Of a stretch of DNA of 64,000 nt, positions 1 to 64,000 are shown piece by piece. Positions within the stretch are counted from its first letter, which is position 1. Each line of letters opens with the position of its first letter. The notes beneath the pieces are model-generated. The model searched no databases. It had not been told where the DNA came from and saw only the letters and a program-made list of their open reading frames with translations. The position numbers and the translations under genes are program-made. This DNA is from Bathymodiolus brooksi (taxonomy: Eukaryota > Mollusca > Bivalvia > Mytilida > Modiolidae), in NCBI GenBank assembly GCA_963680875.1, contig OY804586.1, forward strand, positions 55,090,203 to 55,154,202. The letters are read 5' to 3'.

Positions 1-186
1 TATATGTCCTTAATTAACGCCACCATATAGCTGAAATATTGCTAGAGTTGGCGTTAAACACCAATCAATAAATCAATCAATCAATCAATCAATCAATATG
101 TCCTTATTTAAACACATAAAGTCCACGATTTTACTTAGATCTCTATATTTTGACCGGGAATATATGAAAAATATAAATAAAATGTA
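1..186 (+). repeat. SINE-type tail plus (AATC)n and flank, first copy of a direct repeat
   Basis: A tail like that of the SINEs below (AGCTGAAATATTGCT, then GGCGTTAAACACCA) runs into an AATC microsatellite at about 62-97. The whole stretch recurs in diverged form at 487-669, so two copies of one repeat flank the SINE at 187-430. Confidence 0.7.
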
Positions 187-430
187 GGCTTGGTTTATGG
201 TGTTTAACGCCACTTTCAGCAATATCGTGGCGGTCAGTTTTATTGGTGGAGGAAACCGGAGGACCCGGGGAAAACCGCCGACCTATCGCAAGTTACTGAC
301 AAACTTTATCACATAATGTTGTATACCTCGCCCTGATCGAGATTCGAACTCATATCAGTGGTGATAGGCACTGATTGCACAGGTAGTTGTAAATCCAACT
401 ACCATACGATCACAGCCACGACGGCCCCTT
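187..430 (-). mobile_element. SINE family B (tRNA-headed), complete copy
   Basis: On the minus strand the head is at 430-320, with a B-box-like GAGTTCGAATCTCG. The body reads through a cysteine-free GC-rich middle to the tail GGCGTTAAACACCATAAACC at 187. Uninterrupted copies like this serve as the reference for the interrupted one at 22583. Confidence 0.8.
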
Positions 431-486
431 CAGTTTGAATGAAACTGTGCATGGTTATCATCATTTAGTGTGACAATTTCTGAGGA

Positions 487-544
487 TATGTCCTTAATTA
501 ACGCCACGATAAAGCTGGCATATTGCTAAAGTTGGCTTTAACCG

Positions 545-582
<38 letters not shown>

Positions 583-669
583 TGTCTTTAATTAAAGGTA
601 TAGAATCTACGATCTTTTTTAGATCTAAATATTTTAGCACGGATATATTGAAATTATAAATAAACTGTA
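487..669 (+). repeat. Second copy of the 1-186 direct repeat
   Basis: It starts ATGTCCTTAATTAACGCCAC, carries an AATC microsatellite at about 546-580, and continues through the same ATCT...ATATAAATAAA flank as the first copy. Confidence 0.65.
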
Positions 670-1095
670 TACCGAATAGACGTGTGTGAATTTCGGTATG
701 CCCCATCCCCCTTTTTTTTTCGTCTTGCAACGTGTCACAAACGATACATATATTTCATTTTTATTTAATTGCACTAGACGCGACAGAATAATTGGTAAAT
801 CTAATAGTTAGACTCGTGAATTCTGGTAAATATTAGGGTTAGGGATTATGGTGGTTATCGCCACTTCCAACAATATTTCTGTTATATCGTGATGGTCAGG
901 TGAAATGGTGGAAGAATTAACCTAGTACAAATGACGTTAAAGGTAATTTGATAGAACATGTATCGATTTGGGGCCCCTTAGCGAAGATCGTTCTGCTTGC
1001 AAGTTTTCAAATAAATAACTATTATTGAGAATATTTGTAGACTGGTACCATCTAACTATATTTTAATTTCAACTTGATCATCAGACTTTGAAACT
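670..1095. other. No gene seen
   Basis: AT-rich sequence. A short SINE-tail-like piece (GTGGTTATCGCCACTTCCAACAATATT) lies near 850-880. No exon or RNA gene is supported. Confidence 0.5.
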
Positions 1096-1475
1096 GCATC
1101 GATGGTGTAATGGGTAGCGTGCTCGCCTCGAGTGCGGTATATCGTGGGTTTGAGCCCCGGTCGGGTCAAACCAAAGATTATAAAATTGGTATTTGTTGCT
1201 TCTCAACTAAGCACGCAGCATTAAGGAGTAAGAGCAAAGAATGGTTGGCTCGGGATCAGAATAATGTGTCCGAGTGGAGCGACATGTCTGTCCACGGACT
1301 GTTGTTTCGATGAGCTACCACTATAAGGGTCCAACTCAGCGTGTTGGTCTATAACAAAGCGAACCTCATCATCATCTCATTGAACATTAACTTGTTCTCG
1401 CCATGTTATAGCTGAAAAAATGCTGAGCTGGCGTTAAACAACAATCACTCACTCACTCACTCACTCACTCACTCA
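1096..1475 (+). mobile_element. SINE family C (tRNA-headed), complete copy
   Basis: The tRNA-like head GGTGTAATGGGTAGCGTGCTCGCC acts as an A box, and GGGTTTGAGCCCC as a B box. A conserved middle (CAGCATTAAGGAG, GGTTGGCTCGG, GTTGGTCTA) follows. The tail is ATAGCTGAAAAAATGCTGAG...GCGTTAAACAACA and ends in (ACTC)n. Related copies lie at 3480, 16745, 21148 and 47460. Confidence 0.85.
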
Positions 1476-1931
1476 GACTTTGAACTGGTTTGCACAATTT
1501 GAATATATTTGCGTAGTACGTCATACTTCCTGTTGTTTCGATTCGGACCGGCTTTCTGATTGGCTCCTCAAAACCCGAATGTTCTAGTCGTTTTATTCCG
1601 ACTCTCTTCTGTCGCTACATTAACCTCGTGAGATTATTGTCGGTAGACTGCACAGTAATTGTCCGAGTTAAACAAACGGTCATCCGCCTACATGTAGTTT
1701 TCGTGGCTAATTAATGTAAAAATCAAATGAAACATTGCATTGGGTTTTTTTTCTTGTTGACGTAGTTAATTTACTGTGTATTCACCCAGGCCTTAATGAA
1801 AGTAGGAAGTCAGAATATAACGACTGGATTATTCGGGTTAATAGATGGGTGTTTAACTTGACACGGTTTGTCGTCTGTATTATTTATTTATTACCTTAGA
1901 CATCTAAGGATATGCACGTGTCTAAGTTCAT
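1476..1931. other. No gene seen
   Basis: Unremarkable sequence after the SINE. No exon with convincing borders was found. Confidence 0.4.
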
Positions 1932-2330
1932 AAATAAACAAAATCACACCACGATAAAGCTAGGATATTGCTAAAGTTGGCGTTGAAAACCAATCAATCA
2001 ATGGAGAAGGAACCTGTCACCCTTCCGGAGCACATGACACGAGTTCATCCTCGGTTTTTAGTGGGTTCGTGTTTCTCGGTTTTTCGTTGTCCGTGTATGT
2101 AGTGTTTTGTAGATCGTTGTTTGTCCTTTTTCTTTTTGGTCATTGTGTCGTCTGTCCTTCTTAGATTTACGGGTTCTGATTGCGCCTTTGGTATCTTCAA
2201 ACTCTTTTTAGTAGTGCACACAAGTGACCGAGGTCATGTGATCAGGTCACACAGAGTTCAGCTAGTTTACATAGATGAGAACCTCAAGAATGTGAATAAA
2301 TTGGTGAGAAAGTGTGACACTTGAGAAAAT
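1932..2330 (+). repeat. SINE tail fragment joined to a dispersed repeat (copy 1)
   Basis: 1932-2002 is a SINE tail (CCACGATAAAGCTAGGATATTGCT, then AATCAATC). 2003-2330 is a dispersed repeat with CACCCTTCCGGAG, TGTAGATCGTTGTTTGT and TTTGGTATCTTCAAACTC. It recurs at 15300-15490, in part at 6780-6815, and inverted at 25437-25520. An apparent signal-peptide-like reading frame at 2121 belongs to this repeat. Confidence 0.65.
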
Positions 2331-2845
2331 TAATGAATTGTTAAAAATTAATTATAATTTGGGAAAGCACGTGGTTTTCATTACAACATATATATACATA
2401 TTAACAATTGGTTCCAGCTAGGAGCAATTTATTTTATTACAATGCATAAGACTAAAATACGTCAGTAATTTGACACAACCACACAGCATGTGTTATCAAA
2501 AGAACAACACTGATCTATCTATTGAGCTTTTATTAGCTAAGGTTAAAGTTCTTTATAACACTTGTCAGGGGTGTGTTCGACTTGCAGTTTGATAAAAGAA
2601 AAAAGAACAAATTTATCTTTTAATGAATAAAAAATATATAAATGCAACAGCACATATTAAGCATATTTTACATTGGTATACTTTGAATTACATTAACGGA
2701 AAGAAATATAAAACGGTTTGTGCAGAATTGACATTCGCCTAAGTCGCCTTGGACATAATTGTTTATGGAATTGCGAATTATTTTTGCTTTAATAGTTATG
2801 ATCCTATATATTCCCATCCACGTCTTGTAGCTCTAAATTGATTCT

Positions 2846-2972
2846 GGGCCGTCGTGGTCTCGATTGTGATTGTATGGTAGTTGGATTTCCTCCACTAATA
2901 AAACTGACCGCCACGATATGGCTGAAATATTGTTGAAAGTGGCCTTAAACACCATCAAACAAACAAACAAAT
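2846..2972 (+). mobile_element. SINE family B, internally deleted
   Basis: The head GGGCCGTCGTGG...GTATGGTAGTTGGATT passes directly into TTTCCTCCACTAATAAAACTGACCGCCACGATATGG and the tail. The middle of the element is missing. It ends in (CAAA)n. Confidence 0.75.
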
Positions 2973-3380
2973 GTATTCTATATTCCTTGTTTACAATTCC
3001 TTTGGAATTTATTTCAAGACACACTTGAATGAGAAAAAAAGGGGTTACCTGGGTGTTTGCTCAATATGGCATGATTTTTACGAACTTGACATAGTTGCAA
3101 CTAAAATAAATGTGGCTTTGAAATTTCTTGACTTCAGCATGAAAATATAGCATTTTTTTAATAAAGACGAAAAAGTGTAGCTATATCTTATTTAAATCTT
3201 TTGCATGAGAGTATGTATGATGATCTTACTGTTATTTTTAATGTCAGCATCCATATTTTTTCGTTTTAGTCTTGCATGAGGGTACAAGATCATACATATT
3301 GTGTCCCTTACGACAATGAATAATTCCTTCCTCTATTATAAGAACTTGTTGTCCATATTTCTTGGGGGAGGGAGGGTCTT
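2973..3380. other. No gene seen
   Basis: AT-rich, with no exon or recognised repeat. Confidence 0.4.
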
Positions 3381-3795
3381 CTTTGACGTACCAATAAAAT
3401 GGACCTTTATGAAATAACTGAAATATTGTTGAAAGTGTCGTTAAACACCATAAACCATACCCAACCATCATATTTGCTCCTTCTACATTTAAGCAGGCAG
3501 TATTAAGGAATATGAGCAAAGTCAGATGGCTCGGGAATTAGGATAATATGCGAGAGAAGAGTAACATGTCTATCTGTGGGGTGTTGTTTCAGTTCAGGCT
3601 AGCAGTAGAAAAATTCAGCTTTAAAAGCGTGTTGGTCAAATACAAAGCGGATTTAAATCACCATCTTCTTGAAAAGTACAGTCAAACCTGCCCATGTGGT
3701 CACCTCTATTAAGCAGTCACCTGTATTAAAAGGTCACATAAACCAGCAAAATTGATCACCTGTTAGAATACAGTCAAACCTGCCTTGTTTATATA
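3381..3795 (+). repeat. SINE fragments and a MITE-like CAGTCAAACCTG pair
   Basis: 3385-3466 is a family B tail fragment. 3480-3665 is the middle of family C (GGAATATGAGCAAAG, GTGTTGGTC). 3677-3795 has two copies of ACAGTCAAACCTGCC around 'GGTCACCTCTATTAAGCAG', a motif also at 17268, 24060 and 24688. Confidence 0.55.
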
Positions 3796-4036
3796 ACAAA
3801 TTACTGTCTGTGAAGGGCAGCCACAGTTTCCCAATAACTGAATAGTGCATATAATTTTAACCTGTATGTAAATGGCACAATTTCAGGTTCCCCTGAGGGT
3901 CCTTTACACACAGGTTTGAGTGAAGTTATTTTAATTTGGGTGTGTATTTGAGGGTATATATTTAAAAAAAAAACTGTTCATAAGGAAAATAAAACATAAA
4001 ATGCAGAAAATTTAGTTTTAGTTTTTTGTTTTGTAG

Positions 4037-4139
4037 ACCTCCAGCAGAGCATGTCCAGCTGCACCCCCTAAGGACCCCTCATGTCTATTCCGACGTATCG
4101 GTCCAGGGTGTCAAACCGATTCAGATTGTAAGACTACAG
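4037..4139 (+). CDS. WAP-domain gene, exon A (first half of WAP 1)
   Basis: The acceptor TTTTGTTTTGTAG precedes 4037 and the donor GTACCT starts at 4140. Reading in phase 0 gives T-S-S-R-A-C-P-A-A-P-P-K, then cysteines in PSC, PGC and SDC: four of the eight cysteines of a WAP four-disulfide core. The exon is 103 nt and leaves one base (G), so it ends in phase 1 just after the fourth cysteine. WAP proteins are small secreted factors, often protease inhibitors or antimicrobials; molluscan nacre protein perlwapin has three WAP domains. No signal-peptide exon was found upstream, and the 5' end may lie outside the window. Confidence 0.8.
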
Positions 4140-4355
4140 GTACCTATTGTTTCTTATGTTTAGTGTTCATGTAAATCTGCAAAAAAAAAATGAATAAGCA
4201 CAATTTTCCTCAAAAGTGGGGTCAATACAATTTATAGTACATGTATTTGATTTTCACCAAACCTTATTTAAGTCATCAGATCTAATGCTCCGGACCAATT
4301 TTAAACGCTCTTACATAACAGCAAAATATTGTATTAATAAAAGCACATTAGCTGG

Positions 4356-4530
4356 TTTCGGAGCCCGGTGGCTCACTCGCAGCCGCAAGTGAAAAAGTTT
4401 ACCAGTTGCTTGCCCATGGTCAGTGGTTCTCTCCGGGTACTCCGGCTTCTTGCACCACTAAAACTGGTCGCCATGATGTAGCTGAAATATTGCTGAAAGT
4501 GGAGTTAAACACCAACAATCAAATCAATCT
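4356..4530 (+). mobile_element. SINE family A, head deleted
   Basis: GAGCCCGGTGGCTCACT joins directly to CGCAGCCGCAAGTG, skipping most of the tRNA-like head. The body TTTACCAGTTGCTTGCCC...CTCCGGGTACTCCGGC and the tail are kept. It lies in the intron between WAP exons A and B. Confidence 0.75.
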
Positions 4531-4590
4531 AAATCATTTAAACCAGTTTCACTGTATAAACATAACATATGTCTTTGTAATTTTAAACAG

Positions 4591-4649
4591 GAACAAAGTG
4601 CTGTGTCAGTGATTGTGGTGTCTTGCAGTGTGTCAATTCAATAGCTGCG
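4591..4649 (+). CDS. WAP-domain gene, exon B (second half of WAP 1)
   Basis: The acceptor TTTTAAACAG is followed by 59 nt and the donor GTATGT. With one base carried from exon A it reads G-T-K-C-C-V-S-D-C-G-V-L-Q-C-V-N-S-I-A-A, giving the CC pair, DC and C of a WAP domain, so exons A and B together hold all eight cysteines. It ends in phase 0, which fits exon D at 15538. The intron separating A from B is about 450 bp and contains the family A SINE. Confidence 0.8.
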
Positions 4650-4847
4650 GTATGTATTGTCATCTTTGATGTGTCAGGGACTAAGTTATTCTAGGAAGGA
4701 AGGCATCTTAAGTTTAAATGTTCACATGATTTGCTAAACGTACGTCAAAGAAGAATGACCATTAATAACATAATTTCTAAATTGCAATATTGAAATTGAA
4801 TTGTCAATGGTCGTGGAATGATCAGATAAGTCTATAAATACATATGG

Positions 4848-5122
4848 GGGAGGGGATATGTGTTTAACGCAACTTTCAACAATATTTCAATTATGTGGTG
4901 GCGTTCAGCTTGACAGTTTTATTGGTGGAAGAAACCCCCCTCCCCCCCAAAAAAACCTTGATTCGACCTGTCCCAAGTCACTGACAAATTTTATCAGATA
5001 ATGTTGTATCAAGTGCACATCGCCTGAGGGGGTTTCAAACTCACAACTTTTGTGGTGATAGGCACCGATTGCATAGGTAGTTATAAATACAACTACCATA
5101 CTATCACGACCACAACGGCCCC
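4848..5122 (-). mobile_element. SINE family B
   Basis: On the minus strand the head GGGGCCGTTGTGGTCGTGATAG is at 5122 and the tail at about 4860 (TGTGTTTAACGCAACTTTCAAC on plus). The middle carries an expanded C tract at 4936-4949. Confidence 0.75.
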
Positions 5123-5139
5123 TATAAATACATACAGAA

Positions 5140-5890
5140 TAACGGTAGTTAAGACAACATTATTTCTTTAAAAATATATTGACACACTTCTATAAAACTT
5201 GGGACACCTATGCTCATTATAATTTTGGAATAAGGAAGTTTAATATAATTCATTGTCAATTAAGAAATGAGGCAAGTAACCTGAAGGCACATTTATTTAA
5301 TGATTTTTTATCTGATAATACTAACTGTAGTGGTTCATTAGAAGATAACAACCATTTTTTGCTTATCTGCCCTAAATTTTATAACTTAAGATTTATCTTA
5401 TTAGATTCCATACAGACATTAATAATACCAAATAATAATAATATTGACATTAATATAGATTTATTATTACATGGAAATAGATCATTTTCATATGATCTAA
5501 ATACAGAAATATTTCAAGCTGTACACAAGTTCATAATTGACACTCATCGTTTCATTTAAGATGCTTCTTTTTTCAATTGCACTCCTCCCATTATACATTT
5601 ATTTTGTGTTACTTTCTTTTTCTTTAATTTCTTGTATGCTTAACAATTTAAAATATATAGAAAGTCTACAAATTTCACTTCACTCGTAAATTTATTATAT
5701 ATGAAATAATAATGGTGTTGACAATTACATGTATTGAAGGAACATAATTATCTAAAACATATTATTGATATAATTGTTATATATACTGAATAGATGCCTT
5801 GTACATGTAAACGGAGAGAGCTTGTATAGGCATAGCCTGTTGCTCAATCCTATTCATTTAGTTGTGAATAAAATATGTTTAAAACAAAAA
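5140..5890 (+). mobile_element. 3' end of a non-LTR retrotransposon
   Basis: The frame 5179-5559 encodes a LINE-type C-terminal domain: HCQLRNEA, then C-S-G-S-L-E-D-N-N-H-F-L-L-I-C-P, the zinc-knuckle-like CxxxxxxxxHFxxxCP signature that follows the reverse transcriptase in many LINEs. The reverse transcriptase itself is absent, consistent with 5' truncation. The 3' UTR runs to TGAATAAAATATG near 5867. The clade cannot be fixed. Confidence 0.65.
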
Positions 5891-5904
5891 TTATTTCTAG
5901 TATC

Positions 5905-6455
5905 ACAACGAGTCCGATGGGATGTTAGTGATAATGTATGTCGAGAGCTTTAAAACTTAGGTCATTGTGTTTATCAGTCTGATGAGATGCTAGTGTATGT
6001 CTAGAGCTTTAAAACTGACGTCATTGTGTTTATCAGTCTGATGAGATGCTAGTGTATGTCTAGAGCTTTACAACTGACGTCATTGTGTTTATCAGTCTGA
6101 TGAGATGTTAGTGTATGTCTAGAGCTTTAAAACTGACGTCACTGTGTTTATCAGTCTGATGGGATGTTAGTGTATGTCTAGAGCTTTAAAACTGACGTCA
6201 TTGTGTTTATCAGTCTGATGAGATGTTAGTGTATGTCTAGAGCTTTAAAACTGACGTCATTGTGTTTATCAGTCTGATGGGATGTTAGTGTATGTCTAGA
6301 GCTTTAAAACTGACGTCATTGTGTTTATCAGTCTGATGGGATGTTAATGTATGTCTAGAGCTTTAAAACTGACGTTATTGTGTTTATCAGTCTGATGGGA
6401 TGTTAGTGTATGTCTAGAGCTTTAAAACCGACGTCATTGTGTTTATCAGTCAAGT
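5905..6455 (+). repeat. 59-bp minisatellite, about nine units
   Basis: The unit is AGTCTGATGAGATGTTAGTG, TATGTCTAGAGCTTTAAAAC, TGACGTCATTGTGTTTATC. Units start near 5910, 5973, 6032 and so on every 59 bp to about 6450; the first is diverged. TGACGTCA, a CRE-type palindrome, is intact in six units. Confidence 0.9.
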
Positions 6456-7805
6456 CATTAATGTGTTTGACATTGCATTGACCGCTAATTGTATGTACAA
6501 GAGTCGGTTCACTAATACTGGCAATAGTATTCCGTGAGATCAAAGGAAAAATGTCCAATTACTGATGAAGTCGAATATCGTAGTCAGAGGAACAAAGGAT
6601 TTTAATTAGAAAAATCCGGGTATTTGAGTTAACACGGATAAATCAAGCTGAAGATACTACTGATGGACGAAATCTTTACTTTGTGATATCCAAGGAAATA
6701 TTGATTGATTTATTTGTGCTTAATGCCACTTTCAGCAATATTTCAGCTATATTGTAGCGGGATAGGGGTGGCAAAATTAGCGTATTTCCCCTTTGGTATC
6801 TTCAAACTTTTCTTTTAAAGTGTTTCTCAGTATCTATCTAACCCAGGGTCACTTAAGTTCCTTTGCAGTCTATGGGAGATAACACACACAAATAAATAAT
6901 TCAGAAAAGTTTATGATTTATTATTTTTATAAATAGATATATTTTCATTTACAAACAGTCAATTTACACACTGCAGTTAAGATAATAAAACTATCTAGTG
7001 TCAACAATATTGAAATATCAACTAGAATTATTACTGGATATTTATAATAACATTTCCTAACTTCCAAATGATAATGATAATTTCCAGAAAAAAAACCAAA
7101 TTCAACTGTCAGTGTCAACAAATGTGGCTATTATTGGACAGTTTACTTTAATAATTGACAAACTATCAAAATAATTTATCCAAACAATCTTACTGAGATC
7201 AATAACTTGAAGTGATAAAGAATAATTGATGCATTAAAATGACATATTTACATCAAAATTGGAATATGGTAGTTCCAGGTTATTTGAAATGAAATAACGA
7301 GAGTTCCCATTTCAAATCTGATATATTATCTACCTTAGATGATTAGCAATGCTTTAGTTTGATACTAACAACTACATGCAGTTATACTAAATTGTGTTTA
7401 CTTGTTTGCTTGCTATTTTGTTTATACAAGAGTGTATACATGTACCAATTTTACAATGTCTGCTTTTAGCAACCTATGCTAAAATAACACTGGTATTTAT
7501 TAAGAGATGAATAATTGACTAATTATCGAAATTTGGGAAAGTTCGGTATTAGCGACCTATGCTAATCATATATGGTGACGTTTCTAAACATATATTATTT
7601 GACTAGTTGAATAACAATTTAGTAGTGTTCTGTATAGCTACCTATGTTACACATGTGAACAATGACGTTTCTAAACATATATTATTTGGCTTTAGATTAA
7701 ATTATATTCTATTAACTGGAAAACTATTTAAAACATGAAGTTATTCTATAAAACTATACCTATTCTCAACATTTTAAGAATATTTGTGTAGAAGAATATA
7801 TTATG
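6456..7805. other. Intronic AT-rich sequence, no gene seen
   Basis: It contains a short inverted SINE tail (6699-6761) and a piece of the TTTGGTATCTTCAAAC repeat (6795). A local duplication of TGACGTTTCTAAACATATATTATTTG lies at about 7574-7600 and 7663-7689. Confidence 0.5.
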
Positions 7806-7960
7806 TTTGAGGCCTGGGCACAACAACATGGGCACTGTTTACATTCTAGAACTACTTTATACATTTTATATAGACAAAGAACTAATTAACATAAGATTGT
7901 CATACGTGCGGCGTGACTAATTATAGAATCGGTAACGGTAAGATAATATGGAGTAGTACA
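7806..7960 (+). repeat. 155-bp dispersed repeat, copy 1
   Basis: GTTTGAGGCCTGGGCACAAC to GATAATATGGAGTAGTACA matches 13558-13712 closely. The two copies bracket the decayed Gypsy pol in the same orientation, but neither shows clear LTR ends, so an LTR identity is only possible. Confidence 0.6.
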
Positions 7961-8430
7961 GGTGTGAAACCTATGATTAATTTCTTTTAGGTTTTCTACT
8001 AAATTTGTGTTTTTTGGAGCCTACCTGGCCATTTTATCTTAAGTTTAACCTTTCGAAGACCATACATTTTCTGAAACGTCCATGATTCCTCTACGTTCTG
8101 TCAAAATATCAGGCCATGTTTAAAGTCTTGCAGTGAAATGCCAGGCTATTGAAAATACCTACTCTAAAAATAGCTCTGTCATCCCCCAGAAATTCCTTAT
8201 TTATAGGTCATGCATCAAATCCTCCATATCCATATTAAAATACAACTAAATCAATCCAATTTGGGCTCAAAATAATCCTTATACATTTAACTTCAATTAT
8301 CAATTTAATTATTCCATTCCATTCAGTATTTGTCACAATACAACAAAGTGAAAGGAACTTTTTTCTTTAAAAGGGACTACTTTTGTATATGTTCTTAGCT
8401 CTGATTGGTTGAATTACTGGTTTGAAACCT
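7961..8430 (+). repeat. 470-bp repeat with palindromic ends, copy 1
   Basis: It runs from GGTGTGAAACC to GGTTTGAAACC and is nearly identical to 9681-10150. The unit contains TTGTGTTTTTTGGAGCCTACC, GTCATGCATCAAATCC and CTGATTGGTTGAATTACTGG. It has no long reading frame. Confidence 0.75.
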
Positions 8431-9680
8431 AAAGAGCAACAAAACTTGCTTCTCTAACCCTTTATTGGCCTTATTTCTATTCCTTAGGCAATATCAACCA
8501 CAAAAAACCTCATAAGGTATGTGGCTGTCTAATATTTGCAAGTATAAGTGTTCAAATGCAAAGGTACCCCCTTGAAGATTTTTAATGAAAACATCTCCAT
8601 TTACAGCTGTTGAGTTCAGACTGTGTAATATAACAAAACTTACATATTCTCTTATATATTACAGTTATTAAGTTAATGTCTAACATAATAAGCAATTTTT
8701 ACACATATATATGCCTCAGTTGTATATTTAATAGCTTAATACTATGAAATGTTTGCATTTAGCCCCCCCCCCTTTTTTTTCGTCCCATGAAATGAGTTCA
8801 CATCATTCTTAATTTTGTTAATTCATGCTTTAACCCCATAAATTATGTAGTTTAAGGCATCAAATATGTTTTTGTATATAGATCTACAGTTGAAATTCCT
8901 TCTAATTCCATCAAATATGCAAAAATATGATTTATTGATATTCAAGTTTTGGAATTTCTTATGGTACAAAACTATAATTTCTCCCAAAACTCAATAAATA
9001 TATGCTTCCACATCATTTTTTCCCACTATCTAAGTAAGCTGGATGTTCAAATGTACTGTTACAGCCAAATAATACTCTAAAACATGAAATCCAAATTGAC
9101 AATTTGAAAAATATACAGAAAATGCTAAGCAGTCAAAATAATTTTTCTGGGATCATTTAAATTATCAGGTTTTTACTACATAAATTTCAATTAAAACTGC
9201 TTTCTATAGCCTTATATTATTTTATAAGTACATTGTACATGTATTCTAACTGAAACTATCAAAATTTACCAGGAAAAAGTTGTAGGATTGAAAAAAATCC
9301 AATCATGATATCGCCATATTCTATATTTGAAGTCAACAAACTGCTGCATGATGAAATTTTTAAAATTCTTAATATCAACCATATTTTCAATATTATATGC
9401 CCTTCTACTGCAAAAACACATTCAATAACATATTCCCAATAATTATAAAGTCATAAATAAAAATAAATTGAGTTGCAATACCCTCTGTCCATGTATATCC
9501 AGTGTTTGGGAGCAATATTCCAAAATATTACATAACATGCATTTCGACCATGTAATCTGACACCACAATGCATTTTGTAACATTTTTGTATGAAAAATGT
9601 CACTCTGTGTCTGTTGTGACATTATTAGGCTAATTTGAACATGATAGCAACAAAAGTTCAATTTGATGTTTTTTAACTTA
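8431..9680. other. AT-rich spacer, no gene seen
   Basis: A spacer of 1.25 kb between the two 470-bp repeats. No exon, RNA gene or recognised element. Confidence 0.5.
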
Positions 9681-10150
9681 AGGTTTGAAACCTATAATTA
9701 ATTTCTTTTAGGTTTTCTACTAAATTTGTGTTTTTTCGAGCCTACCTGGCCATTTTATCTTAAGTTCAACCGTTCGAAGACCATACATTTTCTGAAACGT
9801 CCATGATTCCTCTACGTTCTGTCAAAATATCAGGCCATTTTTAAAGTCTTGCAGTGAAATGCCAGGCTATGGAAAATACCTACTCTAAAAATAGCTATAT
9901 CAGCCCCCAGAAATTCCCTATTTATAGGTCATGCATCAAATCCTCCATATCCATTTCAAAATACAACTAAATCAATCAAATTTGGGCTCAAAATAATCCT
10001 TATACATTTAACTTCAACCATCAATTTAATTATTCCATTCCATTCAGTATTTGTCACAATACAACAAAGTGAAAGGAACTTTTTTCTTTAAAAGGGACTA
10101 CTTTTGTATATGTTCTTAGCTCTGATTGGTTGAATTACTGGTTTGACACC
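9681..10150 (+). repeat. 470-bp repeat with palindromic ends, copy 2
   Basis: It runs from AGGTTTGAAACCTATAATTA to GAATTACTGGTTTGACACCT. It has few differences from copy 1, in the same orientation. Confidence 0.75.
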
Positions 10151-10506
10151 TGCAGTTTTGAATAATTAACTGGAAAAATTAAACAATTAAACATGAACAA
10201 ATTATCAAAATCAAAACTTTAAAGTCTCTCTCATATTAGAAATAATATTGAAAAATATGAAATAATTGAAAATCAAAATTAAAGTCAATATTTAAGATTG
10301 TCGGTGAAAAGTTGCTAACTACGAATCTATCTACGGATATACGGATACACTAAGCTAATAATCAAATACACAACGAAACCCTAAGGTTTCAACTGAAGCA
10401 CGTGGATTATTATGCCCCTTACACAGTGCTTTCAGTTTGACACATAATCTTCCATTTTCCTAGGTGGTTTACGGACTTGTTGCAGATAATGTCTTTCTGA
10501 TTTATT

Positions 10507-11218
10507 GTTCTAAGTTGATGACGAAGTTGTTACAACACGTTTCGGTTTAGATATTTGCTGTTCTGTAACTGAATATTCAACGGAAACATTTGGTTCAATA
10601 ATATTGTCATCATATGTTTTTGTGTCGGTAAGTTTAGAGTCCAGAATTTGATCTGCGTGTCTTCTCCATTCATTTCCTGCTTCTGTTTCTACACGGTACG
10701 ACATCGGTCAAGTTTTTTGTTTTATAGTTCCTGATGTCCACTTGTTGTTTCCTCTGTAATCTCTAACAACTATGGATATGAAAATTACGGTTATGAAAGT
10801 TCCTGCGATTGCACATTTCTTCCTGTTTAGCAATGATGTCCGGTTTAATATTGTGTAATCTTGTTTTGAGTTCTCTTCCCATGAATAACATTGATGGTGT
10901 TTCATTCGTTGTCTGGTGCGGAGTATGTTGGTAAGCTAACAGAAATTTGGCGAGTTTTTTCACAATTGTTCCAGAGTCATTTTCACTAGCACGCATTGCT
11001 TGTTTAAACGATTGAACAAACCGTTCAGCTATTCCATTGCTTGATGAATGATAAGATGTGGTCTTTATGTGTTTTACTCCATTTAAACCCATAAATTGTT
11101 GAAATTCAGATGACGTGAACTGAGGACCATTATCAGTTACAACACGTGATGGTATTCCATTTCTTGCACGCTTGTGGCCATCCATTCCGTACGAAATCAT
11201 GTACAGGTGCTAAAGTCT
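10507..11218 (-). pseudogene. Ty3/Gypsy integrase, C-terminal part, decayed
   Basis: On the minus strand, 11200-10763 reads the second half of a retroviral-type integrase core: SRVVTDNGPQF (catalytic D) and NGIAERFVQ (catalytic E), then LLAYQHTPHQTT and SMLFMGRELKTRL, typical of Gypsy integrases. The zinc finger and the first catalytic D are missing, because a deletion fuses this part to the end of the RNase H region near 11170. A frameshift lies at 10800-10870. The tail (DYRGNNKWTSGTIKQKT) then meets an in-frame TGA at 10708-10710, after which the same frame runs to 10510. Not functional. Confidence 0.85.
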
Positions 11219-11760
11219 TGTCTTTTTTTGTCTCGATTTGTATCTCCTTATTCGATACTGGAAAATTTGCAATTTGCTCAATGTGAAACACATTGATTGG
11301 CTCTTCATTGTCGACTTCCCTTTCAGAATTTTGTAAAGGTAGCCTAGATAAAACATCGACATTGGCATGTTTTTCAGTTTTGCGGAATACTATCTCGTAA
11401 TCATATCCAGAGAGAAATGTTGTATATCTTTGAATTCTTGCAGATGCTGTTGAAGAAATTCCCTTTTCAGGCTTGAAGATGTGCACTAGAGGTTGATGGT
11501 CAGTCTCTAGAATACAGTTTCGTCCGTAGAGATATGTATGGAATTTCTTTATTCCCCATATTAGTCCAAGAGCTTCCTTATCAATGTGTGCGAAGTTTTT
11601 TTCTTCTGGATTGAGAGTCGGACTAGCAAAGGCTATTGGTTTTTCATGTCCTTCAATAATGTGGGAAATTACAGCCCCAATTCCATAGGTTGATGCGTCA
11701 AATGCCAGTTTTATAGGTTTCTCTGGATCGTAATGAGTCAGTACTTGTTCGGATGTTACA
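11133..11760 (-). pseudogene. Ty3/Gypsy RNase H region
   Basis: In order on the minus strand: VLTHYDPEKPIKLAFDAS (first D), ISHIIEGHEKPIAFAS, KEALGLIWGIKKFHTYLYG (E), ETDHQPL (D) and RIQRYTTFLSGYDYEI. This is the standard RNase H of Ty3/Gypsy pol. Its upstream neighbour, the reverse-transcriptase connection, is separated from it by the LINE at 11775-12732. The 3' end is fused by deletion to the integrase remnant and loses its frame there. Confidence 0.88.
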
Positions 11761-12746
11761 AGTTCTTTCACTTTGAAAAATAAATCTAATTGGATATCTG
11801 AATTTAGTATTCTCAAAAAAGCTTTTCCAAAGAATTGGATAGACATTTTAAAAACAGAAAGCTCAGTTAAAAGCATTGTAAATATCAAAAAAGATTATTT
11901 CATCTGGAACAATCAGTTTATTAATTTATCTACATTGTCTAATAAGTTATTATATAATAAACTGGTGAATGTTAAATTTTCAAACCCTATTGGTACACAT
12001 TATTGGATTAATTATTTAGTGTTGTCTGAAAAACCAAATACAAGTAGTCTATATTTTTTCATTTTCAAATTTCTTGACGAAAACAAACTTAAAATGTTCA
12101 GATGGAAACTTTTTCATTTTATTATACCAAATAAAGTTTTACTTTCCAAATGGAAAATTGTTGAGAATAGTTTATGTAATTTCTGTAAATTAGATGAAGA
12201 TTACTCTCATTATTTTATTACTTGTACCTTTCTAAAAGAGTTTTGGACAAAATTTCAGAATTTAATGAAGGGTTTGGGTATCGAAAACAAAATTACTTTG
12301 AATCATATAGTACATGGATACAAGATAGATGATAAAAACTATCTTGCATTAAATTTTTTGATAACAGTTGTAGGGTTTTCCATCTACAAATCGTACTATA
12401 TATCTGAACAGAAAACAAAGTATATTGATGTTTATAGAATATTTGCCAATGAATATATTAAAAGAATAAATGAAAATAAAACACTTCAAAAGTGTTCTTT
12501 TTTAATGAAAGTAAAAAATTATATAATAAATGCAAAATAAATAAATGTTTTCAAAAGGTATTAAATAGAAATTGTATTTAGGTTGTATATATATTTCATG
12601 TAATTCTGATTATAGCCCTGGATAATCAGAACAAGATGTAACAGGGAAACACCAAAAGGAGCTTGGACTTTTGGCGTGTTAATTGTAGCAAGCATTTGAA
12701 TAAAATATATTACGTTGTTAAAAAAAAAAAAAAGTTCTTTCACTTT
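11761..12746 (+). mobile_element. 5'-truncated L1/Tx1-like LINE inserted into Gypsy pol, with 14-bp TSD
   Basis: AGTTCTTTCACTTT stands at both 11761-11774 and 12733-12746. Between them is the C-terminal end of a LINE ORF2 (11775-12540), homologous to the copy at 38976-42860. It has the start SNWISEF, then ENKLKMFRWKLFHFIIPNK, then the zinc knuckle C-N-F-C-K-L-D-E-D-Y-S-H-Y-F-I-T-C, and the end ISEQKTKYIDVYRIFANEY. A 3' UTR with a 10-bp perfect hairpin (12604-12631) and a poly-A tract (12719-12732) follow. This last 250 codons is open and looks young. It sits antisense to the Gypsy pol. Confidence 0.9.
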
Positions 12747-13170
12747 TCGAAATGCATCTTCACAACTTTGGTCCCATTTCCATTGTTGACATTTGTGTAG
12801 CAAGCGATGTAACGGATTGAGCACAGTTGCAAGATCTGGTAAATATTTACCATAATAATTCATTAGTCCTAAAAACGATTTGAGCTGTGTAATGTTCTCA
12901 GTTTTTGGAGCATTAGTAATTGCTTGGATTTTATCTGGTGTTTTATGAAGTCTTTGTCAATAATGTGTCCACAAAATGTAACACTGTCTTTGAAAAATTG
13001 GCATTTATCCAAATTCAATCGTAATCCGTATTCTTCAAGTCTGGCCAACACTTTATCTAAGTTCTGGAGATGTTCTTGATCATCTTTGCCTGTGATAGCC
13101 ATATCATCTAACATGACCTGTACGCTAGGATTACCCTGCAACACCTCTTCTATAGTACGTTGTATCAATA
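12747..13170 (-). pseudogene. Ty3/Gypsy reverse transcriptase, C-terminal part
   Basis: 13168-12960 reads VQVMLDDMAITGKDDQEHL, with the DD of the catalytic box (the usual Y is M here), then RLNLDKCQFFKDSVTFCGHI, the classic post-catalytic motif. A one-base shift near 12945 moves the rest to another frame (LKSFLGLMNYYGKYLPDL, LNPLHRLLH). The fingers domain and anything upstream (gag, protease) are not present in the window. No ORF survives. Confidence 0.88.
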
Positions 13171-13295
13171 TAGTCCTTTATGAGTGTGTATTGTCACTAA
13201 TTCCTTTGAATTCTCATGTACAGATAATTGTAGATAAGCTTGTATCAAATATAATTTCGTGAATTGTTGTCCTCCTGCCAATTTGCAAAAATATC

Positions 13296-13553
13296 CTCGG
13301 GTTTACTCTGTGATTTTCGTTATTTTCATTAAAATTAAATATTTCCCCTTTTAGTGCCTCAATTCTAATCTTCTCTACGCAGAATCACCTAATTTTGATG
13401 TATTTTACACATTTTGAAAAAATGGGTTGTATCAAAATGTGTGAAATACGTCAAAATTAGGTGATTCTGCATAGAGAAGGTTAGAATAGAGGCACTAAAA
13501 GGGAAAATATTTAATTTTAATAAAAAGAACGAATATCACAGAGTGTACCCGAG
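13296..13553. repeat. Foldback (hairpin) element, arms about 119 bp
   Basis: The left arm from CTCGGGTTTACTCTGTGATT (13296) and the right arm ending AATATCACAGAGTGTACCCGAG (13553) are inverted copies with about eleven mismatches. They surround a loop of about 18 bases near 13418. The arms contain AGTGCCTC and CAGAATCACCTAATTTTGA. It abuts the 155-bp repeat. Confidence 0.88.
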
Positions 13554-13555
13554 TG

Positions 13556-13720
13556 CCTGTGTTTGAGGCCTGGGCACAACAACATGGACACTGTTTACAT
13601 TCTAGAACTACTTTTTATATAGAGAAAGAACTAATTAACAAAAGATTTTCATACGCGCGGAGTGACTAATAATAGAATCGGTAACGGTAAGATAATCCGG
13701 AGTAGTGCAATACATAGCAG
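13556..13720 (+). repeat. 155-bp dispersed repeat, copy 2
   Basis: It matches 7806-7960: TTTGAGGCCTGGGCACAACA, CTGTTTACATTCTAGAACTA, AATCGGTAACGGTAAGATAA. A 10-bp stretch is missing relative to copy 1. Confidence 0.65.
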
Positions 13721-14330
13721 AATCAATAAATATTACCTATGTTGAACTGTAGCTGGATTTCTAAATTTATTTAGAAATATGTCCACAGTAATAAAATTTA
13801 AATCCTGTTCTAAAACAAATTGCTAAGTTTCTTTTTTTACATACTATTTCTATTTAAGATGATAACTTTGGAAAACATATTATATGTTAAGCTCAACCAT
13901 TAACAATATAAAGAAACAACAATAATATTGTTTTAAGCTCTAAAAATTATTTACCTTTCTTAAATTTTACTTTTACAATTTTTTCCTTAATGCAAAAAAA
14001 TTAACAACAAAAGTCCAAACGACTGTATGCTTTAAAAATTAGCAAAACTCTGACGTCATTTCGAGCGTCGCCGCTTTTACACTGACGTTTCACGCGACTG
14101 TGCGATTTTGGGGCAATTTATGTGCGATCGAACAGCATGCATGTCCAAAAAATGGCAGATGACCAATTACCACAAATTTGCGATTTACTTTATAAATTTC
14201 CTATTAATGAATTTTTAAAAATGGATTTAAGAAATTTATTGCATTGTAAATAAAAACAAAATTTACTCATGCTTTGAATACGAAAAATAACAATAATATG
14301 CAAGTTCTAAAAGTATTGACCAATGAAATC
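13721..14330. other. No gene seen
   Basis: AT-rich intronic sequence with a short CG-containing stretch at 14050-14120. Confidence 0.4.
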
Positions 14331-14840
14331 GTTTGCTACTCACTACATGGCCGCCACATGCAATTTTTGTTTCTGATTGGTCGATTTCTAAAAATCTTAT
14401 ACTTTGAAACCGTTTTGCCAAATGAACCGAAATTTGATAGGAAGCATCTATGGAAGGGCCTCTATAGGGATTGCTCATTTCGTTTTGACCCGTTAACAAA
14501 CATGGCTGCCATAGGCAATGCTTGTTTGTGATTGGTCGATTTCTAAAAATCGTCTTCTCTGAAACCGCTTAACCAAGTGAACCGAAACTTTGTATGAAAC
14601 ATATATGGAAGGTTCCCTATAAAGATTGCTGATTTTGTTCCGATCCGTTAACAAACATGGCTGCCATAGGCAATTCTTGTTTCTGGTTGTTCGATTTCTA
14701 TAAATATTCTTCTCTGTAACTGCTTAGCCAAATGAACCAAAATTTGATGGGAAGTACCTATGGAAGGTTCTGTATTAAGTTTCCTCAAAGCACAATGAAA
14801 GGTGAGCGACACAAGCTCAGCCCACCGAGCCTCAAGGTTT
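14331..14840 (+). repeat. Tandem repeat, about 155-bp unit, three copies
   Basis: The recurring blocks are ATTGGTCGATTTCTAAAAAT (about 14376, 14533, diverged at 14690), AACATGGCTGCCATAGGCAA (14499, 14651) and TGAACCGAAA..TTTG (14423, 14579, 14733). Short reading frames on either strand are by-products of the repeat. Confidence 0.75.
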
Positions 14841-15129
14841 GTCTGTTCTGTACCTTATCTATATTTATCGTCTATAACAACAAACAAATACAACTATTAG
14901 TCATATTAAAGAGATTATGAAAGAAACATTCTGATTGGATGATTATGTATATAAAATTATAATTTTGTGATGAGACCAATGAAATAGATGAACAGATGAG
15001 ATATGATTATGAAGAAGATCTGACTATACTAAGCCATTCGTTTCCCACGACAGTGTACAGTTATTGATACAAGAAAACTGCTGAACCAATGGTTCCTCTT
15101 AGTTAAGTTGAAGTCATCACTTCGAAAGT

Positions 15130-15490
15130 TTAACAGTCACCACCATGACTTGGTTGACCGCTATGGAATATCTGTGTCACAAATGACCACGGATATGTTC
15201 CACTTGTCGTAAACACTTCGCGGTCCTTTCCTCGTTTATGACTTATCGCCAGGTTTGTAACTAGATTAACACGACGGGTGTCACTAGTGGAGCAGTAACT
15301 GCTTACCCTTCCGGAGTATCTGATTTCACCAACGATTTTTAGAGGGGTTCGTGTAACTCGATCTTTAGTTTTATAAGCATGTTTTGTAGATCGTTGTTTG
15401 TACTTTTTCTTTTGACCATTGTGTCGTCTGTCCATCTTCGATATACTGATTCTGATTACCCATTTGATATCTTCAAGCTCTTCTTACCTG
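15130..15490 (+). repeat. Dispersed repeat (copy 2 of the 2003-2330 family)
   Basis: Shared blocks with the first copy: CCCTTCCGGAG, TTTTGTAGATCGTTGTTTGT, CATTGTGTCGTCTGTCC and GATATCTTCAAGCTC. This copy extends further 5' (GACCGCTATGGAATATC). Confidence 0.65.
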
Positions 15491-15537
15491 CTGCAGTACA
15501 ATATGAACCGTAAAAATGCTCATTTTATTATTTATAG

Positions 15538-15619
15538 AGTCAATGTCCACCTTATAGGAGAGACATCTTTTGTAAACGTTATGACAGACAGTGTTCCTCT
15601 AAGAAAGACTGTAAACACG
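15538..15619 (+). CDS. WAP-domain gene, exon D (first half of WAP 2)
   Basis: The acceptor TTTATTATTTATAG and the donor GTACAG border an 82-nt exon. In phase 0, continuing from exon B, it reads S-Q-C-P-P-Y-R-R-D-I-F-C-K-R-Y-D-R-Q-C-S and then SKKDCKH: the first four WAP cysteines. It leaves one base (G), the same phase-1 break after the fourth cysteine as exon A. The repeated break position points to duplication of a two-exon domain unit. A short copy of the exon end plus donor (AAGACTGTAAACACGGTACA) recurs at 15738-15757 in the intron. Confidence 0.78.
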
Positions 15620-15779
15620 GTACAGTATATTAAAATAATTACAGGCAATTGTGAATATTGTTTGTTTATCCTGCAATTATGTGATTTTGAGCACTAATAA
15701 AGAGGAACAAATTGAGTGTTATTTAGTCATCGTTCTAATGAAGACTGTAAACACGGTACAATATATTGTGAATTGTGAT

Positions 15780-16210
15780 TTTGTTGTACCCCCCACAACA
15801 AAGTTGTAGGGATATACTGGTTTCACCATGTCCGTCCGTCGTCCGTCCGTCTGTAGACAAATCCTATGTCGTACAATAACTTGAGTTGTGTTTCATAGAA
15901 TCTTTTAAAATTTTATCAGCTGTTTATTGGTGAAGAGAGAAGGATCCCTTTCATTTTTGACGATTTTCACTTTTGTCGATCCAGAGTTATTGGACTTTAT
16001 GTGAAGGAAAATAGGATTTTTATCCTATGTCGTATGATAACTTGAGTAGTGTTTCTCAGAATGTTTTGAAATTTTATCAGCAGCTTACCGGTGAAGAGAG
16101 GATGGTCCCTTTCCATTTTGGTCGGAATAATCAGTAATATTTTGGCTATGGAAATAGGCTGGTCAGATGTGGGGAGTGGAGGTATATCTTAGTGAGCTGT
16201 GCTCACAGTA
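15780..16210 (+). repeat. Mollusc CCCCCCACAACAAAG repeat with an internal duplication
   Basis: It begins TACCCCCCACAACAAAGTTG, then CCGTCCGTCC tandem. It holds two diverged copies of a roughly 125-bp unit (AATCCTATGTCGTACAATAA and TTATCCTATGTCGTATGATA) and ends TGAGCTGTGCTCACAG. This type of repeat is widespread in mollusc genomes. Confidence 0.7.
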
Positions 16211-16744
16211 ATACTACTATTTTTTTATTTTTTTATTTTTAAAGCATTCATTTTATTTCACATGATCTCACACTCAGTATTTTATAGAAATAAGAGTTTA
16301 AGATCCAAGTTAAAATTACATACATTATATATTAACAATTGGCACTACATGTAGCAAGAAAAAGAAACATTGAAGTTTTGTAAAAACAAGGTCACCAATG
16401 TGGTTGGTCATTTTAAAAAAGAATCAGTTTTGTAAAGATAAGTTCACCAATGTGGTTGGTCATTTAAAAAAGAAAATAGAAACACTTCCTATGTATAAAG
16501 TATAAAGGGAGACAATCTCTTTTGTGACAATTGTGAATATGTGTTGTATGTATACCATAAGATCTTTAAATATATAAAAAAAATCTTCTAATCACAGCTG
16601 AGGGTAAATATCTTCCACACGACCAGTACTATTAAAACCTTATGGGAAACGGATGCGACAATTGAAAATGGACAATCCAGAGATAAAAGCAGTAGCTGGC
16701 ACAAGACAAAAAAGATGAACAACACAATTCCCATAAGAAAAAAA
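16211..16744. other. No gene seen
   Basis: T-tract and AT-rich sequence with a local duplication (GTTTTGTAAA.A.AAGGTCACCAATGTGGTTGGTC and its repeat, about 16375-16465). Confidence 0.5.
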
Positions 16745-16992
16745 TCGGAGATGATGATGAGGTCCGCTTTTTTCTAGACCAACACGCTGAGTTGGATTTG
16801 CATAGTGTTAGCTCACTGAAACAACAGTCGTGGGTAGACATGTCACTCTACTCGGACACATTATTCTGATTCTGAGCCAACCAGTCTTTGCTCTTTCTCC
16901 TTAATGCTGCGTGCTTAGCGGAGAAGCAACAAATACCAATTTTATAGTCTTTGGTTTGACCCGAGGTGATGGGGTTTCTCGGTGATGGAGGA
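16745..16992 (-). mobile_element. SINE family C, 3' truncated
   Basis: On the minus strand it reads the head (partly rearranged near 16985), then the conserved CAGCATTAAGGAGAAAGAGC, GGTTGGCTCAGAATCAG and GTTGGTCTAG. The shared 3' tail is missing. Confidence 0.75.
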
Positions 16993-17267
16993 AAGAAACA
17001 ATCTACTTAAAAATGAAAATAACTATTGCCATTTGAAAAAGTTTATAACTGTAAAAATATAGATCTCCTACAAAACTATACCAGTACAGTAACTACATCA
17101 TCATGTATTTGCTAAAGCAAGATTTTATATATTTTGTTATTTATGATGCTGAAAATGCTATATCTAAATTCCCTCCTACAAACTTATCATTGCATACTAT
17201 TGATATAAATAAAACAATGGATTTCGTTTATTTGTCTCAAATTGTGACCACAATTCACAGGACAGTG

Positions 17268-17455
17268 AAATACAATCAAACCTGCTTTAGTGACCACCTC
17301 TATTAAGCAATAACTTGTTTAATGTTATCTTAATTTTTATTACTCTTCATAGTGCATTTGATATCAATTAAACCTGTATTAAGCGACCACCTGTATTATG
17401 TGAACATATTTGACTGTTCCCTCGGAAGGTCACTTAAGAGATATTTGACTGTAAA
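17268..17455 (+). repeat. MITE-like CAATCAAACCTG element
   Basis: It starts ACAATCAAACCTGCTTTAGT and ends AGATATTTGACTGT, with an internal repeat of TTAAACCTGTATTAAGCGACC. The ends are imperfect inverted repeats (CAGTCAAACCTG type). Confidence 0.55.
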
Positions 17456-17479
17456 TGGTTTTATTTGTATATATTTTAG

Positions 17480-17545
17480 GTACCATCTGTTGTCCTGTTG
17501 ATTGTGGTACAGCCTGTAAACTGCCAGTAAAGCCTCCAGGTTCAA
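17480..17545 (+). CDS. WAP-domain gene, exon C (second half of WAP 2)
   Basis: The acceptor TATATATTTTAG and the strong donor GTAAGT border 66 nt. With one base from exon D it reads G-T-I-C-C-P-V-D-C-G-T-A-C-K-L-P-V-K-P-P-G-S: CC, DC and AC complete the eight cysteines of WAP 2. Carry-in and carry-out are both one base. The exon lies inside a tandem duplication (see 17549-17637). The pairing with exon D is by phase and cysteine pattern; no transcript is available here. Confidence 0.8.
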
Positions 17546-17548
17546 GTA

Positions 17549-17637
17549 AGTTTATTTATATATCTTGGATACCATCCGCTGTCCTGTTGATTGTGGTACA
17601 GCCTGTAAACTGCCAGTAAAGCCTCCAGGTTCAGGCA
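17549..17637 (+). pseudogene. Duplicated, dead copy of WAP exon C
   Basis: An 89-bp tandem copy of 17460-17548. The exon body is nearly identical, but the acceptor AG has become GG (ATATCTTGGATACC) and the donor GTAAG has become GCAAG. With no acceptor it is unlikely to be spliced. Confidence 0.8.
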
Positions 17638-18204
17638 AGCTAATTACCAGAAGATCAGAAGAACAGGATAATACAACAATGCTTTTTTTATATAACTATT
17701 CCAGAAATAAAGGGTCATTTCACACTCATTTTAGGGTATGAGTTATTTCTCATTGTGACTTTGACTGTGAAATGTATAGCAGCAATAAAAGCATGTTCCT
17801 TTACTTTACCACACTTTCCGCATTAAAATAAGAGATTTTATTTTGCTTTTGTACATATACAAGTCGCCACTATATAAAAGACGCAGAGTCTAGAATACTT
17901 TCGATGACAAATGAAACCAGATTTTGGAACAATTTTATTGTTATATCTATGTATGAAGGATCTTTCATCACACATAAGTTGCACCCTTAAATAAGACACC
18001 TTTTGGTTTCTTCTAGAAAAAAAAGCGTCTTTAGAAAAATATGGTATTTTGTGTCTAAGCGTAATGTTGGATAGTTTCTCATGTTCATTTTCATCCATAT
18101 CCTTTCTTACTAAAAGGCTTTGATCCAATTCAATGAATAATAAAATCAGGCAAGCTCATTTTCAGTGGATTTTTTGCTTAATTTCATAATTTAGAAAAAT
18201 ATTT
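17638..18204. other. No gene seen
   Basis: AT-rich intronic sequence. A minus-strand frame at 18128-17838 has no recognisable motif and is not supported. Confidence 0.4.
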
Positions 18205-18470
18205 CAATGGTTATGCTTATGGGGTTTAACGCCATTTTTATCAATATTTCAGTTATATCGTGGCCGTCAGCTTTATTTGTGGAGGAAACTGGAGAAAACC
18301 ACCGATCTGCCGCAAGTCACTGGCAAACTTTATTACATAATGTTGTATCGAGTGCACATCGCCATGAATGGGATTCGAACTCACAACTTTAGTGTTGATG
18401 GGCTCTGATTGATAGTGATTTCACAGGTAGTTGTTAATCCAACTACCATGCGATCACGACAGCCCAGGTT
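18205..18470 (-). mobile_element. SINE family B
   Basis: On plus it reads GGGGTTTAACGCCATTTTTATC, then GTGGCCGTCAGCTTTATTTGTGG, then ACAACTTTAGTGTTGATGGG, ending CATGCGATCACGACAGCCC at the tRNA-like head. Confidence 0.75.
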
Positions 18471-18486
18471 TTTTTTCAATCTAAAT

Positions 18487-18670
18487 TACAGAGAAACCTG
18501 CCTATACCGAACCTTGAGTAAACCAAAAACCTGACAAAACCAGACAGATTTTACAGTCCGATCTACTTAATATATGTGTAATTTAAGCCTTTGTATACCA
18601 AACACCTGTCTAAACTGAACAAATTCTTCAATCCTAAAGGGGTTCGGTTTTGACAGGTTTTACTGTATAT
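18487..18670. repeat. MITE with ACAGAGAAACCTG / CAGGTTTTACTGT ends
   Basis: The left end TTACAGAGAAACCTGCCTAT and the right end GACAGGTTTTACTGTAT are inverted repeats. The inside repeats ACCGAACC/GGTTCGGT and AAACCTGACAAAACC. No coding potential. Confidence 0.65.
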
Positions 18671-19179
18671 TGTGTAAGATGAATTAGAAGATCATGATAT
18701 TTTATTATTGTATTTAAGGAATATTTGAAATTGCAAAAAATACAATATAACCTGGTTTGGGGCAGCGGTTTATGAAAAGCGTCAACTGTATCAAACCAGT
18801 TTATGCAAGTATACTAGTAACCTGTTCAAAAATTTCAAATATTCCTTATAATTTAATTTTTACAACAAAATTGAATGATTCCTCAATTTTAATTACGATT
18901 ATTTCATGTGATTATTTGCCTTTGTCATTGGCAAATGAATATGTTGGGGACATCACAATACCAACCCAAGTTATCATGTATAACAAATGTTGCTCCAGGC
19001 GGTTCAGCCAATCAGGTTGCAGTATTCAAATCAAATTAAAATATTATCTGTTATTAAAATTCAGCTAAAAAATGGAGAACATCTGATTTCCCTCAGTACA
19101 GAAAAACAGTCGTGAACCCGAAGACCAATTTGTCCATATGCATGCAATGCATCTTAGGACACTCGTATATTCTATTCGA

Positions 19180-20985
19180 TCATGGGGTCAAAATACCATG
19201 GATAGTGGGTCCAAAATACCATGGAAGGGGGTTCGATATACCATGGATAGGGGGTTTGATATACCATGGGTAGTGGGGTCAAAATACCATGGATAGTGAG
19301 GTTGATATACCATGGGTAGGGGGTCAAAATACCATGGGTAGGGGGTTCAATATACCATATATAGAGGGGTTAAAATACCATGGTTAGGGGGTAGTCGATA
19401 TACCATGGTATGGGTGTTAAAATACCATGGATAGGGATCAAAATACCATGGGTAGGGGGTCAAAATACCATTGGTAGAGGGATCAAAAGACCATGGGTAG
19501 GGGGTCGATATACCATGGGTAGGGGAGTCAAAATCCAATGATTAGGGGGGTCAAAATACCATGGGTAGGGGTTTCAAAATACTATGGATGGGTTCGATAT
19601 ACCATGGATAGGGGGTCAATATACCATGGGTAGGGGGTAAAATACTATGAGTAGGAGAGTCAATATACCATTGGTAGGGTGGTCAATATACCATTGATAG
19701 GGGGTTCGATATACATTTTTGCAACATGTGTAGGGGGTCAAAATACCATGGCTATGGGAGTCGATATACCATGGGTAGGGAGTTCACTATGCCATAGATA
19801 GGGGCTGAAAATACCATCGGTAGGGGGGTCGATATGCCATGCGTAGGGCGGTCAAAATTCCATGGATAGGGAGGTCAAATTACCATGGGTAGGGGGTAAA
19901 AATAGCACGGGTAGGGGGTTCGAAAATCCATGGGTAGGGGGTCAAAATACCATGAATAGGGGGTCAAAATACCATGGGTAGGGGAATGTCAAAATCCAAT
20001 GGGTAGGGGGATCAAAATACATTGGTAGGGAAGTCAAAATACCATGGATAAGGGGGGTCAATATGTCATGGATGGAGGGTTCGATATACCATGAGTAGGG
20101 TGGTCAAAATACCATGGATGGTGGGTTCGATATACCATATGGATAGGGGGGTTAATATAACATGGATAGGGGATTCAATATACTATGGGTAGGGGATTCA
20201 AAATACCATGGATAGAGGGGTCGATATACCATAGGTAGGGGGGCCAATATACCATGGGTAGGTGGGGTCAAATTACCATGGATATGGGGTTCGATATACC
20301 ATGGATAGGTGGTTCGATATACCATGGGTAGGGGGACAAAATACTATCGATAGGGGATCAAAATACCATGGATAGGGGGTCGATATTCCATGGGTATTGG
20401 GGGTCAAAGTACCATGGGTTGGGATGTCACAATACCATGGATGGGTTCGATATACCATGGATAGGGGAATCAATATGTCATGGATAGTGGGTTCGATATA
20501 CCATGGGTAGGGGGTCAAAATACCATGGGTAGGGGGCCAGAATACCATGGGTAGGGGGTCGATATACTATGGGTAGGGGTGAAAATTCAATGGGTAGGGG
20601 GTCAAAATACCATGGGTAAGGGTGTCAAAATACCATGGACGGGTTCGATATACCATGGATAGGGGGTCAATATACCATGGATATGGGGTTCAATATACCA
20701 TGGGTAGGGGCAAAATACCATTGGTAGGAGAGTCGATATACCATGGGTAGGGGGGTCAATATACAATGGATAGGGGAGTCAATATACCATGGATAGGGGG
20801 TTCGATGTACATTGTTGTACCATGGGTAAGGGTCAAAATACCATAGGTAGGGGAGTCGATATTCCATGTGTAGGGGGTCAACATACCATGGGTAGGGGGT
20901 TCAATATACAATGGATAGGGGGTCAAACTACCATGGGGAGTGGGGTCGATATACCATGGGTAGGGGTGGTCAATATGTCATGAAC
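19180..20985. repeat. CCATGG minisatellite, about 1.8 kb
   Basis: About eighty diverged units of 20-24 bp, for example AATACCATGGGTAGGGGGTC and TTCGATATACCATGGATAGG. Translations such as PYPWYFDP on the minus strand come from the repeat; the unit length changes and stops interrupt every frame. Confidence 0.92.
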
Positions 20986-21066
20986 AAAGCACATAAACTG
21001 TGCATACTTATCAATTAATTTTTATGTCAAAATTTAATTTAAAATAATGGTTTTTTTTTATTGTAG

Positions 21067-21120
21067 AACATAAAATTTGCTTATATTGCTGTGGACCTCC
21101 TCCATGTTGCAGTACTTGTG
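21067..21120 (+). CDS. WAP-domain gene, exon E (cysteine-rich)
   Basis: A T-rich acceptor (TTTTTTTTATTGTAG) and the strong donor GTAAGC border 54 nt. Carrying one base from exon C it reads K-H-K-I-C-L-Y-C-C-G-P-P-P-C-C-S-T-C: six cysteines in 17 residues. The spacing is not that of a WAP domain, so it is a separate cysteine-rich insert or linker. It leaves one base, which does not fit exon F directly (that needs phase 0), so at least one exon between 21121 and 24235 is missing from this model or exon F joins elsewhere. Confidence 0.65.
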
Positions 21121-21147
21121 GTAAGCATAGTTTTCCTTTATAAGAAA

Positions 21148-21517
21148 AACCACATCTTTGGTGTAATGGATAGCTTTCTCGCCTCAAGTGCAGTGGATTG
21201 TCAGTTCGAGCTTCAATCACATCAAACAAAGACTATAAAATTGGTATTTGTTGCTTTTCAGCTAAGCACGCAGCATTAAGGAGAAAGAGCAAAGATTGGT
21301 TGGCTCGGAATCAGGATAATGTGTCTGAGTGGGGCGACATGACTATCCGCGGGACTGTTGTTTTAGTGAGCTAGCACTATAAGTATCCAAATAAGCATGT
21401 TGGTCTAGTATAAAGTGGACCTCATCATCATCTCCATTGAAAATTAACTTGTTGTTTTCGCCATGATATAGATGAAAATTGCTGAGTTGGCATTAAACAA
21501 CAATCACTCACTCCTAC
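21148..21517 (+). mobile_element. SINE family C
   Basis: The head TTGGTGTAATGGATAGCTTTCTCGCC and the body GCATTAAGGAGAAAGAGCAAAG lead to the tail CGCCATGATATAGATGAAAATTGC, ending GGCATTAAACAACAATCACTC. It starts 28 bases after exon E. Confidence 0.82.
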
Positions 21518-21529
21518 ATCCTCTTTATA

Positions 21530-21680
21530 TGAATGATGCTTGTATGTCTGTGGACAATATTTACTACTAGGGACTGGCGTATGATATATGTCTGTTTAAT
21601 GCCAATATTAGTAAAATATTGACTACTAGAGACTGGCGTATGATATATGTCTGTTTAATGCCAATATTAGTATACTATAC
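21530..21680 (+). repeat. 69-bp tandem duplication
   Basis: Two copies of ACTACTAG(G/A)GACTGGCGTATG through ATGCCAATATTAGTA, near 21561-21613 and 21632-21672. Confidence 0.75.
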
Positions 21681-21821
21681 TAATGAAATTGATATACTGT
21701 GCTGTGTGGGTTTTTTTATACAAATTGAAATTTATGCTGTTTGACTCCACTTTAAACATTTCTGCATTGATATCGTGGCGATCAGTTTTAGATTACCCAT
21801 GTAACTTTTATATATATATAG

Positions 21822-22002
21822 GGAGTGGATGTAGTCGAGTGGTCTAGGGCGCTGGACGTAAGGCTAAGCGAATGGTGCTGCAGTGTAACAATGGTGTGGG
21901 TTCAAATCCCGTCGAGGGAAGAACAAAAATTTGACAGCTCTAAAATCTAATTCTAACACTGTTTGGTTTAATTTTCAGACGTATATATATATATATATAT
22001 AT
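21822..22002 (+). mobile_element. tRNA-like SINE, another family (D), followed by (TA)n
   Basis: GGGAGTGGATGTAGTCGAGTGGTCTAGGGCGCTGGAC is an A-box-like head and GGGTTCAAATCCCG a B box. The spacing between them is longer than in a tRNA. A short unrelated tail (TGACAGCTCTAAAATC) and a TA microsatellite follow. No shared GCGTTAAACACC tail. Confidence 0.65.
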
Positions 22003-22582
22003 TGCGAATAAACTTTTTTAAAGATAAAAATCCAATACCAGGTGAGGTGAATTTTTTCTGGGGAGTTTTAATCAATGACTGTCTTTTCTTCCAGTCATAC
22101 ATCAAACAATTTAAATGTCCAACAATAGGATTCACCTGTAAATAAAGAGAATTGTATTAAAACAAGGAATACATTCCTTTTTCAAACTGCTTTCTCAATT
22201 CCAATTGAAACATGAGTAGTCTATTAGGTGGCCCGCCATCAAACGTTTATTGCACCAGGCTGTTTCGAGTACACCTTGTCAATGTAGGCACTCGAACAAC
22301 ATCTTTAGTGTAAAAGGAACCTATGAATTACATAAAAAGATGTCAATCCAAATATCAAACAATTACGATCACGAAAACCTCCAATCTACGTGACTACAAT
22401 CTATAAGCCTGGCGTAACGTGGCAAATCAAAATGTAATACAAATTATTTACCTCAAGGGTTTTCAAAACTTGTATACAAAGTTCAGTGGAAATAACAAAC
22501 ATTTTGTTTGTAATAAATATTTATGCATAAAAATAAATGGCGTAGCAATTTTGTATTTGTGATAGAATTATCTCCAGGTTTT
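22003..22582. other. No supported gene
   Basis: At 22076 an acceptor-like TTTCTTCCAG precedes a frame KCPTIGFTCK-stop, which looks WAP-like. The phase does not match exon E and no donor or partner is seen, so it is not called. Confidence 0.4.
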
Positions 22583-23015
22583 ATTTTGGTTTGGTTTATA
22601 GTGTTTAACACCACTTTCAACAATTTTACAGCTATATCGTGGTGGTCAGTTTTATTGGTTGAGGAAATAAGGTTAATAACAAAATTACCGAACTCCGAAC
22701 AATCTTTCAAAGGGAAAGTCAAAACTCTTATGTATATAAACAGACAAAATCAGTCAACAACCGGAAAACTGGAAAAACCGTAATGACCCTGACTTGGTAC
22801 AGGCATTTCGAAAGAAATGGTGGGTTGAATCAGATTAAAACCAGAGAAAACGACCGACCTGTCACAAGTGACTGACAAATTTTATCACATAATGTTTTAT
22901 CGAATACACCTCGCCATGAACAGGGTTCGAACTCACAATATTAGTGGTGATAGACACTTATTGTACAGGTAATTGTGAATCCAACTAGCATAGGATCACG
23001 ACCACGATGGTCCCA
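22583..23015 (-). mobile_element. SINE family B interrupted by a 170-bp insertion
   Basis: The SINE runs normally from the tail (22590) to TTGGTTGAGGAAAT. About 22671-22840 is foreign: GGTTAATAACAAAATTACCG to GGTTGAATCAGATT. The SINE then resumes at CCAGAGAAAACGACCGACCT and ends at the head near 23013. The foreign piece matches one inside the LINE at 39629-39915. Confidence 0.8.
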
Positions 23016-23349
23016 TAAACAAATGATGATAAAAATATAGTCAAATTCTTGCTCTGGCATGGACCATATTTCTCATCCTAAGGGAAGTAACTCATGTAAA
23101 ACTTATAATATTATAATCAATTAATGTTAGAGAAAACGAAAGTGCAATCAAGAATGGACACTGGCAACATTGGACACACAAGACACAGGACGAGGACAAA
23201 CACAACAAAAACAAAACACAACACAGAAAACTAAAAAGATGAGAAACATGGAATGTGCAAATTGTTTATTAATTATTTTACATTTAGGATGAAAGAATAA
23301 CTGTTGATATCGTTTTTTGACTAATTCGTGCATTTTCTCAAAATTTTGC

Positions 23350-23585
23350 AGAGTCCGTCGTGATCCTATGCCAGATTGATAAACAACTACCTGTGCAATC
23401 AGTGCATATCACCACTTAAGTTGTGAGTTCGAATCCCGCTCATGGCGAGATGTACTTGATACAACATTGTGATAAAGTTTGTCAGTAAATTGCTGCAGTT
23501 CGGTGGTTTTATGCTGTACCCCAGTTTCCTCCAATGTAAATGAAATGTTGTTGAAAGCAGCATTAAACACCTTATCCCAATTATT
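23350..23585 (+). mobile_element. SINE family B
   Basis: The head GTCCGTCGTGATCCTATGCC and B box GAGTTCGAATCCCGCTC lead to the tail GAAATGTTGTTGAAAGCAGCATTAAACACC. The CCGCCACGATATAGC block before the tail is partly lost. Confidence 0.75.
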
Positions 23586-23656
23586 GCAAATTAGTCTGTT
23601 TGGACAGCATTCGAAAGTTGAAGTCAAATATCAAAATTGGCAGTAGTTGTGTTACA

Positions 23657-23861
23657 TACTGTGAAAGTACTTTAATTCGTTGGCACCAATTTTCGTGGTT
23701 TCTACAAAATTCATTGATCCCTAGATTCTTCAATTTGTGGTTTCAAACACAACATGCTACAATCAATGGGTAAATTGTATTTCGTTGGATTTTAATCTTC
23801 GTGGTTGAAGTAAGTAAACCACGAAAACTAGAACCCTACGATTAATTATGATTTCACAGTA
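23657..23861. repeat. MITE with TACTGTGAAA ends
   Basis: TACTGTGAAAGTACTTTAAT at the left and ATTATGATTTCACAGTA at the right are inverted. Inside, CGTGGTTT and AAACCACG are also inverted. About 205 bp. Confidence 0.65.
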
Positions 23862-24059
23862 ATACTAACACAATTTCCCTTTTAAAAACAAGTTTTACTC
23901 TTTACCATGCGAGAGATCTCATGCAAGGTTTCAATATGGACACAAAAATATCCACTTCCGATTTGCTATAATGTGAATGTCCGTTAATGGAAACAAAATA
24001 AATACCTGGTATACAGAGCTTATATCATATATTACCGTAAATCTAATACAGTTACACTT

Positions 24060-24195
24060 GTTTTAAAAGAGGTTCAATTCATATGAAATTTTTATTTGAC
24101 AGGACAAGAAAAGGGTGACCTTTTAATACAGGTGACTGTTTAATAGAGGTGACTGCTTAATAGAGGTGATCGCATGGAGAGGTTTGACTGTATAT
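24060..24195. repeat. CAGTCAAACCTG-type MITE fragment
   Basis: Repeats of AGGTGACTGTTTAATAG and GGTGACTGCTTAATAGAGG end in GAGAGGTTTGACTGTATAT. Confidence 0.55.
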
Positions 24196-24235
24196 ATCAA
24201 CGGAAATCTAATATATAAAACAATGTATATTTCAG

Positions 24236-24481
24236 GATTGCTACCCACAAAAATATCCCGCTGATCCACGTCCAAATGCTACATGTTACCACTTCATCAA
24301 AGACTGTACGGACAATTCGTCTTGTCCTAAAAAAAAGAAGTGCTGTAAAGAAGGAGATTCTTATAAATGTCTTAAAACTGTGTATTATATCTGTGAATTG
24401 TTTTTTCTAAATAATATGTATTCTGCTGGTTCTTTCAGAGTATTTAACCCAAATTCCGTTTATTTGGTAAAAATAGTTTGA
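24236..24481 (+). CDS. WAP-domain gene, exon F (third WAP-like domain, likely 3' exon)
   Basis: The acceptor AATGTATATTTCAG precedes 24236. In phase 0 it reads D-C-Y-P-Q-K-Y-P-A-D-P-R-P-N-A-T-C, then KDCTDNSSCPKKKKCCKEGD and a later KC: six or seven WAP-type cysteines with the DC..C..CC order. This domain lies in a single exon, unlike WAP 1 and 2. The frame stays open to TGA at 24479-24481, but the last 35 codons have no WAP character and could be intron or read-through. No close AATAAA is visible. Confidence 0.65.
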   Translation, partial: DCYPQKYPADPRPNATCYHFIKDCTDNSSCPKKKKCCKEGDSYKCLKTVYYICELFFLNNMYSAGSFRVFNPNSVYLVKIV

Positions 24482-24935
24482 CTGGTTTTTTAATAATGTG
24501 TATTCTTCTGCTATTTCTTTTAGAGTATTTTGACATATTCCTTTAATATTTCATTGTCCTGGTATCTACTGTGGTTCCATAGCTCTTCAAGTACTGGTAT
24601 GGGGTTAAATAATGTATAATCTGCTATTTCTCTGAGAGTCTTTTCCAAAATTCTGTTTATTTGGAAAAAATATGTTGACATATTCTTTGAGTACAGTAAA
24701 ACCTGTCCTATGTGACCTTCAACTGGAACATTGAAATAGGGTCACATAAGACAGGTGATCACTATATACAGGTTTAATTAATATGAAAAGCACTGTGAAA
24801 GGAAATTAAAATGAAGGTCACATAATACTAGTTTTTGTTTAATGGAGGTGGTCACTAAAGCAGGTTTGACAGTATTTCAATGTCCTGGTATCTTCTCTGG
24901 TTCCATCGCTCTCCAAGTACTGGTATGAGGAAGGA
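24400..24935 (+). repeat. Local duplications and a CAGTAAAACCTG MITE
   Basis: Blocks such as TTTCATTGTCCTGGTATCTA and GCTCTTCAAGTACTGGTATG occur twice (about 24550-24602 and 24875-24927). Between them, 24688-24878 is bounded by ACAGTAAAACCTGTCC and GCAGGTTTGACAGT, a MITE of the family at 17268 and 24060. Confidence 0.65.
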
Positions 24936-25154
24936 TGGGCACCAGATCATCTATACAATGAATATTAATAGATATAATCTTTGCAATAGCGATAAAATTG
25001 TTCCAATATGACACGAATAGGACGTAAAATAATAGAAATAGTGACGTATCTAGCAGATTTTATTATTTAAATAACAACTCATTGATTTACCATTAATAAA
25101 TTGCATTAAAAATGATTTAGTTTTATATTTTGCATACATATTTCATTGAATTGC

Positions 25155-25432
25155 CAACTATGGTTGGTGTATGGTGTTTAATGCCATTTTCAGCAATATT
25201 TCAGTTATATCGTGGCGGTCAGTTTTATTGGTGGGAGAAACTGGAGTATCCGGAAAAAACCATCAACCTGTTGCAAGTCACTGACAAACTTTATCACATA
25301 ATGTTGTATCGAGTACACCTTGCTATGAATGGGGTTCAAGCTCACAACTGTAGTGGTGACAGACACTGATTGCACAGGTACATATAGTTGTAAATCCAAC
25401 TATCATACAATCATGACAACCCCCAAATATGA
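25155..25432 (-). mobile_element. SINE family B
   Basis: It has a full tail (GGTGTATGGTGTTTAATGCC on plus) and a middle with GGTCAGTTTTATTGGTGGGAG. The head ends AACTATCATACAATCATGACAACCCCC, with a short duplication (ACAGGTACATATAG). Confidence 0.78.
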
Positions 25433-25436
25433 AAAA

Positions 25437-25520
25437 AGCATTGGAAAGAAGAGTTTGAAGATACCAAAGGGGTAATCAGAATCCGTAAATTGAAGAAGAA
25501 CAGACAACAAAACAAAGTTA
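25437..25520 (-). repeat. Fragment of the 2003-2330 dispersed repeat, inverted
   Basis: AGAGTTTGAAGATACCAAAG and GTAATCAGAATCCGTAAATTGAAGAAG are the complement of the end of that repeat. A frame running on to 25813 starts in it and has no recognisable motif. Confidence 0.6.
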
Positions 25521-26004
25521 AAAAGACCAGTAGATTTGTGATTACCCATGTTGTACATTACAGCATATTAGTGAAAAAACAGCAGAGTATGTACTATCTA
25601 GGCGAATATTGGAATTTTAACTTTGAGCAGAGTAACAGTAAGCATAAAACCTGTTTTCATTTAGAATGTTGGTGTCTAAGCGAAAAAGAAGAAAGAATAA
25701 TCACTATTAGATCAGAATGGCTCTTGTCTCCTTTTGTTAAAACAAATACGTCGCTGGCAAGTCACGATTGGCTAAACTTGTTTTTCTTACATCATCCATC
25801 ATCTGTACCATAATATTATTTTTGTTGGGAATTCTTCATGCCAATAAATAATTTGTTCATTTAATTGGTTGCATTACAAAATCCTATTTCCATATCGACT
25901 AATCAGATCACATCTTTCATAATAGGTAAAATCAGGCTAATAGGACAATTTGAGTGTCTTTATGTTGTAATGAAAACTATTATTTACCGATCAGTTGGTT
26001 GGTT

Positions 26005-26238
26005 GGTTTGGTTTATGGTGTTTAATGCCACTTTCAACAATATTTCAATAATCGTGGCGGTCAGTTTTATTGGTGGAGAAAACCGGAGAAAACCACCAAC
26101 CTGTAGCAAATCACTGACTAACTTTATCACTTAATGTTGTATCAAGCAGACCTCGCCTGTGCAGGATGTTAGTGGTGATATGCACTGATTGCATATGTGG
26201 TTTTAATCCAACTACCATACGATCACGACTATGATGAC
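26005..26238 (-). mobile_element. SINE family B, part of the head deleted
   Basis: On plus: GGTTTGGTTTATGGTGTTTA, GTGGCGGTCAGTTTTATTGG, ATCACTGACTAACTTTATCAC. The region around the B box is shortened (CTCGCCTGTGCAGGATG). It ends CATACGATCACGACTATGATG. Confidence 0.75.
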
Positions 26239-26780
26239 ACCGTCTTTTTATATGATTAACCAACGTTTTGAACAAAAAATAACTTGCAACATCCAATCCT
26301 TGCTGGTGGTATGTTGCAACAAATTTCTCTTTTTACCTGTGCCATTGTCCAAGAGACATATCACAGTGCAATGTGTTTTGCTTACTGTATTATTAATAGC
26401 GATATGTAAATTAGTGTCTTTTTTATTAAGAAAGCAAATGTGAATCTGGTGAATTACATTGAAAATATGTTCTAAGAAAACGTGCAACAGAAAGGTAGAT
26501 CTCTAAATTACTAAATTAGTGTATATGAGCACGTTTTTGTGTTAACCTTTATCGGGTACACACCAAGCCGAGAGATTGGATAGCCAATTAATTTAAAAGT
26601 TTTTGGTAGCATGAAAACCAATTAAATGGCTCAAGACTAAATGACAGCCAAAATTTTAAATCAAAGAGAAAATAACATTAAACAGTATTTGCTGATATTT
26701 TCACTGATCTTTAATTATTTAAATATACCTAAAAGTAGATGCACTTTGACCTATATCGCATTTTATAATTTATCCTTAAA
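26239..26780. other. No gene seen
   Basis: AT-rich, with no recognised element. Overlapping frames on both strands have no motif. Confidence 0.4.
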
Positions 26781-26784
26781 AGTT

Positions 26785-26815
26785 TTAAAGTTGCGTTAAA
26801 CACCATAAGACCTAA
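26785..26815 (+). repeat. SINE tail fragment
   Basis: AAAGTTGCGTTAAACACCAT abuts the 3' end of the LINE below but points the opposite way. Confidence 0.55.
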
Positions 26816-27780
26816 GCTTACTTAAAAGTTTCATATTTTGAAGTACATCATCTAAACTGACCATATTCAGGTTTGAGCAAATAAACAAGCATCTTATATC
26901 TAGATGCATGTAAATTATGTAGTAGCCTCCTGTTCTGAAATTCCATTTGTGACCAAGTTTGAATGTGTTCCTTATTCCGGATCAGGTTACTACAGTCTAA
27001 CATAGTCTGTATTTTCTTTTGGATGTTAAAAGTGTCCAAATTTATTCGATGCCGATCATATAGTATAAAGCTAATTTCAGTTATTACTGGATCTCTAACT
27101 ATCGAAAGAGCAGGACATTGAAGGATGAAGTGTTCAACTGTTTCGTCGTCTTTTCCACATATTAAACAGATACTGTCGTTGCCATTTTTCTTTATAGCTG
27201 CTTTACTAGTTTGTAGAAGATACGTTCCAGTTATTAACTTCAATTTCACCGGAATTCTGTCTACATCTCTTGCTGATTTACAGTTGATTCTCAGGAGATT
27301 ATGGATTCCTTTATAATTGGGTTTCCAACATTTAGGTATTGAAGATTTTTATATAATTTCTTTGTTTCCAGGAGTTGTGTTTTCCATTTAAAATTAATTG
27401 CTTTATTGACAGTCCTTTTCCACTCTTCTTTTTTAACAGGATTTTCTAGTAGTATAATTGGATCTTCCAGATCATATTTCAAAAGTAGCTTCTTTATTTC
27501 CATAAACCAGCTTTTACTATTGTTGTTTTTAATGGAGAGTTGCCGTCTCGCAATTTCTTTTTGTAGAGAGCTATCGTTTAGGTTACAAATGTTATTATCA
27601 AAAATAAGTGCTTTATACTCAATTTGTAATTAAAATGGCCAAATTCCAATTAGGATATATACTGCACAGTCAGGTGCATTTTTCGGCAACGACAGTATTT
27701 GTTTCAATATTTTCTTTTGAAATAACTCCATTTTTGCGGTATGTGTTCTTGAAGGAAGCAGTATTTCCATTCCATATAAA
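26816..27780 (-). pseudogene. APE-type LINE, C-terminal region
   Basis: On the minus strand after the MITE (27780 down): a frame with YGMEILLPSRTH and LPKNAPDCAVYILIGIWP, then a stop near 27633. The next segment has SWFMEIKKLLLKYDLEDP and WKTQLLETKKLYKNL (27503-27291). The last (27249-26848) has a zinc knuckle C-L-I-C-G-K-D-D-E-T-V-E-H-F-I-L-Q-C-P and ends at TGA near 26848. This region follows the reverse transcriptase in several mollusc LINEs. It is broken by a stop and at least one shift. Confidence 0.75.
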
Positions 27781-28050
27781 GGAACGACCATTTAACTTGA
27801 AGGGGGGGAGGGTGGTTATGGTTTTTTTCTAAAAAAATATTCTGATTCCCAATGTTGCTGAACAAAATATTCTGATTTTGGTGGAGACAAAAAAAATCTG
27901 ATTCAGAGTTTTTGCCATATATCCTAATGTTAAATTTTGCGCGACAAAAAAAAATATTCTAACTCTTGTGTTGTCCGAAATAAATTTTCTGAACGAAAGA
28001 AAATAACATAACCCCCCCCCCCCCCCCCTTCAAGTTAAATGGTCGGTCCC
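27781..28050. mobile_element. MITE with 28-bp TIRs and G/C homopolymer edges
   Basis: GGAACGACCATTTAACTTGA followed by GGGGGGG at the left, and the inverse CCCCCCC, TTCAAGTTAAATGGTCGGTC at the right. Inside are runs such as AAATATTCTGATT. It splits the LINE between LFKTCAAYIICI and YGMEILL. A diverged half copy is at 61574-61665. Confidence 0.85.
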
Positions 28051-28302
28051 TAATACATATAATAATATAGGCAGCACATGTTTTAAAAAGTTGTATGGAG
28101 GTTTCGGGGTCTAGCACATTGTGTCCATGTAATCCAGAAGCCTTAAGACTATAGGTAGTTCTTCTTGCTTTCTTAATATTTTACTCTACATTTATTTCCA
28201 TGGTTTTTGCGATTGTAAATGCTCGCTGAGATGGGTTCTTCATTTTCATAATACATGTAAGTGGTTGTATACGTAATTTAATCATAGCCTCAAGTATTTT
28301 AT
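28051..28302 (-). pseudogene. APE-type LINE, reverse-transcriptase edges fused by deletion
   Basis: On the minus strand from 28302: NKILEAMIKLRIQP and NPSQRAFT, the second conserved block of the reverse transcriptase. Soon after comes KARRTTYSLKASGLHG and NVLDPETSIQLFKT, which belongs past the palm. The catalytic palm (the A and C boxes) is missing between them, so this copy could not encode an active enzyme. Confidence 0.7.
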
Positions 28303-28876
28303 TTAAAGGGGCATTAGCTACGATTTTGACCAAAAAACTTATATGTTTTAGAAATTGGTAAATAGCATTAAAATGATGAAATAAAGGTAAATATTTCACA
28401 TTAAGCAGCTTATCGAACCACTTTTCGCCTTTTGAGAACGAAAATTACTATCGATTAGTTATTTCCTTGCAAGCAAATAATTTGACCTCGTTTTTTCCGT
28501 ATGCAACTGACCTTACTAGTGACAGGTAAAAACGAATAATTTGTATTTTGTCGCTTATTAACTGCAAACTTGCATGGTTCTTTGTCCGTAATTAACACCG
28601 ACTAAAAGCAGATTCACAAAAATAAGAAATAAGTGCATTGCTGTACTGATTTAATGACGATTCAACAAACTCCGTAAACAATGTCGATAATTAATAAGAT
28701 GGCGTCCATCCCTTGATCGATCTCAAAACACGAGCAGTTGCACGATTTTTCCCCGATGCGCGTACATTTCATAACATTTATAAGTTACAGAAACACGTTT
28801 TATTAAGGCATCAATCATATCTGATAGTTTTTACGGGTAATAAAAAATTACGATTTGGCAGATAATACCCCTTTAA
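28303..28876. mobile_element. Non-autonomous DNA element, TTAA target duplication
   Basis: TTAA stands at 28303-28306 and 28873-28876. The element (28307-28872) begins AGGGGCATTAGCTACGATTT and ends ...GCAGATAATACCCCT, imperfect TIRs. It sits between the two reverse-transcriptase blocks (ITVLPVLK and KILEAMIK), and removal restores a continuous frame there. TTAA duplications are typical of piggyBac- and Kolobok-type elements. No transposase is encoded. Confidence 0.8.
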
Positions 28877-29460
28877 GACAGGTAGTACAGTAATTCCTCT
28901 ATAGTAATTTGTCAGCTTCTTACTTCCTTTCTTCTTAAAGACTGGGGAAAATAGCCCTTTCTTAATAACATTAGGCACTTCTCCATTATTGAGCATTGTG
29001 TTATAAAGTGTAGCAGAAAGTCCAAAATTACCTCATCGGCGTTAAGTAAATGTTCAATTGTGATACCAAAAATGTCAGGTGATTTTTCTTTATTTAAAAC
29101 ATCCATGGCTTTCCTTAAATCTTCTACGGTTATAATAGGGGTCTCTTGATTCTTAACTATTTCCTCAATATGCTGTACTTCATTCCTGCATAGGAAGTGA
29201 TATTGCTCATCGTAGTTGTCATTTTTGTTGGGAGTTGACAATTCTAGGAAATGTTCTCTAAAATCAAGCGCAATTTGATCTGGGCCATAGTACATTTTAA
29301 CTTCTAGCTCCGAGGTACCGTTGGAACATTTTCTTTCGTTGTTCACTAGTTGATGAAATAATTTAGTATTTCCAGTACGGGCATTCATTATATCTTCCTT
29401 TACTTTTGCTGATTTAACTGCCTGTTCCACTCTAACTGATTTCCGTAGCTTACTTTTACA
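28877..29460 (-). pseudogene. APE-type LINE, reverse-transcriptase N-terminal part
   Basis: On the minus strand: VKEDIMNARTGNTKLFHQLV, DQIALDFREHFLELSTP, VEDLRKAMDVLNKEKSPDIFG (the pre-palm 'K.SPG.DG' block, with changes), HLLNADEVI. After a shift near 28995: FSPVFKKKGSKKLTNYYRGI. These motifs place it in the LINE reverse-transcriptase family. It continues the endonuclease upstream. Confidence 0.8.
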
Positions 29461-30480
29461 GCTTTACTTGGTTTTTATTAATTCCCCCTCATTTGGTTTT
29501 CCAGCCTCTCTCCATTCTTTATGGGCCATTCTGGTGTCTTTTAATGCTTTTTTAATTTCTTCATTCCAAACCTTTTGGTTTATTTTTGCGATGTTTTCTA
29601 GCATGTATTAACTCGGCTACAGATTCAGTCAAAATGTTCGTGAAAGCTTTAGCGGACTTTTCGGTATTTCCTCCCATAAGAAGTTTGTTGTTTTCTGTCA
29701 TTTTAAATCTAGTATTATCTCTATATTTGTCGGTATCTAGTTTATCCCATTTAACTCTGATAGTTGTTTTAGGTTTCTGATGAGTACTACTTTTTATTAT
29801 TTTCCATGAATACTTTCAGAGTAATCGCTATAGGATGATGGTCGAAGTTATTTGATGGCATATCTAGTATGGTCTTCTTTTGACTACAGTATTGGTTTGA
29901 TGCATCAATAAGAAAATAGATTTCGGAACAATCTTGGCCTTTAGAGTTTACAAACGATTTCCTGTTCATAGTAAAAATTAAATTGTTCTCATCAATACAA
30001 TCTAAACTATTCTTTTTCTACTATTTACAGCTTTGTTTGACAGATCTTCGTTTATGTCCCCGCCAATCACAATGTAGTGTGTATGTTGATACCTTTGCAG
30101 TAATTCATTCAACAAATCGACTGTTTCGTGATATCCGATCGTTTTCTCTCTTCCTCCAGAAGTTGGCATATAGACACATATAATAAGGATAGGTTTGCTA
30201 CTAATTTGGTTTACTTCTATACACTGTATCCTTTCATTTCCTACTTCCACCATTCCCACAATTTGGTCTAAATCTTTATGCCCAAAAATTCCTACTCCTC
30301 CATATCCTCTCGGTAGTTTATTTTGATTTATTTCTTCATATTTATCTACACCTTTTCCTACATGACATAGGTCATTGTGTATTTCTCCTAGTTGGTACAA
30401 TTGGCATTGATACAGCCAGTGCTCTTGAAGTAATATAATATTTGCATGTCGCATTAAGTCACATATTGCTAAGGTACTAG
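29461..30480 (-). pseudogene. APE-type LINE, endonuclease domain
   Basis: On the minus strand 30454-30002 carries apurinic-type endonuclease motifs in order: NIILLQEHWLY (metal-binding E), GYGGVGIF, CVYMPTSGG, IVIGGDINEDL. A break at 30002 is followed (29969-29787) by DMPSNNFDHHPIAITL, the C-terminal (S/N)xxDH signature. Such domains nick the target DNA to prime reverse transcription. At least one frameshift separates the parts. Confidence 0.82.
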
Positions 30481-31516
30481 TTTTTTTTTATGTTTTTACA
30501 GTTGTACAAAGCAATAGAAAGGCGATTTGTTGCTACCTTCTGAGTCTTACGTGTTGAGCATAGGCTAAAAAATGCTGGTTTTGCACATGATGTAGATATG
30601 CTATATCAGTTCGCGACATTGGTTGTACGCATGGCATAGCCAAGGAGCCACTTCAACTGTGAGACATCACTGGGTTTTCTCTAAAATATAACAATTGCCC
30701 GACGAGTTGAGTTGCTTGTGAAGTTTTCTGATGTATATGTTCCATTTTGGGCATTTGATCAGTTGTCCTCCTTGGGTTTACTTTCTATTGTGTATGAACT
30801 ATTCCAGTGTTCATACAGTCATTATTTTCAGCAATATTTTGAAATTCGGTTTTATGTTCAATGTCTGCTTGTTCATAGTGTACTAATGTAAATTGCCTAT
30901 CTCTGGTATTTTCATGAGTATTGATCTTCTCAGATGTCGGTTTCTGCTCTGAATTGGCACTTTGGACATTTTGAATGAGTATTACTTGTGTTTTGTTCAG
31001 TAATAGTAGTAACCATGTTGTTCTCAAGCTGCTGAAGTTGCTTGTCTATTTGTTTGAGTACAAAAGATGTAACCCTATATTTTATGGAATGCAGTAAGCT
31101 GTTGTTGTCAGGAGCTAAATTTTGATTTATAGTATGATAATCATGGTGTTGAGGATTGTTATGGGTGGTTTTGTCTTCTATTTGTTTAATTCGTCTTTGG
31201 AAAGTCATGATATGCATGCTAAGCTCTTGATTTTGATTTTCTAACTTAGTTACATAACTCATAAGGTTAGTGCGGTCTTTACTATTTTCATTCAATAATT
31301 GTTCTTTTAGATCCAGATCTTGCTCCCATTTCTTACGCTTAAGCTCTTCTGATCTCAACTGAGCGGTACTTTCAGGAATATTATTAATGCTCTGGTTCTT
31401 GTTGTCTTTATTAGTATTTTCTTGTTCAGCTGTATTTTCAAGTTCATTACTACTTTGATCTTTTTGATTGTTTATATGATTATGACCAATACAAGCATAG
31501 CAGGTTGTAAGGCTAT
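30481..31516 (-). pseudogene. APE-type LINE ORF1, C-terminal coiled-coil part
   Basis: On the minus strand 31358-30930 reads a charged segment (SEELKRKKWEQDLDLKEQ, LMSYVTKLENQNQEL) with heptad-like leucines, then low-complexity Q/N. Upstream, TCYACIGHNH carries the last CxxC of the split PHD finger. ORF1 proteins of LINEs bind RNA. Confidence 0.65.
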
Positions 31517-32728
31517 TTACCGTATTTTACGGACTATCGGTCGATGGGGATGATAGGTCGAATTGCTGCTTTTCGGCTAAATTTTTGGGTAAATACTAAG
31601 ATAGGTCGAAGCATTCCATAGGTCGAGGATGCCGATGACAACTTGGGTAAGTATTGTCACATTAAACTTTTTGTGTTTTTTTTTTACATCGGTAAACATT
31701 TGTCCTATATCGATGTTCTTCGGTAAGTATATGTAAGCATTAACTCAAGAATACTACTCTAATGTGTCATAAACGAAATAATTATGAAAATTAAATAAAA
31801 TAAAATTTTGTTTTTAAACTTGTTTTTTATGAGGAGTCTGGTTTGTAAAGCCAGACATCGATGACATTCAAATCAGGCCATCTGTGGGTGTCACAATAGA
31901 TGATACACGGATGTTCATACAATAAAATAATGAAGCTGTCAAAACAATGTATCACCTTGTTCAGCTTTATTGACATACCTTTAAACTGTGTTTAATTAGT
32001 AGTGCACAAATTATGTGATCGTCTCGGTCCAGTCAATCAGCTGATCAGGATAATTAAGTGCCGACTGATGTTCACATGTGTTGATTATCTCATGGGGATT
32101 ATTTTATTTGTTCCTAATTGACCAATTCAAGTGTAGAACATTCTAGTTTAACGAAATCGATAATTATTTTCCAGTATGTTTAGTATAAAAAGTTTGTTCT
32201 CCACGTGTATTCAAATTATTGTGAGATGTAGTGCAATCGCCATTTTTTACTAAAACCCCGTGCGCATGCTCGTGGTAGATGGAAAACCTATATAGCTATA
32301 TTTAGATATTTTGTGACAATAATTTTATATTGTAAAACGATCCACCCTGTGATTTTTTTTCAACAACATACATTTTTTATAGTATATATTTTATTATACA
32401 ATTCAATATTGAACTGATTTTCGCTAACACTTCAATCATTGAATATTATTGATTTTTTTCGGATGTTGAACATTTTTTCCCCGGAATTGCACCCCTTGTT
32501 AGTATACTTTTATTCCCTAAGAACATCGATGATTTCAGTCTTCTTATTCAGAAAAAAAACCTACAGCAAATTCAAGGTATACTGTAAACAAAATCGTTAT
32601 TTTTATCGAGATTTTTTCTTAGGGATTCCAGATTTTTTTAACTTCATCCTTGTATAGGTCGAGGTGGACGATAGGTCGAAGCCAGCGTGTTGATGAAAAA
32701 AAATATCGACCTATCGTCCGTAAATTAC
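31517..32728. mobile_element. Non-autonomous DNA element, TTAC target duplication
   Basis: TTAC at 31517-31520 and 32725-32728. The ends CGTATTTTACGGACTATCGG (left) and the inverse of CTATCGTCCGTAAA (right) are TIRs. GATAGGTCGA-type motifs are repeated just inside both ends (about 31552, 31599, 31620; 32656, 32671). The 1.2-kb interior is AT-rich and lacks a recognisable transposase. It splits the LINE ORF1 within its second PHD finger. Confidence 0.8.
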
Positions 32729-33830
32729 TAGTTCGCAGCAGTCTTCGTGTATACTATTATTGCATGAATCGCATACTTCGAATGTTGTTTCGATTATTGC
32801 AGTACATACCTGGCATATATTTGTCCCATTTGCATCCTGCACTTCGTCATTTCTTAATTCGGTTTTCCCAAGTATTTCTATTTTTGAAGAAATATTTCTT
32901 TTTGGCAATTCGATGGCTAGCATGCTTGTTTTTGCCTTGTTATTTCTACAGATTTTGCAAGTGTATTCACTATTCTGTCCTTGTTCTACGTTTTCTATTT
33001 CTTTATTTGATAATTTCTCACAGTTGTAGTGGACCCAATGCCCTCCTTCTGGACAGTAAGTGCTTTTAGTTTTACATTTCTTTTTACATTTAATACAGTT
33101 AATACTAGAACTGCTACTGATGGAGGATTTGACAGTACATCCGTCTCTTGTGGCCTTGTTGAATTATCAACCAATCTAGCCTGCAGAAGTTTTGTTAATT
33201 GTTCAGCCATTTATACGTTTAGATTTTTCAGATGAGCTTCAGTGTTGTTTTGGGTTGCTGATTCAATTATCTTGTTGATATATTTTTGAGATCTCTATCA
33301 ACACATATTTGAGTGTTCTTCCCATTAATCAAAAATATGCTTGAAGTTGTATATATATTGATGGCATAATCCTAACTAGAGTCACTAGAAACTTTGATGG
33401 TAATTTTTACAATGTTAGTTGTTGTTCGATCAGTTGTAACATCTTGGTTTATCTGTCCAAATTATATGGGAACGTTCAAATAATTCTTCACAGCAGCTGT
33501 TCTAATCAGTTCAAATGTCGCTGTATCAGCAGTTAATACAATACCCCCACCAGTAATTTCATATTGCAAATGTTGAGCTCTTTTTGTAGCTTCCAGTTTT
33601 TGTGTACAGTGCTTCTGTAATGTTTAGCTCATAGCCTTTACTGGTACAACTTTTGTTTGGTTGCTCAGATAGAGATGGAGCACGTACTTTTACTTTTGTA
33701 ACATTCATATCCATAATTGTACTTTTACTTTTATAATTACTAACTATACAGTTTAATTTTCGAACCAATGGTACGTTGTGGTTAGTCCCATTTTCGACCA
33801 ATTATTCTCAATAAGGATATTTAAAATGAA
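32729..33830 (-). pseudogene. APE-type LINE ORF1, PHD-finger part
   Basis: On the minus strand: an N-terminal segment (33801-33559, VTKVKVRAPSLSEQPNK), then VKITIKVSSDSS (about 33400). About 33120-32950 is a C4HC3 PHD-type finger (NCIKCKKKC, YCPEGGHWVHYNC, YTCKIC). From 32825 comes the start of a second finger (ICQVC, VCDSC, IHEDC). Stops and shifts break it (for instance after NVPI and SSDSS). PHD fingers in ORF1 are known in several LINE clades. Confidence 0.75.
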
Positions 33831-35172
33831 GAAAAAGACAATGCAACTAACAGGTATCTTGCTGTAAGTGCCAATACGTTGTGGATAGTTTCACTATCGA
33901 CCAGTCACTCAGAGTAGAGACCTTATCCTTAGCTATTATTATTTCTTATATAACGAAATTTACAATATATAAAAGTATATCCTATTTCAAATAGTGAATC
34001 TAATGGATATGGGTTCTTGTAGTGAAATTTGGGATATGGTTCAGTTAGACCAACATTCGTCCTTTATTTTGTACGCTATCTTTTGTAACCACACTCTTGC
34101 AAGGTTGTGCGAAGGATGTATCCCGTCCCTATATATATTGAAATTATATCTGTCTCTCTGCCTGATGTATTGTTTTTTTTGTGTTTCTGTTGTTGTGACT
34201 GATATCTAAAAAGAAATTTGGAGAAGTTTTGCCAAGGCTGTTGTTGATAGCTCTAATGTGATCATTTACTTAATGCACTTGTAGGATTAGTTTGTTTTCT
34301 TGATTCACCGATTTACCGATTTACCGATTACACTTCGCTATGTAAACACCAAAAAAACTAAAATATCAGAAAAGTCGAAAAGAAGAACAATGATAATATT
34401 TGCTAAAATATATCGTTTTAGAGAATTTGTTTTGTAATAAAGTACAGAAAATGATTATTCAATCTAGATTTTCATATAAATAACAATTAAAACTATGTAA
34501 ATCGTATGTTATGGCTTCTTTTCCTCATGACGGTGTCATGTTGAACTGCAAATCGCCGCGACTGGGAAAAGAAGAATAGTAATAATATTTGCTAGACTAT
34601 ATCGTTTTTCTTAATTTGTTTTAAATTGTTGTATTCAAAATGATTATTAAATGCATAGTATTGTTATAAATAACACATAAAACAACACAAATAGTAGTTT
34701 TGGGTTCTTTACTTCATTATTCTTCTTTGTTATTCAATTCGACTTGCCCATCGTTAACAGGTTCAGAAATGGTTGTTGTGTGAAAGGAAATTTTCTAACA
34801 TTGATGTCTCGTTTGAACTTTGAAAGAATGTCGCTTGAAACATGATGAAGGTACGTAACATTTTCGTGTCAATGATCTTTACGTACTACTTGCTTCAATG
34901 AACCTTTACTCTTTGGTCCGATTGATGTATTTGTTACGCAATTTGAAAAATGTTTATACCGGAAATAAATACATTGCCGTATTGCGGTTGAAAAAAATGA
35001 CTTCCGCAATTTATTTAATTATTTCCCATGTGTATGTGTTTGTTGTCAAATTCGCTGAAAAACACTCTATATTTGTCAGATTGTAACTTTTAAAATAGAT
35101 CAGTTATAGTAGAGATTTTTACGACAAACAACGACCATACCTATTTACGTCACCACAAGGTGCATTCTCAAC
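33831..35172. other. No gene seen; likely upstream flank of the host exon at 35173
   Basis: A near-repeat TACGTTGTGG(T/A)TAGT...TCGACCA lies at 33770-33800 and 33868-33905, possibly the LINE 5' UTR. The remainder is AT-rich with no supported exon. Confidence 0.45.
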
Positions 35173-35221
35173 ATGGCGGATATCGTGGACAGCTCCAGTG
35201 AAGAGGAAAACGAATGTGGTG
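35173..35221 (+). CDS. Candidate first coding exon of an unidentified host gene
   Basis: AACATGGCG is a good start context. The frame reads M-A-D-I-V-D-S-S-S-E-E-E-N-E-C-G and leaves one base before the donor GTAATT. The acidic N-terminus resembles intracellular regulatory proteins but is not recognised. Its phase 1 end fits the exon at 52323 if that one is read as (A)YLEFCPKENDTSEE. No promoter motif was identified. Confidence 0.5.
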
Positions 35222-36285
35222 GTAATTTTCCCAATCCTAACTGTTGTTACGTGCATTTCTCCTTATAAAATTTGCATCTTCTCTTATCAAGCACGTCTTA
35301 GATGCTCATTCTAGTATGTTGACGACTATATTTTACATGATAACACCCATCGTTTGTTCTGAATCTCTTTTAAAAGTGTTTTTCGGTAATATTTACTGCT
35401 TCCACATAGCTTTGACAACCCGAAGAACAAACCTCGGCTGTGTCAAAATTACGTGCTGTGGCAATCCTTGATTTGTATTATGAGGATGACACACCCTTGT
35501 AAAACTCTCGAAGTAAATGTAACATAGTTCAAATTTGTTGGTGTATGAAACCAAGAAATAAATAAATTTTCAATTCAATGCAAAGTACATGAACGTAACA
35601 TTGACATATAAATTTGGAGTCAACTGATAACTTGTTACTTACAACACAAGACAAAACCCATCATTGCTTTACTTGTTTTGTTTTGATTGATTAGCCACCT
35701 AAGGAATTTGAAACTTGCTTTTTTGGAAGTAAAATATCACATCTTCCGTTTTTCATTACCTCATTATATGAATATTCTAAACGAATGCATGTAAATTTGA
35801 TTGTGTTCCTTTTACTTTTACGCATGTCCTTGATATGTACAAGCACCTTTTATCCTTATTTTGGAAACATTACTTCCCACATTCAGTGCTGAAGTTATAT
35901 CGTTGGTGCACTTTATAAAGAAAGGAATAAATGAGTAAAAATGCATAATTTTGGCTTGCATATTTGTACCTTAATAGTGTTTGTAACATTGACAATAAAT
36001 GTATCCTCAATTTGTTTTGGTTACATGCAATAACTATGCTTACATTAATTACCTATACTGTTCTTAAATGATACAGAAATCACTATTTGTCACTATTTGA
36101 ATCAACATGAAAAACAAATGAAGTATAGATATGCAAATTTTTAAAACCAACTGCTGACGAGATCTCTTGCAAAATGTAGCAGGTAACATTGACCCGAATC
36201 TTTCATTACGATATAGAGTCAATGTTGCATACAGCATAAGAAAAGTGCCATGTATTACATTGAGCATTGATTAGATACGATAACG
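35222..36285. other. Intron-like sequence with GTAACATTGACA motifs
   Basis: No exon is supported. GTAACATTGACA occurs at 35595 and 35983 and with one change at 36183. The last 25 bases contain TTAGATACGATAACG, also found next to the AACGTT-rich repeat at 57.68 kb. Confidence 0.5.
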
Positions 36286-36922
36286 TAACCCTCAGTCCGC
36301 TTTTGCTCTCAACGAGGGTTACAAATCGGTCCCATTCAACGTATGGGAGCAAATTAAAATTTTCGTTCCGTGAATATTTCAACTTTCTATTTGCATATCT
36401 GGTCATAATTTATTATTTCCTACAATTTTTAAGTAATGGTGATACGAAATAAGTGTTGCAATACCTATTTCTACCTTCACAGTCGATTTCGTATTCGAAA
36501 ATTCTTTCTTGTCCGCCATGACACCTTACGTATACTCTCGCGATGGGCGAGCCTATCCATATATGGATCTCAATGCCAAATATGGAAAACTTTTACTACG
36601 ATTTTACGGCAATCGATGCAAATAAGGATATCTCCAAAACGTGAAATAGCAACTTGTAAACAAAATGTCGGACAGAAAGATGATTTCATGCATTGGAATT
36701 TTCAGATGGATATAAGTCTACCATGGATTGATGCAGCGCTTACTTAACACCTCAAGGTTTACCTAACTATATTTATCTTTCACCCCCGTTAATTTTTCCA
36801 ACCACTTACAACGGAATTAGGACAAAAAACCGTCAGGGGTGAATCACTCCGGGCGCTGCTCCCATACGTTGAATGGGACCGATTCGTAACACTCACTGGG
36901 AGCAAAAGCGGACTGAGGGTTA
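36286..36922. mobile_element. DNA element with about 64-bp TIRs and TA target duplication
   Basis: The element is 36288-36920, flanked by TA. Left end ACCCTCAGTCCGCTTTTGCT and onward to CCATTCAACGTATGGGAGCA. The right end is the inverse, with about five differences in 64. The interior (36452-36862) recurs at 51160-51592. No transposase frame. TA duplications are typical of Tc1/mariner-like elements. Confidence 0.82.
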
Positions 36923-37345
36923 CCCCAGCAAACACGTAACTTGAGCGTAACGTAAAAGTAACGTTATATTTAGGTAGCGTACAAAAATAACGTTATTATA
37001 ATGTTATATCGACGTAAAAAATAAACGTTACCTAGTGACCTATTTACAATGTTATTTTTTATTGTTTTTTAAACGTTTTTGCAGCGTCCAATTATTAACG
37101 TTTAATCTTAAACGTTGTCCTGACGATTAACTAACGATTAGTGTGTTACGTTATGTATTAAGCCAAAATATAACGTAAAATAATAACGTTTGTACAACGT
37201 ATAACTTACGTTATATGCTATACGTTTTGTTTGTAACATTTCTATAACGTTTGAATAACGTATATGTTTACGTTTACTTATAAACCTTGCAATAACGTTA
37301 AAGTAAAACATTATAATAACGTTTTTTTAACGTTTAAAAGTATTT
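36923..37345 (+). repeat. AACGTT-rich repeat, copy 1
   Basis: It starts CCCAGCAAACACGTAACTTG, then dense AACGTTA/TAACGTT words, and ends near AACGTTTTTTTAACG. The inverted copy at 57290-57673 has the same edge. Confidence 0.7.
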
Positions 37346-38975
37346 CTCATAAATTGAAAGAAAGGCTAATATAGTGTGTAGCAGTCAGCAACTCTGTATG
37401 ATCAAAGAAATAAAGAAGTTGGTGCAAAAGGAGCAAAATCCCTATTTCACTTGAAGGCCAACCCCTTCCTAATTCTATTTTCATGCACCCCCCTTTTTCC
37501 TCAGACACATCCCTTAATTTAAATCAGAGCCAAATATGTCTCTGTTTCAATTTAATATAAGTCTCTTACTGGGATTTCCTTCCTACTAGTAACCACCATG
37601 TATGCGTTGAACTGTTAATCGAATCCGTAGGTAAAATTTCGTTTTATCCTTTTTAAATGTTCGCGGGCTAGAAACAGGAAGTAACAACATTCGTATATGC
37701 GCATTGCCGAGCGGTTCAAATATCGAGCGCGCATATCAACACAAGAAAGAAGAAGAAGAAGAGACACGAAGAAGCAGAAAGTTATTGATTTTTAGTATCC
37801 TGAAGGTGTTGTTTTTGGTGAAAACTGTTTTGGAGAGGTAATTTGCATATCACAAAGCACCACCAAGATTTGCGTTTTATAAAGGACGAAGTCCTTCTAA
37901 CGGTAAGCTGTCCGATTTTTCCTTCTATATTGATAGCCAACAATCTGCTCACCGGAAGCTTAAAAAAATAGATCAATTGATAATTTAGAAACGCAAAAGA
38001 AATCTATTTCAATGAAAAATTCCCATTTCTTTGATTATTTACTCTATGCAAAATCGAAATAAACTTGAAATAAAATTATAAAAAAAAAATCTCTTTCTAC
38101 GAAACTCCCGATGGAAGAGCGGCGTAGGTAAAATGAACGCCATAGCAAATCGGCTGCACAATTCATTCAAAATAAAAGATAATAGCCTCACCGGACGCAA
38201 TTACGAACGAAATAAAAAATATGTCCCCTAATTGTTCCTTCAAAACATGAATTAAAAAAATGTTTTTATAAATAGATACCCCGCTAAATTACTCGTGCTT
38301 TGGGAGAAAATTATTCATGCGCAGTTGTTGAATGTTGCAGACGACGGGTTTTCATATTTGTAAGCAGAAAACGATCGACAATTGCACTTGGAATCTATCG
38401 CTAAAATTCATTGAGGTACGCATATTTTGTTATCTTATGCCTGTAATTGGAAAGAATATGATCTCCTGGTTCTATGCATATGTAGAACACATTGAAATTA
38501 AAACAAAAACAGTCAATATTATACATTTTCCTTACCTTGATCTATCCCAAAATGTCAAAATCCGTGATGTACCTTATTCATTGAAGAGTCCAACGAATTC
38601 CGAATGCAAACTGGCACACATTTATGGTATGAATAAAGGAAAGGTTTTTATGTCATGTGTATTATATACAAATAGATATATGAACGTAAATGAATGAATG
38701 CTCTTTCAATTTTAACAGTTGCCATTAAATAATTTACACTAGAAAGGTTATTATGACGTCGTTCGAAATTGTGTCCGGATCTAGGTCACAGAGTGACTAG
38801 AACGGGGTCATGAAAATCTGTTCTAATTTAAAACCCGTAACAATGCATTGAATAATATATGGGCTATGATTCAAAAGGAATATTGGTGTTTAATCTGAAA
38901 TATGAACATGCAATCAGCTTCATCAATTTGGTCATATTTATAAATTGTTATCAAATGCCACGGTCAATATCATCG
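37346..38975. other. No supported gene; one weak exon candidate
   Basis: 38338-38412 (after TTGTTGAATGTTGCAG, before GTACGC) reads TTGFHICKQKTIDNCTWNL in phase 0, but the acceptor is weak. ACCGGACGCAATTACGAAC at 38189 recurs inverted at 42861-42879, next to the LINE edge. GGACGAAGTCC words occur at 37887 and 42909. Confidence 0.4.
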
Positions 38976-39628
38976 ATTTTTTTTTTTTTTTAACAACGAT
39001 ATATTTTTATTCAAAATGCTTGTTACATTCTTACTTCAAAAGCCCAAGCTACTTATGAAGTATTTCATATTAATATTTTCTTATATAATTAAAATACTTT
39101 CAAATAATATAATATAACTGATGAGTATCAGACTTTAATTAAATATACCTATACATACGCACCTACATCTACACACATACAGCTATGCATATGCACACAT
39201 ACATATGTATGCATACATATACATATATACAATGCATACATATTTACATTTCAATATTTTCCCTTATTTTTGCTAACAGTTTACTATTTTGGAGTTTTTG
39301 CACCTGGCTTATTCTCGTAATATATTCTCTCACAAATAAAGAATATATGTTTACTTGTTTGGTCTTTTGTTCAGATACATAATATGCTTTGTATATAGAA
39401 AATCCTAAAATTGTTAAAAAAATAGTTGAAATCAAAATAATCTTTATCAAATATCTTATACCCAAAAGCAATATGTTTTAATGTGACAACATTTTCTATA
39501 TTAGATTTTTTCAATATTTGTTGTATTTTCACCCAAAATTCGTTCAGATAGGGACAAGACATAAAGTAATATAGATAGTCTTCATCTTCACCACAGAAAT
39601 TACATTGGCTATTAATAGCAATTCTCCA
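38976..39628 (-). mobile_element. L1/Tx1-like LINE (long copy): 3' UTR and C-terminal end
   Basis: The poly-A is the T run at 38977-38993. The 3' UTR matches that at 12541-12732 (AGCTTGGGCTTTTG, AACAAGCATTTTGAATAAAA) and keeps a short hairpin (CTGATGAGTATCAG, 39119-39132). It also has a TATG-rich microsatellite (39155-39240). The coding end reads the zinc knuckle C-N-F-C-G-E-D-E-D-Y-L-Y-Y-F-M-S-C-P and, after a shift, the ILGFSIYKAYYVSEQKTK end. Confidence 0.82.
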
Positions 39629-39915
39629 TTTCACCGAATATGGTACTGCTTTGACAACTATTTTACCTATTTTGTTCCTGTATTTAAATACTGTTATAGT
39701 GACACCGAAACCTTTGAACCGTAATGAGAGCGGGAGGTTTGGCGCCTTAAAATCTGATTCAAGCCACCATTTCTTTAGAAATGCCTGTACCAAGTCAGGG
39801 TCATTACGGTTTTCACAGTTTTCCGGTTGTTGACTGATTTTGTCTGTTTATATAATTATGAGTTTTGACTTTCCCTTTGTAAGATTGTTCGGATTTCGGT
39901 AATTTTGTTATTACC
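39629..39915 (-). mobile_element. 287-bp mobile fragment inserted in the LINE
   Basis: On the minus strand it starts GGTAATAACAAAATTACCGA (a self-complementary GGTAAT...ATTACC edge). It runs through CAGACAAAATCAGTCAACAA and GACCCTGACTTGGTACAGGC and ends CATATTCGGTGAAA. It separates LLMNK from WRIAINSQCNFC, where the other LINE copy is continuous (KVLLSKWKIVENSLCNFC). A 3'-truncated copy lies in the SINE at 22671-22840. Related sequences are abundant in mussels, as far as I recall. Confidence 0.75.
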
Positions 39916-42860
39916 CTTATTCATTAATAGTTTCTTTGTAGGAATTATATATTGCAATTATTTCCATCTGAATATTTTTAGCTTATTTTCTTCTAAATAA
40001 TGAAAAATGAAAGAGTAAAGCTGACTCATGTTTGGTTTTTCATTTATAGACAAGTACCTTAACCATGTATTTATACCTATTGGTTTCAAAAATTTTACAT
40101 TAATATATTCATTATAAAAATATTTGTTGGACAGTTGTGACGGGTCTATACATTTTCCATTTACTATAAACTTATCTTTTGGAAAATTTACAACACTTTT
40201 AATAGAGTTTTGAGCCTGTAATGTATGATATCATTCATTAGGTATCGCTTTTTTAGGCAGATAAATTCAGATATCCAATTATTCTTGTATTTTAATTTAT
40301 CTAAATTTAAATTCTGACCTATTTCCCCGTTTTCATTTAAAATATCATTGATATTAATTAAATCACTATTTATCCAATTATCAAACATTAAACTTTTATT
40401 TTTAAACATTATAAATGTATTTCCCCATATAAGCTGTTTTCTAATCTCTACAAAATGTGATAGCGTTTTTGTTTGACCCCCACCAATTTTTATCCAGGTT
40501 TGCAATATTTCTTTATAAAAATCAGGAATATATCTTAAATAATCTTTATTTTTTTTGCATTCGATATTCATTTTAAATATCGACCAATTCTTACCAAATT
40601 GTCTAAAATATTTATATGGTATCAATTTCCAATTGTCCATTTCTCCACTAACAAATTTACTTACCCATGATGCTTTCAGTGATACAAAGTAACTTCCTAT
40701 GTCTATCATATTTAAACCCCCCATTTCACAATTACCTATCATAGTGTTTCTTTTAACTTTGTCTGGTTTATCATCCCATATGAATTTGAAACATTTACTT
40801 TCGATTTCGATTTCTTTTCTATATTTGTCTGGCACGACACATGCACTAGCAACAAAAGTAAATATAGGTATGACTAACGCTTTAATAATCATAATTTTCC
40901 CAAGAATAGTTAAATTTCGTTTTTCCCAAGAGAAGAATAAGGTATTCATTTTATCTATTTTATTTTCCCAGTTTAATTTTTCACACCCTTCTTTATTGTT
41001 ACCAAAATATATACCCAATGTTTTAATAGGTTTTTCATACCATTTAATGCCCTCTATTTTATCTTTACTGTGCTTAAGTTTTCCTACCCAAATTCCCCCA
41101 GTTTTATGTTTGTTCATTAATAATCCGGAAAAAGATCCGAAAGTTTCTATTTCATTAAATGCTATATATATTTCTTCTTTAGACGTACAAAATAAAGTTG
41201 TGTCATCAGCGAGTTGCGATATCTTAATGCTATGAGTTTTTTCGTTTATTTTTATTTGAAATCCCTTAATATCTTTATTGTTTCTAAGTCTTGAAGCCAT
41301 GATTTCCACTGACAAGACAAACAACAAAGCTGATAAAGGACACGCTTGACGAATTCCTCTTGTATTCTTAAACATTTCTGAGACCCACCCATTGTTCATT
41401 ACACACGTTTGTATATCTGTATATAAAGTTTTTACCCAGTTAATGAAAGATTCATTGAATCCAAAATGCTTAAGAGTATTTAGCATGAAATTCCATTCCA
41501 AAGAATCAAAAGCCTTTGTAAAGTCAACGAAAATTATAGCCCCTTCTATTTTACATATGTCTGCATAGTCTATGATATCCTGTATTTGTCTAAGATTAAA
41601 ATCAATAAATCTATTTTTTACATACCCTGTTTGATCTACGTTAATTATTGTTGGTAAAACTTTTTTCAAACGTTGTGCTAAAACATGTGAAATCAGTTTA
41701 AGATCTACATTCAAAAGAGAAATCGGACGATAGTTATCAAGACATAAAGGATCCCCCTTTTTAAATAGTAACGATAAAATACTTGACCGTTGTGAATAAG
41801 ACATTAAAGCTTCATTGTAACTCTTATTATATATATCCGTTTTAATTTCCCCCAAAATGCTCTGTAAAATTCTACGGTTAACCCATCTAACCCTGGAGAT
41901 TTATTCAATTTCATGTTTCCTATAGCCTCAGAACATTCGGTATCAGTTACCTCCCCATCACAATCTAATTTTTCTTTGTCGTTTTAAAATTTTATCTAAT
42001 TTTGTATCAAAAATATATTCTTTTGATGAAATTTCATCTGTTTTTTTCGACGTATAAAGTTTTTCATAGTAGTCCTTAATTGTATTAAGTATTTCCCCTT
42101 GTTCTTTAATAACTTTATTGTTTTCATCTAGTAACTTACTTACAGATTTTTTAACCTGTCTTTGCTTTTCTAAACCCAAAAAGTATGAATTATTTTTTTC
42201 ACCCAATTCTACCCATTTTTCTCTCGACCTAATTTGCGCCTCTTTTGCCTTTTGGTTATAAATTTGTTCTAGTTCTTTCTCAATATCATTAATTCGTTTA
42301 TCTAAACTTTCGTCTGTGATATCTAGAGAGTCCCGATGTGATGATAAATCTTGTAGTTCTTTTTCTAAAGATCTTCTAGCTTCTCGTTTAAATTTTGATT
42401 TACTTTTACAATATATCATAGTTGCTTCTCTAATTTCTATTTTTAGAACGTCCCATAAAAGCCGACAATCTACGTGATTGTTTACCTTATCGTAAATATA
42501 TTTATCAATCAGATTATTAATCAATAGTTGGTACTCTACTTCCTGTAGTATTGAATTATTGATTTTCCAATAACCCCTACCCTTTTCTGAAACCACTGGT
42601 ATAAAATTTATATATACACTTTGGTGATCAGTAGATTGTATGGTTACAGGTTTAATTTTACATGTTTCTACAAGAGAACACAAATCTGTCCCAATAAATA
42701 TCATATCTATACGACTGTCCTGTGTTTTATCCTTCCGTCGCCAAGTAAATTGCTGTTCAGCTTGATTAAATTTTCTCCAAATATCTGTTAAATTATTTGT
42801 TTTTATAAACGTTTTTAAACTTGCTACTGGTTGTATAAATGTACTATCGAAATTGTTCGT
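39916..42860 (-). pseudogene. L1/Tx1-like LINE ORF2: endonuclease end and reverse transcriptase
   Basis: On the minus strand from 42860: endonuclease end (DIWRKFNQAEQQFTW, DSRIDMIFIG, STDHQSVYINF, GRGYWKINNSIL), then a coiled-coil linker with RSREKWVELGEKNNSYFLGL. A one-base shift lies in the A/T run near 41985. Then NKSPGLDGLTVEFYRAFW and the reverse transcriptase: LDNYRPISLLNVD, IIFVDFTKAFDSLEW (catalytic D), GIRQACPLSALLFVLSVE, SQLADDTTLF (catalytic DD). The thumb and C-terminal parts are open to 40188, then several stops. The 5' end is truncated near 42860. The enzyme core is nearly intact, so the copy is fairly young. Confidence 0.88.
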
Positions 42861-44024
42861 AATTGCGTCCGGTTAGGCTAACGTGTACGGATCATCGTTT
42901 TATTGAAATTTTAGGACTTCGTCCTTCAAACAGGTTGCCTGTCTCATATTACTGGTTAAAGAGCAGTGCTCGTGTCGTAGTTGATTTAGCATCGTGTTAT
43001 CGGTTTTCGTACTATTATCGATTTTCCGATATAGCGATTAACCATGTTAACCCTTCATTCATATGACGATTGGAATTTTCAAAGAATGGCTAGTTAAATA
43101 TTTCTTTGTACACAAGATTGTTTTTAAAGCCATTCTTATATTTTAATATACTCTCGATTATCTGGCAACTTTTGCTGTCAGTAAAATGGCGTCATCTGTT
43201 TTCGTATAAAGTAAAACCAGGGCCTATACACGGGATGGAAACGAATATAAAATCCGGAAATGGCTGGTTTTAACATTTCATGGTTCTGGCCATCTACCAA
43301 ATCATACTACATCTAAATAAAATAACAGAATGTTTGAAAATGACCACTTTCAAAATTGTGTTTACTTTTGATGTTTTTCTTAGTGCTGAAACCACATTGC
43401 ACTGCAAAGTGACATGTATTTGATATAAGAAACAGGCACATTTCAGTCAGCTCTTTTGCTTACAAGTACGATCAGTGACCCCATGACAGTTACATGACAG
43501 GAAGAGCCGGTGTCTGAGAGGCAGACGACATAGTTCAATTTTATATAGCCCTTGTGGATTTTTTCCAGCTACTTTATAAATGAAGTAAATGTTTAGCATT
43601 ACAAAAAGTATGGTTCAGTAGGTAGGTTCACTGGTTTTGGTACTTACGTCTTTAAAAGCAAACTTTAACATTTTTTACAGATGTCACGTTGTAATCCTGT
43701 TTACGTTCCATAAATAGAAACTGGAAGACACGTAAGAAATAATGCATGCGCTGTGGAAATCAAAATAAAATGGATGATACGAAAACACATACCGTGACGT
43801 TACGCTGTTTGTTGTTTCATGTTTGACTTTCAAGTTTGCATTCCCAGTTTTTGTTACAGCGAATAATATTACTTTGAAAATGGAAAAATCTTTATTCAAC
43901 ATATTCATAAAGGAATGTACATTTTAAGCACGGGCTGTGACTTTTGTGGAATTAAAAAAAAAAGGGGGGGGGGGGGCAAAACAGGTTGCACAAAAAAACA
44001 CTTTATATATATATAAATAAAGTG
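42861..44024. other. No gene seen
   Basis: Flank of the LINE. Contains G-tract (43971-43977) and AT repeats at 44005-44020. No supported exon. Confidence 0.45.
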
Positions 44025-44053
44025 TATATGGGTGATTTTCAAAAAAATGAAGA
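44025..44053 (+). repeat. 29-bp inverted repeat, left arm
   Basis: TATATGGGTGATTTTCAAAA AAATGAAGA is the exact inverse complement of 52518-52546. Confidence 0.85.
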
Positions 44054-46150
44054 TTTTTCATTTTCAGATAATAATTTGAATATTAATTGATATGAAAGAA
44101 AGGCAAATATCTTAAAACAAGCACAATGGTAACAGTTATCTTCATGCAAAGTGTCACGGAGATTACTCTTCCGGTTAAAAAGTTATCCTCTAAAAACTGG
44201 TCAAATTTGTCAGGGGTGTGACGTTTTAGCGTGACAAACTTTAAATTGCCTTAACTTACCTTGATGATAAAAAAAATAAGATAACAATTATATTAAAGAA
44301 AGATGGTATTCTATAATTTCGTATCATTTTACTTCAAATACCTAGATGTTTTGTGACCTATGATTTTGCAACAATTTTTTTTCTATTTTTTAAATTACTG
44401 TACGTGAATAAAATTAACTTGGAAAATTGTACAAATGTCAAATTAAACCTTAATAGTTTTTCATTGTTGAGACTAATTAGTTCAGAAAAGTCAAAATATG
44501 TTGTATAAAAACATTAGTTATAATAATTTAGTAGTATTAGACTGGATGATTATGATAGTTGTAAAATTGGGCTTGCATAAGGAGAGACACACAAAATGAT
44601 AAGAGTGTGACATTTTATCTTAGTTGTATAGTACTATGTTGTATGCTTTAATAGTTCACAATTTTCTTTATTTTCCAAAAGTTCCAGACCAAATCAAAGA
44701 AAAATGTTGGAAGTAGCTCTGATATATGACATATCATAGCTAGGAAATCAAAATAACTAATGTCAGGAGTGTGACACTTTTAATAGGCATATCTTTTAAA
44801 TAAAAAATAAAATAAACCATGCTTCTACAAACTTCCAATGTTTTCAATTTAATTACATATAAACAATAAGCAATAATTGTAGTATATTTGTATATTGCAT
44901 GACATCTTTCTCATAATAAGTGATGATAAAGGGTTATATTTTCTTAAAACATGACAAAATATTGATTTTTTTTCTAAATGAAAAATTGATGTATGTTGCT
45001 TTAGATAAACAGAATACTTACTTTAATATATCTTGCCTTTAATAAAACATTTTTATTCTTTTGATATAGCATTTTTGAAAATTTATCAATAATTTGTTAT
45101 TCAACAGTAATATGTCACACTCCTGACCTAAAAACATTATATGTCGATTGCAATTGCAGTAGGAAGTTATTTTGCAGAGTAAATTATTGAGAAAAATGGG
45201 GAAACTAATTTGAAAACCACTAAAAAGTAATTTTATACTAAGAAAAGATGATCTATTGCTAGTTTTAATAAATTTCAAATCCATTTTAACCATTTTTGAT
45301 AAGATAAATTCCTAAAGGGCAAATAATTAGCACACTAATCATTAGAAAAAAACAAAAATTTGAATCTTCTTTTAATATTTACTGTTAACTGTAAGAAATA
45401 TAAGCTTTTGAAGAAATATAACTTTAAGAATAAGTTGGTTATATTATTTTCAGCTCAACAGGTTTATTTTCGAGAGGGAGTCAGGAGTGTGACAATTTTA
45501 TTTAAGAAATAGATTATTTTGTAAGCATATAGCCTCCATAAAATGCTTGTAATTGTCTCGGGGAATTATTTAATTCTCAATAAGCACTATACTCTTGAAA
45601 AGATGTATAAATGGTTGAAAATTTATAATTATGATAGAATATGATAAAATATGATTGAAATAACATCTTAGCAATGCAAAAATGAAATATATTCAATGGA
45701 AACCTTTCTTCAGTCAAAATAGATTATGTACTACTACTTAAAAAAGTAATTGTGACCAACAGTGATTGCATTTAGCTTGATATTTGGTGTATTTATCTGT
45801 TAGAAAAATGTGTCAAGAAATGGACAGTATTTTCATTTGGTTACCTCTAGTTTTTACTACCAATGATCAACTTAACTTAACTTTTGTTATATTTATTAGG
45901 CATATATAAATAATTGATTTACAACTATTAAACCCCATTAGATCATATTGTTTATGCTTGTATGAAAACTTTAATTACCAGATTTTTTAAAATATACAGT
46001 AAAAATAGTGTTTCTTTGATATACTGAAACTGTTTTCTCATGATATATACAAAGTTTGGTACCAAAATGTGCCTATTTCATATCATTATTAAATAGAAAC
46101 ACATTTAGGTCTTTTACCATACGCAAACAGAGCTCCAGATAAGGATTCTT
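44054..46150. repeat. AT-rich region with spaced GTCAGGAGTGTGAC motifs
   Basis: GTCAGGAGTGTGAC occurs at 44762 and 45480, inverted at 45114, and as GTCAGGGGTGTGAC at 44209. A partial AAGAGTGTGAC is at 44601. The motif has GTCA/TGAC edges. No exon or transposase frame is seen. Confidence 0.6.
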
Positions 46151-46256
46151 AAATTGGGTTTTTAACTCTCCTGTTTAGCATTTCCATTGGGTGCTTTTAA
46201 ATGCTTTACTTCAAATTTTTCATTCACCAGTATAAGATTCAATTGTTTTTTTTTAC

Positions 46257-46560
46257 CCACCATGAGTAGTATATGGGCACGGACAAAACCATATTTGCGG
46301 AGGTGCTGTGAGGTGCTACCGGAAGTGACGTGACCAGAAGTAGCGTCAGTCACGTGACCGGAAGTGACGTCAATTACGTGTTCGGAAGTATGTGCATTTG
46401 CAACCGGAAGTTGAGAAATATTCGCCCTAGTGGGGCTTTTTGACCGGAAGTGACACAGTCACGTAACCGGAAGAGGCCCTGTCCGGAAGTATGTTCTGCG
46501 CATGCCCCGATTTTTCCCGTGTTTTTTTTCTTAGTAGTTATAACATGGATACCGGATGTG
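46257..46560 (+). repeat. Left TIR of the polymerase-bearing element
   Basis: From CCACCATGAGTAGTATATGG to CATGGATACCGGATGTG, inverse to 50633-50942. It holds seven CGGAAG cores, two of them in ACCGGAAGTGACGT, plus CACGTGACC, GCGCATG and CGCCCTAGTGGGGC. Confidence 0.88.
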
Positions 46561-46791
46561 AGTTCCTACTCAGGCGAATTCCTGACAAAAACGACCGCTG
46601 CGCCTTCACAAGAGGTAGTCGAGGGGAGGTCATGATATTTTTTGAAAAGAATAAGGTCTTGGGAGTTGAACCAAACAGGGTTCTGAATATATTAGAAGGA
46701 ATTTAAAAAATAAACACGACTTGAAGCGAGCGGGGGTAAAAAAGGTGTCCCCCTTGTACATGTTTATACATTGATAGTATATTTACGTGGA

Positions 46792-46876
46792 TAGTGACAA
46801 GGCCTGTGAGTGGTTAAGGCGTTAGACTAGAAATATATTGAGGTTTACCCATACAGGTTCGAATCCTGTCAACGAT
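46792..46876 (+). pseudogene. tRNA-Ser-like sequence (AGA at the anticodon position)
   Basis: The D arm GAGTGGTTAAGGC, anticodon loop CTAGAAA and T arm CAGGTTCGAATCCTG, with a variable arm, resemble serine tRNAs. The anticodon and acceptor stems are mispaired, so it is scored as a pseudogene. A fragment (TTGGGGTCTCCCCCTTCGAATCCTG) recurs at 47004-47030. Confidence 0.65.
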
Positions 46877-47293
46877 TCTAATTTTTTTTTTGGGACCGGT
46901 AATTTATTTTTGATACTGTCGTTACTTTGGATGATGTATCTGCAATAGTGTGTAATTGTTAGAAAGAGGTGTACTTGTAGAATATTATAATCTTAAAAAT
47001 CTATTGGGGTCTCCCCCTTCGAATCCTGTCGACGTCTCAAAATGTTTGGTAGTACAGTGAAAACAAAGAAAAAACATTCGATCTTCTATGTTTGCTTAAA
47101 TTGTAGGTGTGATCATATTTTAGACTTGTTCATTCTGACCATAATGAAGGTTATCATTTTCCTCCAGAAAATAATTTTGTTTAGCGTAAATTCACTGACG
47201 GGAAACCCAAAACTACTTGGACTTTTGCTACACAAATGGATTAATATCCTATCAAATTGTCATTCCACATTGAAACGGAAAAAACAATGTAGC

Positions 47294-47366
47294 CGCCCAT
47301 ACAGGTAGTCGAACCGTAGACCCTGAGATTAAAAGTCTGATGCTCTACCGACTGAGCTACGCGGGG
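47294..47366 (-). pseudogene. tRNA-Lys-like sequence (TTT)
   Basis: 73 nt: GTAGCTCAGTCGGTAGAGC D arm, CTTTTAA anticodon loop in a stem with one mismatch, GGTTCGACT T loop. The T stem and acceptor stem pair poorly (three clear pairs plus wobble), so it is likely inactive. Lies within the TIR element. Confidence 0.7.
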
Positions 47367-47459
47367 TACATACTATGTTAGGCAAATTTACTATCTTTAT
47401 ATCTTATAAGACAGGAATGTAAACATGCACATGCGTTTTATATTTTGTCGCAAGGTTTC

Positions 47460-47740
47460 ATAAAGTGATTGATTGCTGTTTAACGCCAAGTGAACAATTT
47501 CAGTTATGATAACATGTTTTTCTTAATGAAATGATTTCTGTTTTATGGAAGAACTATAGATAGTGCTAGTGAACTGAAACAACAGTCCGCAAGTAGACAT
47601 ATCGCCTCATTCGGTTCCTAACCAACTAGTCTTTCTCCTTAGTGTGTTTAGTGAAGGTTTAGCAAATACAAATTTTATTTTGATCCCATCGGAGATCAAA
47701 CTCACCACCGCAAGGCGAGCCAATTACACCACCGATGTGG
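47460..47740 (-). mobile_element. SINE family C, diverged
   Basis: On plus: GTTTAACGCCAAGTGAACAATTTCAG (tail), GTGAACTGAAACAACAGTCC, CCAACTAGTCTTTCTCCTTA, then the head GGCGAGCCAATTACACCACCGATG. Inserted in the TIR element. Confidence 0.72.
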
Positions 47741-48772
47741 TTAAATAAATGTATATAAAAAAAATCGAACCACCGTATTTCAACGGGGCCTTTTTACTCC
47801 CTTCCTATGGTACCGCGGGATCTATGATACCGCGGTATTTATTTTGTCTGTTTCTATGCACTGCAGCGTCACCCGCCGGTTTTTTTCTATTTATATATTC
47901 ATAAACACAACAGTCACATTTATCAGAACGTCTGGTCATTCTGTCCAAATATCTTGAATTTTTGTAAGTACACGTATTTTTATCTTTTCCTTAGAAATAG
48001 CGGACATTTTTAATTTAACCCTGATACCATGCTTTGTAAAATGTCCACTAATTAAACCTTAGTTGTCATATTTCGTCTGCTATTTTCTAGAAATGTCGTT
48101 CGTTTGTTTACGTTTCATTTCAACCCGTTTTTGGTGTTATTTTTAGTTACTTTCTAGACCGACAAAATTAAGCTATGAAAACATATTAACCAACATAGCG
48201 TTACATCAAATTGACTCAACTTCGTTACATTTGTTATTTCAAAGAAACTTTTTACTTTATTAAATGTGATCAAGATTTTCTTTATGGTATATTAAGTTTG
48301 CCAGATATTCACCTTGATTTAGTATCTATAAACGATGTCTTGATTTGTCAAACATTGTGTCCCATAACATCAATTTTGCAATTACCGCGATTTCATAGGA
48401 AACCATTTCTGGGAGGTACATCGGCGTTGTCATAGGGAAAAGTGACGACGTATTTATAAACAAAGTCAAAGAATAAAATGAATTGTGAGGGAAAATAGGT
48501 TTCTATACCGGAGGAATAAAATATAACATTTTTGGATTAATTCCGAAGACTAGTTACGTTACACAGACGTTAAACATTAAGTACCGCGGTACCATAGAAC
48601 CCCGGGCTATATATTAAAGAAGTTTTAAATCAGATTTTTAAAAAGAAGGCTTAGTTCAGTTTTACAAAACAAAGATTACATGTGCAACATTTCTAAGATA
48701 ATTATCGGACATTGAAAAATATCATGTTTAGAAAGAATGTAATTTCTTAATCTTCTTTCACAAATCCAACGT
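47741..48772. other. Interior of the TIR element, no gene seen
   Basis: Two GGTACCGCGGT-like palindromic words (TACCGCGGGATC at 47811, ACCGCGGTACC near 48582) mark this stretch. A frame at 48211-48435 has no motif. Confidence 0.45.
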
Positions 48773-48938
48773 TTAGAATATCAGTTAGTTGTGTGACGTC
48801 ATAAAAACAGTTTCCCGTGCTTTTTTCAAACGTCGCGACGTTTGACGTTTAAAATATCAGTTAGTTGTGTGACGTCACCAAAACAGTTTCCCGTGGGTTG
48901 TTTTCAAACGTCGCTACGTTTGACGTTTAAAATATCAG
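48773..48938 (+). repeat. 76-bp tandem repeat just before the polymerase frame
   Basis: Two units and the start of a third: TATCAGTTAGTTGTGTGACG, TCA, ...CAGTTTCCCGTG..., CAAACGTCG.. ACGTTTGACG. Each carries TGACGTCA and a CAAACGTCG(C/T)...ACGTTTG near-palindrome. Confidence 0.85.
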
Positions 48939-49547
48939 TTGTTTTTTCTAAAAGACGACGAAGAAAGAGAACGTGAAGAAAAGAAACATCACCTGTACCA
49001 GTTGAAACAGCAGTTGGAACACTACCTACAAGAACTCCCCGTGGTTGGCTTCAATACGGGGAAATACGACGTGAATGCCATGAAGGTGAATTTTTTTACT
49101 CGATTGGTGGACAGTCACAAAATCAAGTATACCGTGAAGCGGAACAACAAGAATACCGGACAGCATATTCGTCACCAGGGTAACGACAATGAGAAAGTGA
49201 TAGTACGTCGGCGCCTTCCAGTAGAAGGATTCTGTAAAGAGACCAACACCGTATACCAGGGCTGTTTATGGCATGGTCATCGATGTTGTATCACCAAGGA
49301 TAAGTCTGTCAACCCCATCAACGGAAAGAGCTTGGACGATATGTGTGAATGGGGACGTCTTAAGAAGCAAGAGCCGGAGCTGAAAGCATTTATCACCGAC
49401 AGACGATCTTGTGATGTGCAGTTTAAGATGACGGAGGAGACCATCCTACAAGCCGTCATGGACGAGAAGTTGTTTGGTGCTTTGGAAGTCGATCTTCACG
49501 TCCCGGATGATTTGAAGCCCAAGTTTACTGAGATGCCCCCAGTATAA
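48939..49547 (+). pseudogene. Family B DNA polymerase, N-terminal fragment (exonuclease motif and middle)
   Basis: The frame opens without an ATG inside the tandem-repeat edge. Residues 36-50 (VVGFNTGKYDVNAMK) fit the second exonuclease motif of protein-primed polymerases. After about 50 residues comes VEGFCKETNTVYQGCLWHGH, a block that in full-length relatives lies far downstream; the part in between, including the first palm motif (the SLYP box), is absent. LFGALEVDLHVPDDLKPKF follows, then a frameshift ends the frame at 49545. Not functional. Confidence 0.82.
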
Positions 49548-50463
49548 CATCGAGGTATCCAGAGACAACATTGGTGACCACATGAAAGCCTATGCAGAAG
49601 AAAAGGGGATCATGAACCAGGAAAGAAGGTGTTTGATTGGAAGTATGTATGGAGAAAATATTATGGTTATTTCACCTTTGCTCGACGTGCCGGGGATGTC
49701 GATCCAGAGAAGAGTGACCGAGACCCGCAAGCTAGATGGAAATTCCAGCTATGGGAAAACAGTCACAAACAAAGAGAGACACACAGGCTTCATTTACTGT
49801 CAAGAGCATCAAGTCATCCGCTATCTCGTCGACCCTTCCTTCCGTCGCTGCAACCAGCTGAGTGACAAGACCTTCGAAGTGGATATGAGAAAGAAGACCG
49901 TTCGACTGGATCTACCCATGCAGATTGGTTGTTTTGTCTACCAGTACGCCAAGCTCCGGATGTTGGAGTTTTACTATGACTTCATGAACGTGTTTGTGGA
50001 TCGTCGGGACTTCCAGTATTGCGCCATGGACACGGATAGTGTTTATATAGCTTTGTCCGCTGGCAGTTTGGAAGAAGTGATCAAACCCGAGATGCAACAG
50101 CGTTACCAGATGGAAAAGAAGAATTGCTTTCCATGTACAGACACCCCACAGTTGGCAGCCTATGACAGGAGAATACCTGGTTTGTTTAAGACCGAATTTA
50201 CGGAAGATGGAATGATTGCCTACTTTTGTTTTGGTGCGGAGGACAAATTTAACTGCAAAGGAGTCAACAGGAAAACCAACAACGTGACAAAGAAGAAGTA
50301 CATGGATGTTCTGCTAACCAAACAGTCTGGATCTGGTACCAACAGAGGTTTCCGTACCATTGATAACCAAGTCTACACATACCTACAGGAAAGAGCTGGG
50401 TTCACCTACTTCTACCCAAAACGGAAAGTCTTTGCAGATGCGGTCTCTACAGCACCATTATAA
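49548..50463 (+). pseudogene. Family B DNA polymerase, palm and C-terminal part
   Basis: From VSRDNIGDHM the frame (49582 on) reads EKGIMNQERRCLIGS, then a compressed, shifted stretch (about 49640-49720; the motif RRAGDVDPEKSD is in another frame). RKLDGNSSYGKTVTN (KxxxNSxYG motif) and CAMDTDSVYIALS (catalytic DTDS) follow, then GLFKTEFTEDG and a proper C-terminal end TYFYPKRKVFAD, TAA at 50461. The catalytic YxDTDS and KNSxYG boxes survive, but a segment just before the latter is missing. In full elements the product copies the element's own DNA from a protein primer. Confidence 0.88.
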
Positions 50464-50632
50464 ATTTGAGGTGAGAGGCTATGTAGTTAACCTATGGTTA
50501 TAGGACGCGGACCTCGTAGAGAACACCCCATGGACCCTTCCGAAGGGGTCACGTGACCTTCGGTCACTACAGGTGTTGCACAAATTCCGGTTGTGCATGC
50601 GCACACCCGAATGGGGTCAAATCACCTTCCGT
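50464..50632 (+). promoter_or_regulatory. Palindrome-rich spacer before the right TIR
   Basis: Contains ACCCTTCCGAAGGGGT, GGTCACGTGACC and a copy of the TIR words TTCCGGTTGTGCATGCGCA. Regulatory role is inferred only from these site-like words. Confidence 0.4.
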
Positions 50633-50942
50633 CACATCCGGTAGCCATGTTACTACTACTAAGAAAAAAAACGCGGGAAAAATCCGGGCATTCGCAGAAC
50701 ATACTTCTGGTCAGGGCCACTACCGGATAGGGCCTCTTCCGGTCACGTGACTTTTTCACTTCTGGTCAAAAGGCCCCACTAGGGCGGATATTGCGCAACT
50801 TCCGGTTGTGCATGCGCAGAACATACTTCCGGATACGTGACTAACGTCACTTCCGGTCACGTGACTGACGTCACTTCCGGTAGCACCTCACATCACCTCC
50901 GCAAATATGGTTTTGTCCGTGCCCATATACTGCTACCATGAA
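50633..50942 (-). repeat. Right TIR of the polymerase-bearing element
   Basis: On the minus strand: TATATGGGCACGGACAAAAC, ACCGGAAGTGACGTCAGTCA, CGTGACCGGAAGTGACGT, TTGTGCATGCGCAG (plus), ending CATGGCTACCGGATGTG. It pairs with the left TIR over the full length with scattered differences. Confidence 0.88.
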
Positions 50943-51159
50943 TAAATTGAATTGGGTCTTTTACTCTCTGTACATGACATGCATTGCTTTTTTGTTGCAG
51001 GTATATAAGGCATTGGAAATTTATACATCCAGTTTTATTCTCCTGATGAACACTATACCGTATTCTTTAAATATTTTTCATTGGTGTAGATGATACGTAT
51101 ATGTAAAGAAAAAATCCTGAGATGGGGTCTTGTCCCGCATTCCCGTTAAAATAAATAGA

Positions 51160-51592
51160 CTATCCCGTTATGTCGATACCTGTTTCTACCTTCACGATCG
51201 ATTTAGCATTCGAAAATTGTTTCTTGTCCACCATGGCACCTTACGTATACTCTCGTGATGGGCGGAGCCTATCCATATATGGATCTGAATGCCAAATAAG
51301 AAAAACGTTACTACGATGCTTTACTACGATTGATCCAAATAACGATATCTCCAAAACGAGGCAAGTGCACGTGAAATAGCAACTTGTAAACAAAATGTCG
51401 GACAGAAAGAAGATTTCATGCATTCAAATTTTCAGGTGGATATAAGTCTACCATGGATTGAAGCAGCGTTTACTTAATACCTCAAGGTTTACCTGAATAT
51501 ATGTATCTTTCACCCCCGTTATTTTTGCCAACCACTTACAACGGAATTAGGACAAACAATCTCCCGGTGTGAATCACTCCGGGCGCTGCTGA
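51160..51592 (+). repeat. Second copy of the 36452-36862 block
   Basis: Shared stretches: TTACGTATACTCTCG, CCTATCCATATATGGATCT, GAAATAGCAACTTGTAAACA, CAACCACTTACAACGGAATT, GAATCACTCCGGGCGCTGCT. The 64-bp TIRs of the 36-kb element are absent here. Confidence 0.82.
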
Positions 51593-51913
51593 TATGCATT
51601 CTGTGCATTGCATATATGGAATACCGTTTTTCTCTACTTTACATAGCCATGGAAATTTTCCTTTCCAAGTGACAAAAGTTTTGATTGTGACTGAATGTTT
51701 CCGTTTCGTTGAATTATTGTCAGTCTTTACTGCCACTTTCAAAATATCGTCAATGAATTCTTTTGCAACAATTTTACTATGATTTACAGCATTTTCAATC
51801 AGCGTATCTAAAATTCGTGTAACCATGGCTATTGAATCTGTCTTTAAATAATTAGCGATAGAATAATTTGCCCGTAAGGCAAAAGGGGCTTTCTTCCTCC
51901 CTCCACGATTCAT
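51593..51913 (-). pseudogene. Zinc-finger/transposase-like fragment cut by a repeat
   Basis: On the minus strand: RGGRKKAPFALRANYSIANY, a helical segment, then TFVTWKGKFPWLCKVEKNGI and PYMQCTEC. The W(x)KFPWL...MxCxxC pattern resembles the TTF-type zinc finger in hAT-related and ZNF862/KIAA1586-like proteins. The frame is cut exactly where the 51160-51592 repeat begins, so the rest is lost. Similarity is by eye. Confidence 0.4.
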
Positions 51914-52322
51914 AATAATAGATTAAAACCGCTACCAAATTAATTTCAAGGCAAACAAGGCTAAATTCTAGCAGGGAACCGAATTTATTTCCTCCGAATT
52001 CTGTGGAGCACCTTAAGTGGAGTCAATATTTGGAACTCCTCGCACCCTTAGTTAGAAGTAACGGATCCCATCAGAACTATACATCGGCAAACCTCGGGAG
52101 ATTTGTAATCTTACGAGTGTTGACGAGTGAAAGAGAAAGTAAAATGTCATGCAACAGAAATCATACGTCTTTACGATATGCTTTAATTATGCAACTACAT
52201 AAACATGAATGAGTGAAGTAAGCACTCATTAAACGAAGAATTTGATTATATCTGGATGGAATTGGGTTCAACAACGCAACGGAAATGAAAAAATTGGGTT
52301 TTTGCTAATTTTATTTGCGCAG
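51914..52322. other. No gene seen
   Basis: Intron-like sequence before the exon at 52323. No motif. Confidence 0.4.
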
Positions 52323-52366
52323 CTTATCTGGAGTTCTGCCCAAAAGAAAATGATACCTCTGAGGAA
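52323..52366 (+). CDS. Candidate exon 2 of the unidentified host gene
   Basis: Acceptor TTTATTTGCGCAG and strong donor GTAAGT enclose 44 nt. With one base carried in it reads (A)-Y-L-E-F-C-P-K-E-N-D-T-S-E-E and ends in phase 0; with none carried in it reads LIWSSAQKKMIPLR and ends with two bases. Both are open. The first fits the exon at 35173. Confidence 0.5.
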
Positions 52367-52517
52367 GTAAGTCTCTATTTGTTATCATTTTAACACTTTG
52401 TTGCATATATTGCACTGAGCAACTGAATCTGAAAAATATATCATATTGACATTATTTTACGACCAAAATTATGTCAATTTGTCCAATTTGAAATTTCACC
52501 CTCTATGTCACACAAAG

Positions 52518-52546
52518 TCTTCATTTTTTTGAAAATCACCCATATA
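52518..52546 (-). repeat. 29-bp inverted repeat, right arm
   Basis: The exact inverse complement of 44025-44053. Just inside, ATGTCACACAAAG resembles the GTGTGAC words near the left arm. Confidence 0.85.
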
Positions 52547-54114
52547 TCGGTTTGTGACTTCTTACTTACTGTCTGTTAATGTGACTCATGAAAATGAAAA
52601 AAACAAAAACGGCAGATTATACATGTTAAAACACTATTTCTGCAAGTATACTATCGATAGGGACACCCTATTTTGGGGTAGTTATTCGTTGTCGTTCATC
52701 TGTGGACACATTGATTTGTGTGCATTTACTTATTCTAGTTGACCAATTTTGCATTATGTTTTACCCTTGTCCGTCTGTCTTTCCCTCCATCATGTTTTGG
52801 TTTCCCTTCAATAACTTGAGTTTGCTTTGGTCAAATGTTTTGAAATTTGGCTGTGTTAAAAATCGCAAAAGGTCTGTCAACTTTGATTTAGGCAAGAGTG
52901 GGGCATCTGTGTCCCATGTTCACCTTTGTTTCATTTGATTATATTTTTTGCTGGTAAAATACAGAATTAAAATGCATGTGTAAATTTGCTGACCGACTGA
53001 TCTCACATCAGTATGCATGGGTCAACAACTGCCATACAATTTATTTTTGATTAAGGTGTTCCATGATTGTTGAGCCACTTCTTAAACATTTATAGAGCGT
53101 AAGAATAAGTTACAAAATGTACAACAACAAATACCGAAGTTGGAGAAAAAAGATGGCTTTATAAGATACAATTCCAAAAAGTTGACCATAATATATGTGA
53201 AAAGTGGAAACTGGAAATTATACAGACTTCTAATAAATTAGCAAAATTGTTGTTGTTATTTAATGTCAAACTTCTTTGCTTCATGACTCAATTGTTCGTA
53301 AAGTGTGTATTCTAAGATTAACACCATGTAAAGGCTTAAAATCTAGTACACTTTCACATAGCTTTGTGTGATGATTACAAAATATTTAAATTTGTTTCTT
53401 TTTCCTGTGTTTTTTCCCCTTGATTTAATTGATAATCATAGATTTACTGGTCACCTCTCCCACAATGACAAAGGAATGAATTGATCCACATCAACACAGG
53501 CCGTGTTCACACTGATTATGTGAAACATGTTTTGTGTAAACAACTGAATGCGTTTGCTTATTTCTACATGTAAATAATCAATACTTTTACCTGTAATGTG
53601 TTATTTATTGAATACAATGTACTAAAATTAAAGAACATTTATATATTTCATTTGATTAAAGCTAGATATTACAATTCTTAAAAAGGCCATGTCAAGGTAT
53701 GTTGATTGCTTAACAAGAATTATAACTTGCTGTGTTTAACATCACTCACTCAATACATTGTACATAGAAAACTTTTAAATAGTCAAAATAAGAATTTTAC
53801 TTGTGAACAGAAATTATACTAGGTCACAAATCAAATTTTAGGATATAAGAAAAGAAAGTGTGACAAACAGTAGTCTGCACAAAGGCATTTTTGCTTGTTT
53901 TTTTTCCACTAGTCAAGTTTGCTAAAGTTGCAGAATAATACATATTTGCAATATCATTCCAAGGGAATGGGAGTTACAGTAACCATTATAGCTATTAGTT
54001 AAATCCTGTCCATTTTGTGTTTGCTGTCAGTACTATGCCAATCAAATTTTAACGCAGTATAATTCCATGGAATGATTTTGATAATACATTGTGCATTTGA
54101 TTTTCTTTCTTCAG
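52547..54114. other. Intron-like sequence, no gene seen
   Basis: 52750-52935 resembles the interior of the 15780-16210 repeat (CTTGTCCGTCTGTC, TAACTTGAGT, TGTTTTGAAATTTGGC). The rest is AT-rich. Confidence 0.45.
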
Positions 54115-54214
54115 ATGTATGAGTAATGGACTGATGGCCGGGATGAACATGAACAGAAGGGCAAGAAGGATAAATTCCCTTTTGCAAAGTCATGCTTATT
54201 TAAACCAATCAAAG
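54115..54214 (+). CDS. Candidate exon 3 of the unidentified host gene (two readable frames)
   Basis: Acceptor TTTTCTTTCTTCAG and donor GTTAGT enclose 100 nt. In phase 0, the phase expected from exons 35173 and 52323, codons are M-Y-E-TAA, then W-T-D-G-R-D-E-H-E-Q-K-G-K-K-D-K-F-P-F-A and KSCLFKPIK, leaving one base that fits 56064. Carrying two bases instead gives the fully open CMSNGLMAGMNMNRRARRIN and SLLQSHAYLNQSK, ending in phase 0, which fits 58869. Confidence 0.5.
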
Positions 54215-54249
54215 GTTAGTGATTATTATTAAGATTGTAATTATGTCTC

Positions 54250-55470
54250 CCCTTCGAATGAAGGGAGACATTTTGTTTTAGTCTGATTTTTTCTTCCTCT
54301 TCTGCTTCTTCTCAGTGAAGCTTGTCCGGACCATAACTTTTTTTGTCTTTCCAGATCGGTCAATTATATTTGGTATGTGGGTGCATGACCATAAGGCGGT
54401 GTGTCGCATACCATAATGACCTTCGTGGGACCTTGACCTTTGACCTCAAGGTCAAATAATTGTTTTTTAAATAGTATTTATTTGGTATGTGGGTGCATGA
54501 CCATAAGGCGGTGTGTTGCATACCGTAATGATCTTCGTGGGACTTTGACCTCAAGATCAAATAATTGTTTTTTAAATAATATTTTATTGTCCAGGCCATA
54601 ATATTTTTGTCTTTCGAGATAGGTCAATGATATTTGATATGTGGGTGCATGACCATAAGGCGATGTGTCGTGCACCGTAATGACCTTCGTGGGACCTTGA
54701 CCTCAAGGTCAAATATTTGTTTTTTAAATAATATTTTCTTGTCCGGACCATAACATTTTTGTCTTTCGAGATAGGTCAATGATATTTGATATGTGGGTAC
54801 ATGACCATAAGGCGGTGTGTCGTGTACCGTAATGACCTTGACCTTTGACCTCAAGGTTAAATAATTGTTTTTTAAATAGTATTTATTTAGTATGTGGGTG
54901 CATGACCATAAGGCGGTGTATTGCAAACCGTAGTGGCCTTCGTGGGACCTTTACCTTTGACCTCAAGCTCAAATAATTGTTTTTTTAAATATTATTTTCT
55001 TATCGGGCCATCACATTTTCGTCTTTCGAGATAGGTCAATGACATTTGGTATGTGGGTGCATGACCACAAGGTGGTGTATCGCGTACTGTAATGACATTC
55101 GTGGGACCTTTACCTTTGACCTCAAGGTCAAATAATTGTTTTTTGAATAGTATTTATTTGGTATGTGGGAGCATGACCATAAGGCAGTGTGTCACATACC
55201 GTAATGACCTTCGTGGGACTTTGACTTCAAGGTCAAATAATTGTTTTTAAATAGTATTTTCTTGTCTGGGCCATACCATTTTTGTCTTTCGAGATAGGTC
55301 AATGATATTTGGTATGTGGGTGCATGACCATACTGCGGTGTGTCGCATACCTTCGTGGGTCCTTGACCTTTGACCTCAAGGTCAAATAATTGTGTTTTTA
55401 AATAGAATTTTCTTGCCGGGCCATAATATTTGTATCTTTCGAGATAGGTTGTTGAACAGATGGCCGCATT
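54250..55470. repeat. Tandem array rich in TTTGACCTCAAGGTCA
   Basis: Alternating units of about 110 and 180 bp: GTATGTGGGTGCATGACCAT, AAGGCGGTGTGTCGCATACC, TGACCTTCGTGGGACC, CAAATAATTGTTTTTTAAAT, CCATAACATTTTTGTCTTTC. The core TTTGACCTCAAGGTCA or a one-base variant occurs eight times. Minus-strand frames (YATHRLMVMHPHTK) are by-products. Confidence 0.88.
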
Positions 55471-56063
55471 TAGGTGAAGCATAAGTTTTAGTTTTGTTTA
55501 TGATTTTCAAGAATTTACTTAAGTAATAGTATTTACAAAGTTTATTCTTTTCATTTTGATTGTGATGTTCTTCAAGTAAAATCTTTAATAAGTATATCTT
55601 ATAAAAAGTTAGCATTTAATTTGATAATCTAATAATTGATTGTGTTATTGGACACTATGCAAATATTAAAATTATTAAAACATTTTTTAGGAGGGGAGGG
55701 GGTATTTGTAGTGAATTTTAAGCGGTAGCAGTGAAATTTACATGGTGCTTTATTTTCTCCTAAAAAATAAACAAATCCAAATAAAAAATATATAGATTAA
55801 GGTCTAAGGTAACTACAGTAGCTGCAGTCTTGTGTACCTAGTCATTTCAATTTTGTTGGCATACACATTAAAGAAATGAGAACAAGTTGGATATTATGTG
55901 AACTCAGATATGTTTCAGATATAAAGACTAACATTTCAATTTGTGATTATTTGAGTGCAACAGAAACCATTCACTTAAACCAAATGTGTATTAAACTTCA
56001 ATTAACGTGTGTGTTCAGGTATATATCCGAAATAGTTATAGAAATTTTTATTTTTACTTTCAG
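55471..56063. other. Intron-like sequence, no gene seen
   Basis: AT-rich, with a G-rich patch at 55690-55702. Confidence 0.45.
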
Positions 56064-56176
56064 ATGATCTTATGACGTGTCATAACACAGATGAGGCAAA
56101 GATTACCGAATGTGCTGCCAATTTCTTGAAGTTTGCGCCAGAAAGGATAGGCGGTGGTGGCAGAGGAGACAATTGA
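56064..56176 (+). CDS. Candidate 3' exon of the unidentified host gene
   Basis: The acceptor TTTTTACTTTCAG precedes 56064. With one base (G) from 54115-54214 it reads D-D-L-M-T-C-H-N-T-D-E-A-K-I-T-E-C-A-A-N and FLKFAPERIGGGGRGDN, stop TGA at 56174-56176. A polyadenylation signal AATAAA lies at 56281-56286, about 105 nt after the stop. Not recognised; the glycine-rich end and two cysteines are the only notable features. Confidence 0.55.
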
Positions 56177-56280
56177 CTTTTAATACGAAACAGATCTTAA
56201 AATTCTGTCAGACATCATTTATTGATTTAATCATTATGATACATTAAATAACTGAGAACATTTTATGATAAATATATACA

Positions 56281-56286
56281 AATAAA
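56281..56286 (+). terminator. AATAAA polyadenylation signal
   Basis: ACAAATAAAGATTG after the stop at 56176. Supports a transcript end here. Confidence 0.5.
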
Positions 56287-56467
56287 GATTGATTGATTTT
56301 GATGATGCAGCAGTCTTCAATACTTTAATGTTGAGCCAATTAATTTTGTATATATACCGTTGAACCTGGTCACTTTGTAGGAAACCTGTGTTTAAAACAA
56401 TCAACAAATATGAGTGAACTTTGCAAAGTCTGAAATGTCGCAATGTAAGATGTCCATAAATGGGTTT

Positions 56468-56710
56468 TGATTTTTGGTGTTTTAATGCCACTTTCAACAA
56501 TATTTCAGCTATATCATAGCGACCAGTTTTAGTGGTGGAGGAAGCCGGAGAGAACCACCGACCATGGGCAAGCACCTGGTAAACTTTATCACTTGCGGCT
56601 GCGAGTCGAGTGCACCTTTTTTATAATTTACAAAGCTGGGCGTATTGGTGATAGGCTTATATGAGTTGTTAGATCCAACGACCTAACTCATTGAGCCACC
56701 TTGAGGCCAT
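56468..56710 (-). mobile_element. SINE family A
   Basis: On plus: TTTTGGTGTTTTAATGCCAC, GTTTTAGTGGTGGAGGAAGC, GACCATGGGCAAGCACCTGG, AGATCCAACGACCTAACTCA at the tRNA-like head. Confidence 0.82.
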
Positions 56711-57289
56711 AAATGGGGGATCTGTTGGAATTTTGTGAACTTTTGCATGCAACTAAATTGTAAGGACTAGCATCCAATTATTGATTTTTTTTTATTTTAT
56801 GTATTTGGTTAAAACTGCATGAAACTTGAGAAAATTCACGAATTTTAAAATTTCATTATATGTCAAAGGTACGTGTCCTACAGATTTTCTGAATAAAAAA
56901 AAAATAACAACATAAATTTGTTGTTCTAATTTATAGGTAAAATTTCTATGATGTAATCGGATTCATTTTCGGGGTATAAATCGTTGATGAATCATATCTC
57001 AAAACCTATAACATATATTAATTTTTCAAATCTGAATGCAGGTCCTTACATTCTAGTTGCATGCAAAATTTCATAAAAGCAGCAAGCAGACAAAGATGAT
57101 AAAAAAGACAAACAACAGAGGAATAAGATAGTTTGACTTGGCACAGGCACAATAATGTGAGTTGTCATAGCTCCTTGGATATTGCTGGTTTTAGGAACCA
57201 GCATATCATATCACTTTGAAGCACTAACTGTACCAGAAAAAATTTTAAGTATTGAAGTAACCTCTCAGACTAAGGTTAAAATAAACATC
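56711..57289. other. No gene seen
   Basis: AT-rich. CATGCAACTA(A)ATTGTAAGGAC and its inverse (GTCCTTACATTCTAGTTGCATG) at 56745-56765 and 57041-57063 are inverted repeats, so a MITE of about 320 bp is possible. Confidence 0.5.
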
Positions 57290-57673
57290 ATTAAAATAAT
57301 GTTTGAGTAACATTACTAGGCAACATTCAAACGTTACTCGTACGTTATTAAGTAACATTAAATTAACATTAAATCAATAATGTTACTGCAACGTTACTGG
57401 TATACGTTGAAAAAAGTACATCTTATGTTACTAAGTAACGTAAAATTGAAAATGTTACTGTAATGTTATAGAGTAACGTTACTGTAATGTTATAGAGTAA
57501 CGTGATTTTTGTAACATTAATTTTACCTTTACTAAATAACGTTATTTTAAACGTAATAACAACGTTGATCGCAGTTCACAAATGATGTCAACACAACGTT
57601 AATTTATAACGTAAGTACAACATCAAGTTATCGTTATTCCAATGTTATATAAACGTTACTTTGTTTGCTGGGA
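57290..57673 (-). repeat. AACGTT-rich repeat, copy 2 (inverted)
   Basis: On the minus strand it starts CCCAGCAAACAAAGTAACGT and continues with dense AACGTTA words to 57290. It is directly preceded by TTAGATACGATAACGT, as near copy 1. Confidence 0.7.
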
Positions 57674-57854
57674 CGTTATCGTATCTAAGCATTGATATAC
57701 AGACTATGAGTTTTTCTGCAGCAATATACATTATTTGTCCAGTGAATAAGACCTTAGAATTGTTATGAGGTTAGAAAACGTGCCTTGGCTGCATGTAACA
57801 TTGACAATTACTTCTTTGTGATTTTTTTTAACACCAGCCGCTAAGTTTTTGTAT

Positions 57855-57925
57855 GAATGCCTAGGGAGGGAATCGAACCCTCGTACACAAGACCTGGTCG
57901 TCGCTAAGCTTAAGCATAAAAAAGA
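57855..57925 (-). repeat. tRNA-like B-box fragment
   Basis: On the minus strand GACGACCAGGTCTTGTGTAC and then GAGGGTTCGATTCCCTC resemble the 3' half of a tRNA or SINE head. No A box is found. Confidence 0.45.
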
Positions 57926-58868
57926 AGGGGAACATATTTCCAAATTTATGGTTCTGACTAAAATGTGCAGAGCAAGACATTAGTGACAGGTACACATTTT
58001 CTTGTTTTTCAAATGAATCAGACAATGGAACACCCTTAAGCTTATAGGACAAATATCTTTCAGCGTCCCAAGATCTTCCAGATACATTTGGAAATGATGT
58101 CAACAGGTATATATTTTTATACAAGAACACAAGGTATTTGGATGCAATTATTCATTTTATGTGGTTAAGCTATTTTTTTAATTACAGATACTTCAGTGTT
58201 TATTTTAACTGTTTTCACTTCTTGATTTTCGAAAGGATACCTGAATAATTGTTAATATAGGGATATTATATAATCTGTTGTTTTTCCACAATAAAGATAC
58301 ATTCTTTTTTATATTAGAATTGCAATTGGGACATACGTGTCTGTAAAACACGGGAAGCAGTTGTTGCCTGCAGTTGTAAGTGGTTTGGTGTTGCTGTATT
58401 GACATGCATTTGTTCAATGTTCAGAATGCTGCCAATTTTCAGTTTTTTCAAATGGATTGCCATGTTTTTGTTTAATGTTCAGAATACTGCTATTTATTTC
58501 AGTATTTACATTGCTAAATTACAATTAAATAACAAAGTACCGAAATTGCAGTAAATTTGAGTTCTGCTTATGGCCATTTCGACAACTTATGTCTCATCAG
58601 TGCAGATAAAATCAAAACGTATGAATTTCTATGGATAGGATGCTATGCAGTTGGTCTTATGATTCCGAAAAGAATTTACGTTTATAACTTAGATTTTGCT
58701 AACTTAAATTTTGCATGAAAGATTTAGGTGTTGAACTGACTAGAAATTGAAATGCATAATCAACCAAAATTGACATGCATGACCAAACAAATAATAACTA
58801 TAGAGGATGCTCAATTCTTATCGGGATTCCCAACAAGATTTAAATAAGAAACTATTTCCTCTTTGCAG
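57926..58868. other. Intron-like sequence; one unexplained minus-strand frame
   Basis: 58130-57926 minus reads SGRSWDAERYLSYKLKGVPL and SDSFEKQENVYLSLMSC without a stop. The composition looks protein-like but no family is recognised and splice borders are unclear. Confidence 0.35.
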
Positions 58869-59060
58869 GTTACCAGTATTGAGAACAATTACTTTTTGAT
58901 TCAGTCTTTTAAATCTGCTGGTAAAGACAAACCTGACAAATGGACAATGCAGCCAAAAATGTACACAGCCTTGGTTTCAGACTTCGTATCAATTTTGCCA
59001 CCACCAGACCTTTTCCATGAAAGTGGGACAAGATTTTTCTATAAATTTCAAATTCAATAA
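58869..59060 (+). CDS. Candidate alternative 3' exon of the unidentified host gene
   Basis: Acceptor TTTCCTCTTTGCAG, then 63 codons in phase 0: V-T-S-I-E-N-N-Y-F-L-I-Q-S-F-K-S-A-G-K-D and KPDKWTMQPKMYTALVSDFV, ILPPPDLFHESGTRFFYKFQ, stop TAA at 59058-59060. It joins in frame to 54115-54214 read in its second frame. The AATAAA at 59056-59061 overlaps the stop codon. Not recognised; the exon quality (acceptor, length, residue composition) is good. Confidence 0.6.
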   Translation, partial: VTSIENNYFLIQSFKSAGKDKPDKWTMQPKMYTALVSDFVSILPPPDLFHESGTRFFYKFQIQ

Positions 59061-59082
59061 AGATCATTTCATTACATGCTTT

Positions 59083-59335
59083 CTTTGATGGTGGCTCAAT
59101 GAGTTAGGTCGTTGGATCTAACATCTCATACAATCCTATCAGCAATACGGCGTGGGTTTGCGCCCAGCTTTGTAAATTACAAAAAAGGTGCACTCGACTA
59201 ACAGTCGCAAGTAATAAAGTTTACCAGTTGCTTGCCCAGGGTCGGTGGTTCTCTCCGGATACTCCGGCTTCCTCCACCAATAAATATTGCTGTAAGTGGC
59301 GTTAAAACACCAAAAATCAAATCAAATCAATCGTT
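59083..59335 (+). mobile_element. SINE family A
   Basis: Head GTGGCTCAATGAGTTAGGTCGTTGG, B box GGGTTTGCGCCC, body AGTTTACCAGTTGCTTGCCC, CTCTCCGGATACTCCGGC. Part of the pre-tail block is deleted (ACCAATAAATATTGCTGTAAG), then GGCGTTAAAACACC. Confidence 0.85.
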
Positions 59336-60841
59336 GACCATGCAGCCACAGCCACAAAGGTAGCGGAATTTTGATGAATTTAAGTATGAAAATGAGTTTC
59401 ATTTTTTTTTCATTCTGAAAATTTCTTTTAACTTAATAAAAGAAAATTTAGAGAACCTATACAAATGCTATTTTACATATGTGGGTAAACCTGAACAGTT
59501 GTGCTTTGAAGTCATGGCTTTGAGAATGACAGGCCCTGGACAAGACTCAACAACAGGTTTTTCTTAGATTTAATTTTTTAAGCACTAAATGTGAATAAAG
59601 TTGTCTTTCACAACAAATTAATGGATTTTCATGTGATTATAGCGTAAAATATTTTTGTGTCCATGCTACATGCACTTGAACCAAGTTATAGTGCTTAGAG
59701 TAATCAAATATTTTACCTTGTAAGCTCCTGAAATATTGCATCTTTCAAGATGATGAACTTTGGTGTTTCCTAGTGTATTGGGAGAAGGAGTACATGTACT
59801 TTCTTATCCACAGTTGAACAGTTGTATGTAACATTGACACCAAATAAAACTTTGTCAACAGTTTCCAATAATTCTAGGAATGAATTTTCAGAAATGGAAT
59901 TGCAAATGAAGAGTATAATGAAGGGCAAATAATAAGCATACGAGACAATTTGTTTTAATTACCCTGAAGGGAGAGAGGTCTTTAAAAGAAAACTACCTTT
60001 GTGTCAATGTTACATGCACTAAAATTGCATTTTTTGTAATGGCAACCTGGTGCATCCAATTTTCTTAGTATAGCAATTATTAATTATTTTGTTTACAAGT
60101 GAAAGTACTATGAAAAACAAAGTTAGTGCAATTTATTTGGTCAAAATTGGTTAAGTAGTTTCCGAGATGTTGAATTTTTAAGGTCCCTATTCTTGATGAT
60201 TCTAGACATATTCATTGTAATGTCTTTATATGCAAATATAGCACCGAAAAGGTGACAAAGACACCAAATATAGCAGAAAAATTACCATAACTTTGAAAAT
60301 ATGAAAGATAATTGCTTGAAACTTGGCATACTTGGAGGTCATGATGTCCTCTTTGATAGAAGGCTATTTTTATTTTTTTTCTAATTAAACACGTTTCTAG
60401 GTAAGTGTTTACCATGGCAACGGATGACAAAAACTAAAATACTACTTCCAAACAGATTTTTTTCTCTCATAAATATAAATATTAAAATAATAGGACATGT
60501 ATCTCTTATACAGAGCCTCAAAAGTTGTATCCATTAAATTTTCCCAACTTTTTTTTTACAAATTTAAGAGAAGCTTGGTTACCATGGCAACTGAATAGGA
60601 AAACATGAATATTTCCTTTCATACTGTTTTCTTTCACCGACAAATTATTTTCTATGGGAAATAATTGAATATATGATTTGTATAGTTAGTAATAATGTTA
60701 AATTTTCTTCTATTTCTGGATAATTCTAGAAGTTTCCATGGTAACACTATCTCAGAAAAGTATGATTTTTCCCGTAATACAGGAACCATGTATTTTTTGG
60801 GGAAAACTTATATCATACATACCACAAATCAAATCACAGCA
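59336..60841. other. No gene seen; site-like motifs only
   Basis: Holds two GTAACATTGACA words (59828; inverted at 60002) and three palindromic CCATGG-centred X-box-like words (60407, 60578, 60732). No exon is supported. Confidence 0.5.
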
Positions 60842-61122
60842 AGGGGCCCGGGTTGCTCAATGAGTTAGGTCGCTGGATCTAACAACTCGTACAAGCCTAT
60901 CACCAATACGGCGTGGGTTCGCGCCCGGCTTTGTAAATTACAAAAAGGGTGCACTCGACTCGCAGCCGCAAGTGATAAAGTTTACCAGTTGCTTGCCCAT
61001 TGTCGGTGGGTCTCTCCGGGTACTCCGACTTCCTCCACCACTAAAACTGGTCGCCATGATATAGCTGAAATATTGTTGAAAGTGGCGTTAAAACACCAAA
61101 AATCAATCAATCAATCAAATCA
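60842..61122 (+). mobile_element. SINE family A, near-complete
   Basis: Head GGCCCGGGTTGCTCAATGAG, GGTCGCTGGATCTAACAACT, B box GGGTTCGCGCCCGGC, body ACTCGCAGCCGCAAGTGATA, tail GCCATGATATAGCTGAAATA then GGCGTTAAAACACC, (AATC)n. The best reference copy of family A here. Confidence 0.88.
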
Positions 61123-62546
61123 CAGTATGTGTGAATAATGATAAAGTTCAGATATTTAGCATACATGTACTTTTAATATATAACTTCATAAATTAATCAA
61201 TAAAATATACATGTAGCATACAATAACATGCTAAACTAATAAAATTACTGACAATAATCAACAAATTTCCTTGTTATTAATTCTTGCCCCCTTTTATCAG
61301 TCACCCAAAACCGATGTGACGAGTCTTTTGGCTCAATACCAGAACCAACATATATAACTGTTTTTATATGGACAGTTTCAAGAGCTGGAGGAGATGGCCA
61401 TTTAAAGGTATATGTGTGACATTTCTGCATAAAATTGACAACTGCATTATCTGATGAGATTACATCAACAACTTGTTGTCTTCCCTAACACACTCACAAA
61501 AAGTTGATTTTGGATCAACAGAAAAAGAGAAATAAAAACCAAATGCAGTAATGGTACGCAGGAATAACTTGTAAGGGGCCAACCATTTAACTTGGAAAAG
61601 AGGGTGGGGGTGGGGCTATGGTTTTTCTTTAAAAAAATTAATGTACATCTCCCCTTCAATTCTTTTTTTAATTCCCTTATCGTGAATGTGGCATAATATA
61701 AATATTATGCAAGAAGAATTTATGTTGAAGAAAGACATGCAGTGTTTTGAATTTCTCGAGTAGCTCGGTCGTAAACAAATTATGCCACAAGCATTGTGGA
61801 AATGTGACAGAATAACAAGTAATCTATCTGATTGTGTTAGCAAAATCCCGGTTCCGAATTAATATAAAATAATACCCCGATTTGTGTGCTTCAACCCGTG
61901 ATCGACCGATCGAAACACGCCATTGATTTTAGTTACTAGTACAATAAGCGCTGTCATTTTGAGAGTGTCTTTTGGAGGTAGCGACCTTTATTATAGACAG
62001 GAAAAGTTGATATCGCTTTATTTTCGTATAAAATGTAAATTAGATGGTTTGACAGAAAAAGTTCTCTAGATTTTCATGATATAATTTTATTCTCAATATT
62101 CCCCCATTAACAATACACAAATTTTGTTTAAAACAATTAAATCGAAAATTAGATAAGAAACTCCGCGTATATCATCAATAAAGTGGTACGAAAATAAAGC
62201 TGAGAAAACGCAAATTACTACGACACAAATTTTGTTTTTGTAATCCTCGGGGCGATAATGGCTGAAGTTTGGTAACAGAGACATTTTTACGGTCAAATTA
62301 TGACGCCGCGATATATATTCGTAGATAACGTTGTGTTCAAACGCTTGTATTTTCGTTTAAAATTTCACGATCGACACTAAAGTTATATCAAATTAAAGAG
62401 CAGAACACGATCTTTCTAACGAGGTAGGTTTCGTCAGAAAAGCCGCATGATTAAATCAAGAAAACTGGTTAAAACACAAGGTTAAATCGGCAAAATACCG
62501 TTACGTCCACAGTGACGTTGTATTTGTGATGCACCAGGTTAGTAAT
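61123..62546. other. No gene seen; half MITE at 61574-61665
   Basis: GGGGCCAACCATTTAACTTG and the G-rich stretch after it match the left TIR of the 27781-28050 MITE; the right half is absent. The remainder is AT-rich with no exon. Confidence 0.5.
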
Positions 62547-62745
62547 GGACAAGGTATTAAATAGAAATTGTATTTAGGTGGTACATATATTTCATGTAAT
62601 TCTGATTATACCCCTGGATAATCAGAACAAGATGTAACAGGGAAACACCAAAAGAAGCTTGGACTTTTGGCGTGTTAATTGTAGCAAGCATTTGAATAAA
62701 AGATATTACGTTGTCAAAAAATAAAAAAAAAATAAAATAAAGTTA
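62547..62745 (+). mobile_element. Isolated 3' UTR of the L1/Tx1-like LINE
   Basis: AAGGTATTAAATAGAAATTG to AAGATATTACGTTGTC plus an A-rich tail matches 12556-12732 with few differences. The hairpin (62600-62627) is intact. An extreme 5' truncation, with no coding sequence left. Confidence 0.9.
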
Positions 62746-63076
62746 TAGACACTCATGGATGAAAAAAAGTTATATTATCCTAAACCTTTGATCTTCCTCC
62801 GTATTTAGACAAACTATTAAGGCAATATCTCTACTTCTAATTTTTTTCACATCTTGTCACACTGTGTTACATTAGTGAATTCATATGATTAACCTTCCAC
62901 AGCCTGTTTGAATTTGATATTGACTAGGCCTGAATTGATTTCAGTCTTCAGTTCATTCAGTATCCTTCGTTTTTCGTCATCGTTTATATCAAACAGAACA
63001 AGACATATCGGTATCACTATAAATATAAGGGATACAACATTAGACATGGATTGATCATATGTAAGCATTAATAACT
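62746..63076. other. No gene seen
   Basis: AT-rich sequence, nothing recognised. Confidence 0.4.
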
Positions 63077-64000
63077 TTTCTTGGAGTGTATTAAAATATT
63101 ATAATGAAATTATGAGTTCTTGAACTTTAATGTGGTTTGAATCGATGGTGTGTTGCGGGTTTTTTTCTCGTTTTTTGTTTTTGTTTTTTTTATTGGTGTT
63201 CTTTTTTTCTTTTTTTGTGTTTTCTTTTTTGTGTTTTTTTTTTAGTTCGTCTTGTGTATGCTGGTGTCCAATACATATTGCGTTGTGTTTTTGTTTTGTT
63301 TTGTTTGTCTTCATCTTATATTTGGTGTTACCTAATGTTGCAAGTTTCTTTGGATTGTCAATTCTTGATCCAACATTTCTGTTTATCTAACGTTTATTTA
63401 GGGTACCAGATCCAAATTAATATGGTTATATATAGATTCTCCTTCAGTTGCCCGTGGGTTACGATATTTCTCCACTCAAGAGAGTTAAATGAGTGGTTAA
63501 CATTTTTAATTTAACTCTCGAGAGTGGAGAAATATCGTAACCCACATGGGCAACTGAAGGAGAATTTGTTTCTCTCATTATTTAACACAAACTTTATTTC
63601 AAAATTACCGATTTAACAACATGCGGGGAAAGGCACGAGACATTTTGATCCTCAGGAGGATTACAGATTTTTCCACCACTGGTTCAGCGGGGTTAAAACG
63701 CCGTAATAATGGGAGAAAATCACTTAATAAGTCGTTTTCGATTTAAGCTACAAAAGAGTGAACATGGTCGCGTGATTTCTTGGAGTGTATTAAAATATTA
63801 TAACGAAACTATGAGTTCTTGAACTTTCATGTGGTTCGAATCGATGATGTTTTGTGGTTTTTTTTCTCGTTTTTTGTTTTTGTTTTTTTTATAGGTGTTC
63901 TTTTTTTCTTTTTTGTGTTTTTTTTTGAGTTTGTCTTGTGTCTTGTGTCCAACACTTATTGCGTTGTGTTTTTGTTAATATGGTTATATATAGATTCACC
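63077..64000 (+). repeat. About 700-bp direct duplication, second copy runs off the window
   Basis: TTTCTTGGAGTGTATTAAAA recurs about 700 bp later (63077, 63776), followed by the same T-rich block (TTTTTTCTCGTTTTTTGTTT). The second copy lacks about 115 bp before ATATGGTTATATATAGATTC. Frames in the T-rich part are low complexity. Confidence 0.82.
63436..63565. repeat. Foldback element, arms about 55 bp
   Basis: Arm ATTCTCCTTCAGTTGCCCGT (63436) to GAGAGTTAAAT (63490) and its inverse 63509-63565 flank an 18-base loop. A new copy begins at the window's end (ATATATAGATTCACC). Confidence 0.85.

Follow-up and report, generated by a model that had tools for sequence, protein, structure and literature searches.

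The element at 46265–50934 of the window (a 64,000-bp stretch of Bathymodiolus brooksi DNA) is, judged by its architecture, a dead, non-autonomous deletion derivative of a Maverick/Polinton, and its terminal inverted repeats (TIRs) are arrays of words resembling animal promoter sites. These TIRs are probably platforms for host factors, acting as promoter and/or replication enhancer as adenovirus ITRs do. The element was 4,670 bp long and flanked by a 6-bp target-site duplication (TSD), ACCATG. The original prediction had placed it at 46257–50942, within 8 bp of the actual termini at 46265 (AGTAGT...) and 50934. Its features were:

46259–46264, no strand: left copy of the TSD, ACCATG (from sequence and a paired-terminus scan)
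46265–46561, plus strand: left TIR, with an (AGT)2-type terminus followed by an array of inward-facing ETS, ETS-CRE, E-box and NRF1-like words
within 46265–46561, plus strand: inner end of the left TIR after the word array, CCCGTG-polyT-CTTAGTAG and ACATGG
46324–46390, plus strand: 24-bp unit (E-box, ETS, CRE), 2.8 tandem copies
46562–48760, no strand: interior without a recognised gene
48769–48940, plus strand: 76-bp tandem repeat, 2.2 copies, with two TGACGTCA sites, immediately preceding the polymerase remnant
48939–49547, plus strand: first piece of a probable family-B polymerase remnant, 202-aa ORF
49582–50463, plus strand: second piece of the polymerase remnant, 293-aa ORF
50499–50503, no strand: deletion junction
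50632–50934, minus strand: right TIR, with TIR-like sequence extending inward to about 50499
50935–50940, no strand: right copy of the TSD, ACCATG (from sequence and a paired-terminus scan)

The termini were of the 5′-AG type (AGTAGT and AGCAGT ends), on long TIRs of 297 and 303 bp that aligned at 91.1% identity, gaps excluded (three gap blocks of 15, 5 and 16 bases). A 6-bp TSD, (AGT)2 ends and TIRs of some 300–700 bp are features of Mavericks/Polintons, and the same end motif and TSD type are given for those of vertebrates (both in passages of PMC8097293). A Polinton origin, as predicted, was backed by the TSD on both sides, the AGT ends and the integrase-, ATPase- and capsid-type genes found behind related TIRs. 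Since 4,670 bp falls below the 12–25 kb of a Maverick/Polinton, the window copy was classed as a deletion derivative and not as a complete member. Beyond the junction at 50499–50503 the sequence was of TIR type, and before it the sequence resembled the 3′ flank of related polymerases (L057–L059).

Only a polymerase gene had been expected to remain inside. Polymerase sequence was present, as a broken gene in two ORFs (202 and 293 aa), truncated and internally deleted, with a gene-less interior of ~2.2 kb and the 76-bp repeat upstream; about 2.2–2.4 kb of the element carried no recognised gene. Pieces of this interior recurred in L036 and L041 (86–89%) and, inverted, in L045 (85–90%). The 202-aa piece was 5′-truncated and lacked a motif A-like stretch compared with L061. 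The 293-aa piece had an internal deletion near residues 35–42 compared with its relatives, and contained a motif B-like stretch, KLDGNSSYGKT, and a motif C-like one, DTDSVY, both conserved among relatives. The remnant itself had no Pfam match; relatives matched DNA_pol_B_2 (PF03175) weakly (P0090, 8.6e-6, just under the cut-off; P0109, 0.0056; P0078, 0.0083), and 8 of the 10 relatives compared had no match to it. No PDB chain was found with the polymerase profile, and a PDB sequence search gave nothing usable for the polymerase; a structure model of the 293-aa piece (mean pLDDT 42.8) was left unused. ARAGORN found no tRNA, a PHROGs search gave one weak match of unknown function, and two patterns and the polymerase piece found no related locus in a viral contig collection.

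The left TIR contained CCGGAAGT five times and TGACGTCA and CACGTG once each; the right contained them four, one and two times, respectively. Chance levels in first-order Markov shuffles were 0.009–0.013 for CCGGAAGT, about 0.003 for TGACGTCA and 0.11–0.14 for CACGTG. The words were thus far above chance, and the predicted description of the TIRs as ETS, CRE and E-box arrays was borne out; the single left-TIR E-box, taken alone, was not significant (p 0.13). The predicted word set was present but incomplete, as NRF1-like words also occurred, with E2F-like words in some copies; the NRF1, USF-type E-box and E2F assignments follow the consensus sequences of these factors. A 24-bp unit was repeated 2.8 and 2.4 times in the two TIRs, so part of the word count came from one repeated unit and the words were not independent. 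The array began about 50 bp from the terminus, placing host-factor-type sites, as sequence words only, beside a terminal core. The composite, predicted to be a known animal promoter motif, was the GABP-alpha/CREB motif; GABP-alpha and CREB1 bind it cooperatively, and its human occurrences are mainly in regulatory regions (passages of PMC3464117 and PMC4555227).

The TIRs were repeated throughout the genome. Their terminus had 571 exact occurrences (control, 0) and the 15-mer CCGGAAGTGACGTCA had 1,214 (control, 1), and the Maverick/Polinton family of the window element is abundant in this genome. In a set of 35 TIR copies from the same genome (two the window's own, four segmental duplicates), CCGGAAGT was present in every copy, with a mean of 5.2 per copy against 0.015 expected; TCACGTGA was held by 34, GCGCATGC by 32, TGACGTCA by 24 and the whole 15-mer by 18. 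CGGAAG pointed inward 219 times and outward never. Fifteen 15-mer sites were sampled on C1, and an AGT-type terminus lay 54–133 bp upstream in 10 of them, while four further sites lay within TIR-like sequence of 55–96 bp; among the 99 C1 sites listed, neighbouring sites formed 13 inward and 2 outward pairs. Paired ends with an identical 6-bp TSD were found in 9 of 30 stretches examined, which overlapped or were duplicated and represented seven independent insertions. The TSD of L049 (TATATA) was weak, lying inside a TA repeat; L042 had paired ends with one mismatch that were not alignable as TIRs, and L038 had paired ends without a TSD. A 14.4-kb family copy (C1:61134933–61149372) had the TSD AATGTG and polymerase matches inside.

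Genes of all three types sought (integrase, ATPase and capsid) were found behind related TIRs, and none of them in the window copy. Integrase was represented by rve in L036 and L040 and by rve plus chromo in L050. A packaging ATPase was indicated in L036 (Adeno_IVa2, 1.3e-4, just above the cut-off) and, below the cut-off, in L050 (Pox_A32, 0.0015). A double-jelly-roll major capsid protein was indicated by homology only: a 437-aa protein of L040 was 56% identical to P0173, which matched PF21738 (1.5e-7); neither the L040 protein itself nor its relatives P0146, P0147 and P0219 matched PF21738. Several other ORFs of L036, L040 and L050 had no assignment. A terminus lay within 10 kb of four of the seven polymerase loci (random mean, 0.03), so the TIRs did not always lack a polymerase. 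Most TIR copies examined were without one: among 20 stretches taken from TIR matches inward, polymerase sequence was found in two, and one of these was the duplicate of the window copy. Ten polymerase 3′ flanks (L051–L060) had no such TIR within 0.6–0.8 kb, the element ends lying beyond. Sister polymerase families with open frames of 1,395–1,430 codons occurred at eight places among the matches listed. ACATGG, present in 24 of the 35 copies, was considered as an inner-TIR start codon driving a conserved ORF and rejected, because the frames after it were mostly short and differed. At L061 the TIR abutted an internal piece of the polymerase and its ATG was in another frame, and the join was therefore taken as a deletion junction.

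Could the words have spread as passengers? GC- and CpG-rich TIR sequence might have grown by short tandem duplication and amplification, with words hitchhiking, or shared ancestral blocks might have been shuffled by duplication into the same picture. The 24-bp tandem unit fits this neutral expansion, as does the absence of significant extra word conservation within elements: left/right mismatches were 42/708 in words and 93/1186 in other bases (p 0.14, words taken from either side; L031, L046 and L042 left out), and random recurrent word sets performed equally well in 23% of cases. An earlier p of 0.0003, suggesting strong conservation, was discarded as biased because the words had been defined on one side only. 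Between copies the difference was small (0.90 in words versus 0.86; one-sided p 0.037, the copies sharing ancestry). What makes neutral expansion unlikely is that the words recurred between lineages though order and spacers differed; representative TIRs scarcely alignable past base 45 still shared them. Six termini near polymerase, five chosen by terminus and polymerase and the sixth (L061) by the 15-mer, held ETS words in 6/6, NRF1-like words in 4/6, TGACGT in 3/6 and the E-box in 2/6.

Somewhat less likely still, the words would be subterminal repeats serving a protein that the element itself encodes, be it integrase, terminal protein or a protein with zinc fingers, their likeness to host sites being secondary. 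Transposases bind arrays near the ends of other transposons, the repeats ran in the same direction near both ends alongside the 24-bp tandem units, and zinc-finger-like N-termini were read by eye on the L036 ATPase and the sister polymerase L062. From a single element protein, however, a preference for one word would be expected, whereas several unrelated words were found, each matching a different well-known host site (NRF1, USF and E2F by consensus), and the ETS-CRE fusion had the exact overlap required for GABP-alpha/CREB. That the TIRs are host promoters or enhancers co-opted and retained by the host is very improbable: the composite has very many copies and lies mostly in regulatory regions in human, but nothing here ties a copy to a host gene, and the window's sister locus was a segmental duplicate and not a conserved insertion.

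The host-factor platform remains the preferred reading. The TIR would be a compact platform for transcription factors of housekeeping-promoter type: ETS/GABP with CREB on the overlapping composite, a USF-type E-box factor, NRF1 and at times E2F. Once bound, these might keep the ends open and drive inward transcription, and/or boost protein-primed replication that starts at the terminus, in the manner of host factors at adenovirus ITRs. Gene-less copies would spread through service in trans, because both ends carry terminus and array. Nine cardinal elements are described for human proximal promoters, including ETS, NRF1, CREB/E-box and YY1, and their poor co-occurrence there is stressed (passages of PMC3820735); an array that combines them all is therefore not a typical promoter. 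Against the platform stand the simple tandem duplication in part of the array, the shared ancestry of the copies and the lack of significant extra conservation described above. The 14.4-kb polymerase-bearing copy held few exact words, CCAAT and TATA were not enriched in the TIRs, and the ORFs nearest the TIR pointed toward it in L040 and L050 and, in L036, away from it, starting some 4 kb inside.

Polintons are ordinary in bivalves, and the promoter-like TIR arrays seem to be what is new; in the literature we found no description of host-promoter-word arrays as Polinton TIRs. (A table row of a clam genome paper, PMC8905726, gives two copy numbers for Maverick, 7,091 and 6,453.) The family resembles Mavericks/Polintons in its probable family-B polymerase remnant, integrase with chromodomain, ATPase and double-jelly-roll-capsid relative; the window copy differs in its 4.7 kb, its broken polymerase as sole gene and its TIRs of host-promoter words. 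Adenovirus ITR elements reportedly promote transcription (Hatfield and Hearing 1991). Adenoviruses are linear DNA with a protein-primed polymerase, and their ITRs have a terminal core followed by host-factor sites including ATF TGACGT (passages of PMC2685984), whereas here the DNA is integrated and the words, ETS-CRE, E-box and NRF1-like, come in multiple copies. Virophages and endogenous mavirus-like elements are likewise selfish and have TIRs, and their promoter motifs match the ones used by the machinery serving them, but the match is to giant-virus promoters and the motifs lie upstream of genes (passages of PMC8547959), while the words of the window family match sites of an animal host and stand within the TIRs. 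Human ETS-CRE housekeeping promoters share the exact C/GCGGAAGTGACGTCA overlap (passages of PMC3464117 and PMC4555227), which is sited there in host promoters and here in a mobile array.

More tentatively, a virus-like transposon lineage may have adopted host housekeeping-promoter grammar as its TIRs, its vocabulary of ETS, exact ETS-CRE, E-box, NRF1 and at times E2F words being shuffled and multiplied while the intervening sequence turns over. Most of some 1,200 GABP/CREB composite sites might thereby have been scattered in one genome; host factors might drive both the element and those of its derivatives that lack genes, and promoters could be seeded by the element. If the TIRs are host-promoter mimics, standard ATAC or CAGE data would suffice to test Polinton activation, the persistence of gene-less copies would be explained, and one origin of new promoters in mollusc genomes would be identified. 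Adenovirus ITRs would then also have a counterpart among elements of a related lineage.

The element in the window was bounded by terminal inverted repeats (TIRs), and two of its ORFs, judged from their sequence, are pieces of one family-B polymerase.

Element: 46265–50934, 4,670 bp, ACCATG on either flank
Element ends, read inward: left AGTAGTATATGGG; right AGCAGTATATGGG
Polymerase remnant, first ORF: 48939–49547, piece of a family-B polymerase
Polymerase remnant, second ORF: 49582–50463, piece of the same polymerase

The left and right TIRs were aligned over 297 and 303 bp with 91.1% identity and three gap blocks. The remnant had 257 relatives at E ≤ 0.001; the organisms named among the best 120 of these were echinoderms and one mollusc. 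Two stretches, which we take to be motif B-like and motif C-like, were conserved among the relatives, while a motif A-like stretch present in another polymerase locus (L061) and the 5′ part were missing, and around residues 35–42 of the second piece the relatives carried additional sequence. No recognised gene was found in the remaining ~2.4 kb of the interior, pieces of which occurred again at loci L036, L041 and L045 with 85–90% identity. On the right side, TIR-like sequence extended inward to ~50499, there abutting polymerase 3′ sequence that was shared up to ~50503 with the related polymerases of L057–L059, which then ran on into another gene. This switch from L057–L059-like to TIR-like sequence marks a deletion junction, which accounts for how close the polymerase lies to the right TIR.

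The gene following the polymerase stop in L057–L059 had CCAAT boxes as well as a TATA-like stretch ahead of it and gave a weak CARD match (L059 only, E 0.057, below cut-off). By eye, both a sister polymerase (L062), with splice-like signals upstream of it, and the packaging ATPase at L036:4568–5347 had a zinc-finger-like N-terminus. tRNA-like sequences within elements, at window 47298–47361 (−) and L036:2474–2551, scored 30.5 and 35.2 bits against an Rfam cut-off of 29; ARAGORN called neither. A 33-nt inverted repeat (window 44025–44057 and 52514–52546, 97% complementary, 8.5 kb apart) held the element between its arms.

The left TIR matched at least 45 stretches of its own genome (40 scored of 1,523 first-look candidates), and the exact terminus pattern occurred 571 times, against 0 for the reversed control. 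Paired ends with an identical 6-bp target-site duplication (TSD) were found in 9 of 30 stretches examined, some of them overlapping, giving elements of 1.4–7.3 kb. Because L031 (about 96% identical to the window locus including flanks, some 400 kb away) and L046 (a copy of L044) were segmental duplicates, these represented seven independent insertions, among them L049, whose TSD is weak and falls within a TA repeat. The ends of L042 paired with one TSD mismatch, but this case is doubtful, and L038 had paired ends without TSD. The region copied on the same chromosome comprised window 44761–55866, perhaps more, by either segmental duplication or the presence of two haplotypes within the assembly. 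A 14.4-kb copy (C1:61134933–61149372) had the TSD AATGTG; its two ends were 97.6% alike across 167 bp, and polymerase matches lay between them.

Among seven listed polymerase loci (C1, C2, and C3 up to 42.9 Mb, where exact termini were listed), four had a terminus within 10 kb, versus 0.032 under random placement. At a fifth (L061) the terminus was inexact, and none lay within 10 kb of C1:11.46 Mb (a sister-type polymerase) or C3:14.32 Mb. Polymerase and TIR belong together. The converse failed: when 20 stretches running inward from TIR matches were retrieved, polymerase sequence was present in two, the window duplicate L031 and, as a short inverted piece, L032. Between them, L036, L040 and L050 carried behind their TIRs a DJR-capsid relative, an ATPase, and integrase and chromodomain sequences, each locus being seen at one end because the stretches reached 10 kb at most; relatives of the capsid protein included scallop and mussel-associated ones. 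The element almost certainly originated from a Maverick/Polinton; Mavericks are described in PMC8905726 as common in clams. ORFs near the TIR were transcribed toward it in L040 and L050; those of L036 pointed away, yet began some 4 kb inside. A histone 3′UTR stem-loop (RF00032, E 2.7e-8) lay inside the TIR element at L036:1742–1787, with no ORF nearby recognisable by eye as histone.

Short sites were strongly over-represented in 35 TIR copies, four segmental duplicates included: mean counts per copy were 5.2 for CCGGAAGT (expected 0.015), 1.63 for TCACGTGA (0.007), 1.8 for GCGCATGC (0.005) and 0.89 for TGACGTCA (0.008). We take GCGCATGC, TCACGTGA and TTTCCCGC to be NRF1-type, USF-type and E2F-type sites, respectively. 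All 219 CGGAAG sites in TIR copies faced inward. The 15-mer CCGGAAGTGACGTCA had 1,214 copies in 2.0 Gb versus 1 for its reversed control; at 15 sites sampled along C1, ten had an AGT-type terminus 54–133 bp upstream, four lay within TIR-like sequence of 55–96 bp, and at L064 the match barely exceeded the site itself. Neighbours 0.6–10 kb apart among 99 listed C1 sites formed 13 inward and 2 outward pairs (random mean for inward pairs, 5.2). In the human genome 83% of 226 copies of the 11-mer core lie in known regulatory regions, according to PMC3464117. Elsewhere in the window, a GC-skewed 23/46-bp satellite lay at 19184–20973 and a 59-bp satellite, with TGACGTCA in its unit, at 5935–6451.

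Six termini near polymerase, two being ends of one element and L061 having been picked through its 15-mer, contained CCGGAA 23 times (expected 1.7; 6/6 termini), TGACGT 11 (0.9; 3/6), GCGCATGC 10 (0.0; 4/6), E2F-like TTTCCCGC 6 (0.08; 4/6) and CACGTG 3 (0.6; 2/6). Beyond base 45, seven representative TIRs aligned about as shuffles do (0.37–0.67 versus 0.38–0.61, as matches over the longer length), the same words standing in differing order. Blocks of a common ancestor shuffled by duplication could look the same, with words kept and order lost, and a 24-bp tandem unit made up part of the array. Within elements, retention of the words did not significantly exceed that of the remaining TIR bases (mismatches 42/708 vs 93/1186, p 0.14), and 23% of random recurrent word sets matched them in this retention test; between TIR copies the difference in conservation was small (one-sided p 0.037). 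The 14.4-kb copy was poor in exact words (inward CGGAAG absent from one end and present twice at the opposite one), CCAAT and TATA were not enriched in TIRs, and cardinal elements rarely co-occur in human promoters (PMC3820735). The tandem unit, the two conservation comparisons, the word-poor copy, the ORF directions in L036, L040 and L050, the lack of CCAAT and TATA enrichment and the human promoter data all count against a function of the array.

Among the papers listed, which came from outside subscription journals, none mentioned host-promoter word arrays in Polinton TIRs in its title or abstract opening. The terminal ~45 bp probably serve as integrase and replication end, and the array behind them probably recruits host GABP/CREB, USF and NRF1, which may open chromatin, drive inward transcription and/or aid protein-primed replication. 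Binding of host factors to the TIRs in vivo is somewhat probable, promoter activity, as in the original prediction, is a possibility that falls a little short of even, and a help to replication, by analogy, is unlikely. The likeness proposed, here from sequence words only, is to adenovirus ITRs, where ATF and other host-factor sites are reported (PMC2685984) to aid transcription and/or protein-primed replication.
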